Assembly (NCBI GenBank): GCA_900319105.1
Contig: ONND01000005.1
Span: forward strand, 1 to 64,000
DNA: 64,000 nucleotides
Origin: an uncultured Bacteroidales bacterium
GTDB taxonomy: Bacteria; Bacteroidota; Bacteroidia; Bacteroidales; Paludibacteraceae
Reading direction: 5' to 3'
In this document: positions 1 to 64,000 of the stretch, one piece after another
Position numbering within the stretch: position 1 is the first letter of the stretch
Layout: each line of letters opens with the position of its first letter
Translations under genes and position numbers: made by a program
The notes under the pieces: model-generated
Database searches by the model: none
What the model was told of the DNA's origin: nothing
The model's input: the letters and a program-made list of their open reading frames with translations, nothing else

Positions 1-57
1 CGACATGATCTTCTTACGACGGTTGCGCGAAGCAACGTGATTTACTGATCTTGGCAT
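1..57 (-). CDS. rplT: 50S ribosomal protein L20, N-terminal part (cut by window edge)
   Basis: The minus-strand frame starting at the ATG at 57-55 reads MPRSVNHVASRNRRKKIMS before the window ends. This is the conserved basic N-terminus of ribosomal protein L20, which binds 23S rRNA early in 50S assembly. It lies 31 bases downstream of rpmI in the usual [12 protein letters not shown] order, so it is the last gene of a translation operon. Only 19 codons are visible. Identification rests on this short match plus gene order. Confidence 0.9.
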   Translation of the reverse strand, partial: MPRSVNHVASRNRRKKIMS

Positions 58-88
58 GTTTCTGTCCTTTCACTTTAATGGTTAGTAC

Positions 89-286
89 TTAACGAAGCAG
101 GAGCATCTCACGGATGGAGCGCATGTTCGTTTGATCAACAATAGCAGCATGAGTTAAGTTGCGCTTTTGCTTTTTTGTCTTCTTAGTCAGAATGTGACTT
201 TTGTAAGCGTGCTTACGCTTGATTTTACCGGTTCCGGTAAGCGTGAAACGCTTTTTTGCACCGGAGTTCGTTTTTACCTTTGGCAT
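89..286 (-). CDS. rpmI: 50S ribosomal protein L35
   Basis: A 65-residue, very basic protein beginning [14 protein letters not shown], with the L35 hallmarks [11 protein letters not shown] and [14 protein letters not shown]. Length and composition match the family, a small protein of the large ribosomal subunit. It sits between infC and rplT on the same strand, the standard operon order. The spacer to infC (287-514) is unusually long for this operon and is filled partly by 11-bp tandem arrays, described separately. Confidence 0.97.
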
Positions 287-410
287 TTTGTAATAATTTT
301 AATTTGTTAATACTAAAGTCTCGGGCAGCCACGCGCACTCGGCGCGCCAATAAGGTAGGCCCTACGACTTGTTTATGGGTTCAACAATCGCCTTACATTG
401 GTTTCGACCA

Positions 411-524
411 TCGTTCGACTGTCGTTCGACCGTCGTTCGACCGTCGGTATTAACCGCTAAAACGATGTTGTTACTTCTCAGTTACTTCTCAGTTACTTTT
501 CAGTTACTTTTCAATTACTTTTGG
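411..524. repeat. Two 11-bp tandem arrays in the infC-rpmI spacer
   Basis: Array A (411-443) has three 11-base units, TCGTTCGACTG then TCGTTCGACCG twice. Array B (470-524) has five 11-base units of the type GTTACTTYTCA. The last unit of array B overlaps the 3' end of infC and contains its TAA stop (515-517 on the minus strand). Nothing else is seen between 287 and 514: no ORF and no clear terminator. Read on the minus strand, the arrays lie in the mRNA between infC and rpmI. Confidence 0.85.
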
Positions 525-1072
525 CTCTTGGGGCTGATATTGAGTATCATTCGTTTGCCCTCAAGATTCGGCACATTGTCCGGCTTGCCATACTCAGCGA
601 GGTCAGCGGCGAAACGTGCGAGGAGCAGTTCGCCCTGTTCCTTGAAGACGATCGAGCGTCCGCGGAAGAAGACATAGGATTTGACCTTGTTGCCTTCTTT
701 CAAGAACTCGATGGCATGCTTGAGTTTGAAGTTGTAATCGTGGTCATCAGTTTGCGGACCGAATCGGATCTCCTTCACCTCCTGCTTTTTCTGGTTGGCC
801 TTAGCCTCTTTTTGCTTTTTCTTCTGTGCGTAGAGGAATTTCTGGTAGTCAATCACCCGGCAGACAGGCGGGTTAGCGGTCGGAGCTATCTCGACGAGAT
901 CAAGATTTTGCTCATCCGCTATTTTCATAGCCTGTTGAAACGAGTAGATGCCTTGCTCTACGTTGTCGCCGATAAGGCGAACCTGTGCGACGCCGCGAAT
1001 CTTGTCATTGATACGATGCGGGTCTTCTTTAATAACACGACCACCGCGTGGTCTGGGAGTAATAGTTGCTAT
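515..1072 (-). CDS. infC: Translation initiation factor IF-3, non-ATG start
   Basis: IF-3 binds the 30S subunit, blocks premature 50S joining and checks the start codon. The frame contains the IF-3 N-domain (HRINDKIRG, then [20 protein letters not shown], then [11 protein letters not shown]) and the C-domain ([24 protein letters not shown]), ending SPKSQK. The first ATG (928) is internal and would remove about 45 conserved residues. Upstream the frame stays open until a TAA at about 1082 and holds no ATG, GTG or TTG. The available starts are ATA at 1072 (giving [11 protein letters not shown]) or ATT at 1063. I chose 1072, with 1063 equally possible. Non-AUG starts are known for infC (AUU in Escherichia coli) and underlie its autoregulation. 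Confidence 0.93.
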
Positions 1073-1144
1073 ATGTTTAACTATTAAAGGTTAATACTAC
1101 ACTTCTCGTGCAGGCACACAATGCCCTACAATCGAAAAAGCGTG

Positions 1145-1175
1145 CAAAATTACAACAAATTTCTGACATACGCAA
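1145..1175 (-). promoter_or_regulatory. Promoter of the [12 protein letters not shown] operon
   Basis: On the minus strand TTG (1175-1173) is followed after 20 bases by TAATTTTG (1152-1145), matching the Bacteroidota primary-sigma consensus TTTG-N19-21-TANNTTTG. It lies about 70 bases upstream of the proposed infC start. Confidence 0.7.
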
Positions 1176-1211
1176 GAAAAAGTAATTTTTTTTCACTTTT
1201 TTCCTTAATTA

Positions 1212-1243
1212 TTTGCGCGCGTGAAATATTTTTAGTATCTTTG
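1212..1243 (+). promoter_or_regulatory. Promoter of the 1291 lipoprotein gene
   Basis: TTTG (1212-1215), 20 bases, then TATCTTTG (1236-1243), followed by CACGC. This fits the Bacteroidota consensus and lies 48 bases before the ATG at 1291. It is divergent from the infC promoter and does not overlap it. Confidence 0.75.
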
Positions 1244-1290
1244 CACGCTAATTTGAGAATTTTTAAGAAAAATCTTAAATAATACATGAT

Positions 1291-1785
1291 ATGAAACAAT
1301 TTATTTTTATCACAACCGTGCTGGCAGCGATGGTACTATTTGGCTGCAAAGAGAACCCTTACATGCCGTCCCCGGGAGAGAACAACAAACAGATTTTGGA
1401 CACGATGCCGATATTGAAAGCAGACACGAACGGCATCATCGTATCGGTAGATAGCGCATATGCCATCGGCTTGAGTCAGTTGCAAAACGATGTTCCGACT
1501 GCTGAGATGTACAAGATCACGGCGACCATCTCGTCGATTGAGACGGATTTGAACAACATCCCCCGTCCTTACACGAATGTGAATTTCTACATCAGCGACG
1601 GCGGCAAACAGTCGTTGAAGTGCCAATACACGAACTTCCTGAACAACTATCCTTTCCGCAACAAAACGCAAGTACCGCCGGTAGGATCGAAAGTGACGGT
1701 AGTAGGTCCGCTGTCCAAATACAACGGCAACCCGCAGATGAAGAACGGCTATATCATGCGCGTGGACGAGGTAGCACAACCATAA
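1291..1785 (+). CDS. Lipoprotein with a possible OB-fold domain
   Basis: A 164-residue protein with a lipoprotein signal peptide (MKQFIFITTVLAAMVLFGC, predicted lipidated Cys19). The mature part has alternating beta-type stretches; MYKITATISSIETDL and GSKVTVVGPLSKYNGNPQMK resemble the strands and the 'YNGxxQ' turn of OB-fold proteins found in Bacteroidales exported proteins. No catalytic motif is visible. It has its own promoter and is followed after 33 bases by the PpiD-like gene, so the two may be cotranscribed. The OB-fold assignment is pattern recognition only; the lipoprotein call is firmer. Confidence 0.75.
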   Translation: MKQFIFITTVLAAMVLFGCKENPYMPSPGENNKQILDTMPILKADTNGIIVSVDSAYAIGLSQLQNDVPTAEMYKITATISSIETDLNNIPRPYTNVNFYISDGGKQSLKCQYTNFLNNYPFRNKTQVPPVGSKVTVVGPLSKYNGNPQMKNGYIMRVDEVAQP

Positions 1786-1818
1786 AACGAAAGAAATCAA
1801 AAAATAATATAATTAAAA

Positions 1819-3819
1819 ATGGCAAGTTTACAAAGAATTAGAAATCATGGCGCCCTGTTGATTGCAATTGTGGGTTTGGCCATGTTGGCATTTATCCTTG
1901 GCGACTTTTTGAACTCCGGTAGCAGTTTCTTCAACCGCAGCCGCGAGAACGTAGGCGTAATTGAAGGTCAGAAGATTCACTACACGGAGTATGAGGCCGC
2001 AAAGGACCAGTTGACAGAAGTTTACAAGATTGAGAGTGGACGTTCCGATTTTGACGAGGACACGTACGCACAGATCCGCAATCAGGTATGGAACATGATG
2101 ATGATGGATTACACGCTGCGTGCTCAGGCGAAAGAAATCGGAATGGATGTCACGGTAGATGAGTTGAGCGAGTTGTGCATCGGTGAGAATCCTCACCAGA
2201 TTCTTCGCTCCCGTCGCGCTTTCATGGATGAGAACGGTCAGTTCAACCGCGACGCTGTAAAGAACCTGATTGCTGCTATCAACGACGGCAGCGAGGAAGC
2301 CGCACAGAACGCAAACCTGCAGCAGGCTAAGACCTACTGGTTGTATTGGGAGAAAGCTGTACGCATCAGTTACATGCAGGAGAAATACACGGCATTGCTG
2401 CAACACCTGCTGAAGGCTAACTCGTTAGACGCAGAGTTCGCTTTTGACAGCCGTCAGAAAGGCGTGAGCGCAGAGTACGCTATGCAGCCGTATTACACAG
2501 TAGCCGACAGTCTCGTCGAAGTAAGCGAGGGTGACATTAAGAAACTGTACAACCAGAAAAAAGAGCAGTTCAAGCAGACCCCGAACCGCGCGATCAAATA
2601 CGTAGCCTTCAATATCGTACCCTCGGAGGACGATTTCAAGGCAGCAGAGACGCTGATGAACAACCTCCAAGAGGAATTCAAGACTACCGACGATATCGCC
2701 CTCGTAGTGAACACCAATTCGGATATCATGTACGACGGTCGTGATTATTCGGAGGAGACCGTTCCTGCCCAATTCAAGGAGTTTGCTTTTGCCAAGGATG
2801 CGAAAGCAGGTGATTGCACGGAGATCCTGTTCGAGAACAACACCTACTCGATGGCTCGTATCATGAAGGCCGGCTATTCGCTGCCGGATTCCGTAGAGCT
2901 GAAAGCAATTGTAGAAGGCGGTGAGGATCAGGAATTAGGTTGGTTCAAAGCAGACCAACTGCCGAAGAATATCGCAGAGCCGGCATTGAACGGCAAACGC
3001 GGCGACAAATTCACGGTAGCCCAGGGTATGGGTGAGCAGACCTACGAGATCATGGAGATCGGCAAACCGACCCCGAAAGTGAAGTTGGCTATTCTGGCAC
3101 GTGAGGTAACTCCGTCCAGCAAGACCTACTCCATCATCTACAACAACGCCAAGCAGTTCATTGTGACCAATAATAATGCAGAGGCCATGGAGAAAGCTGC
3201 TCAGGAAGCCGGCATGGCCGTTATTCCGCAGTATAACCTGACCGCGACGACCGACAAAGTAGGTCAGCTCAAAGGCAGCCGTACGATCGTGCGTTGGGCT
3301 TTTGACGCGAAAGAAGGCGCTGTGAGCGATGTATTCGAATGCGGCGACCAGTTCATCGTAGCTGCTCTGACCGAGGTGAACGACGGCGAGTATCGTTCGT
3401 TAGACGCTGTACGTGCAGAGTTGACGTTTGAGGCGACGAACAATGCCAAAGCTGCTTATATCAAGAAACAACTCAAGGGCGCAGAGACCCTGGAGGCCGC
3501 TGCTCAGATCATGAACCAACCGGTTCAGCATATCGAGCGCGTCAGCTTGGCTGACAGCCGTTTCGGTAACGCAGGTATGGAGCCCGCAGTCATCGGAAAG
3601 ACGATTGCTCTGGGCGAGAACGCGTTGAGCGAGCCGATTCAGGGCAACATGGCTGTGTTCGTTGTGAAGACAGGCGCAGCTAACAATGCCGCTGACGAAC
3701 TGAACACCGAGGTGGAGAAAGCACAGTTGGAGAGCCGTTATGCTTATCTGCCCTACCAGGCTATTCAGTTGGTAGAGGACAAAGCAGAGGTAACTGATAA
3801 CCGCGCTAACTTCCAATAA
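1819..3819 (+). CDS. ppiD: PpiD/SurA-type periplasmic peptidyl-prolyl isomerase
   Basis: A 666-residue protein with a short cytoplasmic N-terminus, one membrane anchor (residues about 12-31, LLIAIVGLAMLAFILGDFL), a SurA_N-like helical chaperone domain (about 40-200) and a parvulin-like region near residue 370 (QELGWFKADQLP). The N-terminal MASLQRIRNHGALL is typical of Bacteroidota PpiD, which helps fold proteins leaving the Sec translocon. The length is near that of Bacteroides homologues (about 700). The parvulin core is weakly conserved, so it may act mainly as a chaperone. Confidence 0.88.
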   Translation: MASLQRIRNHGALLIAIVGLAMLAFILGDFLNSGSSFFNRSRENVGVIEGQKIHYTEYEAAKDQLTEVYKIESGRSDFDEDTYAQIRNQVWNMMMMDYTLRAQAKEIGMDVTVDELSELCIGENPHQILRSRRAFMDENGQFNRDAVKNLIAAINDGSEEAAQNANLQQAKTYWLYWEKAVRISYMQEKYTALLQHLLKANSLDAEFAFDSRQKGVSAEYAMQPYYTVADSLVEVSEGDIKKLYNQKKEQFKQTPNRAIKYVAFNIVPSEDDFKAAETLMNNLQEEFKTTDDIALVVNTNSDIMYDGRDYSEETVPAQFKEFAFAKDAKAGDCTEILFENNTYSMARIMKAGYSLPDSVELKAIVEGGEDQELGWFKADQLPKNIAEPALNGKRGDKFTVAQGMGEQTYEIMEIGKPTPKVKLAILAREVTPSSKTYSIIYNNAKQFIVTNNNAEAMEKAAQEAGMAVIPQYNLTATTDKVGQLKGSRTIVRWAFDAKEGAVSDVFECGDQFIVAALTEVNDGEYRSLDAVRAELTFEATNNAKAAYIKKQLKGAETLEAAAQIMNQPVQHIERVSLADSRFGNAGMEPAVIGKTIALGENALSEPIQGNMAVFVVKTGAANNAADELNTEVEKAQLESRYAYLPYQAIQLVEDKAEVTDNRANFQ

Positions 3820-3846
3820 GCGCGCACGCGTGCGTAATATAATAAG

Positions 3847-5187
3847 GTGAAAGGGAATCAATCTATATCACCATGGGTATGGGTTCCGACCCTGTACTTC
3901 ACTGAAGGAATCCCCTATTTCTTAGTAAACAGCATCTCTGTGATGCTGTTTGCTAAAATGGGAGTTCCTAACGACCAACTGGCATTCTTCACGACCCTGC
4001 TGTATTTTCCGTGGTTCTTGAAGGGGCTATGGAGTCCGTTTGTGGATATCCTGCGTACCAAACGCTGGTGGATCATCGCGATGCAGGTTTTACTGACCGC
4101 TATCTGTATCCTCCTGACGCTAACGCTTCCCCACCCTTCGGCGGAAATGATTGCGGAGAAGACGACCTCAGTAGGATTGTTCCGTTTCACTTTAGTGCTC
4201 TTCATCATCGCTGCTTTTGCCTCTGCGACGCACGACATCGCCGCCGACGGCTATTACATGTTAGCTCATGACGAGAAGAGCCAGGCGGCGTTCGTAGGAA
4301 TACGCTCGACGTTTTACCGCATAGCGGCAGTCTTTTCGCAGGGCGTGTTAGTCTATATCGCCGGTTATATAGAGAACAAAACAGGCGACATACCGGGTTC
4401 ATGGCAGGTTACGCTGGGCGTGACAAGCGTATTGATGCTTTGTATCTCGCTCTACCATATTTTCCTTCTTCCACGGCCCGCGGAAGACCAACCGCGCATG
4501 TCGGCAAATGGCGAAATAGCGAAAGGGCGGGAAGTCTGGCGCGAACTTGCAAGTTCGTTCGCCACTTTCTTTACCAAGCCGGGCGTAGGATTAGCGATCT
4601 TGTTCATGCTGCTCTATCGGCTGAGCGAAGGTTTTTTAGTGAAACTAAGCCAACCATTCCTGGTGGACACCCGCCAGACATTCGTTCGCGACGGCCAGAT
4701 CTTAGGCGGCGGCCTGGAATTGAGTACCGACACGGTCGGACTGCTGTACGGCACTATCGGCGTCATCTGCCTGCTGTTAGGCGGCATCTTAGGCGGAATC
4801 TATATCTCGCGCAAGGGACTGAAACGCTCCATCTGGCTGATGGCGGCAGCATTGACCTTACCGAGTTTTGTCTATTGTTACCTGAGTATGGCGCAACCCG
4901 AATCGCTGTGGATCATCGGAACAGCCGTCAGCTTTGAGCAGTTCGGCTACGGTTTCGGTTTTACGGCGTATATGTTGTATATGATGCATTTCTCGGATGG
5001 CGCGTACAAGACGTCGCACTATGCGATTTGTACTGCATTCATGGCACTGTCGATGATGATTCCGGGCTTTGTAGCCGGCTCGATTGAGTTAGCCGTAGGC
5101 TATTCCACCTTCTTCTGGATTGCCAATGCGTGCAGCATAACGACCTTTGTAATAACCTATTTTGTGTATAAAAGACTAGAAATCTAG
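3847..5187 (+). CDS. AmpG-like MFS permease (PAT family)
   Basis: A 446-residue integral membrane protein with about 12 hydrophobic segments. WVPTLYFTEGIPYFLVNSIS and LLYFPWFLKGLWSPFVD at the N-terminus are typical of the AmpG / acetyl-CoA transporter-like MFS branch, which imports muropeptides in enterobacteria. The substrate here is not shown. The start is GTG at 3847; no ATG lies near the conserved N-terminus. The last codons and the TAG stop (5185-5187) fall inside an 8-bp tandem array. It follows ppiD by 27 bases and precedes pssA. Confidence 0.85.
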   Translation: MKGNQSISPWVWVPTLYFTEGIPYFLVNSISVMLFAKMGVPNDQLAFFTTLLYFPWFLKGLWSPFVDILRTKRWWIIAMQVLLTAICILLTLTLPHPSAEMIAEKTTSVGLFRFTLVLFIIAAFASATHDIAADGYYMLAHDEKSQAAFVGIRSTFYRIAAVFSQGVLVYIAGYIENKTGDIPGSWQVTLGVTSVLMLCISLYHIFLLPRPAEDQPRMSANGEIAKGREVWRELASSFATFFTKPGVGLAILFMLLYRLSEGFLVKLSQPFLVDTRQTFVRDGQILGGGLELSTDTVGLLYGTIGVICLLLGGILGGIYISRKGLKRSIWLMAAALTLPSFVYCYLSMAQPESLWIIGTAVSFEQFGYGFGFTAYMLYMMHFSDGAYKTSHYAICTAFMALSMMIPGFVAGSIELAVGYSTFFWIANACSITTFVITYFVYKRLEI

Positions 5188-5215
5188 AAGTCTAGAAGTC
5201 TAGAAATCTAGAAAA
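5176..5215. repeat. 8-bp tandem array (five CTAGAANN units)
   Basis: Five consecutive 8-base units, CTAGAAAT, CTAGAAGT, CTAGAAGT, CTAGAAAT and CTAGAAAA. The first two supply the C-terminal residues and stop codon of the AmpG-like permease. It fills nearly the whole spacer before pssA. Confidence 0.9.
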
Positions 5216-5227
5216 ACTAACTATCCT

Positions 5228-5929
5228 ATGATGAAACGAATCATTCCCGATACGATTACCAGTTGCAACCTGCTCTGCGGTAGTATATCCGTCTTTTTAG
5301 CGACACAAGGCGCCTTCCTTTGGGCGTTTGTGTTCATTCTGGCCGGTGCATTCTTCGATTTCTTCGACGGATTGAGTGCCAGACTGCTGAAGGCTCCAAG
5401 CCCCATTGGCATTCAACTGGATTCGTTGGCAGATGATATCACGTTTGGTCTGGCTCCATCGATGATGCTCTTCTGCTGGCTCAGACCTATCTTAGGCTGG
5501 TGGGCAGGTTTAGCCTTGCTGATGGCAGCTTTCTCGGCACTACGTCTGGCGAAGTTCAACGTCGATGAGCGTCAGCACGATTCGTTTATCGGTCTGGCGA
5601 CTCCTGCCAACGCTATCTTCTGGGGCGGTATATGCTGTATGCCGTACGCCATGCTGCGTTTCGACTGGATGGCATGGGCGTTAATTGGTCTGTCCTTCAT
5701 CAGTTGCTACCTGCTGAACGCAGAAATTCCGTTCTTCAGTTTTAAGGGTTTTAAGAGAGATAAAGTAGTGATTATCAGCTTCTTGGCCGGTTGCGTGATC
5801 TTGATCGGTTATTGCATCGCCAAGGCAGTACAACTCCATCATATCGAGTTCGCCTTCTTCAGCGGAACAGCGTGTATCCTTTGGTATGTAGTGCTGAATC
5901 TGCTCTTAGCCTGCCGTCCTAAAAAGTAA
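5228..5929 (+). CDS. pssA: CDP-diacylglycerol-serine O-phosphatidyltransferase
   Basis: A 233-residue multi-spanning membrane enzyme that makes phosphatidylserine, the precursor of phosphatidylethanolamine, from CDP-diacylglycerol and serine. The CDP-alcohol phosphotransferase signature DG-x2-AR-x8-G-x3-D-x3-D is complete: DGLSAR, then G, then DSLADD (residues about 46-69). MKRIIPDTITSCNLLCG is typical of PssA of this subclass. Two consecutive ATG codons (5228 and 5231) are possible starts. It lies 40 bases after the permease gene. Confidence 0.95.
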   Translation: MMKRIIPDTITSCNLLCGSISVFLATQGAFLWAFVFILAGAFFDFFDGLSARLLKAPSPIGIQLDSLADDITFGLAPSMMLFCWLRPILGWWAGLALLMAAFSALRLAKFNVDERQHDSFIGLATPANAIFWGGICCMPYAMLRFDWMAWALIGLSFISCYLLNAEIPFFSFKGFKRDKVVIISFLAGCVILIGYCIAKAVQLHHIEFAFFSGTACILWYVVLNLLLACRPKK

Positions 5930-5947
5930 ATCCTCATCCTTGATACC

Positions 5948-7774
5948 ATGAAAAAAAGTTTTCTTATCCTCACATTGCTATGCTTCTCCATCGGTATGAT
6001 GGCAGAGAAGTACACGATTGTCTTCAACAGCAACGAGAACGGGGACGGAAGTGCTACCGACAAACTGGAAGCACTTGTTCTGACCGCCACGGACAACTGT
6101 GCAGATCATATTAACTTTGCCTCCAAAGTGGCTCGTGCCAAACCGGGTTTTGGTATCAAGGGCGGAACGGGTACCGTCAAAGGAGAATTGGTATTGGGTC
6201 TGGACGACACCTATCATATTACCACCATGACGATTTATGCGGCGACGTATCCGCACGTGAAAGACACCGCTGCGGAAAAAGGGTTCCTGGCATATGATCA
6301 TTTCTTTGCATGGGAGGCAGGTCATCGCACGGAGATACGTCCATACAGTTTCACTCTCAATAAGGATGTCGATTCGATTCATATAGCCGCCAAAGTAGCG
6401 GGGAATAACCGCTGGTATGTCCAGAAAATCGAGTTTGAAGCAGCAGATCCCCACCCGACGCGAGCCATACTGGAGATGCAATACCCGACGATGGATTTCG
6501 GAGGCGTCAAATGGGTCAGCAAAGATGAGCCGCTGGAAGATGTACTCAGTTTTGAACTTGTCGGCAAGCATATTGATGGCGCCGTAACTCTGTCATTTGA
6601 GAAGAACAGCACGCCTTTTACGCTCTCTCAGACAAGTCTGCCGGCAGACGGAGGCGAAGTGGATATTTTCTATAGTATCACCCTGGATACCGTAACCAAA
6701 GCGATTCCATTCACCAATGTTGTTATCGCCAAAGCAACCGGTTTGGACGGTATTGAACGTACTCGTCAATTGGCTATTCAGTTAGCCGTTGTGCCTCCGG
6801 GATCCGGAGGAGCCAGCACGTTTGATCTGGATACAACACGCATGGCGATAGGTCCGATGCCGGGCAACTACTATCAGTTTGCACAACTGACAGCAGATTC
6901 GACCCTGAAGAATCATCTCGGGCATATTATTTGTTGCGGCAAACGGTATCGTTATGGCAGCGGCGAGAAAAAATCATGGGATGCGTTCTTCCATACCGAC
7001 CGCGATACCAATACCAACCAGGTATTGGATATGTACTCGAACGAGGTGCGCTATTTCAATCCCGAGAAGCCTACAGCGAGTGTAGCGGGCTTTGATATTG
7101 AGCATATGCTGCCGAAGAGTTGGTGGGGCGGCGACGTGAATCCGGCTTATTGCGATCTGTATCATCTAGTTCCGGGAGATTATTCGGCTAACCGCAGCAA
7201 ATCGAACCATGCACCGGGTATTCCGGCGGATAGTTCGTTCTACAACGGTTCGTTCGTTACGGGCAAAGATACCATCCATGGTCTGGACCGTGTCTTCTGT
7301 CCGGCGGATGAGTATAAAGGTGATTTTGCACGGGCGTATTTCTATATCGCTGCTTGCTACGGCGATTCTCTTACTTGGTTGGAGACAGGCGAACCGGGCT
7401 CAGCAGTCACTAATAAAAATTGGCAGGAGTTCCAACCTTGGCTTCGCGATCTGTTGGTACAATGGCATCGAATGGATCCGGTAAGTTCCAAAGAGTTGAA
7501 CCGCGCGATCGAGGTCAACAAGATTCAAGGCAACCGTAATCCTTTCATTGACTATCCCGAACTGGTGGAGTACATATGGGGTAATAAACGAGGACAGGTA
7601 GTCAATTTCTACCAGTTGGAGCAATCCTACGGCGACCCATACAACGACAAGGGAACCGGCGTCTGTAATACGCCGGCAGAAAAAAGCGTCACGCGCAAGG
7701 AAATAAGAGACGGACGTATGGTCATCATACGAAATGCGTCAGTTTACAGCACTTTAGGACAGCAGATACGATAA
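5948..7774 (+). CDS. Exported endonuclease I family protein with T9SS-like tail
   Basis: A 608-residue protein with a signal peptide (MKKSFLILTLLCFSIGMMA). Residues about 30-290 look like beta-rich domains of unknown role; the C-terminal half is an endonuclease I (PF04231) domain with the core IEHMLPKSWWGG (about 384-394) and CDLYHLVPGDYSANRSKSN, which holds the catalytic His and the metal-binding Asn. Family members cut nucleic acids non-specifically outside the cell. The last residues (MVIIRNASVYSTLGQQIR) match a short C-terminal motif seen again in the 13033 protein, suggesting T9SS export. It begins 18 bases after pssA. Confidence 0.88.
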   Translation: MKKSFLILTLLCFSIGMMAEKYTIVFNSNENGDGSATDKLEALVLTATDNCADHINFASKVARAKPGFGIKGGTGTVKGELVLGLDDTYHITTMTIYAATYPHVKDTAAEKGFLAYDHFFAWEAGHRTEIRPYSFTLNKDVDSIHIAAKVAGNNRWYVQKIEFEAADPHPTRAILEMQYPTMDFGGVKWVSKDEPLEDVLSFELVGKHIDGAVTLSFEKNSTPFTLSQTSLPADGGEVDIFYSITLDTVTKAIPFTNVVIAKATGLDGIERTRQLAIQLAVVPPGSGGASTFDLDTTRMAIGPMPGNYYQFAQLTADSTLKNHLGHIICCGKRYRYGSGEKKSWDAFFHTDRDTNTNQVLDMYSNEVRYFNPEKPTASVAGFDIEHMLPKSWWGGDVNPAYCDLYHLVPGDYSANRSKSNHAPGIPADSSFYNGSFVTGKDTIHGLDRVFCPADEYKGDFARAYFYIAACYGDSLTWLETGEPGSAVTNKNWQEFQPWLRDLLVQWHRMDPVSSKELNRAIEVNKIQGNRNPFIDYPELVEYIWGNKRGQVVNFYQLEQSYGDPYNDKGTGVCNTPAEKSVTRKEIRDGRMVIIRNASVYSTLGQQIR

Positions 7775-7776
7775 GT

Positions 7777-7842
7777 GTGTCAATTTTTACACATTTTTCG
7801 CAAATATGTATACGCGCGTGTGCAAAAAAAGCAGTAATTTTG
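7777..7842 (+). promoter_or_regulatory. Promoter module of the IgGFc/OmpA operon
   Basis: A TAATTTTG -7 box (7835-7842) sits in the extended context GCAGTAATTTTGCAGCGTGA. The expected -33 position has no TTTG. Upstream, 7777-7798 holds a 22-base sequence containing GTGTCAATTTTTACAC, identical to 45289-45310 upstream of the BIG2 cargo gene. The module is probably a regulated promoter. Confidence 0.65.
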
Positions 7843-7883
7843 CAGCGTGATTTAAAACGCACACATTTAATACTCAAATCAAT

Positions 7884-10670
7884 ATGAAAAAACAACTATT
7901 CAACATGCTGCTCATCTGCCTCTTGGCTATGCCGACAATCAGCACACGAGCAGATGTAATCGATGAAGGTCAATCGACCGAAGGTAAAGATTTCTGGGTT
8001 ACGTTTATGCAAGCGGACCAAAATGATCACAGCGATGCTTCTGACAAAGCCATTACGTTGGCCTTGACCGTTTCTGCCAAGGAAGATTGCAAGGTAACGT
8101 TCACTAACCCTATTACCGGTGAAAAGATTGACACAACGCTTACCGCAGGTTCTATTGCCGAAGTGCCGTTTTATACCGGAGATGGAGGAGAATATGCACG
8201 TACTCGCACCGATGCCCAAAAAGCACGTGTCACATGCTATACTATATATCCGGACTCTGCTGACCATAGTGCTATTCATGTTGAATCAACAGGGACTATT
8301 TCGTTATTCGCAAGTAACAGACGTGAGAAATCATTTGATGCCACTAACGTACTTCCTACTCCCTCATTGTTAGACGAGTACCTAATTCAAACAGTTGCTC
8401 CTTCTGACCATCAGAACAAGCCACAAGGTACGCATTTCTGTATCATTGCCACAGAAGACAATACGGTTGTGGATTATTGTCCAACCGTTTATACGGACAA
8501 CATGATTGCATTGCAAAACGCAGCAAAAGATTTGGAGAAGTATATTAAAGACAACAATCTCCCTGAAGACATGTTAGATACACTGCTGACTGAAAATCAA
8601 AAACGACTGCTCAATTTCCAATTAGGAAAAGATACGCTCACCACGCCCGTGCTCAATAAAGGACAAGTGTACTATATTTGGACCGGCAAGCATGCAGGAA
8701 ACGACGCAGACTTTAGCGGTACATGGCTGAAAGCGCGTGATAAAAAGAAGATTGCAGTATTCCAAGGCGCACCACATACCAACTTGCCGAATAAGATTCG
8801 CGACCGAGATCACTTGTTCTCACAAGCGATGCCGGTTCAATATTGGGGAAATACATTCGCTATCACTGCTTCCATGACACGTGGTCGTGATATTATCCGT
8901 ATTATGGCACGTGAAGATGGTACGGAGGTGCATATCAAATACACGCTGCCCGACGGATCCATTAAGGATAGTCTGGCACATACCTTCGATTTTGCATCCA
9001 ATCTGAAACGTACGTTTGAGTTTGAGATAGGTGAGAAAGGTGTAAAATGTACCGACTCGGATTATAAGAAAGAACACAAAGATGACCAGACATTACCGGA
9101 TCCGTTGGTAATAGACAGCAGTTGCTTTATCACGACTTCTTGTCCTGCTGCCACACACCTTTTTATGGTTAGTAACACTTATGATGCCAACCCCGTAGGA
9201 GACCCGGCGATGGTATGGGTAAATCCGATTGAGCAGCAAATCAATGATATCACTTTTGCTACGTATGGTTCATCCAACACCCATTATGTCAACATTGTAA
9301 CGGACAAAGAAGGTGTAGCCAGCATGAAATTGGACGATAAAGATATATCTGATGACTTCTCACCCGTTAGCGGCAGTGATGACAAGTGGTATTTCGCTCG
9401 CAAGAACATCACTTGGGATACCCACCATTTGACCGGAAATACCGGTTTTATTGCTCACGTTTACGGTTATGGAAATAAAGAGTCCTACGGCTATTCTGCC
9501 GGAGGTGCGACCGTTCCTCTCTCCCAGTCGATTTATATCAATGGTGAGGAGTTCTCTCCGGACAAAGAGAACAAACTCTGCGGTAAAGACACCGTTGAAT
9601 TTGCATGCAAGCCGGACTTCCTGCCGGATAGTATTATTTGGCATTTCGGGGATGGAACACCGGATGTAAAACTCATTCAAGATACGACTACTATTGTTAA
9701 GCACTATTTCAACGGCACACAAGATTTCAATGCTTCTTGTTCGATTTACCGCAACAGTAGCAATGTGTGCGTGGGTCAATCTGCAGTAACGGTTATTCCT
9801 ATCAAAGTAACCATCGGACGCTATAGTTTCTCTATCGGCGATCCGGATATTCCTTGTCCAGAAGGCGGTGTTCAAGCGCCGGGACGTATTCCTTATACGA
9901 GTACGATTGACCTGACGGGCGATCATGTACATATAGGCTTCGATTCAACAGCTCTCGCAGCCGGATTTGATTCGACAAAAATCGGCATCACCCCGACTAA
10001 TTTCCTGATCAACATTCCTGCAGAGGCACAATCGGGTGTACCTTATGGTATCACGATTGATATTGAGTCCAATTGTGGCGACACCACCGCTACGATGTTC
10101 TTCAGCCTGCCGGTAGGTAATGACGTGATCGATCAGCGTTACAGCAATGTGCTGGGTATCCTGAAAGATCATAAAGATCTGAAAGGAATGACTTTAAGCG
10201 AATTCCAATGGTATCGCAAGAGCGATAGCACCGCGATAGAAGGCCAGGTTTCGTCGAACCTCAACATGTACGATTTACCGGTTGAACAATATAAGAACGA
10301 TGCTTTCTATGTTTGCTATACCATCAACAAAGGCCAGGCAGACCAACGTCGTTCGTGCGCTTGCGCCAAGGAGTTCGATCCGAATAGCAAAGAAGCGCAG
10401 TTTGACACCAACCCGGACGGCATTATTATCAGCGCTTATTATGAGTACGGACGCGAGAAAGTGTTCGTGAACGCTGACTGGAATGGCAAGACCGATATCG
10501 AGTGCTACGCGCAATGGATCAATGTCAAAGGTGACATCTACCGCGATGAGAAATTCAATATCCCTGACGGCGGATGTACGATTCCTGTTCCGGCAGAGAA
10601 CGGCCTTTACCTCTTGCGTGTTCGCACTGATGGCAAGAGCCGTAGTTTCAAATTCTTCATTAACCACTAA
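7884..10670 (+). CDS. IgGFc-binding-domain/PKD secreted protein 1
   Basis: A 928-residue secreted protein with a signal peptide ending near STRA (residue about 23). The motifs GKDFWVTFM, FASNRREKSFDATNVLP, and PHTNLPNKIRDRDHLFSQAM with MPVQYWGNTF place residues about 30-540 in the IgGFc-binding N-terminal domain family (PF17517), common in Bacteroidota surface proteins. A PKD-like domain follows (WHFGDGTPD, residue about 585). The C-terminus (CTIPVPAENGLYLLRVRTDG, then SFKFFINH) resembles a T9SS type A sorting domain. It is a paralogue of the 13033 gene and first in a four-gene operon. Ligand unknown; 'IgG Fc binding' is only a family name. Confidence 0.85.
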   Translation: MKKQLFNMLLICLLAMPTISTRADVIDEGQSTEGKDFWVTFMQADQNDHSDASDKAITLALTVSAKEDCKVTFTNPITGEKIDTTLTAGSIAEVPFYTGDGGEYARTRTDAQKARVTCYTIYPDSADHSAIHVESTGTISLFASNRREKSFDATNVLPTPSLLDEYLIQTVAPSDHQNKPQGTHFCIIATEDNTVVDYCPTVYTDNMIALQNAAKDLEKYIKDNNLPEDMLDTLLTENQKRLLNFQLGKDTLTTPVLNKGQVYYIWTGKHAGNDADFSGTWLKARDKKKIAVFQGAPHTNLPNKIRDRDHLFSQAMPVQYWGNTFAITASMTRGRDIIRIMAREDGTEVHIKYTLPDGSIKDSLAHTFDFASNLKRTFEFEIGEKGVKCTDSDYKKEHKDDQTLPDPLVIDSSCFITTSCPAATHLFMVSNTYDANPVGDPAMVWVNPIEQQINDITFATYGSSNTHYVNIVTDKEGVASMKLDDKDISDDFSPVSGSDDKWYFARKNITWDTHHLTGNTGFIAHVYGYGNKESYGYSAGGATVPLSQSIYINGEEFSPDKENKLCGKDTVEFACKPDFLPDSIIWHFGDGTPDVKLIQDTTTIVKHYFNGTQDFNASCSIYRNSSNVCVGQSAVTVIPIKVTIGRYSFSIGDPDIPCPEGGVQAPGRIPYTSTIDLTGDHVHIGFDSTALAAGFDSTKIGITPTNFLINIPAEAQSGVPYGITIDIESNCGDTTATMFFSLPVGNDVIDQRYSNVLGILKDHKDLKGMTLSEFQWYRKSDSTAIEGQVSSNLNMYDLPVEQYKNDAFYVCYTINKGQADQRRSCACAKEFDPNSKEAQFDTNPDGIIISAYYEYGREKVFVNADWNGKTDIECYAQWINVKGDIYRDEKFNIPDGGCTIPVPAENGLYLLRVRTDGKSRSFKFFINH

Positions 10671-10690
10671 TCAAATAGGAGAACACAGAT

Positions 10691-12943
10691 ATGAGAAACG
10701 TATTTCAACACATACTGATTGCCAGTGTTATTCTTAGTTTGAGTTGCGCTCCTATAGTGATGAACGCTATGCCGGAACCGACTCCTGCTACGCAGACGGA
10801 CAAACAGAAAGCTGCTGCGCAAAAGAAGAAGGACGCAGAGAAACGTAAGAAAGAGCAAGAGAAAGCAAAAGCAGCGCGTGAGAAACAGAAAGCCGCTGAC
10901 GCCAAGAAACGTGAGGCGGAGAAGAAGAAAGCTGCTGCCGCTAAAGCTACTGCCGAGAAGAAAGAGGCTGCAGAGAAGCAGCGTGCCGCTAAAGCCAAAG
11001 CTACCGAGCAGAAACGTGAAGAAGCCGCTAAACAGGCCGCTAAGGCACAGGCTGAACGCGATAAAGAGGCTGCTGCACGCGCTAAGGCTGCCGCTGAGCG
11101 TGAAGAAGCACGCGCCAAGAAAGAAGCAGCTATCAAGGCTAAAGAGGAAAAAGCTGTTCGCGATTACGAGAAATACCAAGAGAGTCTGGAGAACCCGAAG
11201 ACGGAAGTTATCTCCTACTTCAACTTAGGTTTCCGCGTAGGTTATGCAGCTATGATGGATAAATTCAAAGACGCATACCTCGGAGCCGGTACGTTGAACC
11301 AGAAGAACGCTTTGCAGCAACTAATCGGTGGCCCGGGCGCAGGTATTGACTTTACCTATAACCTCGAGTATGGTCATTTCCTCTTTGAGACAGGTCTCGA
11401 CTTCCGCTATCTGAACTCCAGTTCGGCTTACGGATTCCAGGCGGAGCGTACCGATCTGACCTACAACGCCAAGTACAACTATCTCTTCGACCGAATGACA
11501 GAAATGCGTCACTTGTTACAGGTAGGTGTACCGGTGATGTTCGGTGCACAATTCAGCCGTTACTATTTCCTCGTCGGTGCGAAGATCCATTACTCGATCG
11601 CTGCGCCCTACAGCCAGAAAGGCAAATATGATGTCACGGTATATGACCCTGCCTTCATTGATCCGTACGGTAGAGGTATCTATAAGTTAAACGGCGAGAC
11701 CGACAAACCGATTAAGTTCAAACAGCCGGATGTAAGCGTAGCCGCTGAGTTCGGTATTGATCTGGATGAATGGTTGCAGAAACAACCTCGCACGGATAAA
11801 GACGCCAAGAAGAAACAGCAGCAGGTGAAAGCGGGTCAACGTCTGCCGTTCGGCCGCGAGCATGTTCACTACCGCGTTGCGCTCTTCGCGGAGTATGGAG
11901 TACTCAATACCAACGCAACCCCGGCGGCTCTCCCGATGGAGTTTGCCGGCAATCAGGTGGAAGTGCAGAAATCGAATACAATGTTGGCAATGAACGGCAA
12001 TACCAAGTTGAACAACCTCTTTGTAGGTGCCAAGTTCACCATCCAGTTCGAAGTTCCGGGTAAGAAAGCCCGTCCGGTACCGCCGCCTCCTGCTTATGCT
12101 ATCTATAGCGTAGTGGATGCTACTACGAACCAACCGCTGAAAGTGGCACATATTGAGACACGTGGCACCGAGAGCGGTAAGATTGCTCTGCGTGAGAAAC
12201 AGATCGGTCCGAAGGGCTTCCGTCAGAAACACGCAGTAGGTTCGTTCACCACGACCGCCAAGGCGGAAGGCTACTACGATGCAACGCAAGTCTTCCAGGT
12301 GGAGAAAGTAGGCGAGACGCAATATGTAACAATCGCTATGCAGCCGCGTCCTGTATTACGCGTACGCGTTTATAATAAGGAGACGAACCAAGTGCTGCCG
12401 GCTACGATCCAGATCATGCGCAGCGATGCAGCAGAGCCCGCTTACAGTCTGACGACTGACTCCATCTCCGGTTCGACACGTAAGATGTTAGAGGCAGGTC
12501 CGCAATACACGCTGCATATCGCCCAGATGGGTTATAACACGGTTAATCTGGCTATTGCCAATATCGGCGACTCGCTCAATATAGCCCTTACGCCGATTAA
12601 GAGGGGTGAGGTCTTCATCGTACATAACCTCCATTTTGCGACGAATAAGACACGTATTCTCTCTCGTTCGGAGCAGGCCCTCAACGACTTGTATATGTAC
12701 CTGGCTCGTAACCCGCAAGTACGTATAAAGATTATCGGTCACACGGATAACGTAGGTAAAGATGCAGCTAACCAGAAGTTGTCTGACGGCCGTGCGAATG
12801 CGGTAATGAAAGACCTCATCGAGCGCGGTATTGCTCCGGAGCGTCTGTCGGCTGAAGGACGCGGAGAGACCCAACCGATCGATACCAACGATACGGAAGA
12901 AGGTCGTCAGAACAACCGCCGTGTCGAGATCGAGATACAGTAA
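10691..12943 (+). CDS. OmpA-family outer-membrane protein with Lys/Ala-rich coiled coil
   Basis: A 750-residue protein: signal peptide (about 1-27), a highly charged Lys/Ala/Glu region (about 35-165) expected to form a long helix or coiled coil, a probable beta-barrel segment (about 170-460), a carboxypeptidase-regulatory-like beta domain (about 470-620), and an OmpA C-terminal peptidoglycan-binding domain (from about 641; FATNKTRILSRSEQALND, IIGHTDNVGKDAANQKLSDG). The OmpA domain would tether the outer membrane to peptidoglycan. Its place between two IgGFc paralogues suggests it anchors or displays them, which is inference. The spacer to the upstream gene is 20 bases. Confidence 0.85.
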   Translation: MRNVFQHILIASVILSLSCAPIVMNAMPEPTPATQTDKQKAAAQKKKDAEKRKKEQEKAKAAREKQKAADAKKREAEKKKAAAAKATAEKKEAAEKQRAAKAKATEQKREEAAKQAAKAQAERDKEAAARAKAAAEREEARAKKEAAIKAKEEKAVRDYEKYQESLENPKTEVISYFNLGFRVGYAAMMDKFKDAYLGAGTLNQKNALQQLIGGPGAGIDFTYNLEYGHFLFETGLDFRYLNSSSAYGFQAERTDLTYNAKYNYLFDRMTEMRHLLQVGVPVMFGAQFSRYYFLVGAKIHYSIAAPYSQKGKYDVTVYDPAFIDPYGRGIYKLNGETDKPIKFKQPDVSVAAEFGIDLDEWLQKQPRTDKDAKKKQQQVKAGQRLPFGREHVHYRVALFAEYGVLNTNATPAALPMEFAGNQVEVQKSNTMLAMNGNTKLNNLFVGAKFTIQFEVPGKKARPVPPPPAYAIYSVVDATTNQPLKVAHIETRGTESGKIALREKQIGPKGFRQKHAVGSFTTTAKAEGYYDATQVFQVEKVGETQYVTIAMQPRPVLRVRVYNKETNQVLPATIQIMRSDAAEPAYSLTTDSISGSTRKMLEAGPQYTLHIAQMGYNTVNLAIANIGDSLNIALTPIKRGEVFIVHNLHFATNKTRILSRSEQALNDLYMYLARNPQVRIKIIGHTDNVGKDAANQKLSDGRANAVMKDLIERGIAPERLSAEGRGETQPIDTNDTEEGRQNNRRVEIEIQ

Positions 12944-13032
12944 GGTAAAATGAGACATTTCCACGGGACCATCACGGGATCATGTTCCGAGACAGTTCCG
13001 ATATAGAACATACGAAGAAATAACATATCGAT

Positions 13033-15843
13033 ATGAAAAAACAATTAAAGTCACTATTGCTTGTAGCGATCTTCGCATGCACTACCCTCCCCGCATGGAG
13101 CCAAGCCTCTACACAAGGCAAAGAGTTCTGGGTTAGTTCGACCATTATCTGCTCGCCAGACAAGGATGCCAGCAAACGTAAACCAACACCCTACATTGCC
13201 GTCTCAGCAGAGAAAGCTTGTACTGTACACATCACAGGAGGTGTTGGGAATGCTATAAATATTACCCAGCAAGTAGCAGCCGGTTCATGGAATGAGTTCG
13301 GTAATGGGACTACTAACCAAACAAATCCGAATGCGGGACCAGTCAAAGTACCAATGGATGCCAGCAAATGGTACCCTACCACAATGACAGACGCCGATAA
13401 AGTATGTAATTTAGCTGGACAAAAGAATATGTACGGTCTGCATATTACAGCTACTGAAAATATATCAGTATACGTTATCCTGAGTACACTCAATTCTATG
13501 GATGCAAGTAATATCCTGCCGCTCACAGCGCTCGGAAGCGAGTATTACACGCAGGACTACTGGCCTATTGTCAAGAGCGATTGGAATAATACCGTTACGA
13601 TGACTACCATTCTCGCCACAGAAGATGGCACCAAGGTGGACATTACCCCGAATGGTAATACATATGATGGTCATCAAAGCGGACAACTCTACACCGTTGA
13701 ACTCGTCAAAGGTCAGACCTATTACCTCATGAGTCAAGCAGACAAGCAGTTGACAGGAACGCATATACAAGCAAAAGACGGCAAGAAAATTGCCATCTTC
13801 AACGGTGTGCCTCTAACTAACCTGCCTACCGACATTGCAGCGCGCGACGGTCTTTTCGAGCAGTCAATGCCCATTGAGTACTGGGGAACACAGTTTATCG
13901 TCACACGCTCGTTGGAGAAAAACGGCAACCTCATTGGTATCACCGCCACTAATAAAGGAACGGAAATCATAATTGACGGCTATCCGCAAGCCACGATTAA
14001 CGAAGGAGAGACATTCTACATGATGCTCCAAAGTTCCAATGATCCGAATGGAAACAAACCGGGCACGAGTCCTATTGACCTTGTTGTTACCGCTGATGTT
14101 GCATATATCGAAACCAGTTGTCCGTGCGCCGTTTATAACTACGACACAGGTAACTCCTACAAAGGAAAAAATGGCGATGAGATTAAGAATAGTCAAGGAG
14201 ACCCATCATCTGTTTGGGTATCACCTATCCAACAGAAAATTAGCAATATTACATTTGGAACATGCTACACTTCTAAAACCGAAGATCATTTCCTCAATGT
14301 TGTTACTGAAACTTCTAATTGCACAAATACCAAATTATCAGCGTTGTCATACAACTCTATTCTTCAGCAAATAATAGAGATCGATCAATCAAGTCTGCTT
14401 GTATGGCAAACTGTTCCTGGCAATCCTACATATTCATATGCACGAGCACAAATCGGAAATTCTAGCAAAACCTACAATGTATTCCGCTTAGAGAACACAA
14501 AAGGTGTGATTGCTACCATTTATGGAAACGGTAATGATGAATCATATGCCTATTCTGCCGGATCTGCCGCTGTGGAGCAAGGTGTAAATGTGAATGGAGA
14601 GACTTTTACCAACGGTTATCGAAGCGATAAGAAATACTGCTTCGGTGAGGAGATTCTCTTTGATGCTAACGTCGGTACGGACCAGATATCCCGTGTGGAC
14701 TGGAATTTCGGCGATGGTACAACCGAGTATTATGGTCCTTCAACTACTTCGCACTCTTATACTTCGCCGGGCTGGTACGATGTAACCGCTGCTTTATACG
14801 GTCATCAGGTATGTACCACGGAGTCCGAGCAGTACTTAGGTTCCGTTTCCTTCTCCTTCCGTATTGTTCGTCCCGATACCGTCTTCGGCGATATTGTACC
14901 GGTATGTATTTCGTTAGAGGACTACAAGGCGGATCCTGCCAAATGGGATGATTCGATAGCTCATCCGCACATTAAAGAAGTCCATGAACATTGCTACGAT
15001 ACCGTGGTTCTCAATTATGTCATTTATAATCGTGAGACAGAGGAATTCCGCGATACCATCATCGGTAAAGATATTGCTTACGGCTACAACGGCAAGGCGT
15101 ATTACGCATCGCAGGATGTAGTGGATACCGTCCTTAATGCAGCAGAATGTAATCATTATATACGGTATTACGTCAAGGTCATCACCTGTCTCGACATCAC
15201 CGTTAATAACACCCCTGCCGGCCAGTACGCATGTCCGGGCGATAATTTCACAGTCACCTATACCAAGACGAAGGGTGATATTGAAGGCATGTCCATACTG
15301 AAGATTCCTGGCTATGCGGATCAGGAGATTGATATCCCAAATCGTAATGTCACGGACGCTTCGCTGACCATTCCTGTTGAATCGATCACCAAACCGGGTA
15401 TCTATAAGGCACAACTGCTGATCAAGGATGAGAACTGCGGCGACACAAAGTCGTTCGACATCGATTTCAAGATCTTCTATCCGGAAGATATCTTCGCATA
15501 CAAGTTCAACAATGTGCTGGCGGTATATAAGAAGGGTTATGGAGGTAACACGAGTTACGAGTTCGTGGCATACCAGTGGTACCGCAACGGAGAACTGATT
15601 CCGGGTGCTACCGAGTCTATCTATCATACCGATGCACCGTTCAACGAAGGCGACACGTACTATGTGGAGTTAACGGATCAGAATGGTATGAAGTTGCCAT
15701 CCTGCTCGCAACGGATAGAGACCGTACCGGATTATAACCCGCAGCCGAACGCAATGCCGGCACAAAAACAACTGATTAACAACCGCATTTATATCCTCCG
15801 TGAGGGTCGTACGTATGACACGTATGGTCAGCGCGTGAAATAA
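13033..15843 (+). CDS. IgGFc-binding-domain/PKD secreted protein 2
   Basis: A 936-residue paralogue of the 7884 protein: signal peptide ending near PAWSQA, GKEFWVSSTI near the N-terminus, LTNLPTDIAARDGLFEQSMP and YWGTQFIVTRSLEKNG in the IgGFc-binding N-terminal domain, a PKD-like domain (VDWNFGDGTTE, about residue 555), and a different tail, RIYILREGRTYDTYGQRVK, matching the endonuclease I protein. The two paralogues thus share the body but carry different types of C-terminus. No promoter is seen in the 89-base spacer after the OmpA gene, so it is probably in the same operon. Confidence 0.85.
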   Translation: MKKQLKSLLLVAIFACTTLPAWSQASTQGKEFWVSSTIICSPDKDASKRKPTPYIAVSAEKACTVHITGGVGNAINITQQVAAGSWNEFGNGTTNQTNPNAGPVKVPMDASKWYPTTMTDADKVCNLAGQKNMYGLHITATENISVYVILSTLNSMDASNILPLTALGSEYYTQDYWPIVKSDWNNTVTMTTILATEDGTKVDITPNGNTYDGHQSGQLYTVELVKGQTYYLMSQADKQLTGTHIQAKDGKKIAIFNGVPLTNLPTDIAARDGLFEQSMPIEYWGTQFIVTRSLEKNGNLIGITATNKGTEIIIDGYPQATINEGETFYMMLQSSNDPNGNKPGTSPIDLVVTADVAYIETSCPCAVYNYDTGNSYKGKNGDEIKNSQGDPSSVWVSPIQQKISNITFGTCYTSKTEDHFLNVVTETSNCTNTKLSALSYNSILQQIIEIDQSSLLVWQTVPGNPTYSYARAQIGNSSKTYNVFRLENTKGVIATIYGNGNDESYAYSAGSAAVEQGVNVNGETFTNGYRSDKKYCFGEEILFDANVGTDQISRVDWNFGDGTTEYYGPSTTSHSYTSPGWYDVTAALYGHQVCTTESEQYLGSVSFSFRIVRPDTVFGDIVPVCISLEDYKADPAKWDDSIAHPHIKEVHEHCYDTVVLNYVIYNRETEEFRDTIIGKDIAYGYNGKAYYASQDVVDTVLNAAECNHYIRYYVKVITCLDITVNNTPAGQYACPGDNFTVTYTKTKGDIEGMSILKIPGYADQEIDIPNRNVTDASLTIPVESITKPGIYKAQLLIKDENCGDTKSFDIDFKIFYPEDIFAYKFNNVLAVYKKGYGGNTSYEFVAYQWYRNGELIPGATESIYHTDAPFNEGDTYYVELTDQNGMKLPSCSQRIETVPDYNPQPNAMPAQKQLINNRIYILREGRTYDTYGQRVK

Positions 15844-15864
15844 ACAAAAGGTGGATAGAGAAAA

Positions 15865-16563
15865 GTGAAAAATCTTTTTAAACAAAACGCCGTATTCCTA
15901 ACGCTAAGCCTGATACTTCTCATAGTATTGGGCTTAGCCCTTTTAGGCCTGGACAAGGGTGAATTACATCTGCTGCTATGCGACCGCCACACGCCCGCGC
16001 GCGATATATTCTATAGGTATTATACCCAAGTAGCCGAATGGTTTCCGTACGTAGTGTGCGTCTGTCTGTTGCTCTTCGGGCGTTTGGGAGACGGTGTTTT
16101 TGCCTCTTCAGCGATGATCGGGTCAGCACTAACGACGCAGTTATTCAAGAATATCGTCAATGCCCCGCGACCTCTCAAATGGTTTGAACTCCATCATCCG
16201 GATATCCAACTGCCCCTCACTCCGGGCGTAGATGTACATAGCTGGTTCTCCTTCCCATCGGGGCACACGACGAGTTTCTTCGCTCTGGCGTTGGTCGTAT
16301 GTATCCTGTTAACTAATAAACTCTCAACGAAACAATTGCTCTCAACTCTCAACCCTCAATTCTCAGCTACAATAGCGCAACTCTCGCTTTTCGTGCTTGC
16401 ACTATTGGGCGGCTACAGCCGGATCTATTTGAGCCAACATTTCAGCGCGGATGTCTTCGCAGGGATAGTTGTCGGGATCCTGATTACCATCGTCTGTTAT
16501 GCCATTTTTATGCGTTTTGAGGATAAAAAATGGTATAATTTGCGCCTTTTTGCAAAAAAATGA
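15865..16563 (+). CDS. PAP2-family membrane phosphatase
   Basis: A 232-residue membrane protein with the three PAP2 signature parts: KNIVNAPRP (KX6RP), PSGHT, and SRIYLSQHFSAD (SRX5HX3D). It probably removes a phosphate from undecaprenyl pyrophosphate, phosphatidic acid or a lipid A precursor; the exact substrate cannot be told. The start is GTG at 15865. Residues about 154-168 (LSTKQLLSTLNPQFS) are encoded by a 7-bp tandem array (CTCTCAA type), inserted between PSGHT and the last motif in a predicted loop. Last gene of the IgGFc/OmpA run. Confidence 0.9.
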   Translation: MKNLFKQNAVFLTLSLILLIVLGLALLGLDKGELHLLLCDRHTPARDIFYRYYTQVAEWFPYVVCVCLLLFGRLGDGVFASSAMIGSALTTQLFKNIVNAPRPLKWFELHHPDIQLPLTPGVDVHSWFSFPSGHTTSFFALALVVCILLTNKLSTKQLLSTLNPQFSATIAQLSLFVLALLGGYSRIYLSQHFSADVFAGIVVGILITIVCYAIFMRFEDKKWYNLRLFAKK

Positions 16564-16592
16564 GGGGTAAAGTGCATTTTTTTGCAAAAAAA

Positions 16593-16624
16593 TTTGGTCA
16601 TATCAAAAAAAAGCAGTACCTTTG
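16593..16624 (+). promoter_or_regulatory. tRNA-Val promoter
   Basis: TTTG (16593-16596), 20 bases, then TACCTTTG (16617-16624), in the extended context AAAAGCAGTACCTTTGCAC. It lies 20 bases before the mature tRNA 5' end. Confidence 0.8.
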
Positions 16625-16643
16625 CACTCGCTTTTGAAAAAAA

Positions 16644-16718
16644 GGGCGTTTAGCTCAGCTGGTTTAGAGCATCTGCCTTACAAGCAGAGGGTCTGCGGTT
16701 CGAATCCGTAAACGCCCA
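16644..16718 (+). tRNA. tRNA-Val (anticodon UAC)
   Basis: A 75-base cloverleaf. The acceptor arms GGGCGTT and AACGCCC pair fully, followed by discriminator A. The D-arm region is AGCTCAGCTGGTTTAGAGC, the anticodon arm is TCTGC-CTTACAA-GCAGA with anticodon TAC, and the T loop TTCGAAT is canonical. The 3' CCA is not encoded. It has its own promoter and terminator. Confidence 0.97.
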
Positions 16719-16918
16719 CAACCCTATAAGGGTGAGAGAACATCGTAAGATGTTCTTTTTTTGTTATGTGTAGCTGAGTCTATGCTCGCATAAGCGAAAG
16801 CTATATATAACAAAAAAGAAAGGCTGACAAGCCTCCCACCATTAATGGGTTGTGCAGAACTCCCCCGAGCAGGGACTGAGGATTGTTAGGAGCAAAGCGA
16901 CGTGAGAATCCGTAAACG
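16702..16918. repeat. 13-bp direct repeat of the tRNA-Val 3' part
   Basis: GAATCCGTAAACG occurs in the tRNA T-arm/acceptor (16702-16714) and again at 16906-16918, 204 bases downstream. Tandem partial copies of a tRNA 3' end are typical traces of integrase attachment sites. No integrase is in the window. The interval 16763-16905 has no ORF or other clear feature. Confidence 0.6.
16737..16762 (+). terminator. Rho-independent terminator of tRNA-Val
   Basis: The 8-bp perfect stem AGAACATC / GATGTTCT with a GTAA loop is followed by a run of seven T. It lies 19 bases after the tRNA. Confidence 0.85.
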
Positions 16919-16957
16919 TCTGTATAAGTACAAAAATGCATAAAAATGGCACTTTTA

Positions 16958-16989
16958 TTTGCGAGTGTCATTTTTTTTGTGTAATTTTG
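16958..16989 (+). promoter_or_regulatory. Promoter of the PIN toxin-antitoxin pair
   Basis: TTTG (16958-16961), 20 bases, then TAATTTTG (16982-16989). It lies inside the longest possible ORF of the antitoxin, which argues that translation starts downstream at 17016. Confidence 0.75.
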
Positions 16990-17015
16990 CAGCGCAAAAT
17001 CAAAACGAGAATACT

Positions 17016-17246
17016 ATGAGTTACATTCAAATGGCACAATTAGACGTGCTCAATCTGGTGAGGGGCATGCAGTCGGAAGAGGATTATGTGGACTTCCGTA
17101 ATATGCTTGCGCGCTATTTTGCGGACAAAGCGCAAAAACAGATAGACGCCCTCTGGGAGAATGGTACGATCAATGAGCAGACCATAGAACAATGGGGTAA
17201 TGAACGAATGAGAACTCCTTATCGTTATGCGATACATCGTTCTTGA
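17016..17246 (+). CDS. Putative antitoxin of a PIN toxin-antitoxin pair
   Basis: A 76-residue protein (MSYIQMAQLDVLNLVRGMQS...) with no recognised DNA-binding fold. Its size, its position directly upstream of a PIN-domain gene and the 20-base overlap with that gene make it the likely antitoxin. The ATG at 17016 is preferred over the upstream start at 16959 because the promoter lies between them. EEDYVDFRNMLARYFADKAQ is predicted helical, as expected for a toxin-wrapping segment. Function is inferred from context. Confidence 0.7.
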   Translation: MSYIQMAQLDVLNLVRGMQSEEDYVDFRNMLARYFADKAQKQIDALWENGTINEQTIEQWGNERMRTPYRYAIHRS

Positions 17247-17631
17247 CACCAACTGCCTGCTACAGGCATTACCGTCCAATAGTCCTTTCCATAAAATATG
17301 GACTGAAGTAGTGGATGGTAGTATTTGTTTGTGCGTCAATACGGATATTTTAGAAGAATACGAAGAGGTATTAGCCAGAAAAACAACTCCTGAGATTGCT
17401 CGAAATATAGTGGACGCAATTGCAAATCTGTCAACTACGATTTTTCAAAATACATATGTCCATTTTGAATTACTTCCGGCGGATTCTGACGATAATAAGT
17501 TTGTTGATTGTGCAGTAGCCTCTGATGCCGAGTATATCGTGACTAATGACAAACATTTCAATCCTTTGAAAGAAATCCCATGGCCAAAGGTTGAGATTAT
17601 CAAGATAGCAGAGTTTATTAAACTTATATAA
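17227..17631 (+). CDS. PIN-domain ribonuclease toxin
   Basis: A 134-residue PIN-domain protein of the 'putative toxin component, PIN family' group (COG1569 type). Acidic metal-binding residues are visible in YIVLDTNCL (Asp7), LEEYEEVL (Glu42-46), DDNKFVDCAVASDAEYIVT and TNDKHF. Such toxins cut RNA, often tRNA or rRNA sites, when the antitoxin is lost. Translation is probably coupled to the antitoxin by the 20-base overlap. The pair lies just inside the accessory region, near the tRNA, as often seen for islands. Confidence 0.85.
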   Translation: MRYIVLDTNCLLQALPSNSPFHKIWTEVVDGSICLCVNTDILEEYEEVLARKTTPEIARNIVDAIANLSTTIFQNTYVHFELLPADSDDNKFVDCAVASDAEYIVTNDKHFNPLKEIPWPKVEIIKIAEFIKLI

Positions 17632-17705
17632 ATCCAGCTTATGACTTAAATCCGAGCCGCTGGCACCGACAGCGTAAAAAAGCGGTGACATAAAGGCGTT
17701 TATTG

Positions 17706-17964
17706 AAAACGTTGTTTGCGACTCATCAGAATCTTCGCAACGTTTTGTAACTAGTCCAAACAGCAACAATGAATGTCCCGTGGATATGTAATCCACTTCC
17801 ACGCCCGAAAGGGGTGTGGTTGGGTGTATATATCGGGCGTGGACTTCGGTTGTTTTTCTACTAGTTACGGGGATTGCGAAGCCCTTGATGAGCGTGAAGA
17901 ACAGACGGACTTCACGCTTTTTGTGTGCGAAATCGTGCCCCACAGCAGCTAAGAACTTCACGCT
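17706..17964 (+). ncRNA. Candidate structured leader RNA with internal terminator
   Basis: This non-coding stretch has nested inverted repeats. CTTCGCAA (17733-17740) pairs with TTGCGAAG (17874-17881). Inside it, GTAACTAGT (17747-17755) pairs with ACTAGTTAC (17860-17868), and inside that TCCACGCCCGA (17798-17808) pairs with TCGGGCGTGGA (17833-17843). GTGGAT/ATCCAC (17780-17796) forms a local hairpin. Competing pairings exist: CAACGTTTT (17738-17746) can pair back with AAAACGTTG (17706-17714), and CCACGCCC can pair with GGGGTGTGG. A terminator-like hairpin follows (17891-17922). The rest of the gap 17632-17993 shows no gene. Confidence 0.55.
17891..17922 (+). terminator. Terminator-like hairpin with a competing downstream copy
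   Basis: AGCGTGAAG and CTTCACGCT (17910-17918) form a perfect 9-bp stem, followed by five T. CTTCACGCT recurs exactly at 17956-17964, so the left arm could pair with the second copy instead. It may end the structured RNA or act as an attenuator before the gene at 17994. Confidence 0.6.
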
Positions 17965-17993
17965 GTGTGTTTATACAGAGCAGATACATACCT

Positions 17994-18863
17994 ATGAATA
18001 TGAAATACAAAATACTACTATTCTTCATGATCTTATTGCCATTCTCTATTTGTGCAGAGAATGCGACTAACGTGCGCGTTCGACAACAAAGAAAGGACAT
18101 CATCGTTAGCTATGATCTTTCCGAGAGTTCGTACGTGCAATTGTTAATGTCTATAAATGGTCAAGATTTTACTCCTTTAAAAGCCGTTAAAGGGGATGTG
18201 GGATGTCGTGTAGCAAGAGGAAAAGATCGCAGAATTACGTGGTATCCTCTACAGGAACAAGAATCCTTTGTCGCAGATAATGTTCGTTTCCGTGTAGTCG
18301 CATTAGATCCTTACCAATTTTATGCGCTCCCAAAACATAAAGGAGGGAAAACAGATATTGAGACTTTCATTTTAGGGGAAATAGCTTATTCATCAGTTCC
18401 TCAATTAAGTTATGGTCTTACTTTCGGACAGACATATAAATATGGATTAGGTTGGTTTGTGGATTTTCGTTCAAATTTTAATTTCTGTTTGGCAACTAAT
18501 GGTCTCGCATGTACATATGGAGGGTATGTAAAAGGAGAGTTGCCTTTTTATTCTGGAAGAAAGCAATCCAGTTCAATGGTGTTTCATACAGGATTAGTTT
18601 TCGATATTCTTGATGCGACCAAGGTGCAAAAGAATCGTTTTAATTCATTTGGCCTTTACCTAGGAATGGGTTATGGATGGAGAAAATTATTATGGGAGAC
18701 AACGGATGGTCAATGGATAGAATATTCTCCTACTTCTCATAAAGGTTTTAGCGCAAACATGGGTCTGCTAGGAAGCATCTATGGACTTACACTTCGGGTC
18801 GGTATTAATACCATTGGATTTAAATATGCTGAGATAGAAGCAGGTTTAGGTTGGACATTCTAA
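17994..18863 (+). CDS. Exported protein with probable outer-membrane barrel
   Basis: A 289-residue protein from the ATG at 17994 (MNMKYKILLFFMILLPFSICA signal peptide). Upstream codons of the open frame run through the structured leader and are unlikely to be translated. Residues about 25-110 resemble a small beta-sandwich (VRVRQQRKDIIVSYDL, ITWYPLQEQESF); the rest is glycine- and aromatic-rich and ends EIEAGLGWTF, whose terminal Phe is typical of outer-membrane beta-barrels. It is first in the collinear run 17994-28541, with gaps of 2-20 bases. No specific family recognised. Confidence 0.75.
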   Translation: MNMKYKILLFFMILLPFSICAENATNVRVRQQRKDIIVSYDLSESSYVQLLMSINGQDFTPLKAVKGDVGCRVARGKDRRITWYPLQEQESFVADNVRFRVVALDPYQFYALPKHKGGKTDIETFILGEIAYSSVPQLSYGLTFGQTYKYGLGWFVDFRSNFNFCLATNGLACTYGGYVKGELPFYSGRKQSSSMVFHTGLVFDILDATKVQKNRFNSFGLYLGMGYGWRKLLWETTDGQWIEYSPTSHKGFSANMGLLGSIYGLTLRVGINTIGFKYAEIEAGLGWTF

Positions 18864-18875
18864 GTAGTTGATATC

Positions 18876-21218
18876 ATGAAAAAGAATCTATTATATATCA
18901 TCCTTTTGGCAATAACAGTCCTTTTGTCAGCTTGTAAAAAAGATGAAAAAGTAAAAATTGCATCACTCTCTTTGGAAAATCTCGAACTCTCAGTTGCATA
19001 CACAACTGCGGAGATTAAAGTCGATGTTTGCTGTAATGCAACTATAAACGAGGTATTATTAGAATATACTGTTGATTCCACTTTTAAGGAATGTAGCGAG
19101 GCTAGAATGACAAAAGTAGAGAAAACGGAACAAAGATATGCAGTTTATCTAGATTCTCTATTGGATGGGGCGAAATATTATTTCCGTTGTAAGGTGTTGA
19201 ATAAAATCAATTCTTGTTTTTCGCAACCGAATACTTTCTCGACACAACAAATAGTAGTCCCTACTATGGGCTCTATCTCTATCACTGATATCTCTTATAC
19301 ATCTGCTACGTGTGTTGGAGAAGTTATCTCCCATGGAGGTGATTCAATTACTGAGCGAGGTATTTGTTTATCTACCCTTGAAAATCCCACTATAGATAGT
19401 TCGAAAGTATCCAGCGGAAAAGGAGTTGGTTCTTTTACATGCAAGATTATAGATTTAACTGCAGGAACCACCTATTACGTGCGAGCATATGCTACAAATA
19501 AGAAAGGAACTGTCTATAGCGAGCAACTAAGTTTTACGACTCCAAATTATGGTATGCCAACTGTCACCACCTCTGCTGCAACAAACATATCTTATACCAC
19601 TGCAACGTGCGGTGGAAATGTAACAGCTGATGGTGACCAAACCGTTACTGCGAGAGGAGTTTGTTATTCTACATCGCAGAATCCAACTATTTCTAATAGT
19701 AAAGTACAAAGCGGTAGTGGTAAAGGCTCATTTACATGTAATCTTACCGGGCTTTCTGCAGGCACTACCTATTACGTTCGTGCCTATGCTACTAATAATC
19801 AAGGCACATCATATGGTCAGCAAATCTCATTTAAGACAAGCACATATGGACTGCCTACAGTCTCCACATCAGTTGCAACAAATATAACTTATACATCAGC
19901 AACTTGTGGAGGAAATGTAACAGCTGATGGTGGACAGACTGTTACTGCACGAGGTATCTGCTACTCGACTACACAAAATCCGACTATATCTAACAGTAAA
20001 GTGCAAAACGGAAGTGGTAAAGGCTCATTTACATGCAATCTTACCGGACTTTCAACTGGTACAACCTATTATGTACGCGCCTATGCTACTAATAGCAAAG
20101 GGACATCGTATGGTCAACAGGTTTCTTTTAAAACAACCGCATATAGTCTACCGACGGTTACTACCTCTTCGGTTTCAAATAGAACAACCACTACAGCAAC
20201 GTGTGGTGGAAATGTAACAGCTGATGGAGGCCAAACCGTTACTGCGAGGGGTATCTGTTATTCCACATCGCAGAATCCTACAATATCTAATAGTAAAGTA
20301 CAAAGTGGAAGCGGAAAAGGAGCATTTACGTGTGCACTAACGAATCTTATAGAAGGCGAAACGTACTATGTGCGCGCCTATGCAACAAACAGTAGAGGAA
20401 CATCGTATGGCTCACAAGTATCATTCACTACAATATCAACAGCATTTTCAACAAGTCCAACGAATAAAGTGCATTTCGCTCCCGGAAATTTACAATATAA
20501 TGCAATGTTGGGTACACACCAATGTGCAGATGGAACGACAAAACAAGGAACATGGCGCTTTGCCGATCATCAATATGACGCACTTGGTTATGCGAATCAA
20601 AATGCATCTTCCACATATAATGGATGGATTGACTTATTCAGTTGGGGGACAAGTGGATATACAAAGCAACCATGGGAGTTAAGTTATTATGATGTTAAAT
20701 CAAACTTAATAGGAAATTATGCAAAAGGCGATTGGGGTGTATATAATGCAATATCTAATGGAGGAAATACTCCTAGTCTATGGCGCACACTTTTGTTTGC
20801 GGAATGGAGATATATAATCTTAACAAGAAACAATGCAAGTAATTTAAAAAGCCGCGCTACTGTAAATTCCATCCATGGGTATATTTTATTACCTGATTTA
20901 TGGGAATTACCGCAAGGTATCTCATTTACTCCATTAACTAATGATTGGACGGCTAATACATATAATAGTTCACAGTGGAGTTTGATGGAAGCAAATGGCG
21001 CAGTTTTTTTGCCTGCATCTGGATATCGAGATCCCATTTCCTTAGAGGTGATATATGATGGTGGAGCGGGATTATACTGGACCGCTACTGCCGGAACCGG
21101 ATATGACCAGGTTGCGTCCGCTATATTTTTTAATTCTAAAAAAACAGATCCATCTATATCTGAATGGAGCAAAACCTATAGTTGCTCAGTTCGTTTAGTT
21201 CAAGATATAAATCAATAA
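18876..21218 (+). CDS. Surface lipoprotein with tandem 99-residue Fn3-like repeats
   Basis: A 780-residue lipoprotein (lipobox ending ITVLLSAC, Cys20). After an N-terminal domain come four repeats of about 99 residues (DNA about 19264-20445), each with GICYSTxxNPTI, GSFTCNLTGL and TYYVRAYATN, resembling fibronectin type III-like modules of Bacteroidota surface proteins. Repeats 2-4 are spaced exactly 297 bp and are much more alike than repeat 1, pointing to recent duplication. The C-terminal domain (KVHFAPGNLQYN, YNGWIDLFSWGTSGY) belongs to a large Bacteroidales/Fibrobacter paralogous surface family. Probably a cell-surface binding protein; ligand unknown. Confidence 0.82.
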   Translation: MKKNLLYIILLAITVLLSACKKDEKVKIASLSLENLELSVAYTTAEIKVDVCCNATINEVLLEYTVDSTFKECSEARMTKVEKTEQRYAVYLDSLLDGAKYYFRCKVLNKINSCFSQPNTFSTQQIVVPTMGSISITDISYTSATCVGEVISHGGDSITERGICLSTLENPTIDSSKVSSGKGVGSFTCKIIDLTAGTTYYVRAYATNKKGTVYSEQLSFTTPNYGMPTVTTSAATNISYTTATCGGNVTADGDQTVTARGVCYSTSQNPTISNSKVQSGSGKGSFTCNLTGLSAGTTYYVRAYATNNQGTSYGQQISFKTSTYGLPTVSTSVATNITYTSATCGGNVTADGGQTVTARGICYSTTQNPTISNSKVQNGSGKGSFTCNLTGLSTGTTYYVRAYATNSKGTSYGQQVSFKTTAYSLPTVTTSSVSNRTTTTATCGGNVTADGGQTVTARGICYSTSQNPTISNSKVQSGSGKGAFTCALTNLIEGETYYVRAYATNSRGTSYGSQVSFTTISTAFSTSPTNKVHFAPGNLQYNAMLGTHQCADGTTKQGTWRFADHQYDALGYANQNASSTYNGWIDLFSWGTSGYTKQPWELSYYDVKSNLIGNYAKGDWGVYNAISNGGNTPSLWRTLLFAEWRYIILTRNNASNLKSRATVNSIHGYILLPDLWELPQGISFTPLTNDWTANTYNSSQWSLMEANGAVFLPASGYRDPISLEVIYDGGAGLYWTATAGTGYDQVASAIFFNSKKTDPSISEWSKTYSCSVRLVQDINQ
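19557..20447 (+). repeat. Three 297-bp tandem repeats in the lipoprotein gene
   Basis: Repeat starts are seen at 19557, 19854 and 20151 (codons for P-T-V-T/S-T-S). The segment GTGGAAATGTAACAGCTGAT is present in each. The period of 297 bp equals 99 codons, so copy number can change without a frameshift. Confidence 0.85.
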
Positions 21219-21235
21219 TCTATATCTAAAACATT

Positions 21236-21874
21236 ATGCCTAAATATTATGAAACTGAAAAGCGAGAAGTATTTGACTCCAAATATATGAAAGTTTGGTT
21301 ATTAAACTCTTCTCAATCAGAAAGCGTAAGGAATCTTATTTCTTCGTCAGTGTTTGTAAGAAGATGCAATATCACTGGTGAAGGAAATTTAACCGTGTAT
21401 CCAAGTCGCTTCTATTCATTAGATGAGATGCAGAAGGAAGTAGAACGGTTATTGGATGCTTTTTATAAAGGAGCTATTTTGTCCAAGGCCACATTACCTC
21501 AATGCGCAGAGACGAAAACTAAAATCTCTCAATATGATACGGTGAAGAAACTTTACGACAAAGCAATAGATGGAATAAACGCCGGAACTGATTATCGGCA
21601 TGCATTGGACGATCTCCGCTTAGCCATAGAAATCTATTTGAAAGAATTATTGCAGAACGATAAATCATTAGAAAACCAAATAGGAGAAATTGGTCCTTTT
21701 CTTGGGGCGCATAATGTTTCGACAGAAATTATAGGTAACATTAAAGAAAGCATAAAAGCTATTACATGCTATTTCAACCAACATGAGAAGCATAATGATA
21801 ATGTTAAGACAAACGAAATCGACTATATTGTTTGTTTGGCGAATAGCGTATTTAGCATCTTTTCTTCAATCTAA
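21236..21874 (+). CDS. Unknown protein with HEPN/abortive-infection-like C-terminus
   Basis: A 212-residue, apparently cytoplasmic protein without signal peptide or membrane segment. The C-terminal half (VKKLYDKAIDGINAGTDYRH, LDDLRLAIEIYLKELL, FNQHEKHND, YIVCLANSVFSIF) has the helical layout of HEPN or 'abortive infection C-terminal' domains, in which an R-X4-6-H-type motif cleaves RNA; only His-rich QHEKHN is visible and no strict R-X4-H is seen. The N-terminal half is not recognised. It lies between secreted proteins and a DUF2971 gene in the collinear accessory run. Function is not established. Confidence 0.6.
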   Translation: MPKYYETEKREVFDSKYMKVWLLNSSQSESVRNLISSSVFVRRCNITGEGNLTVYPSRFYSLDEMQKEVERLLDAFYKGAILSKATLPQCAETKTKISQYDTVKKLYDKAIDGINAGTDYRHALDDLRLAIEIYLKELLQNDKSLENQIGEIGPFLGAHNVSTEIIGNIKESIKAITCYFNQHEKHNDNVKTNEIDYIVCLANSVFSIFSSI

Positions 21875-21894
21875 AACATCAAATAGAAATAATT

Positions 21895-22632
21895 ATGTCA
21901 GTAGAAAGATTTGTGAATACAGAAAAACTTTACCATTACACTAAATACCAAAGTGCACTTATGATTATACTAACTAATAGCATGAGGTTTGGGAAATTAG
22001 TGGATATGAATGATTATATTGAATCTAATAAGATAATAGGTTGCAAAGATGGAGGAAATGGATTAATTGAAAATTCAAATACATTAAATTCAATACAACA
22101 TTATTTGTCTTCTATAGGGCAAATATCTTTGACTAATGGACACAAGAAATGTGGCTTTGATATAGAGCCGATGTGGAGTCATTATGCAGAAAAAGGGAAA
22201 GGTATTTGTTTCGTTTTTGACAGAAGAAAACTTCTAAAAAAAGCAAAGGAGATGCGATGCTGGTGTAGGTTAGTCGCATATAAAAAACATATATCACAAT
22301 GGTATGTCACAGAAATTAATTCAGTTGAAGAAGTAGTGCCATACTTTAGTACACATCGGAAATCAGTATTTTTTGAAAAGTCGAAGGATTGGAAATATGA
22401 GCAAGAATATAGAATTCTATGTGCCGATTCGCGATTTCCGACTCTGCAATTAAACGATTGCATAGTTGGCGTTATTCTACATTGCTCTTCTCTTTCTTCA
22501 ATTGAAATAGAAGATAGAAAAAATATCTTTTCCAAACTCGAAATACCTGTATACGAATATAATGGCAAAATATTTGGAGGAGGAGAAAAAACATTGAAAT
22601 ACGACAATACAACCATATATTCCCTAAAATAA
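21895..22632 (+). CDS. DUF2971 domain protein
   Basis: A 245-residue cytoplasmic protein. LYHYTKYQSALMIILTNSM near the N-terminus, VDMNDYIES, and MWSHYAEKGKGICFVFDRR are the conserved parts of DUF2971 (usual form LYHYT, NDPFE, MWSHYA, GFCIGFD). WKYEQEYRILC is also typical of the family. The family is widespread in accessory regions and has no firmly known biochemical role. It sits 20 bases after the HEPN-like gene and 6 bases before the first caspase gene. Base composition is AT-rich like its neighbours. Confidence 0.82.
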   Translation: MSVERFVNTEKLYHYTKYQSALMIILTNSMRFGKLVDMNDYIESNKIIGCKDGGNGLIENSNTLNSIQHYLSSIGQISLTNGHKKCGFDIEPMWSHYAEKGKGICFVFDRRKLLKKAKEMRCWCRLVAYKKHISQWYVTEINSVEEVVPYFSTHRKSVFFEKSKDWKYEQEYRILCADSRFPTLQLNDCIVGVILHCSSLSSIEIEDRKNIFSKLEIPVYEYNGKIFGGGEKTLKYDNTTIYSLK

Positions 22633-22638
22633 TAGTAT

Positions 22639-24300
22639 ATGAAAATGAAAAGATTTTTTGCTTTGATTGGATGCGTATTATGTACAATCTTAGTTTTCGC
22701 CCAAACAGACACCAGTATCCCTATGTCTTTTCACATTGAAAAAGATGTTGTACCTCCTTTATTAAAGGTGATGCCTCAATCGCAGCAGTTTATGGATCAA
22801 GACCACAATGGAGTCATTGATGCTAATGAAAATTGCGTCATTCGATTTGAAGTAACCAATACTGGTAGAGGCGACGCTTTTGGATGCGTCGCACGAACGA
22901 CTATGAGTGGAGATATAGAAGGTCTAATTGTCAAGGATGTTCCGCTTCCTGTTATCCATCATAACTCAAAACAATGGATTGAAGTGCCTATTATTGCCAA
23001 CGAAACCACAAAAACGGGAGAAATTCAATTTTCCATTTATGTGGACGAGCCGAATGGTTATGGTACCGATCCTATTACCGGAAAAATTGGTACGCATAAA
23101 CTCAAAACTCCATACGTGCAAGTGGCTAGCTATAAAGTATCTGGTGCAAAAGGCGGCATATTGAATCGCCGTGAGATATTCAAACTGCAAGTCATTGTGC
23201 AAAACACAGATCAAGGCGTAGCAGATAATGTGGCGGTAACTCTTCAACTGCCGGACAATGTGAATTGGTTGGGAGGTTCTGATCAATACTTGAATGTCGG
23301 TTCTATGAAACCCAATGAGACAAAGAAATTGGAATATGAACTAATGGCAAATCAAAAGGCAGATGAACACATCGATATCAATGTTGACGTCAAGGAGCAA
23401 ACCGGCAAATATGCCCAAAATGCGGACATCCCTTTGCAATTTGGTCAATATGTAGGAAGTTCTATCGCTATGAATATTGAGCGTAATGATGCAGAAGTGG
23501 AAATCAGAAAAGCTACGTTAATCTCCGATGTTGATGAGAATATCCCTGTATCAGCTGTTAAGAACCCCAACACTTTTGTGCTTATCATCGCCAACGAGCA
23601 TTATTCGCAGGTAGCATCAGTTCCTTTTGCACTCAATGACGGAAATATCTTCCGGGAGTATTGTATTAAGACATTGGGTATCGGCGAGAAGCATATCAAA
23701 TATCTCTCTGACGCTACAGGCAATCAAATAAAAGCCGGAGTTAATTGGCTTGCTAATCTGACAGAAGCATTCGACGAGCCACAGATCATCGTTTATTATG
23801 CGGGACATGGAATCCCGGATGAATCTAATAAATCCTCTTATTTACTGCCGGTGGATGGTATTATCAGCGATATGTCCACGTGCTACAAACTCGATGACCT
23901 CTACACCACGCTCGGTAACATGCCTGCTTCGCAAATTACCGTCTTTATGGACGCTTGTTTCTCCGGCTCTAAACGCGAGCAAGGAATGTTGGCATCAGCG
24001 CGTGGCGTAGCCCTTAAAGCCAAATCCGGTGTGCCCCTAGGAAACATGGTCGTTTTCTCGGCGGCACAAGGTGATGAAACGGCTTATCCGAACCGTGAGC
24101 AGCAGCACGGTCTCTTTACCTATTATCTGCTCAAGAAACTCCAAGAGACACAAGGAGACATAGCCCTCAAGGATCTTGGCGACTACATCACAAAGCAAGT
24201 CTCCCAACAATCTCTCTTGATCAACGACAAGAAGCAAACACCCTGCGTCATCCCCTCCGCCTCCCTCGGAACAGAATGGCAATCCTGGAAACTGAAATAA
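22639..24300 (+). CDS. Exported caspase-family protease 1 (CARDB-like N-terminus)
   Basis: A 553-residue protein: signal peptide (RFFALIGCVLCTILVFAQ), an acidic loop like a calcium-binding EF-hand/dockerin (DQDHNGVIDANE), CARDB-like Ig domains (about 60-270), and a C-terminal caspase/peptidase C14 domain (about 310-553). Both catalytic residues are present: His390 in YYAGHG and Cys440 in MDACFSG. Such proteases cut after Arg/Lys or Asp. The signal peptide suggests it acts outside the cytoplasm. Its last 67 bases, including the stop, are identical to the end of the 26209 gene. ATG at 22645 is an alternative start. Confidence 0.88.
   Translation: MKMKRFFALIGCVLCTILVFAQTDTSIPMSFHIEKDVVPPLLKVMPQSQQFMDQDHNGVIDANENCVIRFEVTNTGRGDAFGCVARTTMSGDIEGLIVKDVPLPVIHHNSKQWIEVPIIANETTKTGEIQFSIYVDEPNGYGTDPITGKIGTHKLKTPYVQVASYKVSGAKGGILNRREIFKLQVIVQNTDQGVADNVAVTLQLPDNVNWLGGSDQYLNVGSMKPNETKKLEYELMANQKADEHIDINVDVKEQTGKYAQNADIPLQFGQYVGSSIAMNIERNDAEVEIRKATLISDVDENIPVSAVKNPNTFVLIIANEHYSQVASVPFALNDGNIFREYCIKTLGIGEKHIKYLSDATGNQIKAGVNWLANLTEAFDEPQIIVYYAGHGIPDESNKSSYLLPVDGIISDMSTCYKLDDLYTTLGNMPASQITVFMDACFSGSKREQGMLASARGVALKAKSGVPLGNMVVFSAAQGDETAYPNREQQHGLFTYYLLKKLQETQGDIALKDLGDYITKQVSQQSLLINDKKQTPCVIPSASLGTEWQSWKLK
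24234..24300 (+). repeat. 67-bp perfect direct repeat, copy 1
   Basis: The 67 bases from GCAAACACCCTGCG to ACTGAAATAA, the coding 3' end of caspase 1, are identical to 27594-27660. The copies are 3360 bp apart and bracket the pseudo-caspase and third caspase genes. Confidence 0.97.
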
Positions 24301-24315
24301 TAAAATGGTATACCT

Positions 24316-26196
24316 ATGAAAAATCAATTTATCTCACGAATCGTGTTTTTACTCACATTATTAATGTGTGAAATTCTTATTTCTTATGCAGAAGAAAGAC
24401 CATCTGTTACTGCCAGGCTAGAGCAGAAGTACGAATCTGTTACATTTGTAAATGAGAATGGAGTAGAATATTATAAATTACGTAACACTCGTCCCGGAAC
24501 CTACGACTCCTATTATGGAATAGCAGATGTTAGTGGCAAGATAATTATTCCATGTCAATATAACTATGTATCTCTACAGACATATGTAGATAGTAATTTT
24601 AAGGGCTATGCTTCTGAAACATATTTTTGGATATTGGAAACAAGCAATGAGATGTATGGAGTTGCTGACAAAAAAGGAAAAATTATTATTCCATGTAAAT
24701 ATGGATATCCTTTTCTATCAGACTATGGTAGTATTGGAGGGAAAATGAATGGCGAGTTATATGGTTTTGCTTTTATTATGGGAGGTAAAGCTGCATTTAC
24801 AGAAAAAGGAAAAGAACTCATACCTGAAAAAAGAGGGTATACCAATATTTTTCCCTGTATTAATCCATATGACGAAATAAAATTTTTTAGTGTTGCAAAA
24901 GGTGAAAAAAAAGGACTCTGCGATGCTAATGGAACAGAATTATTACCTCCTATTTATAATAGGGTATTTAATATGAGTGATTTCAGTCCATATGAACTCC
25001 GTTATTTTATGATAGAAACAGACAAAGGTATAGGATTATACGATTATAAAAAAAGAAGAATAGCACTCTCTCCTAAATATTATATGGTTCGGTCGTGGGG
25101 TAATATCTATTCTTTCCAAGTGGAAAAAAACGGAGTTTATAAGGTTTATTATGAAGACAAATTTTTAACTACGGCCGAGAAATTACAATCGAACACTATT
25201 TTTGATAATGCAAATAAAGAAGATAAATATTGCATTTTCAAAAAGGGCAAAAAACAGGGGGTGATAAATGAAGTTACGGGAAATCTATTGCCTTTGGAAG
25301 TTGATTCAATTATGCAGATTAAAGATGGAACAGTATCTGTATTAGACAATGAATTAGTTACAATTTATAGTCTCACGGCATTGGAAAAAGGAGAATTGGA
25401 ACGTATAGCCAGTATGTCTAATAAGGATGCAGCAAAAGCTATAGTGAGTGATGCAGATACGAACATTCCGAAAGTTAAGAAACAGGATGAGAATACCTTT
25501 GCCGTCATTATTGCAAATGAGAACTACAACGATTTTATAGTACCCGCTGCTAATAATGATGGTAAGATTTTCAAAGAGTATTGTATACACGCATTGGGCA
25601 TTCCTTTAGAAAACATACTCTATTACGAAGATGCTACTGTCAATAATATTTATTCTGCCGTTAAAAGGTTAAAAGATTTGGCTGAAGTATATGACGAGGG
25701 ATGCAAAGTGATATTCTATTATAGTGGTCAAGGTGTCACTGATGAACGCACGAAAGAGATGTATTTGTTACCTACGGATGGCACGCTAAAATCTATATCT
25801 TCCACTTGTTATAGTATCAGCAAACTGTATGGAGAAATTGGCAAACTAACGAATATAGAACAAGCATTATTCTTGATAGATGCTCCTTTTAATGGGATGA
25901 CTAAAGAGAATAAACCGCTTGTACAGGCGCGTGGTGTAGCCATTAAGAGCGCCCCGAATAAAGTAACGGGAAATGCCATTGCGATAGAAGCCGCTACAGA
26001 AGGGCAAACAGCACATGTCTATCCGTTGCAAAATCACGGATTGTTTACATACTATCTTCTCAAAGCTATGCAATCCAATACAGACAACAAAACTCTATTG
26101 GACATGATGCCGGATGTGATTAAAAATGTGAAAGACAAATCGACAAGAGACTTAAAAGTGCCGCAAATAGTCCAAATTAAGAGTGCTAAACCCTAA
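24316..26196 (+). CDS. Exported WG-repeat pseudo-caspase, both catalytic residues lost
   Basis: A 626-residue protein with a signal peptide (FLLTLLMCEILISYA) and an N-terminal WG-repeat-like region (YGIADVSGKIIIPCQY, YGVADKKGKIIIPCKY, KKGLCDANGTELLPPIY, residues about 60-350). The caspase fold (about 380-626) keeps the scaffold (TFAVIIANENYNDF, VIFYYSG, YLLPTDG, HGLFTYYLLKAM), but the catalytic His is Gln472 (YYSGQG) and the Cys is Pro524 (IDAPFNG). It should be inactive, perhaps a regulator or scaffold for the neighbouring active paralogues. Gene very AT-rich. It is intact, without frameshift. Confidence 0.85.
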   Translation: MKNQFISRIVFLLTLLMCEILISYAEERPSVTARLEQKYESVTFVNENGVEYYKLRNTRPGTYDSYYGIADVSGKIIIPCQYNYVSLQTYVDSNFKGYASETYFWILETSNEMYGVADKKGKIIIPCKYGYPFLSDYGSIGGKMNGELYGFAFIMGGKAAFTEKGKELIPEKRGYTNIFPCINPYDEIKFFSVAKGEKKGLCDANGTELLPPIYNRVFNMSDFSPYELRYFMIETDKGIGLYDYKKRRIALSPKYYMVRSWGNIYSFQVEKNGVYKVYYEDKFLTTAEKLQSNTIFDNANKEDKYCIFKKGKKQGVINEVTGNLLPLEVDSIMQIKDGTVSVLDNELVTIYSLTALEKGELERIASMSNKDAAKAIVSDADTNIPKVKKQDENTFAVIIANENYNDFIVPAANNDGKIFKEYCIHALGIPLENILYYEDATVNNIYSAVKRLKDLAEVYDEGCKVIFYYSGQGVTDERTKEMYLLPTDGTLKSISSTCYSISKLYGEIGKLTNIEQALFLIDAPFNGMTKENKPLVQARGVAIKSAPNKVTGNAIAIEAATEGQTAHVYPLQNHGLFTYYLLKAMQSNTDNKTLLDMMPDVIKNVKDKSTRDLKVPQIVQIKSAKP

Positions 26197-26208
26197 TATC
26201 AAACTACA

Positions 26209-27660
26209 ATGAAACGTCTAATTTTATATTTTTTGGTCTTCTTTGCTACTGGCTTAGGATGTTTTGCGAAAGATACGGATGTAGTGCGAAGACAAATCGA
26301 ACAAAAATACGACAAATATGAGTTTCGATTTCCCCGCATAGGAGATTCGATAAAATATGTGGTTGTTCATAAGAATGGGAAACGAGGTGTTGTATATTGG
26401 TATACAGGAGAGGAGATAGTCCCTGTTATATACAAATATGTGGATAGATATACCTATGACGAGCATTTTGCTCAATGTGATGATAAATTTTTTCATCTTT
26501 CATCCCGGCAAATGTATGACGAATGTGATAAATATATAGGAGATGACATATGTTCTGTCAAACGCAACAATAAATGGGGAATAATAGATTCTGTAGGCGT
26601 AGTAGTAGTGCCTATTATCTATGAAGAAAAACCATTTAAAGCATCGAAAGACAATATCATCTGTCTCAAGAAAAATGGCAAGTACGGTTATGTGGATAGC
26701 AAAACATTCAAACCAATAACTGAATTCATCTATGAGCGTGCTGGGGATTTCAATCATGATGTTGCTCAAGTGATGGTTAATGGGAAATGGGAGATGCTGC
26801 AAAATCCAAAGAAGATTGTATTACAGCAAAGATCAAAACCCAGAGGTAAGAAAAAAGCCGTCAGTTCATTCCCTGCACCTAATTCGGAAGTTGATACCAA
26901 CATTCCGGAAAACAAACAAAAAGCAGAATACACATTTGCATATATTATCGCCAATGAAAATTACGAAATAGCAAAAGTTCCATATGCTCTCAATGATGGA
27001 TGGGTTTTTGAAAAATATTGCCGTCAGACATTGGGTATACCTGATAAAAATATCCATCTTTATGAAGATGCTACTGCTGGAAATATTATAGCTTGCATAG
27101 AAAATCTAAAGGAGACTGCTCGCGCGTATGAAGGAGATGCAAGTATAATTTTCTATTATGCCGGTCATGCTTTTCCTGACGAAGAAGAACACTCTGCGTA
27201 CTTGTTACCTATAGATGGAAACAGTCAGAATATTGCAACTGCATATAGTCTAAAAAAATTATACAAAGAATTTAATTCCGTACCTGTCAAACAATTGATA
27301 TGTTTCATTGATGCCTGCTTCAGTGGAACAACACGTACGGATGAAATGTTAATCGCTGGTCGTGGTGTAGCTGTAAAAGTAAAAGATGATGTTCCGCAAG
27401 GAAATGCGGTGGTTTTTACATCTGCAACTGGAGCGGAAACGGCTCATTCGTATGAAGAAAAAGGGCATGGAATGTACACGTATTATTTATTGCAGAAACT
27501 CCAAGAGACTCAAGGAGATGTAACTTTGGGTGAATTAACGAATTACGTACGCAAAATGGTGCGCCGCAAATCAGTAGTGGTCAATGAGAAAATGCAAACA
27601 CCCTGCGTCATCCCCTCCGCCTCCCTCGGAACAGAATGGCAATCCTGGAAACTGAAATAA
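26209..27660 (+). CDS. Exported WG-repeat caspase-family protease 2
   Basis: A 483-residue protein with a signal peptide (LILYFLVFFATGLGCFA), WG-like repeats (RGVVYWYTGEEIVPVIY, KWGIIDSVGVVVVPIIYEE, KYGYVDSKTFKPITEFIY; about 60-200) and a C14 caspase domain (about 235-483). Catalytic His320 (YYAGHA, where Ala replaces the usual Gly) and Cys370 (IDACFSG) are present. Its AT-rich sequence changes abruptly into the GC-rich 67-bp tail shared with the 22639 gene. WG repeats link it to the pseudo-caspase upstream, while the tail links it to caspase 1. It is followed after 2 bases by the DUF4384 gene. Confidence 0.87.
   Translation: MKRLILYFLVFFATGLGCFAKDTDVVRRQIEQKYDKYEFRFPRIGDSIKYVVVHKNGKRGVVYWYTGEEIVPVIYKYVDRYTYDEHFAQCDDKFFHLSSRQMYDECDKYIGDDICSVKRNNKWGIIDSVGVVVVPIIYEEKPFKASKDNIICLKKNGKYGYVDSKTFKPITEFIYERAGDFNHDVAQVMVNGKWEMLQNPKKIVLQQRSKPRGKKKAVSSFPAPNSEVDTNIPENKQKAEYTFAYIIANENYEIAKVPYALNDGWVFEKYCRQTLGIPDKNIHLYEDATAGNIIACIENLKETARAYEGDASIIFYYAGHAFPDEEEHSAYLLPIDGNSQNIATAYSLKKLYKEFNSVPVKQLICFIDACFSGTTRTDEMLIAGRGVAVKVKDDVPQGNAVVFTSATGAETAHSYEEKGHGMYTYYLLQKLQETQGDVTLGELTNYVRKMVRRKSVVVNEKMQTPCVIPSASLGTEWQSWKLK
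27594..27660 (+). repeat. 67-bp perfect direct repeat, copy 2
   Basis: Identical to 24234-24300. It encodes the C-terminal 21 residues and stop of caspase 2 (QTPCVIPSASLG, then EWQSWKLK). Synonymous sites are also identical, so recent duplication or gene conversion is needed. Confidence 0.97.
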
Positions 27661-27662
27661 CC

Positions 27663-28541
27663 ATGAAACGAATCCTTCTTTTTGCCCTCATTTTGGCATT
27701 ATGCCTGCCGCTCTTTGCCGCCAATAACATCGTGCGCGTTGCGGCGACTTACGAATATGTCTCCGATAACTCCCGTGAGACGCCGGAACAAGCCGAACGT
27801 ACAGCTATCGAACGAGCCAAACAGAAAGCCCTCGAAGAGAAATTCGGTGTCGATGTGACGGCGGTAACAAACACGCTCATTACAAACCGCAGCGGATCAG
27901 ACGCACAATCTCAAACAAATGTCTTTTCCCTCGGTGGCACGGCCGTGCGAGGAGAATGGATCGAGACAACCAAGAAGGAAGTGCTCGAAATGGCGTTCGT
28001 ACAAGGGTTCTGGAAAATAAGAGTGCATATAGAAGGTAAAGCACGCAACACAACCTCTGAAAAAGCAGATATCCGCTATGCTTTCATCAAGGATGTACAG
28101 GACCTCGAATCGCCCGTTACGTTTCGTGACGGAAGTGATCTCTTTCTGCGTTTTTCTTCGCCCGTCGCCGGCTATCTCTGCGTGTATCTCATAGACGAAA
28201 CAAAGAACGCTTATTGCCTTCTGCCTTACATGAGCCAACAGACAGGTAGTCAGCCTGTTGAGGCAAATAGAGACTATATTTTCTTTTCCTCCAAATACGA
28301 CAAAGGAGCGCAGGAATATACGTTGAATTGCGCTAATTCATCGGAGCAAAATGCCCTCTATCTCATCTTCTCGCCCAACGACTTTACCAAGGCTGCAGAC
28401 CACCCAGCCGGCAAGAATTTCCGTGACGAGCAATTACCCCGCGAATTATCTTACGAAGCCTTCCTCAAATGGCTATCCCGTAATCAGGCCAAAGACCCGC
28501 AAATGCTGGTCTGCACTTCCATCATCTCTATTAAAAGATAG
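27663..28541 (+). CDS. Exported DUF4384 domain protein
   Basis: A 292-residue protein with a signal peptide (MKRILLFALILALCLPLFAA). Residues about 20-130 resemble LPP20/FlgT-like domains (RTAIERAKQKALEEKFG); residues about 150-250 carry DUF4384 hallmarks (FRDGSDLFLRFSSPVAGYLC, YCLLPY). In other bacteria DUF4384 is often fused or adjacent to caspase domains, so it is a plausible partner or substrate of the upstream proteases. The start at 27663 avoids an in-frame extension that would overlap the caspase gene. GC content is higher than in the genes before it. It is the last gene of the run. Confidence 0.8.
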   Translation: MKRILLFALILALCLPLFAANNIVRVAATYEYVSDNSRETPEQAERTAIERAKQKALEEKFGVDVTAVTNTLITNRSGSDAQSQTNVFSLGGTAVRGEWIETTKKEVLEMAFVQGFWKIRVHIEGKARNTTSEKADIRYAFIKDVQDLESPVTFRDGSDLFLRFSSPVAGYLCVYLIDETKNAYCLLPYMSQQTGSQPVEANRDYIFFSSKYDKGAQEYTLNCANSSEQNALYLIFSPNDFTKAADHPAGKNFRDEQLPRELSYEAFLKWLSRNQAKDPQMLVCTSIISIKR

Positions 28542-28919
28542 AAGTCCTCAAATTAACCTCGTTTCAACATCGTTTCAAATGTCCACAAATCAGCATATCT
28601 CGCGCCTCTCTTGCGCGTAGGTTAAGGAGAAAGTACATATCCTCATGAGAGTTTTAACTTCTAATCTCGTTCGCATCCTGTACGTCATAATACGGTGTAA
28701 ATATGGTTTTTCATAGGATGTTACTATGTCTATTATCTGCCCAAACCGTGAACTCCTTATGATAAAACCGTAAGATTACCCAATGATTACCGTAGGATTA
28801 CCGAAGGATAAGCCCCTTATTTTGTCCTTTTTACGCTCTTTCTGTATATATACTATGTATATATACACTTTTTGCTGTAATTTTCCTTCAAAAATAGAAA
28901 ATGTTTTTAATGTTTATTG
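28542..28919. other. AT-rich intergenic region with a 10-bp palindrome
   Basis: No gene is seen. TGTATATATA (28843-28852) and TATATATACA (28858-28867) form a perfect inverted repeat with a CTATG loop, a possible operator or hairpin. The sequence CTGTAATTTTCC shortly after (from about 28874) resembles a weakened -7 box. GATTACC occurs three times between about 28773 and 28801. Confidence 0.5.
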
Positions 28920-29041
28920 CTTTTGAAGGCTTTAACTCGTCAGAGTGCGGCGTTAGATGGTAAAAGCCATCTGGGAGTTTACTCACAAGTGGGTTTTAGC
29001 AACTAAGGACGCATAGAGCGCAGCTCAAAAGCCTTCAAAAG
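28920..29041. ncRNA. 122-nt multibranched element with 14-bp terminal inverted repeats
   Basis: CTTTTGAAGGCTTT (28920-28933) and its exact reverse complement (29028-29041) close the element. Inside are ACTC-GTCA-GAGT, AGATGG/CCATCT (28955-28972), ACTCA-CAAG-TGGGT (from 28981), a longer arm pairing GTGCG with CGCAT plus TTAG with CTAA, and GAGC-GCA-GCTC. Together these fold into a four-way-type junction. It could be a small structured RNA or a miniature mobile element; strand is unknown. Confidence 0.6.
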
Positions 29042-29111
29042 TGTTGATCTATGTTTATGTTCTAAAAAACACTAACCACTAATCCCCTAACAAAAAAAAT
29101 CTACGATTTTA

Positions 29112-29143
29112 TTTGCATATGTCAAAAAAAAGCAGTAATTTTG
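29112..29143 (+). promoter_or_regulatory. cstA promoter
   Basis: TTTG (29112-29115), 20 bases, then TAATTTTG (29136-29143) in the context AAAAGCAGTAATTTTGCAC. It is 43 bases upstream of the cstA ATG. Confidence 0.8.
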
Positions 29144-29186
29144 CACGTTGAAACAATTAAACGATTATACATCGTAAATAGTTTTT

Positions 29187-30602
29187 ATGATTACATTTAT
29201 TATTGCGCTCATTGTACTGGTAGTGGGGTTCTTTACCTACGGCGTACTGGTTGAGAAGATTTTTGGAGTTGAACCGGAGCGTAAGACTCCGGCGCTGACA
29301 AAGACAGACGGGGTGGATTATGTACCGATGGAACCTTGGCGTATCTTCCTCGTTCAGTTTCTGAACATTGCGGGACTGGGACCGATCTTCGGTGCCATTA
29401 TGGGTATTTTCTATGGTCCGGCGGCTTTCCTATGGATTGTATTCGGAACGATTTTTGCCGGCGGCGTGCATGACTACATGAGCGGCATGTTGTCCATCCG
29501 CAAAGGCGGAGCCTCACTGCCGGATATCGTAGGTGAAGAATTGGGTCATGGTATCCAAGTCTTTATACGCATTCTGAGTCTGGTTCTTCTGATTCTGCTG
29601 ACCACAACCTTTCTGAGCGGTCCGGCTACATTGCTGCAGGGCTTGGCGCCTTTAGCCACGTATGGAATAGAGCGTTTCGGAGTAGTCTATCAGATACCCA
29701 TTGTATGGGTGCTTATTATCTTCGGATATTATGCACTGGCAACAGTACTTCCGGTAGACAAGTTGATCGGGCGGTTCTACCCTTTCTTCGGCGGTATTCT
29801 TCTGTTTATGGGTGTCGGAATCATGATTGTCATGTTAGGCTGGCATAGCGCAGATATGCCGGAGGTGTTTGACGGGCTGCATAACCGGCATATGAACCAT
29901 TTGCCGCTTTTCCCGATGATGTTTGTCAGCATCGCCTGCGGTGCGATATCAGGTTTTCACGGCACACAGAGTCCTATTATGGCGCGCTGCATGACTAACG
30001 AACGGCAAGGACGCTGGATCTTCTACGGTGCGATGGTGGCCGAAGGTATCCTGGCGCTTATTTGGGCAGCAGCGGCAGGTTCGTTCTTCGCCGATCCGGA
30101 GAAGGGTTTATACGGCATTGACGGTCTGCAGGCGTTTGCAGCAGCGCACCAAGGGGAAAACATCGCCGCGCTGGTGGTTGACAAAGTGAGCCGAAGTTGG
30201 TTAGGTGTGATCGGAGGTATATTGGCTATCATCGGCGTTATAGCAGCGCCTATTACCAGCGGCGACACGGCTTTGCGTTCGGCGCGTTTGATCGTAGCCG
30301 ATTACCTCAAACAGGACCAACGGCCTATCCCAAAACGTTTGGCGATTGCCCTGCCGCTCTTCCTCTGCGTATTCGGAATGGTCTTCGTTGATTTCAATAT
30401 CGTTTGGCGTTATTTCGCATGGACGAACCAGACGCTCGCCTGCTTTACGCTTTGGGCGGGGACCGTATGGCTCTATAAATACCGCAGAGAAAAATACCGG
30501 TACGGATGGTTGATAACGGCTATTCCGGCGGCGTTTATGACCGTCGTTTGTATCAGTTACATCCTCATCGCGCCGGAAGGCTTCCACCTGCATCTATGGT
30601 AA
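29187..30602 (+). CDS. cstA: CstA-family peptide/pyruvate transporter
   Basis: A 471-residue membrane protein with a dozen or more hydrophobic segments. [34 protein letters not shown] and SGFHGTQSP are the conserved CstA parts. Members import pyruvate or peptides during carbon limitation. It is shorter than enterobacterial CstA (about 700) but normal for the Bacteroidales form. It has its own promoter, and its stop overlaps the start of engB (ATGGTAA at 30596-30602), implying coupled translation. Confidence 0.93.
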
Positions 30603-31252
30603 AAGACGCGAAATATGTGATTTCCTCGCCGGACGTGAGTCAGTGTCCGCAGAGCGGATTGGCGGAGTATGCGTTTATCGGCAGGAGCAACGTCGGGAAA
30701 TCCAGCCTGATTAATATGCTATGCCATAACCCGAAGCTGGCGAAGACAAGTCAGAAGCCCGGAAAGACGCTGCTGATCAACCACTTTAAGATAGAATTCG
30801 GTCCCTCCTCGGCGGAGGCCGCTCCTCCCACTTCAACGGAAGGACGCTCCGGGTATCTAGTGGATTTGCCGGGGTACGGGTATGCGCAGGCAGGACAGAA
30901 ACAACGCGAGGCGCTGAAACGGATGATTGAGAGGTATTGCCTGCTGCGGGAGCAGTTAGTATGCCTGTTTGTGCTCATTGACTGCCGGCACGAAGCGCAG
31001 AAAATTGATTTGGAGTTCATCCGCTGGCTTGGCGAGAACGGAGTTCCGTTTGCCATCGTGTTTACGAAAGGCGACAAGTTAGGGCGCGTGTCATTAAGTG
31101 ACAAAGTGACAAAGTACAAAGAACGATTATTGGAGGAGTGGGAAGAGTTGCCTCCGATGTTTGTAACATCCTCCGAGACCGGATTGGGCAGCGAAGAACT
31201 GACTGCATACATTGAAAATTTGAATAAAAGCCTAACCCCAACCCTTCCCTGA
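30596..31252 (+). CDS. engB: Ribosome-biogenesis GTPase EngB (YihA/YsxC) with repeat-derived parts
   Basis: A 218-residue TRAFAC GTPase of late 50S assembly: G1 GRSNVGKS (29-36), G3 DLPG (90-93), G4 TKGD, and SSETGLG as G5. Residues about 69-86 ([18 protein letters not shown]) are an insertion between the segment after G2 and G3, encoded by a GC-rich palindromic stretch. The C-terminus KSLTPTLP and its TGA stop come from another palindrome (31242-31261). [11 protein letters not shown] is encoded by a short AAGTGACA array. The start overlaps the cstA stop. The core motifs are intact, so it is probably functional. Confidence 0.93.
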
Positions 31253-31347
31253 AAGGAAGGGAGTATTGCAATGAACAACAGAAAATTCCTCATATTATTC
31301 CTAATCGTTCTTCTCTCCTTCCCTTTAGGGAGGGCAGGGGTAGGCTC
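31229..31347. repeat. Two inverted copies of a GC-rich palindromic repeat
   Basis: Copy 1: AGCCTAACCCCAACC (31229-31243), running into the hairpin CCCTTCC-CTGAAA-GGAAGGG (31242-31261). Copy 2, inverted: CCTTCCC-TTTA-GGGAGGG (31317-31334), then CAGGGGTAGGCT. Copy 1 contains the engB stop; copy 2 lies in the signal-peptide codons of the TonB receptor. A related copy with a 6-bp stem CCTCCC/GGGAGG is at 33803-33821. Confidence 0.75.
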
Positions 31348-33790
31348 ACTCTACGCGCGGACAGCGCGCGTGTACGGATATGTGACGGATCAGGACAATA
31401 TCGGTATCGAGTTGGCGAACGTGGCGGCTTGGAAACATGCCCCCAATACCGGGGAACTATTAGGCGGTACATCAACCAATAAAAACGGCTACTACGAAAT
31501 CCTATTAGACGAAACCGACACCGTGGTACTGAATTTTTCGATGATTGGCTATACTACGGTGCAACAACGCATCATCGACCTGAAGGATGTACTGAATATC
31601 AATGTACAACTCCTGACGGACGAGCAGGTATTGACGGAGATAGAGGTGCGCGGCATCAAACGTACACAAGGTACGATGGACCGCATTGATGCTGCGACGA
31701 CACGCGTCATGCCGGACGCCACAGGAGGAAGTATTGAGAGCCTGCTCATCACGTTTGCCGGCGTCAGTCAAACCAACGAACTGAGCAGCCAATACAACGT
31801 ACGCGGCGGAGCCTTCGACGAGAACTCCGTCTATGTCAACGGCATCGAAGTCCACCGCCCGCTCCTCATCCGCAGCGGACAACAGGAAGGTTTGAGTTTC
31901 GTCAATCCGGAGATGGTGGAGAACGTTCATTTCTCGGCAGGAGGCTTCGGCGCACAGTACGGCGACAAGATGTCATCGGTACTCGACATCACCTATAAAC
32001 GTCCGGACGCTTTCGAAGCAAGCCTCAGCGCAAGTCTTTTAGGCGCGAACGTGTATGTGGGACACGGCGACAGTACCTACAGCATGATGCACGGTCTAAG
32101 GTACAAAACCAGCAAATATATGTTAGGCGGCCTCCGGACTGCCGGCAACTATCAGCCGACGTACTTGGACTACCAGACCTATATTACATGGAAAATTAAG
32201 AATTCAGAGGTCAGAAATCAGAAGTCAGATTGGACGATGGCGTTCTTGGGAAATGTGAGCCAAAATGACTACCGGTTCACGCCGGACAGCCTGAGTGAGA
32301 GTTTCGGCGGACAGAACGCCAAGAAACTCAATATCTACTACGAGGGACAGGAGAAAGACAAGTTCCTAACCGCTTTTGCAGCGTTAAGCGCAAAAGGCGA
32401 ATTCAAACGCCGTAAATCAGAAATCAGTATTGGCTTTGATTTGAGCGGGTTCTACACCAACGAGCGGGAGAATTTCGACATCACCGGTCAGTACGTGCTG
32501 TCCAACGGGCAGGAGAATTCAACGGCCGGCAATCCACATTCCGAGCAGTTGGACCCGAGTGCGGGGCAGAGTTCGGTACTGGGCACAGGCCTATTCCATC
32601 AGCACGCGCGCAACACGCTTCAAGCCGGCGTAGTGACCTTAGCGCACAACGGCAGCTGGACCCTCGGCAACAACACGCTCGTCTGGGGCCTCAGCGGTCA
32701 GGCGGAGTTTATCAAGGACGCTCTCAATGAATGGGAATGGCGGGACTCGGCGGGTTATTCAATGCCCGACAACGGCAAAACGATGGAACTATACTACGCG
32801 TTGCGCGGCGATGCAGCCATGCGGACAGCGCGAGTGCAGGCATATATACAGAACAGCCATAAATGGAACACCCGTTCGGGTCAATGGATACTGACGGTAG
32901 GCGGCCGTCTGCAATGGTGGAGTTGGAACAACGAGGTACTTCCTTCGCCCCGTGCGTCGGTAGAATGGATACCGGGATGGAAACGCGATTTCTGCTTCCG
33001 TCTGGCTACCGGTTTGTACTATCAGGCTCCGTTCTATAAAGAGTTACGCGACACTATCACCGACAGCTACGGCGTGACGCGAATGCAGCTCAACCGCGAT
33101 CTCAAAGCGCAACGCTCGGTGCATGTGGTATTAGGCGGCGACTACTATTTCCGCGCTTGGGGAAGGCCGTTTAAGTTGACCGCCGAGGGATATTTCAAGC
33201 ATATTGACCGCATGGAGAGTTACACGGTGGATAATGTGCGTGTTCGCTACTCCGGCCGCAATGACTCCAGGGGCTATGCCGGCGGTTTGGATCTGAAGTT
33301 ATACGGCGAGTTGGTACCCGGAGCAGACAGCTGGATATCCTTCTCCACCATGACCGCGCGGCAACGATTGAACGAAGGTGGCGCATGGATCCCGAGTCCT
33401 ACGGAACAGCGATATAATTTCTCGATGCTCTTCCAAGACTACATTCCGAAATTACCGCAACTCAAGTTCCACCTCAAGATGCAGTTTTCGGAAGGTCAGC
33501 CCTACTATGCGCCGCGTAACAACCAGGCATGGGGTCGTATGCCGATGTACAAACGCATCGACCTCGGTGCAACGTACGTCTTCAATGCGCAGACGGCTAA
33601 GTTCATGCGTAAGCCGAGTGCCAAGCATGTCAAGCAATGGGCTATCCAGTTTGAGGTATTCAACGTCGTCGGCTGGCGGAACGTGAACTCCTATTTTTGG
33701 GTATCAGACGCGTACGGCCAACAATGGGCCAGCCCCAATTACCTGACGGGCAGAAGATATAATTTGAAAATTACAGTGGATCTAAGATAA
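31271..33790 (+). CDS. TonB-dependent outer-membrane receptor
   Basis: An 839-residue receptor: signal peptide, CarboxypepD_reg-like domain (RVYGYVTDQDNIGIELANVA, about 32-110), plug domain (SSQYNVRGGAFDENSVYVNG, about 130-230) and a beta-barrel to the end. It imports a substrate across the outer membrane with TonB energy; the substrate is unknown. No SusD gene is adjacent, so it is not a classical Sus pair. The signal-peptide segment SFPLGRAGVGSL is encoded by a palindromic repeat. Residues about 311-321 (KNSEVRNQKSD) come from a 7-bp array (32203-32230). Confidence 0.92.
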   Translation: MNNRKFLILFLIVLLSFPLGRAGVGSLYARTARVYGYVTDQDNIGIELANVAAWKHAPNTGELLGGTSTNKNGYYEILLDETDTVVLNFSMIGYTTVQQRIIDLKDVLNINVQLLTDEQVLTEIEVRGIKRTQGTMDRIDAATTRVMPDATGGSIESLLITFAGVSQTNELSSQYNVRGGAFDENSVYVNGIEVHRPLLIRSGQQEGLSFVNPEMVENVHFSAGGFGAQYGDKMSSVLDITYKRPDAFEASLSASLLGANVYVGHGDSTYSMMHGLRYKTSKYMLGGLRTAGNYQPTYLDYQTYITWKIKNSEVRNQKSDWTMAFLGNVSQNDYRFTPDSLSESFGGQNAKKLNIYYEGQEKDKFLTAFAALSAKGEFKRRKSEISIGFDLSGFYTNERENFDITGQYVLSNGQENSTAGNPHSEQLDPSAGQSSVLGTGLFHQHARNTLQAGVVTLAHNGSWTLGNNTLVWGLSGQAEFIKDALNEWEWRDSAGYSMPDNGKTMELYYALRGDAAMRTARVQAYIQNSHKWNTRSGQWILTVGGRLQWWSWNNEVLPSPRASVEWIPGWKRDFCFRLATGLYYQAPFYKELRDTITDSYGVTRMQLNRDLKAQRSVHVVLGGDYYFRAWGRPFKLTAEGYFKHIDRMESYTVDNVRVRYSGRNDSRGYAGGLDLKLYGELVPGADSWISFSTMTARQRLNEGGAWIPSPTEQRYNFSMLFQDYIPKLPQLKFHLKMQFSEGQPYYAPRNNQAWGRMPMYKRIDLGATYVFNAQTAKFMRKPSAKHVKQWAIQFEVFNVVGWRNVNSYFWVSDAYGQQWASPNYLTGRRYNLKITVDLR
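32203..32230. repeat. 7-bp tandem array inside the TonB receptor gene
   Basis: Four units: TTCAGAG, GTCAGAA, ATCAGAA and GTCAGAT. It lies in frame within the receptor and has the same unit family as the arrays at 37830 and 41205. Confidence 0.9.
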
Positions 33791-33846
33791 AGTCCCTCCC
33801 AACCTCCCCATGAATGGGAGGAGAAGAGGAAAAAAAAGAAAAATAT

Positions 33847-36462
33847 ATGGCAGAAGAGTTAACACCGATGATGAAGCAGTTCCGCGACATTAAGACGCAG
33901 TATCCGGATGCGATGCTGCTGTTCCGCTGCGGGGACTTCTATGAGACCTACGCAGAGGATGCCGTGAAAGCAAGCAAGATACTGAACATCACTCTCACGC
34001 ACCGTTCAAACGGTGCAGGTGGTGTTAACCAGGCGATGGAGATGGCGGGTTTCCCGTTCCATGCACTCGACACCTACCTCCCCAAACTCGTGCGAGCGGG
34101 GTTGCGAGTAGCGATCTGCGACCAGTTGGAAGATCCCAAATTAGCAAAGAAACTGGTGAAGCGCGGTGTGACAGAACTGGTGACGCCGGGTGTCAGCTAT
34201 TCGGATACTACCCTCTCGCAGAAAGAGAACAACTGGGTGGCATGTCTGCATTTCGACAAACATGCCATCGGTGTAGCCTTTTTGGACATCTCTACCGGCG
34301 AGTTCCTCGCGGGACAAGGAGACAGCGACTATATCGACAAACTGCTGACTAATTTCGCACCGAAAGAGGTATTGTATGTGCGCGGCCGCAAGGCTGATTT
34401 GGAAAATCTATTCGGCAATAAGTTTTTCACGTTTGAGCTGGAGGACTGGATGCTTGTGGAAAGCACGGCAAGAGAGAGGTTACAGAAACTATGGGGCGTC
34501 AGTTCGCTGAAAGGCTTCGGATTAGAGAAAATGCCGGCGGGTGTTACTGCCGCAGGAGGTATTATGATGTACCTCGACATGACGCAGCACCTGCAGACCG
34601 GACATATCCAACACCTGAGCCGTATCGAGGAAGACAAATATGTATGGCTGGATAAGTTCACAGTTCGTAACCTGGAACTCATCGGCGGTCAGACAGAAGA
34701 GAGCCGCACCTTATATGACATCATCGACTGCACGATTACGCCGATGGGCGGCCGTCTGCTACACCGGTGGTTGGCTTTTCCGCTAAAGGATGTACGTCCT
34801 ATCCGCAACCGCCAGACCGTAGTGGAACACCTGTTCAAAGAACCGGAAGCGCGCGAAGGACTGCGCGAGGCGCTGAACCAAGTGGGCGACTTGGAACGCA
34901 TTGTGAGCAAAATATCCACCGGCCGTATCGGTCCACGGGAAATGGTGCAGTTAGGCCGTGCTTTACGGGCTGTCAGTCCTATCAAGCGTATCTGCGACGA
35001 GGCGCGTGATAACAGTTATCTGACGCTGTTAGGCGAACAACTCGACCCGTGCAATGAGATGCGGAGCCGTATCGAACGGGAGATAGTACCAGATCCGCCT
35101 TTGGCACAAGGGCGGCCGAATATCATCGCGCGCGGCGTGGATACCGAGTTGGATGAGTTACGAGCAATTCAATCGGACGGAAAAGATTATCTACTTCAGA
35201 TCCAGCAGCGCGAGGTGGAGCGAACCGGCATTCAGAGCCTCAAGATCGGATACAACAACGTGTTCGGCTACTATCTTGAGGTGCGCAACACCTACAAAGA
35301 CCAAGTGCCGGAAGAATGGATTCGCAAGCAGACCTTAGTCAACGCCGAGCGGTATATCACAGAAGAGCTGAAGGCGTACGAGCAAAAAATCATCACCGCC
35401 GAAGAACGTATTCAAATTATCGAGAACCGGCTCTATCAGGAGCTGATGCTGGCACTCAGCGAATGGGTACCGCAGATGCAATTAGACGCCAATGTGCTGG
35501 CACAACTGGACTGCCTGCTCAGTTTTGCAACGGTTGCCGCAGAGAACCGCTACGTATGCCCGGATGTGAATGACAGCCTTGTGATTGATATTCGTCAGGG
35601 ACGTCACCCCGTGATAGAGCAACAACTGCCACCGGGAGAACAATATATCGCGAATGACGTACTGCTGGACAACAACGGGCAACAGATCATTATTATCACC
35701 GGCCCAAATATGGCGGGTAAATCCGCCCTACTCCGCCAAACGGCACTGATAGTACTGTTAGCACAGATGGGTTCGTTCGTACCGGCGGAAAGCGCATCAA
35801 TAGGTGTGGTGGACAAGATTTTCACGCGCGTCGGGGCCAGCGACAATATCTCCCTCGGCGAATCGACCTTCATGGTAGAGATGAACGAAGCGGCGTCCAT
35901 TCTGAATAACCTGAGCGAACGCAGTTTGGTGCTCTTCGACGAATTAGGCCGTGGAACGAGCACCTACGACGGTATTTCGATTGCGTGGGCGATCGTGGAG
36001 TACATCCACGAGAACAAAGGTCATGCAAAAACGCTTTTCGCCACCCACTACCACGAACTGAACGAGATGGAGAAAACCTTCGAGCGGATTCGCAACTACA
36101 ATGTGTCGGTGCGCGAAGTAAACGGCAAGGTGATTTTCCTGCGTAAATTAGTGCGCGGCGGTTCGGAACACAGTTTCGGTATCCACGTAGCCAAGTTAGC
36201 AGGCATGCCGGCATCCATCATAGAACGAGCCAACCAGATCCTGGCAGACCTGGAAAAAGCAGCCAAAAGCGGCAATATAGCCAAACCTATTGAAGAAATA
36301 GGAGAAAACAGGGCCGGCATGCAACTCAGTTTCTTCCAGCTGGACGATCCTGTACTGGAACAAATACGCGATGAGGTCAAATCGCTGGATATCAATAATC
36401 TGACACCTCTTGAGGCTCTTAATAAACTATCAGAGATTAAACGATTAGTAGGAGGAAAATGA
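33847..36462 (+). CDS. mutS: DNA mismatch repair protein MutS
   Basis: An 871-residue mismatch-recognition ATPase. The N-terminal mismatch-binding domain has the Phe-X-Glu motif in [11 protein letters not shown]; connector, lever and clamp domains follow; the ATPase has Walker [14 protein letters not shown] (about 618-630), Walker [17 protein letters not shown] and the signature STFMVEM. The ATG at 33847 ([12 protein letters not shown]) is preferred; an upstream in-frame ATG at 33814 would translate a palindromic repeat into [11 protein letters not shown]. The gene ends in a 4-base overlap with mltG. Confidence 0.97.
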
Positions 36463-37511
36463 AAAAACGTAAGATCGTATATTTGGTATTAGGCATCATA
36501 GGAACGGTACTACTCCTTTTTACCGTTTTTGCCGCCGAGCAATACTACCGCTGGAAAATATGCAACTTCACGTCGAAGGACGGCGAGTCGCATAGTTATC
36601 ATATTTACGCAGGAGCCACTATTGACTCTGTGCTCAATCTGCTTCGCGAAGACTATGACATCAGCGCCGAGGTGGACCTGAAGATGCATATGCGTGCATC
36701 TATCTTACGCCATCCGGAACCGGGACACTATACCTTCAAGGCGAAGATAGGTGACCGCGAACTGATTGAGCGTCTCAAATACGGCTATCAGACACCGGTA
36801 CGTATCACGTGGAATAATTACGTCCGTACACGAGAGGAGTTAGCCGGGAAAGTAACGCGCCATTTACTGATGGACAGCACAACGCTGTTAGGATATCTGG
36901 AGGACGATGCCTACTTAGCGCCGATGGGGTTCAACAAAGAGACAAGCCGATGCCTCTTTATACCGAACACCTACGAGGTATATTGGGATATCACGCCGGA
37001 CAATCTGTTCCGCCGGATGGAACGCGAGTACAATAAATTCTGGAACGATGAGCGTCGCGCTAAAGCCGATTCGATCGGTCTGACGCCGATTGAAATAGCC
37101 ATTGTAGCGTCCATTGTAGAAGGGGAAAGCCATAACAAAAAAGAACTGCCGTTGATCGCGAGTCTTTACCTCAACCGTGTACACCGGAACATGCCTCTAC
37201 AGGCTTGCCCGACCATCAAGTATGCCGTAGGGGATTTCAAACTCAAGCGTGTGCTTTACCGCCACCTGGCAGTCGAATCGCCCTATAACACATACAAGAA
37301 CCCGGGCTTGCCACCGGGTCCCATCCGCTGCCCGGCGCCACAAACGATTGATATAGTGCTTAATGCGCCTAAGACTGACTATCTCTTTATGTGCGCCAGT
37401 CCCGAACTGAACAACACACATATATTTTCGTCCACCTACGGGAACCACTCCGCAGCTGCCCGCCAATACCGGCATACGATGGATACTATTAACTGGGAAA
37501 GACTGCAATGA
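36459..37511 (+). CDS. mltG: Endolytic peptidoglycan transglycosylase MltG
   Basis: A 350-residue, single-spanning inner-membrane protein (TM about 6-26) with a periplasmic YceG-like domain. It cuts nascent peptidoglycan glycan strands and sets their length. The catalytic Glu is Glu221 in [19 protein letters not shown] and [15 protein letters not shown] are conserved family motifs. ATGA overlap with mutS and with the next gene suggests a translationally coupled mutS-mltG-usp unit. Confidence 0.94.
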
Positions 37512-38113
37512 TCTGGGACAACAACGAAGATATACGGCTCATAGAGTGTGCCAACAACAGCAGGACTATCCAGCAACATCTCAATGACTGCCGCGAGGAG
37601 CGAAGACCGTACGTCTTTGTGACCAACACAATGACTGTCAAACCGTTACGCAGGCTACTTGTTCCGGTATCTATGCTGGAGGAAGAAACCTACAAAGCGG
37701 AGATTTGCACCTATCTGGCACGCAAAACAGGAGCTCATATTATCCTTCTTCAGGCCAATGACTATGGATCTCACGCACGCCAAAATGTCAACCGAATTGT
37801 GACACATATCAAGGCGGTGAATGAGAGACTTCAGAAGTCAGATGTCAGAGATCAAATGTCAGAGGTCAGTGATCAGAAATCAGAGATCACTTATGAGGTA
37901 TGTATGGCTCGGAAGGATTCGTTCTCTCTCATACGCGAGGCGAGCGAGCGGCAACGGGATTTTCAGCATGATTTATTGATCCTGACTGCCAGCAGAGACT
38001 ATGGACTGGATGATATCCTCTTTGGACCGCCGGAAAGAAAAGCCATCCAACGGGCACTCGTACCGGTAATGTTAGTCAATCCGAGAGAAGATTTGTTCTC
38101 ATTATGCGACTAA
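37508..38113 (+). CDS. Universal-stress-protein-like protein
   Basis: A 201-residue protein with a UspA-like alpha/beta fold: RRLLVPVSMLEEETYKAEIC, HIILLQAND in the first half, and DLLILTASRDYGLDDILFGP and ALVPVMLVNP at the end. No clear G-2X-G-9X-G ATP-binding motif is seen. Residues about 108-128 (QKSDVRDQMSEVSDQKSE) are encoded by the longest 7-bp array in the window, giving a charged loop in the middle of the fold. It overlaps mltG by 4 bases. Confidence 0.7.
   Translation: MIWDNNEDIRLIECANNSRTIQQHLNDCREERRPYVFVTNTMTVKPLRRLLVPVSMLEEETYKAEICTYLARKTGAHIILLQANDYGSHARQNVNRIVTHIKAVNERLQKSDVRDQMSEVSDQKSEITYEVCMARKDSFSLIREASERQRDFQHDLLILTASRDYGLDDILFGPPERKAIQRALVPVMLVNPREDLFSLCD
37830..37892. 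repeat. 7-bp tandem array inside the Usp-like gene (nine units)
   Basis: Nine consecutive 7-base units of the type NTCANNN: TTCAGAA, GTCAGAT, GTCAGAG, ATCAAAT, GTCAGAG, GTCAGTG, ATCAGAA, ATCAGAG, ATCACTT. 63 bases in total, 21 codons, so the frame is kept. Confidence 0.9.
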
Positions 38114-38176
38114 CTGCAACATTTTGTCAACTTAATTTTACAAATTATAGTTTTTTGACGCTTTTTCCCAAAATTA

Positions 38177-38208
38177 TTTGGTCATATCGTCAAAAAGCAG
38201 TACTTTTG
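38177..38208 (+). promoter_or_regulatory. Promoter of a putative small RNA
   Basis: TTTG (38177-38180), 20 bases, then TACTTTTG (38201-38208), within AAAAAGCAGTACTTTTGCAC. No plus-strand gene of normal size follows; terminators begin 48 bases later. Confidence 0.75.
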
Positions 38209-38213
38209 CACCG

Positions 38214-38283
38214 TGTTTTTCATGGTATTAGATTTAAGGTTAAATGAAAAGATTGGGTTGTCGTGAGACAACCTTCTTTTTTT
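38214..38283 (+). ncRNA. Putative 70-nt small RNA ending in a terminator
   Basis: Start is inferred a few bases after the -7 box. The RNA would end in the perfect hairpin GGTTGTC-GTGA-GACAACC (38256-38273) followed by TTCTTTTTTT. A 14-codon ORF (38222-38266, MVLDLRLNEKIGLS) ends inside the hairpin and might instead be a leader peptide. The rest of the intergenic gap 38114-38384 holds only the 51-bp repeats. Confidence 0.55.
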
Positions 38284-38386
38284 GTAGTAACTTTAGTTGC
38301 TAGAAAAGTCTAAGAAGTACAACCTTCTTTTTTTGTAGTAACTTTAGTTGCTAGAAAAGTCTAAGAAGTACTACCTTCTTTTTTTT
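38269..38386 (+). repeat. 51-bp tandem repeat carrying two extra terminators
   Basis: Two complete 51-base units start at 38269 and 38320, and a partial third starts at 38371. Each junction carries AAGAAG-6 bases-CTTCTT followed by a T run (38312-38334 and 38363-38386), so plus-strand transcripts meet three terminators in a row. Each unit also has TAGTAAC-TTTA-GTTGCTA. Confidence 0.85.
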
Positions 38387-40301
38387 ATTTCTTTTTGAGG
38401 ACAAGGAAGAAGGTTGTGCCTTTGTTGGAGGTCTCAAAGGAGATATGACCTCCGGAACCTTCGATAATATGCTTGGAGATAGCAAGACCGAGTCCGTTTC
38501 CATTGGACTTGGTGGTGAAGTTCGGCCGGAAGATACGCGGCTGGATGTCTTCGGGAATACCTGTTCCGTCATCCGAGATAGAGATCTGCACTTCGCGGTC
38601 CGAATAGGCGGCGTTGAGCACTACGATGATATCCGTAGGTGATGCCTGGAGGGCATTTCGCAGGATATTGACGAAGACCTGACTGATCTGTTCTTTATCG
38701 GCACGGACGATAATGCCCGAATCGGGCCCGACATAGCGAATAGGAATCTGCTCGTCGTTCTCGCGCTGCAGGGTGATGACATTGGACAGTTTCTCAGCGA
38801 TATCCACTTCGGTAGTCACCACTTCGGGCTGTTTGGCGAAAGTAGCGAACGATTGTGCGATATGCGCGAGGTTGTCTATCTCGGAAATGAGCATTTTCGA
38901 TGTTTTCTCAAAATAAGCGTCAAACTGGTCGGTGCCGTGCTTGAGTTGCAGTTTCTGCACAGAGAGCTTCATCGGCGTCAGGGGGTTGTTAATCTCATGG
39001 GCAATCTGGCGCGCCATCGTTCGCCAAGCGCCTTCACGCTCTGCGTTCGCCAGTTTTTCGGCACTCTCCTCGACTCTATCTACAAGCAAATTATAGCGCT
39101 CTACCAGAGCACCCAACTCATCGTGATAGGGATACTCGATATGGTTATCCTTTGCGCCGATCTCGAAATGCCGCATTTTCTCGTTGAGCATAGAGATAGG
39201 TGCAGTCATGCTTTTGGCCGCCCAGAAGGAGAAGAAAAGGGCTAAGGCAAGTACCAACAAGTACGGTGGTAAGAGGCGTGAAAGGAACATATCCACCTCA
39301 GCGTTCCGGGTCTGTTCGCTCAAGAAATAGGGCACGGCGATGTACCCGATTGTGACAAACGAACCATTGTGGAAAGGTACATACGAAACCAAATAAGGCC
39401 GGGAGTTCATGAACTCGTAGCAAACGGCAGTGTGTTCCTCGTTGAAGAAGGCTTCGGGTGCCATGCGTCGCGAGAGATAGCCTTTCTCGAAGAGTGCCGG
39501 AGAGGAGGTTGCCAGCAATTCGCCCGTGAGCGAATAGACGTGGATATCCTGGTTCATGTCGTAGGAGAGGTCATGCAGGTCGATGGACAGGCCTTCGGCT
39601 TGTGCGGGAACGAGCGAGACATCCCAGTAATAAAGCGAGCGGAGGAAGGCCTGGATATACTCCGAGCGGGTCTGTAACTCTTGCCGCTGGCGGTGCTCGA
39701 AATTCGTATGCACATAGCGGATGGACATGAAGAAGATATAGATGAACACCGCTAAGACGCAGGAAAGAATGATGTACATGATACGCGTAGAAAGGCGCAT
39801 ATTACGTATTCCGCGAGCACGAATGAGCCCCACGATACCCAAAAGGATCATCGTCGCAAAAATGCCGATGATGATATATTGGAGCGTGGAAATCGCTGAT
39901 GAACGGGGCTCGGGAGTTTCGTCTGGCGACTCGGTATAGCCGGTGGGCAGGATAGTCAGGATATTATATATGCCCGCCTTGGTCCATCGTACCAAACCTT
40001 TTGCGTTCGCGAAGGTCATATCGCGCCAGGTATCGTAGGCATAAAGGTAGATGGCATCGGCTGCGAGACGATTGGAGGACCAATAGACCGCCTGCCGCGA
40101 ATCGAAGATATAGAAGACGATATTCTTGTCCTGCTCGGCGATGGCACGGATGGTATCCATCGGTGCTTTGCGGTCCAGAGCCGACACCAGTTGCGACGTC
40201 AGTTGTTCCGCCTTACGCTGCGTACGTTCTAAACGGGATTGGCAAGCGATGCTTGTCATCACCACCAGAAACAGACCTATGTAACGCACTATTTTTTGCA
40301 T
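38385..40301 (-). CDS. Membrane sensor histidine kinase (NtrY-like)
   Basis: A 638-residue kinase: N-terminal membrane segment, periplasmic sensor, TM near 140-160, second TM near 175-195, extracytoplasmic region to about 335, TM, HAMP (about 360-410), dimerisation/H-box (ARQIAHEINNPLTPMK, phospho-His near 432) and an ATPase domain with N box (NILRNALQAS), G1 (DDGTGIP) and G2 (NGNGLGLAISK). INNPLTPMK is typical of NtrY-type kinases. No response regulator gene is adjacent, so it is an orphan here. The 3' end abuts the triple terminator region of the opposite strand. Confidence 0.92.
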   Translation of the reverse strand: MQKIVRYIGLFLVVMTSIACQSRLERTQRKAEQLTSQLVSALDRKAPMDTIRAIAEQDKNIVFYIFDSRQAVYWSSNRLAADAIYLYAYDTWRDMTFANAKGLVRWTKAGIYNILTILPTGYTESPDETPEPRSSAISTLQYIIIGIFATMILLGIVGLIRARGIRNMRLSTRIMYIILSCVLAVFIYIFFMSIRYVHTNFEHRQRQELQTRSEYIQAFLRSLYYWDVSLVPAQAEGLSIDLHDLSYDMNQDIHVYSLTGELLATSSPALFEKGYLSRRMAPEAFFNEEHTAVCYEFMNSRPYLVSYVPFHNGSFVTIGYIAVPYFLSEQTRNAEVDMFLSRLLPPYLLVLALALFFSFWAAKSMTAPISMLNEKMRHFEIGAKDNHIEYPYHDELGALVERYNLLVDRVEESAEKLANAEREGAWRTMARQIAHEINNPLTPMKLSVQKLQLKHGTDQFDAYFEKTSKMLISEIDNLAHIAQSFATFAKQPEVVTTEVDIAEKLSNVITLQRENDEQIPIRYVGPDSGIIVRADKEQISQVFVNILRNALQASPTDIIVVLNAAYSDREVQISISDDGTGIPEDIQPRIFRPNFTTKSNGNGLGLAISKHIIEGSGGHISFETSNKGTTFFLVLKKK

Positions 40302-40320
40302 TTTGCTCCATTTTACGCTG

Positions 40321-40368
40321 CAAAATTACATATAAATTTTGATATATGCAAATAATTTTGTACCTTTG
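40321..40368. promoter_or_regulatory. Overlapping divergent promoters (kinase / DsbD-like gene)
   Basis: Minus strand: -7 box CAAAATTA read as TAATTTTG (40328-40321) with TTTG at 40352-40349, spacer 20. Plus strand: TTTG (40338-40341), 19 bases, TACCTTTG (40361-40368). The two promoters interlock, so polymerase binding at one would exclude the other. Confidence 0.7.
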
Positions 40369-40395
40369 CACGAATTTTCACGAAAGAGGCTATTT

Positions 40396-41121
40396 ATGGT
40401 ACAGATTTTAACGGCTTTACTGTTGGGATTATTGACGATATTGGATCCGTGTACGCTGATGACCAGTATCACGGCCATCAGTTATATCGACAAAGAAATC
40501 AATAACAAACGGCTGGTTTTGACAAACGGATTGATGTTCGTTCTCGGCAAATTAGCGACGTATGTACTACTCAGTATTCCATTCCTGATGGGCGCGCAGA
40601 CCGAGGGAATCCAGCATGTGTTAGGACATTGGGGAGAACCGATCTTAGCGGGCTTCATGCTTATTTGCGGTATTGTGCTGCTCTTCAGCGGTCATCATCA
40701 CCACGAGCACGACCACGGAATCAGTAAATTTCTCAAGAGTACCGACTCGGACGCCAGTTGGCTGTGGTCGTTTATCTTGGGTATATTCTTTGCTATCGCG
40801 TTCTGCCCTCACCGTCTGGTATATTTCCTGACGATGATAGATATCACGCTGACACTGCCGAGTACGTGGAACTGGTTGATGCCGGTGGTGTTCGGTTTAG
40901 GAACAGGACTACCGATCATGCTGATTGCATGGCTTGTAAGTTACAGCGCGGTGAGTATCGGCAATCTGACGAGCAAGATGCAGACCTTCGAAAAATGGTT
41001 TCGTCACATATGCGCGGTGCTCTTCATCATATTAGGTGTATATCTGGCAATTCATTGCTTTGTTGAGGCCCGTGGGCATGAGCATTGTTGCGAACACGAG
41101 CATTATGAGCTTTCGCTTTAA
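40396..41121 (+). CDS. DsbD/CcdA-like (ArsG-type) membrane protein with His-rich loops
   Basis: A 241-residue protein with six predicted membrane segments. The paired cysteines Cys19 (ILDPCT) and Cys137 (AFCPHR) match the DsbD/CcdA transmembrane core; the overall form is like the family annotated in Bacteroidota as ArsG-type permeases. A loop GHHHHEHDHG (about 99-108) and the tail GHEHCCEHEHYE are likely metal-binding. It may pass reductant across the membrane or export a metal(loid); both are inference. The ATG at 40396 is chosen because the promoter lies inside the longer frame. Confidence 0.8.
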   Translation: MVQILTALLLGLLTILDPCTLMTSITAISYIDKEINNKRLVLTNGLMFVLGKLATYVLLSIPFLMGAQTEGIQHVLGHWGEPILAGFMLICGIVLLFSGHHHHEHDHGISKFLKSTDSDASWLWSFILGIFFAIAFCPHRLVYFLTMIDITLTLPSTWNWLMPVVFGLGTGLPIMLIAWLVSYSAVSIGNLTSKMQTFEKWFRHICAVLFIILGVYLAIHCFVEARGHEHCCEHEHYELSL

Positions 41122-41806
41122 ACAATTTTACATAGAGGACAGCCAATGCGCCATGAAAGTAGGCACCGACGGGGTGCTTATCGGCTGCTGGGCGGAGATG
41201 GAAGATGTCAGATGTCAGAGGTCAGATGTCAGGATTCTGGATGCCGGCACCGGCAGCGGACTGATAGCACGGATGATGATGCAGCGTTACCCGGAAGCGG
41301 AGGTAGAAGGGATTGACATAGACGAGGCCGCCGTAGAACAGGCGAAAGAAAACGGCGTTCGGGCTTTTGAGGCTCGAATACAAGAATGGAATCCCGGATA
41401 CGAATACAACCTCATTGTAAGTAATCCGCCTTATTTTCGGAATAGTCTGAAAAATCCCGACAAGGGACGCGAGTTGGCGCGCCACACGGACAGTTTGAGT
41501 TACGAGGAATTGGCGAAACATAGCGCACGACTGCTGAAGGAGCATGGGCACCTGGCAATTATTCTGCCCGCCGAGGCAGAAAAAGAGATGCGGGAGATTG
41601 CTGCGCACTACTCCTTATATTGTACGCGCGCGACGCGCGTTTACTCGAAGGAAAGCAAGCCCGCGAGAAGAGTGATGATGGAATTCGAGAAATCGACATG
41701 TCGGGATATCGACATATTGACAAGCGAAGACACACTTGTACTTGAGGACGAAAAAGGAGGCCGGAGCCTCCAATACCAAGAAATAGCAAAGGACTTCTAC
41801 CTATAA
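41105..41806 (+). CDS. trmN6: tRNA1(Val) adenine(37)-N6-methyltransferase
   Basis: A 234-residue SAM-dependent methyltransferase. Motif I is DAGTGSG (46-52), the acidic end of beta-2 is EGIDID, and the N6-adenine catalytic motif is NPPY (107-110). FRFKQFYIEDSQCAMKVGTDG at the N-terminus is typical of TrmN6 (YfiC), which modifies A37 of tRNA-Val. Residues about 33-43 (DVRCQRSDVR) come from a 7-bp array just before motif I. The start lies inside the 3' end of the upstream gene (17-base overlap). Confidence 0.92.
   Translation: MSFRFKQFYIEDSQCAMKVGTDGVLIGCWAEMEDVRCQRSDVRILDAGTGSGLIARMMMQRYPEAEVEGIDIDEAAVEQAKENGVRAFEARIQEWNPGYEYNLIVSNPPYFRNSLKNPDKGRELARHTDSLSYEELAKHSARLLKEHGHLAIILPAEAEKEMREIAAHYSLYCTRATRVYSKESKPARRVMMEFEKSTCRDIDILTSEDTLVLEDEKGGRSLQYQEIAKDFYL
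41205..41232. repeat. 7-bp tandem array inside trmN6
   Basis: Four units: ATGTCAG, ATGTCAG, AGGTCAG, ATGTCAG. Same unit family as 32203 and 37830. Confidence 0.9.
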
Positions 41807-41820
41807 GGCAGAAGTCCTTT
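41788..41820. terminator. Bidirectional terminator between trmN6 and rny
   Basis: AAAGGACTTCT (41788-41798) and AGAAGTCCTTT (41810-41820) form a perfect 11-bp stem with an 11-base loop that holds the trmN6 stop. A-rich and T-rich ends suit termination from both convergent genes. Confidence 0.75.
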
Positions 41821-41848
41821 CATTTACCATTTGGTCATTTAGCAGGTA

Positions 41849-43372
41849 CTATTTCGCTACATTGATAGCGCGGACCTCACGGATGACGGTCACTTTGACT
41901 TGTCCCGGATAGGTCATCTCGTCCTGAATACGTTTCGCAAGATCGAAGGAGAGGAGTTCGGTATCCTTATCGGAAATCTTATCCGCACCAACGATGACAC
42001 GCAACTCACGTCCTGCCTGAAGTGCGTAGGTCTTCACGACGCCGGGGAAAGACATCGCGAGGTTCTCCAAGTCGTTGAGACGCTTTACGTAGGACTCAAC
42101 AATCTCGCGTCGTGCGCCCGGACGTGCACCCGAGATAGCATCGCAGGCTTGAACGATAGGCGCGATGAGGGTTGTCATCTCGCACTCGTCATGGTGCGCA
42201 CCGACGGCATTGCAGATATCGGGTTTCTCTCCGTATTTCTCGCAGAGTTTCATACCCAGTTCAGCGTGCGGCAACTCGACATCATCTTCAGCCACCTTAC
42301 CTATATCATGCAACAAACCGGCACGTTTGGCAGCCTTGACATTGAGGCCGAGTTCACCTGCCATAGCGGCACAGAGGTTTGCAGTTTCCCGCGAGTGCTG
42401 AAGCAAGTTCTGACCGTACGAAGAACGGTATTTCATTTTACCCACAAGACGGATGAGTTCGGGATGCAGGCCGTGGATACCCAGGTCGATTGTGGTTCGT
42501 TTACCGGTTTCGATGATTTCTTCCTCCACTTGTTTGGTCACTTTAGCCACCACTTCTTCGATACGCGCCGGGTGGATACGTCCGTCCTGAACAAGCTGGT
42601 GCAGAGCGAGACGAGCTATCTCGCGGCGTACGGGATCAAAAGCGGAAAGGGTGATAGCTTCGGGCGTGTCGTCCACGACGATCTCCACGCCGGTAGCGGC
42701 CTCGAGAGCACGGATATTACGTCCTTCGCGTCCGATGATACGTCCTTTGACTTCGTCATTCTCAATATGGAAGACGGAAACGGTGCTTTCAGCCGCCGTC
42801 TCGGAAGCGACACGCTGGATGGTCTGAATAATGATTTTCTTCGCCTCTTTGTTGGCCTCAAGACGCGCATTGTCCATGATCTCGTTGATATAGGACATTG
42901 CGGCGGTCTTCGCCTCATCTTTGAGAGCCTCCACCAGTTGCTTTTTCGCTTCCTCAGCCGACATGCCAGACAGTTGCTCCAACTGTTTCTCCGCCTGCTG
43001 ATGCATTTTGTCCACTTCCTGCTGCTTGTATTCGAGCGCTTGCTGGCGCTGCTCTACCTGCTGCACTTTTTGATTTACTTCGTTGAGTGCTCGTTGAACA
43101 TCTCCCTGTCGCTGGTTGAGTTGTTGCTCACGTTGGTTCAAACGTTGCTCTTGTTGCTGTATCCGTTTGTCCTGCTCCCGCACAGAATTATCGTGCTCGA
43201 GCTTCAGGGCGATAAATTTCTCTTTAGCCTCAACAATCTTGTTTTTCTTGATCACCTCTGCTTCTTCTGCTGCTTTCTTGAGCAAGTTAGCAGCCGTAGT
43301 GCGCGAGATGAGATAGTAGATACCGGCTCCAAGAAGGAGTCCTGCTACTCCAAATAAAATTGTTGTAATCAT
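41849..43372 (-). CDS. rny: Ribonuclease Y
   Basis: A 507-residue membrane-anchored endoribonuclease that starts mRNA decay. N-terminal TM (about 3-23), a long Gln/Glu-rich coiled coil (about 30-190), a KH domain ([19 protein letters not shown]), and an HD domain ([22 protein letters not shown] with the metal-binding His-Asp). Length fits the family (about 510). It overlaps zapA by 4 bases. The 485-residue open frame on the opposite strand is a shadow. Confidence 0.97.
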
Positions 43373-43662
43373 TGATTTATCGTGTTATTAATTTGTTGAT
43401 TCAATTCTTTGATTTGTTTCTCGACGGGGACGAGTGATTTCTCCCGTGCGTCGGACTGGAGTGCAACCGCCACTTCGAGCGCGGTGTACATCCATAATTG
43501 TTCTGCGGAGGCATTAGGCCGCAGTTTGAGGTAATACTGATACCGTCTATTGAGCAGTTCCGCCGCCTTGCGATAGTTGGGTTCCTGCTCTCTTGGAACG
43601 TCCAGACCTACGGTGTGGGCGTCCAGATGAAGATTGATATGTTGCTTGTCTAAATCGGCCAT
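43369..43662 (-). CDS. zapA: Cell division protein ZapA
   Basis: A 97-residue protein with a small alpha/beta head ([20 protein letters not shown], then [16 protein letters not shown]) and a C-terminal coiled coil ([16 protein letters not shown]). ZapA bundles FtsZ filaments at the division ring. Context supports the call: it lies between rny and a coiled-coil gene, as in other Bacteroidota. Its ATG directly touches a 7-bp tandem array (43662-43689) that fills the upstream spacer. Confidence 0.9.
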
Positions 43663-43689
43663 TGGCTATTGGCTGTTAGCTATTGGCTA
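43662..43689. repeat. 7-bp tandem array upstream of zapA
   Basis: Four units: TTGGCTA, TTGGCTG, TTAGCTA, TTGGCTA. It occupies the spacer between the 43690 gene and zapA. Same unit family as 58874. Confidence 0.9.
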
Positions 43690-43968
43690 TTATTTTTTGA
43701 GGGCGGCGATGGCTCGATCCACTTGTGCGATGAGGGCGTTGATGCGTTTAGTAGCCTCTTCGACATTCTCCGCCGAGGTCATGGCGTTTGCCGTGGCCAG
43801 CCGGCGATTCTTTTGTTGAATATTGAGGAGTTCGCTATGCGTGCGAATCAATTCCTGTCGTTGCTGCTCGATCTGTTCCTGCAAAAGCACGTTCTCCTGC
43901 TGAAGCGCGTGATAGCGCTCCAGCAGAAGATGCACATTTTGCGACAAATCATCGAGGACCTGCATCAT
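43690..43968 (-). CDS. Small coiled-coil protein, ZapB-like
   Basis: A 92-residue, almost fully helical protein (LLLERYHALQQENVLLQEQI and later VEEATKRINALIAQVDRAIAAL), with heptad-like spacing of hydrophobic residues. Position directly upstream of zapA and its all-coiled-coil nature resemble ZapB-type division proteins, but no sequence signature proves this. The ATG overlaps the last base of the DUF3078 gene. Confidence 0.75.
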   Translation of the reverse strand: MMQVLDDLSQNVHLLLERYHALQQENVLLQEQIEQQRQELIRTHSELLNIQQKNRRLATANAMTSAENVEEATKRINALIAQVDRAIAALKK

Positions 43969-45152
43969 TAGAAGGAGTATCCGACACCGATACCGATCAT
44001 ACCTTTGAACTGAACGCGCTCAGCCTCTACGCCATCTTTGTTAGCGATGAGCGTACCGTTATAGTACTTGAGGTTCGTTTGGAGCGTTAGCTGCAGGCAT
44101 TTGAGGAACTGATAGCTCAGCGCAACATCCCAGTCCACATCGAAATGGCCGAAGTAACGGTTGTTATTCGAGTAGCGGAAATAACCGTCGTAAGTCTCAC
44201 CCGGGTTGGCTTTCTCCCACGCCTCTTTGACATCAAAGCCCTTGCCTTGGTACGGAGAGAAGAGCGCGAGGGTCGTACTGAGTTTGAGATCCTTGTAGGT
44301 ATATGCGATAGAACCCTTGAAGCTCAAACCGAACTCTGCACGGAAGTTACGGAGATTTTTGTTACCCTCTTTGTCGTAGGAATAAGTACCGATTTCATTT
44401 TGCAATACGCTACGCAGGTCTAATTGCCTATCTACCAATACACTATAAACATCATCACTCCAGTCATCCGGAGTACGGGTCGGATCGGCAGCCAGCCATT
44501 GCTCTTTGGTGTATTTCTTATTCCAAGCATTGCTCGTGTAAGCCGTAGTAAAACGTCCGGCAATCGGAGAGAGATAAACGGAGAAATCTGCGCCTTTATA
44601 GCTGTACTTATAATCGATACCGATAGAGATATCGGTGTACGAAGGAGCGAGCCATTTGGAGACAATCGGGTTGTACCCCTCGATATAGTTGCGACCGTGC
44701 GCATACTGGCTCTGGAAACTACCGAGGACAGTAAGATACCAGTTTTTCCTAAACTCCCAACCAAATTTGGTTGCCAATTTGATATTATCGCTGGATTTCT
44801 GGAAAGCATCCTCTTTCTGGTCAATCCAAGTCAGACCGAAATCGGTATCAAAGTTGGTTTCCCAGGCGATAGTGTTCTTGTGGTAGAGGAGGTGAAGTTT
44901 CGCGAACGCGAGTCCGCTCACATTATTCTTACCACCGGCAGCCCAGTTCACAAGCCCTGTTGCAGCAGCATTGAGTCCGATCGTACCGTCGAATTTCCAT
45001 GCCTTCTCAGCATTCTCCAGTTTCTTCAAATCATCACCGGCTTTCGCAGCTGCTTCCGCATTCCCCGTCACCTTGGCTTTGTCAACATCCTGGGCGTTCA
45101 TTGTCAGCGCAGCCATAAGGCAGAGCGCAACAGATAAAAATTTACGTTTCAT
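43968..45152 (-). CDS. DUF3078 outer-membrane protein
   Basis: A 394-residue protein from ATG 45152 (MKRKFLSVALCLMAALTMNA signal peptide). The 45-residue longer frame is rejected because the promoter lies within it. The WKFDGTIGLNAAATGLVNWA and GGKNNVSGLAF segments mark DUF3078, a Bacteroidota beta-barrel family of unknown role. Many aromatic alternating strands follow, ending GIGVGYSF with a terminal Phe, as in outer-membrane barrels. Confidence 0.87.
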   Translation of the reverse strand: MKRKFLSVALCLMAALTMNAQDVDKAKVTGNAEAAAKAGDDLKKLENAEKAWKFDGTIGLNAAATGLVNWAAGGKNNVSGLAFAKLHLLYHKNTIAWETNFDTDFGLTWIDQKEDAFQKSSDNIKLATKFGWEFRKNWYLTVLGSFQSQYAHGRNYIEGYNPIVSKWLAPSYTDISIGIDYKYSYKGADFSVYLSPIAGRFTTAYTSNAWNKKYTKEQWLAADPTRTPDDWSDDVYSVLVDRQLDLRSVLQNEIGTYSYDKEGNKNLRNFRAEFGLSFKGSIAYTYKDLKLSTTLALFSPYQGKGFDVKEAWEKANPGETYDGYFRYSNNNRYFGHFDVDWDVALSYQFLKCLQLTLQTNLKYYNGTLIANKDGVEAERVQFKGMIGIGVGYSF

Positions 45153-45221
45153 ATTTGAAATTGTTTGAAATAGTTTGTTATTATTTATAGTTATTTGAAA
45201 CATTATTTTCAAAATCGGGCA

Positions 45222-45253
45222 CAAAGTTACAAAAAAAATCTCACATACGCAAA
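45222..45253 (-). promoter_or_regulatory. Promoter of the DUF3078-zapA-rny operon
   Basis: On the minus strand TTTG (45253-45250), 20 bases, TAACTTTG (45229-45222), 70 bases upstream of the ATG at 45152. Confidence 0.75.
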
Positions 45254-45288
45254 TAAATAATGTACGCGCGCGACGATTTTTGTGCAAA

Positions 45289-45354
45289 GTGTCAATTTTT
45301 ACACATTTTTTTTTAATATATGCACACGTATTTGCAGAAAAAGCAGTAATTTTG
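45289..45354 (+). promoter_or_regulatory. Promoter module of the BIG2 T9SS cargo gene
   Basis: TAATTTTG (45347-45354) in GCAGTAATTTTGCAGCGTGA, with no TTTG at the expected -33 position. The 22 bases at 45289-45310 (containing GTGTCAATTTTTACAC) are identical to 7777-7798, and the -7 regions share at least 20 bases. It is a second copy of the same regulatory module. Confidence 0.65.
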
Positions 45355-45430
45355 CAGCGTGATTTAATATCCCCTATTGCGGGGTATTGAAATTACGGGA
45401 AATAAACGAAACATAAAACACAAAAAATAT

Positions 45431-48400
45431 ATGAGAAACATTTTTAAAGGTTTATTCATTGCGGTCGCTTGCCTAGTGGCAAATGTGGCTTGTGCAGAGA
45501 CTATTTTTTCGTTCACAGTTACAAGTTCCACTACTGCGAAGGGTTCCTATACTGCGCAAGGAGGTACTGCTGATTGTACTAAAGATATGGCTTCTGGAGG
45601 CACAAACGAACTTACTATCGGCTCACAAACTTTTTATAAGTTCAATTCCAGCAGTGAATGGAATTTTACGTTAAGCGGAAACACTCTTGCGGTTGGTGAT
45701 GTACTGACATTCACTTGTGCATGCCAGTCTGGAAGCGACAAAAAGGGGAAAGGGCTCATAGTGAATGGAGTTACCGTAACGAATGATTTTCCAAAGAACA
45801 CCTCTAACACATTAACAATCACAGTTGCAGCAGGGGACGCTTTTGCGGGGAAGAGTGTCGTTAATGTTAAACGTGCAGACTCAGATATTAAGTTTGGTTC
45901 CATAGAAATTACTCGAGGAGGTGTCACTCCTGTTACCCCGACCGTTAATAGTGTTACCGTTTCTCCGGCATCGGTTACATTAGACCCGAATGGCACACAG
46001 CAATTAACGGCTACTGTTGATGCCACACCGGCATCGGCAGACAAGACCGTTACATGGACGAGTAGCGCTCCAGGCATAGCGACCGTGAGCGAAAGCGGTT
46101 TGGTAACAGCTGTAGCACAAGGTACAGCAACCATTACTGCAACCTCTAATTTGGATAATACCAAATCGGGAACTTGCTCCGTAACTGTCAATGCTCCCGC
46201 CGCTCCAATTCCTGTAACAGCTATCAGCATCAAGTCTTCCACCACACTCGGAATTGGTGAATCAGAGACATTGGCAATCACTTATACCCCGGCGGACGCC
46301 AACCAAGGCAAAGCCGTTACATGGACCAGTGCCAACTCGAGCATTGCCACGGTGGACGCCAATGGCAAAGTGACCGGTGTAGCAGCCGGTACCACAACAG
46401 TTACCGCCACTTCTACCACAGATCCGAATATCAAATCGTCCTGTACCGTAACGATACAAACCATCGCTGTAACCGGTGTGACGCTTAATAAAGCGACCGC
46501 ATCAATTAAGGTTGGAGCCACAGAGACGTTAATAGCCACCGTAGACCCAAACAACGCGACGAATAAGGACGTTACCTGGTCGAGCGACAAGACCGGTATT
46601 GCTACCGTGAATGCCAATGGAGTTGTTACGGGCGTAGCAGAAGGAACCGCAAAGATCACTGTAACCACTAAAGATGGCGGTAAAACGGCAAGCTGCGACG
46701 TAACTGTAACAGCAGGAACTCCTGTTCCTCCGACCCAACTGATGATTCACTATCCGGAGGTATATGAAGCCAAGGATATCGCCGGCGGTTATAACACACC
46801 GCTGACGGTAGTATGCGGACGCGAATATGAAGTATATTATACCGAACGAACAAAAGACGGCGACTACCCGACCTTCTCCACCACCACTGTTACCGATGGG
46901 AAGACAAACGGCATCAGCGGTTCAACCACAGCAACAAAGAACGTCGGACGTCCCGGAGATACATGGTTTGAAGGAACCGTGTATAGTGCTTCGGAATGTA
47001 AAAAAGCCTCGTCCAAAGATGAGTTCGTATTTGTAGAAAAAGGCATTCGAGAGCACCGCTTGAGCAGTTCAGACACCTATCAATTCCACGTAAAAGGTTT
47101 CGATCAGTTCTCGCTATGGGGTATGGATAAGAAACTTGATCCTAAAAATGGTAATCAGGTATTTGTTGTCAAGGTGGACGGAGTAGAACAAACAACAGAC
47201 CCGTCGTTGTATAACACAGAGGCGTACACTATCCGTCGTTACAACATCTCCACCGCGGAACACTTAATTGAAATATCCACTACTTGCACGGGTTCCAATG
47301 TATGCTATATGGGCGGTTTCTCGCTGCGTGTAGCGCAAGAGCCGAGGACGAAATATCTGAAAGGTAATGACTCGACGCAGAGAGTTCTGCAGACTCAAGC
47401 TATTCAGCCGATTGTATATGTAACAAAATACAATAGTATTCCTGGTGCAGAGACCAAGTTTGAATGGCTTGGAGCAGAAGCAACCGGTATCTCTTTACAT
47501 TTAGCCAAGAAAGAAGGAGAATTGACCGACACGCTGACCATAAAAGGAACGGCACAGTGTCCGGTCGGCACCTACAAATATGCCGTTGTAGCTTACTATA
47601 ACGGCGTTGAGACCAGCCGTGCAGAAGGTAAGTTTACTGTAGCGACAGATCTTCAGGCCATGACGGAATTGAACGTAGAGGTTTATCAGAACGAAGAGAT
47701 GGACCAGATCAAGTTCCGTTACTATGCGTTAGACGAGACTGCCGTTCAGTTAACCTGGCCAAACGGCCAGCCCGCAGGCATCTCCGGTCGCGGCGCAGCG
47801 AACAACATCTATATTATCGGCGGAACACCGACAGCGCTTGAAGGTCTGTATCCGTATGAGATCACTGCCGTTGGTGCCGATACCACGTTCAAGGGTACTA
47901 TCCGAGTAAAGAAACTGGACTACGGAGAAAATCCTGTACTCTACCTATATAAGAACACAGGAGCTGACGCAAAAGACTACGTATATACCTATTTGGCAAG
48001 CAGAGGCTGGAATATGATTTCCCGTAAAGCCAAAGAGGACGGATTGCGTCCGGCAGATCAATACGCGAAATATAAATGGATATTGATTTCCGAGGATGCG
48101 GATGCCAATAACGAAGAAGTCCTGGCAGTAGTACGCGGCGGAGCAAACCTCCCTGTACTGAATATGAACGCGTTCACGTACGCTTATGAGCGCAACGATG
48201 AGATGCCTGGAGGTTGGGGCGAACCGGATAACGGAAGTATCAGCCAGGGCGGTTGTTATATCACTGTACAACGCAATGACCATCCGATCTTCAAGGCGCT
48301 GAAGAAGAAACGTGGCGACAAGATTCAGATTTTGGACACCGTTACCTTCAAGGGTATGATGCCGATCAATATTCTGCTGCAAGGAACACTGTGTCTGGCT

Positions 48401-49057
48401 ACTTCTCCGACGCGTGATATCGAAGATTACGAGGCGGATGGTAAGATGCAGACGATCATTCACGAGATTCCGGCAACCATGCGTGGCGGGGCAAAATATA
48501 TTGCCTTCCCGATAGCCAAGAACAGTACTCCGAACCTCACCGATGACGGTAAGAAGGTGCTTAACGCGGTTGTGACCTATTTGACGAACAACGAATCGAC
48601 CGTCACTGTGCCGACTGTACAGATAACCAGTTTCACACTCAACGGTATAGCCGGAGATATTGATCAGATCAACAAGACGATAAAGGTCAATATTGACCGC
48701 TCCAAATATCCGGATATCAACCTCAAAGAAGCACAACCGGTTGTTACTTTAGCAAGCGACCAAACGACCGTAAGTCCGGCTTCCGGCGAGACGGTTGACT
48801 TATCCACCAGTGCCATACTGCCGGTTAAATATGAAGTAACAGATTTCATTAATCGCTGCGTATATAACGTAACCGTTACTTTCTATTCGCCGGAAGGCAT
48901 TGATGAGGTTTATGCGGTGGGCGATTGGGTCAATGTATATGATATCTTTGGCCGTAAGATCGCAACGACGAACGAGGACATCTACACGATGCCGTTGCCA
49001 CGTGGCGTATATGTGATTGTAACCGAATCGGGTCAGACACTCAAGATAACACGATAA
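45431..49057 (+). CDS. Secreted multi-domain protein with BIG2 domains and T9SS sorting domain
   Basis: A 1208-residue protein from ATG 45431 (signal peptide ending NVACA). An N-terminal beta domain (about 25-165) is followed by three BIG2 Ig-like domains (about 172-427; ITYTPADANQGKAVTW, GIATVNANGVVTGVAEGTAK), then several unassigned beta-rich domains. The C-terminal 50 residues (WVNVYDIFGRKIAT, LPRGVYVIVTESGQTLKI) form a T9SS type A sorting domain, so it should be secreted and attached to the surface. No catalytic motif recognised. It shares its upstream promoter module with the IgGFc operon. Confidence 0.87.
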   Translation: MRNIFKGLFIAVACLVANVACAETIFSFTVTSSTTAKGSYTAQGGTADCTKDMASGGTNELTIGSQTFYKFNSSSEWNFTLSGNTLAVGDVLTFTCACQSGSDKKGKGLIVNGVTVTNDFPKNTSNTLTITVAAGDAFAGKSVVNVKRADSDIKFGSIEITRGGVTPVTPTVNSVTVSPASVTLDPNGTQQLTATVDATPASADKTVTWTSSAPGIATVSESGLVTAVAQGTATITATSNLDNTKSGTCSVTVNAPAAPIPVTAISIKSSTTLGIGESETLAITYTPADANQGKAVTWTSANSSIATVDANGKVTGVAAGTTTVTATSTTDPNIKSSCTVTIQTIAVTGVTLNKATASIKVGATETLIATVDPNNATNKDVTWSSDKTGIATVNANGVVTGVAEGTAKITVTTKDGGKTASCDVTVTAGTPVPPTQLMIHYPEVYEAKDIAGGYNTPLTVVCGREYEVYYTERTKDGDYPTFSTTTVTDGKTNGISGSTTATKNVGRPGDTWFEGTVYSASECKKASSKDEFVFVEKGIREHRLSSSDTYQFHVKGFDQFSLWGMDKKLDPKNGNQVFVVKVDGVEQTTDPSLYNTEAYTIRRYNISTAEHLIEISTTCTGSNVCYMGGFSLRVAQEPRTKYLKGNDSTQRVLQTQAIQPIVYVTKYNSIPGAETKFEWLGAEATGISLHLAKKEGELTDTLTIKGTAQCPVGTYKYAVVAYYNGVETSRAEGKFTVATDLQAMTELNVEVYQNEEMDQIKFRYYALDETAVQLTWPNGQPAGISGRGAANNIYIIGGTPTALEGLYPYEITAVGADTTFKGTIRVKKLDYGENPVLYLYKNTGADAKDYVYTYLASRGWNMISRKAKEDGLRPADQYAKYKWILISEDADANNEEVLAVVRGGANLPVLNMNAFTYAYERNDEMPGGWGEPDNGSISQGGCYITVQRNDHPIFKALKKKRGDKIQILDTVTFKGMMPINILLQGTLCLATSPTRDIEDYEADGKMQTIIHEIPATMRGGAKYIAFPIAKNSTPNLTDDGKKVLNAVVTYLTNNESTVTVPTVQITSFTLNGIAGDIDQINKTIKVNIDRSKYPDINLKEAQPVVTLASDQTTVSPASGETVDLSTSAILPVKYEVTDFINRCVYNVTVTFYSPEGIDEVYAVGDWVNVYDIFGRKIATTNEDIYTMPLPRGVYVIVTESGQTLKITR

Positions 49058-49075
49058 CATATTGTTCCATAGGGA

Positions 49076-52000
49076 TTGACGCAAATTGAAGATCTGAACA
49101 TATTGTTTGGACAACACCCCGAATTGGCCTTAGTCAATCGGGAGTTGGGCAAAGGGAAGGGCATGCACCTTCTCTTAGCCGGTTTGCACGCGAGCGCGCG
49201 GGCACTTGCGCTTACGCACGTAAAGGAGCCTTTATTCATCATACTGGATAACTCTGAAGCGGCTCAATATCTATATGGTGATCTGAAAGCATTAGGGGCA
49301 GAGGTCTTGTTCTTTCCTTCCGGCAAACGGAGACGCACTGTCGATGAGGCGATGATGATCCAGCGGACGGAGACACTTAGCGCATTAGCAAGCACCGGCC
49401 GCTCCGTAGAAAGACTCATCATCGTCACCTATCCAGAGGCTGTGGCAGAGCCGGTGCCGGCAAAAGACAAGTTATCCGCTATCAGTTTCCAGCTTGCGGT
49501 GGGTCAGGAGATACAGCAGACGAAATTAAGTGAACAACTGACAGAATTGGGCTTTGAGCATGTGGATTTTGTGTTTCAGCCGGGCCAGTACGCTATCCGA
49601 GGCAGCATCGTAGATATATACAGTTACAGCCACGACAACCCCTACCGATTTGATTTCTTCGGCGATGAGATAGACAGTATCCGTGAGTTCGATATCGAAG
49701 ATCAGTTGAGTAAGGCAAAAGTGGAGCGCGCAGAAATAACCGGTAGCTCAGATGTAGAGAGCGACAAAGAGTCCAGTACGATTATTGACTATCTGACAGA
49801 GGCGTATGTATGGGTATCTAACAGTTGGCAAGTAGCGCAATACAAGCTCAATGGTCTAGGATTAACTCGGGATTCTCTCTCGATTAGCAGTAGATGCACT
49901 ATTGAGTTTGGCGAGAAAAGTTCGCTGTCGAAAGAGCCGAATGGTGCGCCGGAGGCATATAGTAAGATCAGCTTTGACACCGTTCCTCAGCCGGTATTCC
50001 ACAAGCAGTTTGATATACTGACGGAGGATTTGAAGCAACATATCGAGGAAGGATACAAGATCTATATTCTGGCTGAGCAGACGAAGCAGCTGGATCGTTT
50101 GAAAGCGATCTTTGAAATGACCGCTAACGCTGACAGACCGCTGACGCTGACAGACCGCTCTGCTGACAGACCGGCTTCGCCTGTCCGATTTATTCCCATT
50201 CAAGCAACGCTGCATGAGGGGTTTGTAGATAAGGGATTGAAGATCTGCTGCTACACAGATCATCAGATTTTCGAGCGGTACCACCGTGTGACGATCGCCA
50301 GCGAGAACGCACGACGTGGTAAAGCGATCATCACCTTGCGTGAGATCAACCAATTGCAGGTGGGTGATTATGTGGTACACAGCGATCATGGTATTGCCAA
50401 GTTCGGCGGGTTGGTGACCACGCCGGTGAACGGCAAGCCGCAGGAGATGATCAAGTTGAATTACCGCGACGGGGCGAATGTGTTTGTCAGCATTCACAAC
50501 TTACACCGAATCAGCAAATACAAAGGCCGTGAAGGCAGTGAGCCAACGATCGCCCGTTTGGGTTCGGGAGCATGGGAGAGGCTGAAAGAGCGGACAAAGG
50601 ACAAAGTGAAAGATATCGCCCGCGACCTGATCAAGCTATACGCGACCCGCAAGCAGCAGAAAGGTTTTGCCTATTCTCCGGACGGGTACATGCAGCATGA
50701 GTTGGAGGCGTCGTTCCTATACGAGGACACACCGGATCAGGCCAAGGCGACGGCAGATGTAAAACGCGATTTGGAGAGTCCGATGCCGATGGATCGCCTC
50801 GTTTGCGGCGATGTGGGATTCGGAAAGACAGAAGTGGCGATGCGTGCAGCCTTCAAAGTAGCAACGGACGGCAAACAGGTAGCTGTACTCGTACCGACGA
50901 CCGTTTTGGCGTTGCAACACTACAACACCTTCACCGAACGAATGAAGAACCTGCCGGTTCGGATTGAGTACCTGAGCCGATTGAAAAGCGCGAAAGAGAC
51001 GAAAGAGTTATTGGCTGATCTGGAGGCCGGAAAGATTGATATTTTAATCGGCACGCACAAGCTCATCGGGAAGAGTGTCAAATGGCACGATTTGGGATTG
51101 CTCATTATTGACGAGGAACAGAAGTTCGGCGTGGCAGCAAAAGAGAAGTTGAAGAGTCTTCGCACGAACGTTGATGTACTGACGCTGACGGCGACTCCTA
51201 TCCCGCGCACCCTGCAATTCTCGCTGCTTGGTGCCCGAGATCTGAGTATCATGACCACTCCTCCGCCCAACCGCTATCCGGTACAAACGGAGCTGATCAC
51301 GGTAGAAGACGAAGATATCATCAAGGATGCGATTGAGTTAGAGATGGAGCGCAACGGACAGGTGTTCATCGTCAATAACCGCATTGAGATGCTACCGCGC
51401 ATCGAGAACAAGATTCGCAAGTTATGTCCGGAAGCACGGATTATTACGGCTCACGGACAATTACCCGCCGGAGAGATGGAAGAGCGCTTGGAGGCGTTTA
51501 TCAACTACGATTACGACATCCTACTCTCCACAACGATCATCGAGTCGGGCGTGGATATACCGAATGTGAATACGATTCTTATTTTCTCGGCGAACCACTA
51601 CGGTTTAGCAGACTTGCACCAGTTGCGCGGCCGTGTGGGACGTAGCAACCGTAAGGCGTATTGCTATCTGATTGCGCCGGAGAAGGAGCTACTGACCGAA
51701 GACGCGAGAAGACGTTTGGAGGCCCTCAGTACGTTTGCAGAGTTAGGCGCAGGATTCAGTCTGGCGATGCAGGATCTGGATATCCGCGGCGCAGGCAACA
51801 TGCTCGGCAGCGAGCAATCGGGTTTCATAGCCGACTTAGGCTACGAGACCTACCAACGGATATTGAATGAGGCGGTAGAGGAGCTGAAGGAAGAAGAAGG
51901 GTTCGCGGAAGTCCAAAGTGACCATATACAAGGTACAAAGGAAAGGCATACATGGTGTGCAGACAGTCAATTGGAGACCGATATTGATGTATGTTTCCCG

Positions 52001-52447
52001 ACGGACTACATCGAGAATATATCCGAGCGAATCACGTTGTACCGCGAGTTGGACAATCTGCACAGCGAAGAGCAGTTACTGGACTACCGCAAACGACTGA
52101 TAGACCGGTTCGGTCCACTACCGGAGACCGCAGAGGAGTTATTGGATGTAGTACGCTTGCGCTGGCTGTGTTGCCGGTTGGGAATTGAGAAGATATTGCT
52201 CAAGGGTGAACATCTGACCATGTATTTTGTACAGCATAAAGACGCGTACTGGCAATCGGAAGCATTTGGTAATTTTGTACAATACGCCACGACCCGCCCT
52301 GAACGGTGCTCGCTGCACGAAGAGAGAGACAAAAAAGGCTTTAAGACCGGAAGACGGTATATTACGATCACTAATGTGAAGACAATCGCAGGCGCCATCC
52401 GGCTACTATCGTTAATCGAAACAATAAACAGTAAAACAGATATATGA
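49076..52447 (+). CDS. mfd: Transcription-repair coupling factor Mfd
   Basis: A 1123-residue DNA translocase that removes stalled RNA polymerase and recruits UvrA. UvrB-homology module (GSIVDIYSYSHDNPYRFDFF), RNA polymerase-interaction domain (LQVGDYVVHSDHGIAKFGGL), RecG-like helicase with GDVGFGKTEVAM (about 580) and DEEQ (about 676), and a C-terminal UvrA-binding domain. The start is TTG at 49076: a TAG lies in frame 6 bases upstream and no ATG precedes the conserved N-terminus. Residues about 349-368 come from a degenerate repeat of GCTGACAGACCG. It overlaps kdsB by 4 bases. Confidence 0.96.
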   Translation: MTQIEDLNILFGQHPELALVNRELGKGKGMHLLLAGLHASARALALTHVKEPLFIILDNSEAAQYLYGDLKALGAEVLFFPSGKRRRTVDEAMMIQRTETLSALASTGRSVERLIIVTYPEAVAEPVPAKDKLSAISFQLAVGQEIQQTKLSEQLTELGFEHVDFVFQPGQYAIRGSIVDIYSYSHDNPYRFDFFGDEIDSIREFDIEDQLSKAKVERAEITGSSDVESDKESSTIIDYLTEAYVWVSNSWQVAQYKLNGLGLTRDSLSISSRCTIEFGEKSSLSKEPNGAPEAYSKISFDTVPQPVFHKQFDILTEDLKQHIEEGYKIYILAEQTKQLDRLKAIFEMTANADRPLTLTDRSADRPASPVRFIPIQATLHEGFVDKGLKICCYTDHQIFERYHRVTIASENARRGKAIITLREINQLQVGDYVVHSDHGIAKFGGLVTTPVNGKPQEMIKLNYRDGANVFVSIHNLHRISKYKGREGSEPTIARLGSGAWERLKERTKDKVKDIARDLIKLYATRKQQKGFAYSPDGYMQHELEASFLYEDTPDQAKATADVKRDLESPMPMDRLVCGDVGFGKTEVAMRAAFKVATDGKQVAVLVPTTVLALQHYNTFTERMKNLPVRIEYLSRLKSAKETKELLADLEAGKIDILIGTHKLIGKSVKWHDLGLLIIDEEQKFGVAAKEKLKSLRTNVDVLTLTATPIPRTLQFSLLGARDLSIMTTPPPNRYPVQTELITVEDEDIIKDAIELEMERNGQVFIVNNRIEMLPRIENKIRKLCPEARIITAHGQLPAGEMEERLEAFINYDYDILLSTTIIESGVDIPNVNTILIFSANHYGLADLHQLRGRVGRSNRKAYCYLIAPEKELLTEDARRRLEALSTFAELGAGFSLAMQDLDIRGAGNMLGSEQSGFIADLGYETYQRILNEAVEELKEEEGFAEVQSDHIQGTKERHTWCADSQLETDIDVCFPTDYIENISERITLYRELDNLHSEEQLLDYRKRLIDRFGPLPETAEELLDVVRLRWLCCRLGIEKILLKGEHLTMYFVQHKDAYWQSEAFGNFVQYATTRPERCSLHEERDKKGFKTGRRYITITNVKTIAGAIRLLSLIETINSKTDI

Positions 52448-53193
52448 AATTTATAGGCATCATTCCTGCCCGGTACGCCTCAACGCGTTTTCCGGGCAAA
52501 CCCCTCGCCGAAATATGCGGCAAGACCGTTATTCGTCGAGTATATGAACAAGCGACCCAGGCATTGGACACCGTAGTAGTAGCTACGGACGATGAGCGTA
52601 TCTACAATGCCGTAGAGGCGTTCGGCGGCAAAGTAGTGATGACACGCGCTGATCATAAATGCGGTACAGACCGCTGTTTGGAGGCGTTTGAGTCGATCAC
52701 TACCCCATCCTGGCGCACACAGAACGACACGGACACCGTGATCATCAATATCCAAGGCGACGAGCCCTTCATCCAGCCGGAACAGATCGAGACATTGATG
52801 AAATGCTTTGAGAAAGAAGGTACCGAGATTGCCACCTTAGTACGTCCGTACACCGACAAAGACAGTCAAGAGGCGTTAGAGAATGTGAACACGCCAAAAG
52901 TGGAATGGGACAAAGAGACAGGTATCGCGAAGATGTTCTCCCGCAAGGTAATCGCTTGTGCGGACGGCAGTCATTACCGTCATATCGGCATCTATGCCTA
53001 CCGCGCAGATGTATTGGCGAAGATTACGAAGTTACCGCAGAGCCCGCTGGAGATTGAGGAACGGTTGGAACAATTACGATGGCTTGAGAACGGATACTGC
53101 ATCCGCGTGGGTATTACCGAGACGCCGACTATCGGCATCGACACGCCGGAAGATCTGGAAAAAGCGATCAATTGGTACAAAGTGAATGGTTGA
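52444..53193 (+). CDS. kdsB: 3-deoxy-manno-octulosonate cytidylyltransferase
   Basis: A 249-residue enzyme activating KDO to CMP-KDO for lipopolysaccharide core synthesis. FIGIIPARYASTRFPGKPLA (nucleotide-binding start), RADHKCGTDR, INIQGDEPFI and HIGIYAYR are KdsB motifs. It starts in a 4-base overlap with mfd. Its TGA stop (53191-53193) lies in a short GTTGAAA array (53189-53202). Confidence 0.95.
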   Translation: MKFIGIIPARYASTRFPGKPLAEICGKTVIRRVYEQATQALDTVVVATDDERIYNAVEAFGGKVVMTRADHKCGTDRCLEAFESITTPSWRTQNDTDTVIINIQGDEPFIQPEQIETLMKCFEKEGTEIATLVRPYTDKDSQEALENVNTPKVEWDKETGIAKMFSRKVIACADGSHYRHIGIYAYRADVLAKITKLPQSPLEIEERLEQLRWLENGYCIRVGITETPTIGIDTPEDLEKAINWYKVNG

Positions 53194-53241
53194 AAGTTGA
53201 AAGTTTACAGATATATTAACCTTTTAAAAACACAAACAATT

Positions 53242-53961
53242 ATGGCAAAAGAAAATTGTCCAACTCCGCACATCGGTGCGCAGTATGGCGAAATTGCAAA
53301 GACGATGGTAATGGCAGGCGATCCATTGCGCGCCAAACTAATGGCAGAGCGTTTTCTGGAGAACCCTGTATTAGTCAACAATGTACGTGGCATGCTGGCA
53401 TACACCGGCACGTACAAAGGTAAAAAAGTGACCGTCATGGGACACGGAATGGGTATTCCGTCAATCGGTATCTATACGTATGAATTGTTCAATTTCTATG
53501 ATGTAGATACGATCATCCGTGTAGGCTCCTGCGGCGCCCGCCAGATGTACGTGAACTTAGGCGACTTGGTCATTGCACAGGGCAGCTGCACAGACAGCAA
53601 CTGGGATTCGCAATACAATCTGCCGGGTCACTATGCCCCGATCGCTGATTTTGAGTTATGCCGCAAAGCTGTAGAGTCAGCCGAGAAACGCGGATACAAG
53701 TACCATGTTGGTAATGTTTTCTCCGCAGACATCTTCTATTGCGAAGACGAGCGCAAGAAGAACTGGACAAAGATGGGTGTATTAGCCGACGAGATGGAAG
53801 CTCCGTCACTCTATATGAATGCAGCTCGTGCCGGTAAAAAAGCGTTGGTCATCTGCACTGTCAGCGACCATATTCTAACCGGCGAAGCGACGACCGCCGA
53901 GCAGCGTCAGAACTCGTTCACCAATATGATGGATGTAGCCTTTGATATCATCAGCGAATGA
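53242..53961 (+). CDS. deoD: Purine nucleoside phosphorylase, DeoD type
   Basis: A 239-residue hexameric-type phosphorylase that splits purine nucleosides with phosphate. Visible motifs are MAGDPLRAKLMAE (phosphate loop), VMGHGMGIPSIGIYTYEL, RVGSCGA, DEMEAPSLY and the catalytic Asp in TVSDHI. ATG 53242 matches the family N-terminus (TPHIGAQYGEIA); an upstream in-frame start would add 15 non-conserved residues. The last bases overlap the start of the next gene (ATGA). Confidence 0.95.
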   Translation: MAKENCPTPHIGAQYGEIAKTMVMAGDPLRAKLMAERFLENPVLVNNVRGMLAYTGTYKGKKVTVMGHGMGIPSIGIYTYELFNFYDVDTIIRVGSCGARQMYVNLGDLVIAQGSCTDSNWDSQYNLPGHYAPIADFELCRKAVESAEKRGYKYHVGNVFSADIFYCEDERKKNWTKMGVLADEMEAPSLYMNAARAGKKALVICTVSDHILTGEATTAEQRQNSFTNMMDVAFDIISE

Positions 53962-54749
53962 CAAAACGACTTTTGATATTCCTATTCGTTATTCTACCCT
54001 TGGGCGCGTTTGCCCAAGGGCAGAATACGGTTATTAATGACTCTGTTGCTCAACCGTCTTCCGGTACAACGCAGCCATCTACGGGGCAAGAGAGTCCACA
54101 AAAAGAGAAAAAGAAAGCCTCCGATGTCTTTACCGGTTTTAGCGGAGGCATGATGATACATGGAGGCTACCTTTTCTCCGATGACCCTCGTAAGGTATTC
54201 AGTAACAGCGGTTTGGGAAATGAGGATTATGTAAAGGGTCTACCGAAACGCGGTTTCTGCTTTGGTATCGGCGGTGCGCTGCGTTTTCACCTGATCAATC
54301 ATATCCATCTGGGTGCAGAAGGCTTTGTAAGCACGATGCCTCTAATGGGAACAGGGTCGAGTGTCCGTATGGGTTGGGGCGGTGCCTGCTGTGACGTGTA
54401 TACTACTTGGGGTAAAGTACGTCCGCTCATCGGCATGACGATTGGCGGCGGATCAACGAGCCGCTTATTCGTACCCGACAAAGCTTCGATTGTCACCACT
54501 TCGGATAGTACGATATACAATGCCTCGTACACCAAAACGCCTTTCTTTCTATTAGATCCGTATATCGGTATTGAGATCGCATTGAAAGCACATACAGCGT
54601 TACTTATTCGCATTGACTACATGCTCCCCTTCGGAAAATCGAGCAGCAAACTGACTGATAACGTCAAGTGGAGCAATCTGTTGTCCCCCACGGGACCACG
54701 CCTTTATATAGGCTTTATGTTTGGCAAATTAACTAAAAACAAAAAATAG
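53958..54749 (+). CDS. Probable outer-membrane beta-barrel protein
   Basis: A 263-residue exported protein (MTKRLLIFLFVILPLGAFAQ signal peptide), with a Ser/Thr/Gln/Lys-rich linker (about 25-55) and then glycine- and aromatic-rich strands (FSGGMMIHGGYLF, FCFGIGGALRFHL, RIDYMLPFG) ending RLYIGFMFG. The pattern suits an 8-stranded barrel. No family named. It is coupled to deoD by a 4-base overlap and lies 4 bases before yidC. Confidence 0.75.
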   Translation: MTKRLLIFLFVILPLGAFAQGQNTVINDSVAQPSSGTTQPSTGQESPQKEKKKASDVFTGFSGGMMIHGGYLFSDDPRKVFSNSGLGNEDYVKGLPKRGFCFGIGGALRFHLINHIHLGAEGFVSTMPLMGTGSSVRMGWGGACCDVYTTWGKVRPLIGMTIGGGSTSRLFVPDKASIVTTSDSTIYNASYTKTPFFLLDPYIGIEIALKAHTALLIRIDYMLPFGKSSSKLTDNVKWSNLLSPTGPRLYIGFMFGKLTKNKK

Positions 54750-54753
54750 ATAA

Positions 54754-56607
54754 ATGGATAAAAACACTTGGATCGGCTTTTTACTTATAGCCGCAATTAT
54801 TGTAGGATTCTCCATGCTCAATCGTCCGTCGAAAGAGCAGTTGGCAGAACGTCAGCGTATTCAGGATTCAATCAGCGTAGCCCGGATGGCAGAAGCAGAG
54901 GCTCAGCGTCTCTCGGATTCGATCAGCGCACAATTAGAAACGACCACACCTCAACAGGAAGAAGAAACAAAACCGGAAGAGCAATGGGTGACTCTTCAAA
55001 ACGAACATGTCCGGCTAACACTATCCACCTATGGTGGTGTTATTCAGCGCGCTGAACTATTAGAATATCATACATCGGGCGATAGCATTAATCCGTTATG
55101 CTTGTTCCGCGCCAACGAGTCGACATTTGGTTTTACCCTCGTGACCATCAACAACCGTATTCTGCAGACTTCCAAACAGATCTTTACTCCTGTTGCATGC
55201 GAGGAGCCGAACAAAGCGATCATGCGTCTGCCTGGCACGAATGAGAATGCCTGGTTGGATTTCGTATATGAGTTGTCGGACAACTACATGGTTCATCTCT
55301 CCCTTGTGCCACATAACATGCAGAGTGAGTTGGCGCAGAATGTCAACTCATTGGAACTCCAATGGTCACAACGTATCCCACAACAAGAACAAGGGCGTAA
55401 GTTCGAAGAGCGTTATGCGCAACTGCAATACATGTTAGTGGGCGGAGAGATGGAAAAACTAAGCGAGAGTAAGGATGACAGTCAGAAAGAGTCCACCCGC
55501 GTCAAATGGATTGGATATAAGGATCAGTTCTTCTCTACCGTTCTCATTGCCGATGATGCGTTCTCTTCATCGCAATTCAGTTCCCACCCGGAAAATAAAT
55601 ACTCAGGTTATATCAAATCGTACACGACGACCACCTCGGTGCCGTTTGACCTGACAGGCAAGACCATCACGGGTATGCGTTTTTACATGGGTCCGAACCA
55701 CTACCACACACTTAAAGCGTACGACAAGGATGCAGATAGAAGCGATCGTCTGTATCTCAATAAGTTAGTGCCGCTGGGTTGGAAGATTGTCAGCTGGATC
55801 AATACGGCTTTAGTGATCCCGATGTTTGATTTGTTTACCAGTTGGGGTCTGCACATAGGCATTGTAATTCTGCTGATGACCCTCGTCATCAAGCTCATCA
55901 TCCTGCCATTCGTGTTCGTGTCCTATAAATCGAGCGCAAAGATGCGCGCGTTGAGACCGCAGTTAGATGCCATCAACGAGAAATATCCGGCAGACAGAAT
56001 GCAGGAACGTCAGGCGGCAACGATGCAGCTCTACCAGCAAGCAGGTGTCAGTCCAATGTCAGGATGTCTGCCGATGTTATTCCAGTTCCCGGTATTGATG
56101 GCTATGTTCTGGTTCCTGCCGACGGCCATTGAGTTACGTGGCAAATCGCTCTGGTGGGCAGAGGATCTCTCTACGTATGATGCCATCTTCCATTGGAATT
56201 TTAATATTCCGCTGTTAGGCGACCACCTGTCGCTCTTCTGTCTTTTGATGACCATTGCCAACTTCGGTTATACCTACGTAACGATGCAGTCTCAGGCAAC
56301 CGATCCGAATATGAAATTCATGAAGTACATGATGTACGCTATGCCGCTCATGTTCCTCTTCATCTTCAACGACTATGCGGCCGGACTATCCTACTACTAC
56401 CTCCTTTCGCTCTTCATCACGATCCTGCAGACGATGATCTTCCGCTGGACGCTGGATGACGAGAAGATGCTCAAGGAGATTGAGGAGAACAAAAAGAAAA
56501 AAGCCGGGAAACCAAAGTCCGGCTTTATGGAGCGTTTAGAAAAAATGCAACGTGAGCAACAACGTTTAGCTCGCGAGCAAGCTAAGGCGGCTAGCAAGCG
56601 TCGATAA
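54754..56607 (+). CDS. yidC: Membrane protein insertase YidC
   Basis: A 617-residue inner-membrane insertase: N-terminal TM (WIGFLLIAAIIVGFSML), a large periplasmic domain (about 70-350), then five membrane segments of the YidC/Oxa1 core (LHIGIVILLMTLVIKLIILP, SPMSGCLPMLFQFPVLMAMF) and a Lys-rich tail that binds ribosomes. Length and layout match Bacteroidota YidC. The 3' end overlaps the convergent 56566 gene by 42 bases. Confidence 0.96.
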   Translation: MDKNTWIGFLLIAAIIVGFSMLNRPSKEQLAERQRIQDSISVARMAEAEAQRLSDSISAQLETTTPQQEEETKPEEQWVTLQNEHVRLTLSTYGGVIQRAELLEYHTSGDSINPLCLFRANESTFGFTLVTINNRILQTSKQIFTPVACEEPNKAIMRLPGTNENAWLDFVYELSDNYMVHLSLVPHNMQSELAQNVNSLELQWSQRIPQQEQGRKFEERYAQLQYMLVGGEMEKLSESKDDSQKESTRVKWIGYKDQFFSTVLIADDAFSSSQFSSHPENKYSGYIKSYTTTTSVPFDLTGKTITGMRFYMGPNHYHTLKAYDKDADRSDRLYLNKLVPLGWKIVSWINTALVIPMFDLFTSWGLHIGIVILLMTLVIKLIILPFVFVSYKSSAKMRALRPQLDAINEKYPADRMQERQAATMQLYQQAGVSPMSGCLPMLFQFPVLMAMFWFLPTAIELRGKSLWWAEDLSTYDAIFHWNFNIPLLGDHLSLFCLLMTIANFGYTYVTMQSQATDPNMKFMKYMMYAMPLMFLFIFNDYAAGLSYYYLLSLFITILQTMIFRWTLDDEKMLKEIEENKKKKAGKPKSGFMERLEKMQREQQRLAREQAKAASKRR

Positions 56608-57063
56608 CTCTCTGTTGACAAGCGCCTTGCCCGTCTCAGAGAGCGTCACTCCGTCCTGTTCGAGTAGTTGCTCGTAATGAGCACACTCGAGCATCGGGCT
56701 GGTGATATCAACAATATGAATACATTGCACAGCGGCCAAACGGAATAACGATAAGTTATACAACGCGTGTATATTACGCAAACGTTCTGTATTGCCGCCG
56801 AGCCAATAAAGCAGATTCTTGCGCTCTTGGATGGTCATACCACGGGTGATGTAAGCGAAATAACGGTTCTCATCCATGATAGGAAGACTAACCAAAACAG
56901 GCTCCAATCCCTGTGCGCGTACTTGCGCAATCTTATTTGTATAGAGTGCTTTATAGGCGACTAAGTCAAGTTTTGGCTCATGGTGACCACTCGGATTTGC
57001 TGCAATAGCTTTCCAGTTAAATTGTAACCCGCTCTCGGGTTGAATAACAAAAGTCTTGTCCAT
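56566..57063 (-). CDS. Short SGNH/GDSL-hydrolase-like protein, catalytic His missing
   Basis: A 165-residue protein resembling the C-terminal two-thirds of a family of SGNH hydrolases: PVLVSLPIMDENRYFAYITR, then LLYWLGG, LYNLSLFRLAAV and LLEQDGVTLSETGKALV. In active relatives the last segment has a D-G-x-H-type catalytic pair; here Thr stands where His is expected, and the N-terminal nucleophile Ser block is absent. It is probably a truncated or repurposed derivative, yet it has a strong promoter, so it is likely expressed. It is convergent with and overlapping yidC. Confidence 0.65.
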   Translation of the reverse strand: MDKTFVIQPESGLQFNWKAIAANPSGHHEPKLDLVAYKALYTNKIAQVRAQGLEPVLVSLPIMDENRYFAYITRGMTIQERKNLLYWLGGNTERLRNIHALYNLSLFRLAAVQCIHIVDITSPMLECAHYEQLLEQDGVTLSETGKALVNRELSTLASRLSLLAS

Positions 57064-57090
57064 AACTATGAGTTTTTTTTAAAATCGATG

Positions 57091-57122
57091 CAAAATTACT
57101 GCTTTTTGAGCGAGCGTGCAAC
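57091..57122 (-). promoter_or_regulatory. Promoter of the SGNH-like gene
   Basis: On the minus strand GTTG (57122-57119), 20 bases, TAATTTTG (57098-57091), within AAAAAGCAGTAATTTTGCA. It is 28 bases upstream of the ATG at 57063. Confidence 0.75.
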
Positions 57123-57132
57123 AAATTGTGAT

Positions 57133-57220
57133 TAGTGACGAAAAAATGTGATGAAAACTATAGTTTTGGTGACTAAAACAGAAATATAGTGACGAAAAAA
57201 TGTAATTTCTATTTTCGTCA
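57133..57220 (+). promoter_or_regulatory. Direct and inverted repeats upstream of the LytTR gene
   Basis: A 17-base sequence, TAGTGACGAAAAAATGT, occurs at 57133-57149 and 57187-57203, 54 bp apart. Its core also occurs inverted (TTTCGTCA, 57213-57220). LytTR proteins usually bind paired direct repeats, so these may be autoregulatory sites. Confidence 0.5.
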
Positions 57221-57242
57221 CACTAAAAAATGAGACTAAATT

Positions 57243-58037
57243 ATGCATAAAATTCCTTCATCTCTGCTATCGGTAACGACCATGCTGATCCATATATTGG
57301 CCATTCCGGTATTCTTTCTGGGCTTTATACTCATCTATGAGAGCCGATGGATGTTTGAGTTTTTGGAGACCGCATCAAAGACCATAACGTTCAATACTCT
57401 GATGCTAACAAGTATCCTCATCGGCATCATGCTCATATCCAGATTATCCATGAATGCGATTGGCAAACAATTCCGCCTGAGTTGGTGGCAATACACGATC
57501 TGGTGCTTTGGAGAACTATTTGTATGGGCCTGCTTCGCTGCTCTATACATGGCGCTGATCTATGGTCACTTCGGCTATTTCCCTGCGTTAGCGAAATGTT
57601 TGCAGTTGGTATTTGCTATTCTCAGTTATCCCTATATCATCTTTGCCTTGCTCTTTGCCTACGTCCGTCCGGATGAAGAGGAAGTGGCGGAAGAAGACCT
57701 TGTTCGTTTTATGGACAGCACGGGGCGTCTCAAGCTCGTCATTGCGCACGACGTGATTTTATTTATCGAGGCGCAGGAGAACTACGTCACAATCCATTAT
57801 TTAGAAGGGAGCAAACTCAAGGAATACTCACTTCGCCAATCTATGCGGGGCATTGAAGAACTGATGGATAAACATGGTATTATCCGCTGCCAGCGTTCGT
57901 ACTTTGTCAATCCGCGCCATGTGACCGTATTGCGCAGAGACAAAGAAGGATTCATTCAGGCTGAACTAGACGTAGCTAATAGCCAACAAGTGCCTGTTTC
58001 GCCTAAATACTACGAGCAATTGAGCAAAATGTTGTAG
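57243..58037 (+). CDS. Membrane-bound LytTR transcription regulator
   Basis: A 264-residue protein with about four N-terminal membrane segments (about 15-145) and a C-terminal LytTR DNA-binding domain (about 160-264; VILFIEAQENYVTIHYLEG, RCQRSYFVNPRHV, VPVSPKYYEQL). No receiver domain is present, so the membrane part probably senses the signal or binds a partner. Direct repeats just upstream may be its binding sites. It is convergent with rlmN. Confidence 0.88.
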   Translation: MHKIPSSLLSVTTMLIHILAIPVFFLGFILIYESRWMFEFLETASKTITFNTLMLTSILIGIMLISRLSMNAIGKQFRLSWWQYTIWCFGELFVWACFAALYMALIYGHFGYFPALAKCLQLVFAILSYPYIIFALLFAYVRPDEEEVAEEDLVRFMDSTGRLKLVIAHDVILFIEAQENYVTIHYLEGSKLKEYSLRQSMRGIEELMDKHGIIRCQRSYFVNPRHVTVLRRDKEGFIQAELDVANSQQVPVSPKYYEQLSKML

Positions 58038-58051
58038 CATTTTGCCTAAAA

Positions 58052-58099
58052 CTGTTAAAACGTTAAACTATTAAAACGTTAAGTTGTTAAGCTGTTAAC
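58052..58099. repeat. Short AAAACGTTAA/GTTAA-type array at the rlmN 3' end
   Basis: Irregular 7- to 9-base units (CTGTTAAAA, CGTTAAA, CTATTAAAA, CGTTAAG, TTGTTAAG, CTGTTAA). It includes the last codons (NSLTT) and stop of rlmN on the minus strand. Confidence 0.8.
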
Positions 58100-59158
58100 C
58101 AGCATACCGCAAGCAGCGAGAATATCTTCGCCTCGAGATTTACGAATGGTGGTGGTCAGCCCGTTATCGGAAAGATAATCTCTAAACCACTCCATTTGTT
58201 TTTCATTGGAGCCCGGGAAATGGCGTTCGTCCGTTTGGGTTTTGGCTACCTGCTCCACTCCTTCATGGAAACGAATCAGATTGACACGGCAATTCAGACC
58301 TCGCAAGAGACGAAGCAATTCCTTAGCATGGCGTGGAGAATCATTCTTTCCCGCCCAGCATATATACTCAAAACTGACACGGCGTTGATGTGACCAGTCG
58401 TACTGCTTGAGAAGGGCAATCACATCGGCGAGGGGCATCATTCTCTCTGCAGGCATGATCTGCGCACGCTCAATAGGAAATGGGTTATGAAGTGAAACCG
58501 CCAGATGACATTCACTCTCATCCAGAAAACGCTTCATTGCCGGCACGCCGACCGTCGAAACAGTGATGCGTTTGGGTGACCAAGCACAGCCATAAGGCGC
58601 CGTCATGATCTCCAGAGAGCGAAGCACATTCTCTATATTATCCATCGGTTCACCCTCTCCCATATACACTATATTAGTAATCGGTTGGCGCCCATCGGCA
58701 ACAGCTAACGCATCTATTTCAAATATCTGGTTAAGAATCTCTGCCGCCGACAAGTGACCATGAAAACCAAGCGTGCCAGTCATGCAGAACTTACAACCCA
58801 TCTTACAGCCAGCCTGGGTAGAGACGCAAAGCGTTGCCCGCTCATCCTCCGGAATATAAACCGACTCGATGAATTGGCTATTAGCTATTGGCTCTTGGCT
58901 ATTGGCTTTTATTTCAAATAGATACTTGCGTGTTCCATCAATGCTGACGGCCTCGCGAACAGGCGTATGACGGCCGATAGCATAACTTGCCTTGAGTGCT
59001 TCCCGCCCTTTGAGAGAGATATTAGTCATCTCGTCAAAGGAAAGCACCCGCCGAACATACAGCCATTCGGCGAGTTGTTTTCCTGCGAACTTAGGTAGTC
59101 CGACACTGAGGGCGACAGACTGCAGTTCCTCTATTGTTTTACCTAAAAGCGTTTCCAC
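58079..59158 (-). CDS. rlmN: 23S rRNA (adenine2503-C2)-methyltransferase RlmN
   Basis: A 359-residue radical-SAM enzyme methylating A2503 of 23S rRNA and A37 of some tRNAs. The Cx3Cx2C iron-sulphur motif is Cys118, Cys122, Cys125 (GCKMGCKFC); NIVYMGEGEPMDN and the C-terminal CGML with the second catalytic Cys are present. Residues about 84-97 (KANSQEPIANSQF) are encoded by a 7-bp array (58874-58908) before the radical-SAM core. The C-terminus lies in another array. It is followed by its convergent neighbour, the LytTR gene. Confidence 0.96.
   Translation of the reverse strand: METLLGKTIEELQSVALSVGLPKFAGKQLAEWLYVRRVLSFDEMTNISLKGREALKASYAIGRHTPVREAVSIDGTRKYLFEIKANSQEPIANSQFIESVYIPEDERATLCVSTQAGCKMGCKFCMTGTLGFHGHLSAAEILNQIFEIDALAVADGRQPITNIVYMGEGEPMDNIENVLRSLEIMTAPYGCAWSPKRITVSTVGVPAMKRFLDESECHLAVSLHNPFPIERAQIMPAERMMPLADVIALLKQYDWSHQRRVSFEYICWAGKNDSPRHAKELLRLLRGLNCRVNLIRFHEGVEQVAKTQTDERHFPGSNEKQMEWFRDYLSDNGLTTTIRKSRGEDILAACGMLVNSLTT
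58874..58908. repeat. 7-bp tandem array inside rlmN
   Basis: Five units: TTGGCTA, TTAGCTA, TTGGCTC, TTGGCTA, TTGGCTT. Same unit family as the spacer array before zapA (43662-43689). Confidence 0.9.
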
Positions 59159-59176
59159 AAATTACGAATTTAAAAA

Positions 59177-60184
59177 TTAAGATTTCAGCATCGTTACATC
59201 CACATGCGGATAAGCGAAGGTGAATCCTTGCGGCGGCAGTTCGGTATAGAAACGCTCCTGCAAGGCAAAGAAAACATCCCAATAGTCGCCGCCTCGTACC
59301 CATGCACGCACGACGAAAGTGATATCGTTCTCATTAAGACTCTTGAGCGCTACAAATGGGGCAGGAATGGTCTCCATGCGATAGTTGACAGTCGAGAGTT
59401 GGAAAGCGGATATATTGAGTTCTTTATATAGTTTCTTCATGTCTGTATTGCTCTGCAGGACACGAGGTTCGGAGTTGACAATTGCGAGAATAGCCTCCTT
59501 GCATTTTGCTGCATCCACGCCGTAGGAAACACTGACTGACCATTCCACTCGACGTAATGGACGACCGTTAAAATTATTGATTACGCCGTTGGAGAGTGCG
59601 CCATTAGGGAGGATCACCACGCGATTGTCGAGCGTTAGAATCTTAGTAGCCGTGATATTCACCTCTATCACCTTGCCCGAAGTACCTTGAGCCTCAATGA
59701 AATCACCGGCCTTGAACGGTTTGAACGCCAGGAGCATAATACCTCCCGCGAAGTTCTGGACGGTCCCCGAGAGCGCCATACCTATCGCCATACCTCCGGC
59801 AGCTAAAAGTGCCGCCAGCGAAGTAGTGTTCACCCCTAACGTACTAACGGTAATAATGACCAAAAGGACGGTCATTGAAATAGTTACAAACGAGGAGACG
59901 AACGAGGCTATCGTGGGTTCCGTCTTACGGCGGGCAAACACTTTGTTAAGGATATTTTTCATCCATCGAATGAGCAAAAGACCGATGACAAAGAGCAAGA
60001 GCGCTACTAAAACCTTAACGCCAAATTGAAGAGCCGCCTCGCCTACTTCCAGCCAGAAAGTATGCGGGTCATTCTTCGCAGTCTCAATCATCATACGTGC
60101 TCCCGCACGGATTGAATCGCGTTTAGCTTCTATCTGCTCCGGAGTCAAAGTAGCTTGAAGGAGAATCAATAACAAGGGATTCAT
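59177..60184 (-). CDS. mscS: Small-conductance mechanosensitive channel, MscS family
   Basis: A 335-residue protein with three to four TM segments and the MscS pore helix (LAALLAAGGMAIGMALSGTV, NFAGGIMLL), then the beta domain (PFKAGDFIEAQGTSGKVIEV, VVILPNGALSNGVINNF). It opens under membrane tension to release solutes. About 60 N-terminal residues precede the channel core. It lies 2 bases after the DUF4293 gene. Confidence 0.93.
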   Translation of the reverse strand: MNPLLLILLQATLTPEQIEAKRDSIRAGARMMIETAKNDPHTFWLEVGEAALQFGVKVLVALLLFVIGLLLIRWMKNILNKVFARRKTEPTIASFVSSFVTISMTVLLVIITVSTLGVNTTSLAALLAAGGMAIGMALSGTVQNFAGGIMLLAFKPFKAGDFIEAQGTSGKVIEVNITATKILTLDNRVVILPNGALSNGVINNFNGRPLRRVEWSVSVSYGVDAAKCKEAILAIVNSEPRVLQSNTDMKKLYKELNISAFQLSTVNYRMETIPAPFVALKSLNENDITFVVRAWVRGGDYWDVFFALQERFYTELPPQGFTFAYPHVDVTMLKS

Positions 60185-60186
60185 AC

Positions 60187-60672
60187 TTACCGAATTCTAT
60201 CAGCGGCACGCACCAAAGCCTCATCCTTGAGGATCCGACGCGTAGCCATCAGGGTTAATACCATACAAATCAACGGGATCGCCGCCCAAAAATCAGGAGA
60301 CCATTGTACGTTCTCCACGGTCATCTTCATCAGCCATACATAGATAGCCATCACGCCGTAATATCCAAGACATAGCATAACCTGGAAGATATTCAGTCTT
60401 GCCTGCAGGATGCGTTTTTTGTAGAGGAAGATATCAATGAGCGCCAATACGGGAATGAGTACCGTAGTAAGGGTTAGTCCCCAGACACCTTGTAGCACGA
60501 TGGGAGGTAATTCCGTCTCCGTCACTTCGGTCAGCCCGGTAGCACCTAACTCCCAGATACGCAATGTTTCCGCATCTTCGGCAGAAACAAAAATGATTGC
60601 AGGCAGCCAGATGAGTGCGATACCCAGTGCTGCAACTGCCAATAAATAAAGGGTTTGAATTCGTTGTATCAT
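60187..60672 (-). CDS. DUF4293 membrane protein
   Basis: A 161-residue protein with four hydrophobic segments, starting MIQRIQTLYLLAVAALG, the DUF4293 hallmark. The family is confined to Bacteroidota and has no known role. It is adjacent to mscS on the same strand. Confidence 0.87.
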   Translation of the reverse strand: MIQRIQTLYLLAVAALGIALIWLPAIIFVSAEDAETLRIWELGATGLTEVTETELPPIVLQGVWGLTLTTVLIPVLALIDIFLYKKRILQARLNIFQVMLCLGYYGVMAIYVWLMKMTVENVQWSPDFWAAIPLICMVLTLMATRRILKDEALVRAADRIR

Positions 60673-60712
60673 AATGTCATTTTCTATTTGATCATTTACT
60701 CTTTACAAGTCA

Positions 60713-61225
60713 TTATTTCATGGCCTCCTCGAGGCTGGCACACTTATCGCCGTGGGCATTAACCCACCCTATTTGGCGTGCAGGGTTCCCTACCATGAGA
60801 GCGTACGGCGGTACATCTTTGGTCACTACCGAGCCGGCGCCTATCAAGCAGTACTCTCCAAGCGTGTGTCCACAAACGATGGTCGCATTCGCACCTACCG
60901 AAGCACCGCGTTTAAGGATTGTGTCGCGATACTCATCTTTGCGACTCACCGCTGCGCGGGGATTAATCACATTGGTAAACACCATCGACGGACCGAGGAA
61001 CACGTCATCCTCGCAACGAACACCAGTATAAACCGAGACGTTATTCTGGATTTTACAGTTCCTTCCCAACACCACATTCGGCGAGATAACCACATTCTGG
61101 CCAATATTGCAGTCCTCACCGATGATGCAGTTACTCATGATATGACTGAAATGCCAGATCTTGGTGCCTTTGCCGATTTGGCAACCTTCATCGACGTACG
61201 ATGATTCATGTACAAAATAATCCAT
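60713..61225 (-). CDS. Hexapeptide-repeat acyltransferase (WbpD-like)
   Basis: A 170-residue left-handed beta-helix transferase with hexapeptide repeats ([47 protein letters not shown]). [19 protein letters not shown] and the catalytic-type His near the N-terminus resemble UDP-2-acetamido-3-amino-glucuronate N-acetyltransferases used for O-antigen sugars. The other genes of that pathway are not in the window, so substrate is uncertain. It lies 1 base after the DUF4249 gene. Confidence 0.87.
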
Positions 61226-61226
61226 T

Positions 61227-62231
61227 TTATTCCTTATCTTTAATCACAATTTTCGTATGGGTCAGGCTGGCAAGAATACCATAGCCGTTCTTTACATTAT
61301 TATATACGAGCAGCGGCTCTTCCAGGGACATGCCGGAAGCATAATTGAACGAAGTCCGCTGGCTAATATATTCCTCCATGGAGCTGCGAAACAGGGTATA
61401 AGTTTCACTATGCACCTCATAATCTACCACGATCGAATCAATCACCCATGTGAAGATTGCATCTTTCGTTTTGTGTTTGCTACGGACTCCTGTGCAGAGT
61501 GTAAACTGCGTTTTCCTACCAGCAGGATAGCCTGTTTGTAAATAGAGGTAGCCCTCCTCCGTCGAGTAATGAGCGCCATAGTATGTGTTATATCGGTTCT
61601 CCGGGAGCGCAAAAATTTCATCCTTGGAGTAGATGCCTTTGCTGCGCAATTTAGTTACTACGGTATCTATGATGGAGGTCTGACTCTCCTTATCCCAATG
61701 CGGCCCAATGTAGGTTTGTGTGATATGCACAGTACTGAGAATTCCCACGAGGATGTCCGGATACGGATAGTCGGGCAGAGCAACCGAAAGACGGTATTCC
61801 ATCCTACCATCTATGTCTGTATCTTTTACTATCGTCTCTATCTTCGGTTCAAAACGCGGTAAGATGAACTCTTCTGCGACTGCCGTCGGATAGTTGGGAT
61901 GGGAAACTGCGATGCGGAGCGTGTCACCCGCAGGCAGGGGATTTGACAGTTTGAGGTGATGTATGAAACCTGCAACGGAATCCGAGATGATGCGGCATAC
62001 ACCAGACGAGACGCTGAGGTCAATTGAGAGGTCCTTGAGTTCTTCCGGCGAGGTCTTCGAGCCATCCACGATAAAATGCGAACGGTTAATATAGCATACC
62101 AACGTATCGCTACCCGCTAAAGGAAGCGCCTCAAGCACGAGCCCCGGGTTCGTCTCCTTACCCGAATAATGGATCTCGCTTTCGCAGGCTACGAGGAGCG
62201 GTATCAGCAATATATATATCCAGCGCTTCAT
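61227..62231 (-). CDS. DUF4249 lipoprotein
   Basis: A 334-residue lipoprotein ([12 protein letters not shown], Cys16) with the DUF4249 layout, including [15 protein letters not shown] and [10 protein letters not shown]. In Bacteroidota DUF4249 proteins are usually encoded next to a TonB-dependent receptor and are thought to sit on the cell surface as partner subunits. Here it lies 1 base after such a receptor gene. Ligand unknown. Confidence 0.87.
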
Positions 62232-62232
62232 C

Positions 62233-64000
62233 TCAGAACTTGAAGGTATAACTTAAACTCGGTAATATCGGTAACAAACTGAATTTATATAATTTTCCTT
62301 CTCGCGGATAAACGAGAAAGGGATTGAGCCGGCAATACACATTGTATATGGATATATTGAGCATATGATCCCAGTCTGCATGCTTCTTATCCGGCAGATG
62401 ACAAGTTGCGCCTAAATCCAGACGATGGTAGTCCGGCATCTTGAAATTATTTCGTTCACTGACGTAGTTAACTTCCGTTATTACTCCTTTCCCCGGGTGG
62501 TCTATCTCACCATAGAGCCAGTCGTCGTATCGCTGTAAGGGCAAGGTGCCCCGTGTTCCGGTTCCATAGACGAATGTACCGGCAATCTCCCATTGTTTGT
62601 TGATCTTGTATTGGAGCGTTACACTCAGATCATGCTCTCGGTCATACTTGGCATGAAAAGGTTTACCGAAGTTCAGTTCTTGCCCGGGTTTGTCAAACTG
62701 GCGCATAGTACGGCTCCATGTATAGCCAATCCATCCGGTAAGGGCTCCGACGGTGCGTTTGGCAAGAACCTGTACGCCATAACTCCATCCGTCTCCCATC
62801 ACCACCTGCGTCTGCCAGTTCTTACCGCCCATATACGACGCACCGTCTTTGTACTCCAACAGATTCAGCATTTTTTTATAATAGCCCTCCACGGACAGCT
62901 CGACTTGGTTGCATATGTTATAGGTCACCCCTGCGGCTACCTGCATCGATCGCATAGGTGGCACTTTAGCAGTCACGGGCACCCATAGATCGGTAGGCAG
63001 CGAGACAGAACTATTCGAGAGCATATGTACGTACTGGGTCATATAGGCGTAACTGGCTTTGATCGCCACATCCTTATGCGGCAAGAAGCGCAGCCCGACA
63101 CGCGGCTCGAACGAGTAGTATGTCTTTCCTTCCGTATGATAGAGCGCGGCATGCAAGCCCGCATCACCTTTGAACCAGGTACATGGCGAATAGGTGTCCT
63201 CGATATAAACACCCGCCTCATGCGTATATACCGTACCGCCGACGGAGATTGTGGTATCCAGTCGCCCATCGGAGGTATTCACAAGGAAATGTCCCACCTG
63301 CGGATGGAAAGTATGCCATGTATAGTTTGCACCGAAATGCACCTCATTGCGTGCGTTCGGACGCCATTCGAAATGCGTCTGTGCTGTCAGATCAAGTATA
63401 TAGGAGTTGTAACCCGTCTCGCGTTCCGTAGCGGACGTCTTACCCTCTTTGAGTTGGTCTGTCTCCCTAAGTTTCAGTTTGTATTTATAGCGCATACAAC
63501 TGACCTGCGAGGTATTATACAATCGCCCGTTGAAGCGATGCTCGTAATGAACGGATCCGAAGATGTTCCCCCAGTTATAGCGCATTCTCATGTAGGTCGG
63601 TTCCTTGGGGTGTAAGGGATGACTGTTGCGAATACGGTTATAGATCACATCGTCGCCCATATAAAAGGATGCACTCAGCTTATCGTCGGCAGAAAAAGTA
63701 TGGGTCAGTTTGGCATTCACGTCATAGAAATAATACCCTCCGGTAGAGATGGAGTCACCTTTCGATTTGGCAGACGAAAGCGCCGTTGTGATCGGTAAGG
63801 CGAGCAGATCATAGAGTGTACGCCGGGCAGAAATGATAAAGGTTGTTTTCGCTTTCACTTTCTCTTTGTTCCGGAACCGCCGCCATTCGTCTTTTGTCCA
63901 ATATACCGGTCCCTCCACACTCAGTTTGGTAGAGACAATACCGACCGTCAGACTACCGTGGTAACCATAAGCATCACCGTCTTTCTGGCGCACATCAATG
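62233..64000 (-). CDS. TonB-dependent receptor, C-terminal part (cut by window edge)
   Basis: The open frame runs to the window edge with no start; about 588 residues are visible. The first residues (IDVRQKDGDAYGYHGSLTVG, then STKLSVEGP) are the beginning of the barrel just after the plug domain, as in receptors paired with DUF4249. The barrel continues to a C-terminal aromatic pattern (PSLSYTFKF, terminal Phe). The apparent GTG start at 63993 is internal. Probably an operon with the DUF4249 gene; substrate unknown. Confidence 0.92.
   Translation of the reverse strand, partial: IDVRQKDGDAYGYHGSLTVGIVSTKLSVEGPVYWTKDEWRRFRNKEKVKAKTTFIISARRTLYDLLALPITTALSSAKSKGDSISTGGYYFYDVNAKLTHTFSADDKLSASFYMGDDVIYNRIRNSHPLHPKEPTYMRMRYNWGNIFGSVHYEHRFNGRLYNTSQVSCMRYKYKLKLRETDQLKEGKTSATERETGYNSYILDLTAQTHFEWRPNARNEVHFGANYTWHTFHPQVGHFLVNTSDGRLDTTISVGGTVYTHEAGVYIEDTYSPCTWFKGDAGLHAALYHTEGKTYYSFEPRVGLRFLPHKDVAIKASYAYMTQYVHMLSNSSVSLPTDLWVPVTAKVPPMRSMQVAAGVTYNICNQVELSVEGYYKKMLNLLEYKDGASYMGGKNWQTQVVMGDGWSYGVQVLAKRTVGALTGWIGYTWSRTMRQFDKPGQELNFGKPFHAKYDREHDLSVTLQYKINKQWEIAGTFVYGTGTRGTLPLQRYDDWLYGEIDHPGKGVITEVNYVSERNNFKMPDYHRLDLGATCHLPDKKHADWDHMLNISIYNVYCRLNPFLVYPREGKLYKFSLLPILPSLSYTFKF

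Follow-up and report, generated by a model that had tools for sequence, protein, structure and literature searches.

The closest described counterparts of the locus reported here are the bacterial pseudo-orthocaspases, in which one or both catalytic residues of a p20 caspase fold are replaced and the fold is apparently kept, as in gene B below (PMC6426788). That 2019 survey puts their share at 8.6% among the caspase homologues of bacteria, with 10 among 1078 Bacteroidetes sequences; 90% are found in Alphaproteobacteria and Cyanobacteria, Tyr/Ser is the commonest pair, and the group is tied to photosynthesis. An alphaproteobacterial clade with Gln/Cys has DUF4384 on the same chain (PMC6426788), and DUF4384 is also reported on mutated cyanobacterial orthocaspases (PMC7475262). 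A second kind of counterpart is the multi-metacaspase operon (PMC3501461, 2012). There, 20 predicted operons contain more than one caspase homologue, three at most, with Bacteroidetes among the four groups concerned, and some members have an N-terminal hydrophobic helix. In eukaryotes, cFLIP(L) with caspase-8 and the trypanosome pseudo-metacaspase TbMC4 (both as cited in PMC6426788) follow the same logic, an inactive relative acting with an active one; these cases are based on experiment, whereas such a relation could here be inferred at most. Judged from their listings, literature searches returned no WG-repeat (dead) caspases and no paper covering both orthocaspase and Bacteroidales.

The locus lies in a 64,000-nucleotide stretch of DNA from an uncultured Bacteroidales bacterium, referred to as the window, and consists of four adjacent genes, A to D, all with intact reading frames. 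Its features are as follows.

16644..16719, forward strand: tRNA-Val(tac), found by ARAGORN, the left edge of an accessory insertion
16720..29186, no strand: low-GC insertion of 12,467 bp, GC 0.386 against 0.473 and 0.506 in the flanks
22639..24300, forward strand: gene A, CARDB and C14 caspase with the full dyad His390/Cys440, 553 aa, N-terminal signal segment by eye
24234..24300, forward strand: 3' tail of A (67 nt), the same sequence as in C
24316..26196, forward strand: gene B, WG-repeat protein with a dead C14 domain, Gln472/Pro524, 626 aa, N-terminal signal segment by eye
26209..27660, forward strand: gene C, WG-repeat and C14 caspase, His320/Cys370, 483 aa, N-terminal signal segment by eye
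27594..27660, forward strand: 67-nt 3' tail of C, identical to the tails of A and of the A-type gene of a congener, G167
27663..28541, forward strand: gene D, DUF4384-type partner, 292 aa, N-terminal signal segment by eye
29187..30602, forward strand: cstA, the right edge of the insertion

A sequence-only reading of the window had assigned the C14 fold to the first three genes, and all three match Pfam Peptidase_C14 (PF00656, cut-off 21.4 bits), A with 74.1 bits (1.8e-20), B with 55.5 (8.5e-15) and C with 69.3 (5.2e-19). The catalytic residues named there are also correct; they are encoded by CAT/TGT in A, CAA/CCT in B and CAT/TGC in C. The CARDB domain of A and the WG repeats of B and C score above their Pfam cut-offs, with two WG stretches on C. 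The three proteins resemble the EACC1-associated bacterial caspases (NF047832) as well, with significant matches of 62.6, 38.9 and 60.1 bits (E 3.4e-17, 6.3e-10 and 2e-16 for A, B and C) that are all far below the family cut-off of 140. C has HA where the family has HG and departs from two of 26 near-invariant columns; it is presumed to be a live peptidase. By their family, A and C would be Arg/Lys-type peptidases, as PMC6426788 states for orthocaspases. Because all four proteins have an N-terminal hydrophobic segment, as judged by eye, they probably act outside the cytoplasm. No other C14 domain was found in the draft genome, which is 2.26 Mb long, 91% complete and in 30 contigs.

The genes are closely spaced, with 15 bases between A and B and 12 between B and C. 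D starts 2 bases past the stop codon of C, as had been noted, but its description as a DUF4384 protein needs qualifying: it scores 22.8 bits against DUF4384 (PF14326), under the Pfam gathering score of 27, although 22 of the 30 aligned proteins in its family reach E<=0.01.

Compared with the multi-metacaspase operons as published (PMC3501461), the apparent distinctive features of this locus are a dead member between live ones and the WG repeats. The replacement pairs seen here differ from those of PMC6426788: WG-repeat proteins have Gln/Pro, Leu/Pro or Leu/Ala, and proteins of one genus of the window's order have Leu/Ser, Leu/Asn or Leu/Thr. The earlier statement that no such system had been described is too strong for its parts, since both pseudo-orthocaspases (PMC6426788) and operons of up to three metacaspases (PMC3501461) are in print. 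Pseudo-orthocaspases are thus already described, though rare in Bacteroidetes.

B fits the definition of a pseudo-orthocaspase, a p20-type domain with replaced dyad residues, as do the Leu/Pro and Leu/Ala proteins discussed below. Judged by these residues, B would be without peptidase activity. Its domain alone is modelled as a caspase fold (pLDDT 71, pTM 0.79), with the MALT1 paracaspase as the best PDB match (Foldseek E 6.1e-11) and caspases 7 and 9 lower. The full-length model is too poor for use (pLDDT 42.6). When sequence profiles were compared with solved structures, the caspases gave weak MALT1 matches, the three-row profile none and D one weak match. The domain model and the 626 open codons bear out the earlier view that fold and frame are intact. 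Among the 26 columns conserved in at least 98% of 189 other domains, B keeps 22; the four that it breaks are the catalytic His, the Pro three residues past it, the catalytic Cys and a Gln in the tail.

The state of B could also be that of a relic, a WG-caspase inactive since its transfer and drifting towards a pseudogene, in which case the arrangement of the genes would be meaningless. Its QTP tail region is degraded, its end branch is the second longest, and its mean identity is the lowest of 192 domains, so that constraint may be relaxed. It occurs once in the genus, where identity in the domain is at most 45%, and in the order sample (393, one genome per species) only two proteins, both of genome G232, align with it over most of its length. 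The insertion that carries it is, moreover, a recent mosaic. Against this, the changes hit the catalytic site while the other 22 near-invariant columns stay, and dead WG-caspases are present in two other families. Neutral decay would have to bring at least three substitutions into the six catalytic codon bases with no stop in 626 codons, for which the joint probability is at most 7.5e-5 at any divergence, or 1.5e-5 with indels at 5% of substitutions; since its dead site is what singled B out of about 200 domains, these figures are fair rather than overwhelming evidence. A neutral loss of both residues with the frame intact thus appears improbable, in agreement with the earlier expectation that B is not a decaying pseudogene, and the relic is an unlikely explanation. 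Given the related dead caspases in other bacteria, B may well be a working non-enzyme.

These relatives were missed at first. A profile of the A, B and C domains has matches in 61 of the 178 genomes of the genus, its own included. The 108 distinct genus proteins, from loci and window, comprise 102 with His/Cys (A and C among them), five that are partial, and B with Gln/Pro, while the first order-level and other loci have His/Cys in 95 of 95 cases. Caspase genes that adjoin one another at other loci (L107, L112, L153, L171/L225 of one genome, L196 and L238) are live where both residues are readable. B therefore seemed a singleton, one of 198 domains with both columns; that reading was overturned by dead domains among lower-scoring matches, the first set having been biased to high-scoring, hence live, domains. 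The 362 loci and the window together give 239 distinct cores with both positions readable, 220 with His/Cys and 19 with other pairs (10 Leu/Ser, 4 Leu/Asn, 2 Leu/Thr and one each of Gln/Pro, which is B, Leu/Pro and Leu/Ala), in a non-random sample from which 10 of 377 rows missing a position were left out.

The dead relatives fall into two kinds. Two other families of the order have WG-repeat proteins like B. In G232, contig C26 encodes a 613-aa WG-repeat protein with Leu/Pro in place of His/Cys, which is 27% identical to B over 647 columns, nearly its whole length, and shares with it a KPL stretch, Pro for Cys, and Thr for Pro past the His motif. Upstream of this gene, and overlapping it by 4 bases, is a D homologue (L284 2890-3744); no caspase neighbour was found in the 11 kb examined. 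In the third family, G880 has a 756-aa WG protein with Leu/Ala, 29% identical to B over 564 columns. The other kind was found in the genus of G232, where the profile matched 17 of 18 genomes and all 17 have a protein of 622-677 aa with Leu and Ser, Asn or Thr. WG repeats were found on none of this group, with Pfam on two proteins and with a local profile; its N-terminal architecture is different, so dead caspase domains serve several architectures. The family of G232 (18 genomes) was searched with C as query. Among the loci read from a class-wide search (287 genomes) and from two further families (20 and 38 genomes), the only dead genes are those of B and G880.

G232 also has a live WG-caspase, on a different contig, C42. 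It keeps His/Cys and is the best order-wide match of B among those listed, 37% identical over residues 62-621; no other caspase or D homologue was found in the 12 kb examined. The sequence-only reading had held that its proposed complex would be refuted by homologues of the middle gene that retain His/Cys where the other genes are absent, and this protein is largely such a homologue. What survives of the proposed caspase/pseudo-caspase complex is an intact dead caspase beside two with full dyads, with like cases in two families, one of them overlapping a D homologue, as would suit a non-catalytic role; a conserved four-gene machine does not.

The position of B among these proteins shifts with the sample. 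In mixture-model trees built without the active-site loops, the 68-row tree pairs B with the dead protein of G232 (91/42) and C with the live one (99/86) and joins both pairs (93/87); on this tree, live and dead WG-caspases would have parted once, long ago. In the 61-row tree, to which G880 was added and which has different rows, the dead proteins of G232 and G880 group together (99/92) near the relatives of C, B stands beside a live protein (87/83), and the pair of C with the live G232 protein dissolves on weak branches. None of four groupings is rejected by AU tests: one origin for the three WG-dead domains (p 0.318), those three joined with the one-genus group (p 0.25), and two others (p 0.385 and 0.254). 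The dead domains may have one origin or several. A FastTree union of the dead domains (0.985, or 0.764 without active-site loops) was not relied on because of long branches; the mixture-model trees set the one-genus group apart and move B.

Among the proteins read, WG repeats and dead sites tend to occur together. With a local profile built from five segments of the dead G880 protein, at least two WG stretches are found on 10 of the 239 proteins, three of which are dead, those of B, G232 and G880; C falls under the threshold of this profile despite its two Pfam stretches. Leaving out the one-genus group, three of 10 WG proteins are dead against none of 213 others (Fisher 6.6e-5), or, seen from the other side, WG repeats are on 3/3 dead domains and 7/220 live ones; with that group the comparison is 3/10 against 16/229 (Fisher 0.036). 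The association is biased and post hoc, as B, C or B-containing profiles served as bait for the other dead genes, and the G232 and G880 proteins are sisters in one tree. Elsewhere in the genus, Pfam WG repeats are present on one of 85 caspases (94 are complete, and the nine longest were left out).

From the residues and these relatives, B is most likely a non-catalytic protein akin to the live WG-caspase C that binds or regulates, and its likeliest role would be that of a binding partner, regulator or decoy. It could instead be a stand-alone protein that binds a ligand or a surface, with the dead caspase domain as a structural module and without any relation to A or C. The dead WG-caspase of G232 has a D homologue and no caspase neighbour in the 11 kb around it, and the dead proteins carried by 17 of the 18 genomes in one genus have a different N-terminal architecture, without WG repeats where scanned; prokaryotic pseudo-orthocaspases are, furthermore, deemed in PMC6426788 likely not to be regulators of co-resident live ones. 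On the other hand, B is flanked by two full-dyad caspases at 15 and 12 bases, and G232 retains a live WG-caspase as well. A stand-alone protein is accordingly possible rather than probable. Whether dead caspases of bacteria control live ones could be examined in these cases, which lie on probably exported proteins outside Alphaproteobacteria and Cyanobacteria and include one present in 17 of the 18 genomes in a genus.

The insertion that holds the four genes is bounded by the tRNA-Val gene and cstA. A match to cstA was found in 154 of the 178 genomes of the genus, the own genome included, and the stretch upstream of it was taken from 20 of the 25 best relatives (G189, G099, G148, G075 and G122 were left out). 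In 10 of the 12 near relatives that show both edges the site is nearly empty: cstA is about 1 kb or less from the phosphatase gene which, in the window, stands before the tRNA (L251, L252, L261, L263 and L265-L270), and in nine of these the tRNA was found, 104-404 bp from cstA. The other two (L258 and L260) have about 10 kb of other DNA at the site. Eight stretches say little, since neither the phosphatase gene nor the tRNA lies within 15 kb of cstA (L253, L254, L257 and L259) or the contig is too short (L255, L256, L262 and L264). None of the 20 stretches has a match to A, B, C or D at E<=1e-8. In the congener G167 (L070), an A-type caspase is followed directly by D and then by cstA. In a simple scan, the right border showed no second copy of the tRNA end, and no integrase was seen among the listed ORFs of the island, nine of which were scanned with Pfam. 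Carriage of B by a phage or plasmid was considered and rejected, with no matches in phage records, no relative confirmed in viral contigs, and matches in just two plasmid records at about 30% identity over one third of B. The insertion appears to be tRNA-Val-linked accessory DNA, recently assembled as a mosaic.

Within this mosaic, the genes have different histories. A and C share their last 67 nucleotides exactly and diverge immediately past their stop codons. In 60-base blocks against the A-type gene of G167, A mostly has about 40-65% identity over the first 1,250 columns and 87-98% over the last 420 or so. Compared with that gene, C is 48-68% identical over the 300 bases preceding the last 67, which are identical, and the high identity then extends past the tail into D. 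Between the window and G167, DNA identity is 94.9% for D together with the caspase tail before it, against 76.7% for cstA and 79.2% for a mutS-like gene (named by eye), which points to recent exchange of D. Third-position GC is 0.29 in B, 0.31 in C, 0.43 in A, 0.53 in D and 0.58 in cstA, and agrees with B and C having been brought into an A-D pair. The placement of B and C between A and D thus looks like a recombination product, and its simplest history would be an A-D pair that received B and C. The tRNA-Val site would then be one at which caspase genes are swapped upstream of a fixed DUF4384-type partner.

An exact repeat of 67 nt at both junctions, in a draft genome of 30 contigs, could also have misjoined A to B and C to D, so that the gene order would be partly an artefact of assembly, and in G167 D does follow directly after the same tail. 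Such a repeat is below ordinary read length, and A, B and C are alike in spacing and lie within one low-GC stretch; a misjoin is very improbable.

The lost dyad, the intact frame, the mosaic and the like dead WG-caspases of two other families can be read directly from the DNA, and the following course of events is proposed. A tRNA-Val-linked insertion would carry an orthocaspase-DUF4384 pair, A-D, of a kind that recurs in the genus. Recombination would have placed two WG-repeat caspase genes, B and C, inside this pair, C taking over the 3' tail of A. B would be a relative of the WG-caspases that lost its active site and kept its fold, N-terminal segment and frame, and so became a working pseudo-orthocaspase. 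Through its WG region and dead caspase face it may bind the same partner or substrate as C, or as A/D, and may regulate, scaffold or shield it outside the cytoplasm. Taken as a whole, this account has about an even chance of being correct. More speculatively, the order might keep a lineage of WG-repeat dead caspases, derived from live WG-caspases, that serve these outside the cytoplasm as dedicated partners without catalysis, be it as inhibitor, scaffold or substrate trap. They would be a bacterial counterpart in logic of cFLIP/caspase-8, and here the dead gene would have been recombined between two live genes and their DUF4384 partner; this is conceivable, yet doubtful.

The pairing of caspases with D is better represented than the four-gene order, which was found at no other locus read. 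In the genus set of 108 caspase genes, a D-family gene follows 16 directly (C included) and 15 at a greater distance, and has another position on the same strand for 36, which gives 67 of 108 with one on the same strand of the stretch; 36 have none and five are at contig ends. In the order set of 98, D is immediate for 11 and elsewhere for 14 (25 of 98 with D near), with none for 68 and five at contig ends; in these counts copies were kept, and the genus locus L179 was counted with the order set. D is therefore the usual partner of the caspases in the genus and less so outside it, and a caspase followed directly by D is a commoner unit than A-B-C-D.

Close to the left border of the 16720-29186 insertion lies a PIN-domain gene (17227-17631), a putative toxin whose match to TIGR00305 exceeds the family cut-off. 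The frame on its 5' side, judged by eye, could encode its antitoxin. Farther along, at 17925-21218 and upstream of A, the first caspase gene of the window, two proteins are encoded, one beta-barrel-like by eye and without a Pfam match, the other lipoprotein-like with Fn3 repeats. Homologues also precede the caspase in G167, a congener in which an A-type caspase is followed by a DUF4384-type gene related to D and then by cstA. The two genes directly 5' of A, at 21236-22632, match PADLOC phage-defence candidates, PDC-S32 (E = 5.6e-28) and PDC-S31 (DUF2971; E = 1.1e-18); in G167 neither was found in the interval that separates the caspase from the lipoprotein-like gene.

A group of dead caspases, in which both the catalytic His and Cys are replaced, is present in 17 of the 18 genomes of a single genus within the window's order (L319-L334 and L336). 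These proteins are 622-677 residues long and carry Leu paired with Ser, Asn or Thr at the two positions. WG repeats were not found, either by Pfam on two of the proteins or with a local repeat profile.

Since two congeners (L258 and L260) carry about 10 kb of different cargo 5' of cstA, at the same site as in the window, this site looks like an insertion hotspot. G167 has a second caspase cluster, with the following members:

L070 12016-17076: formylglycine-enzyme-like-domain protein (by eye); caspase; HipA-like gene (by eye); homologue of D
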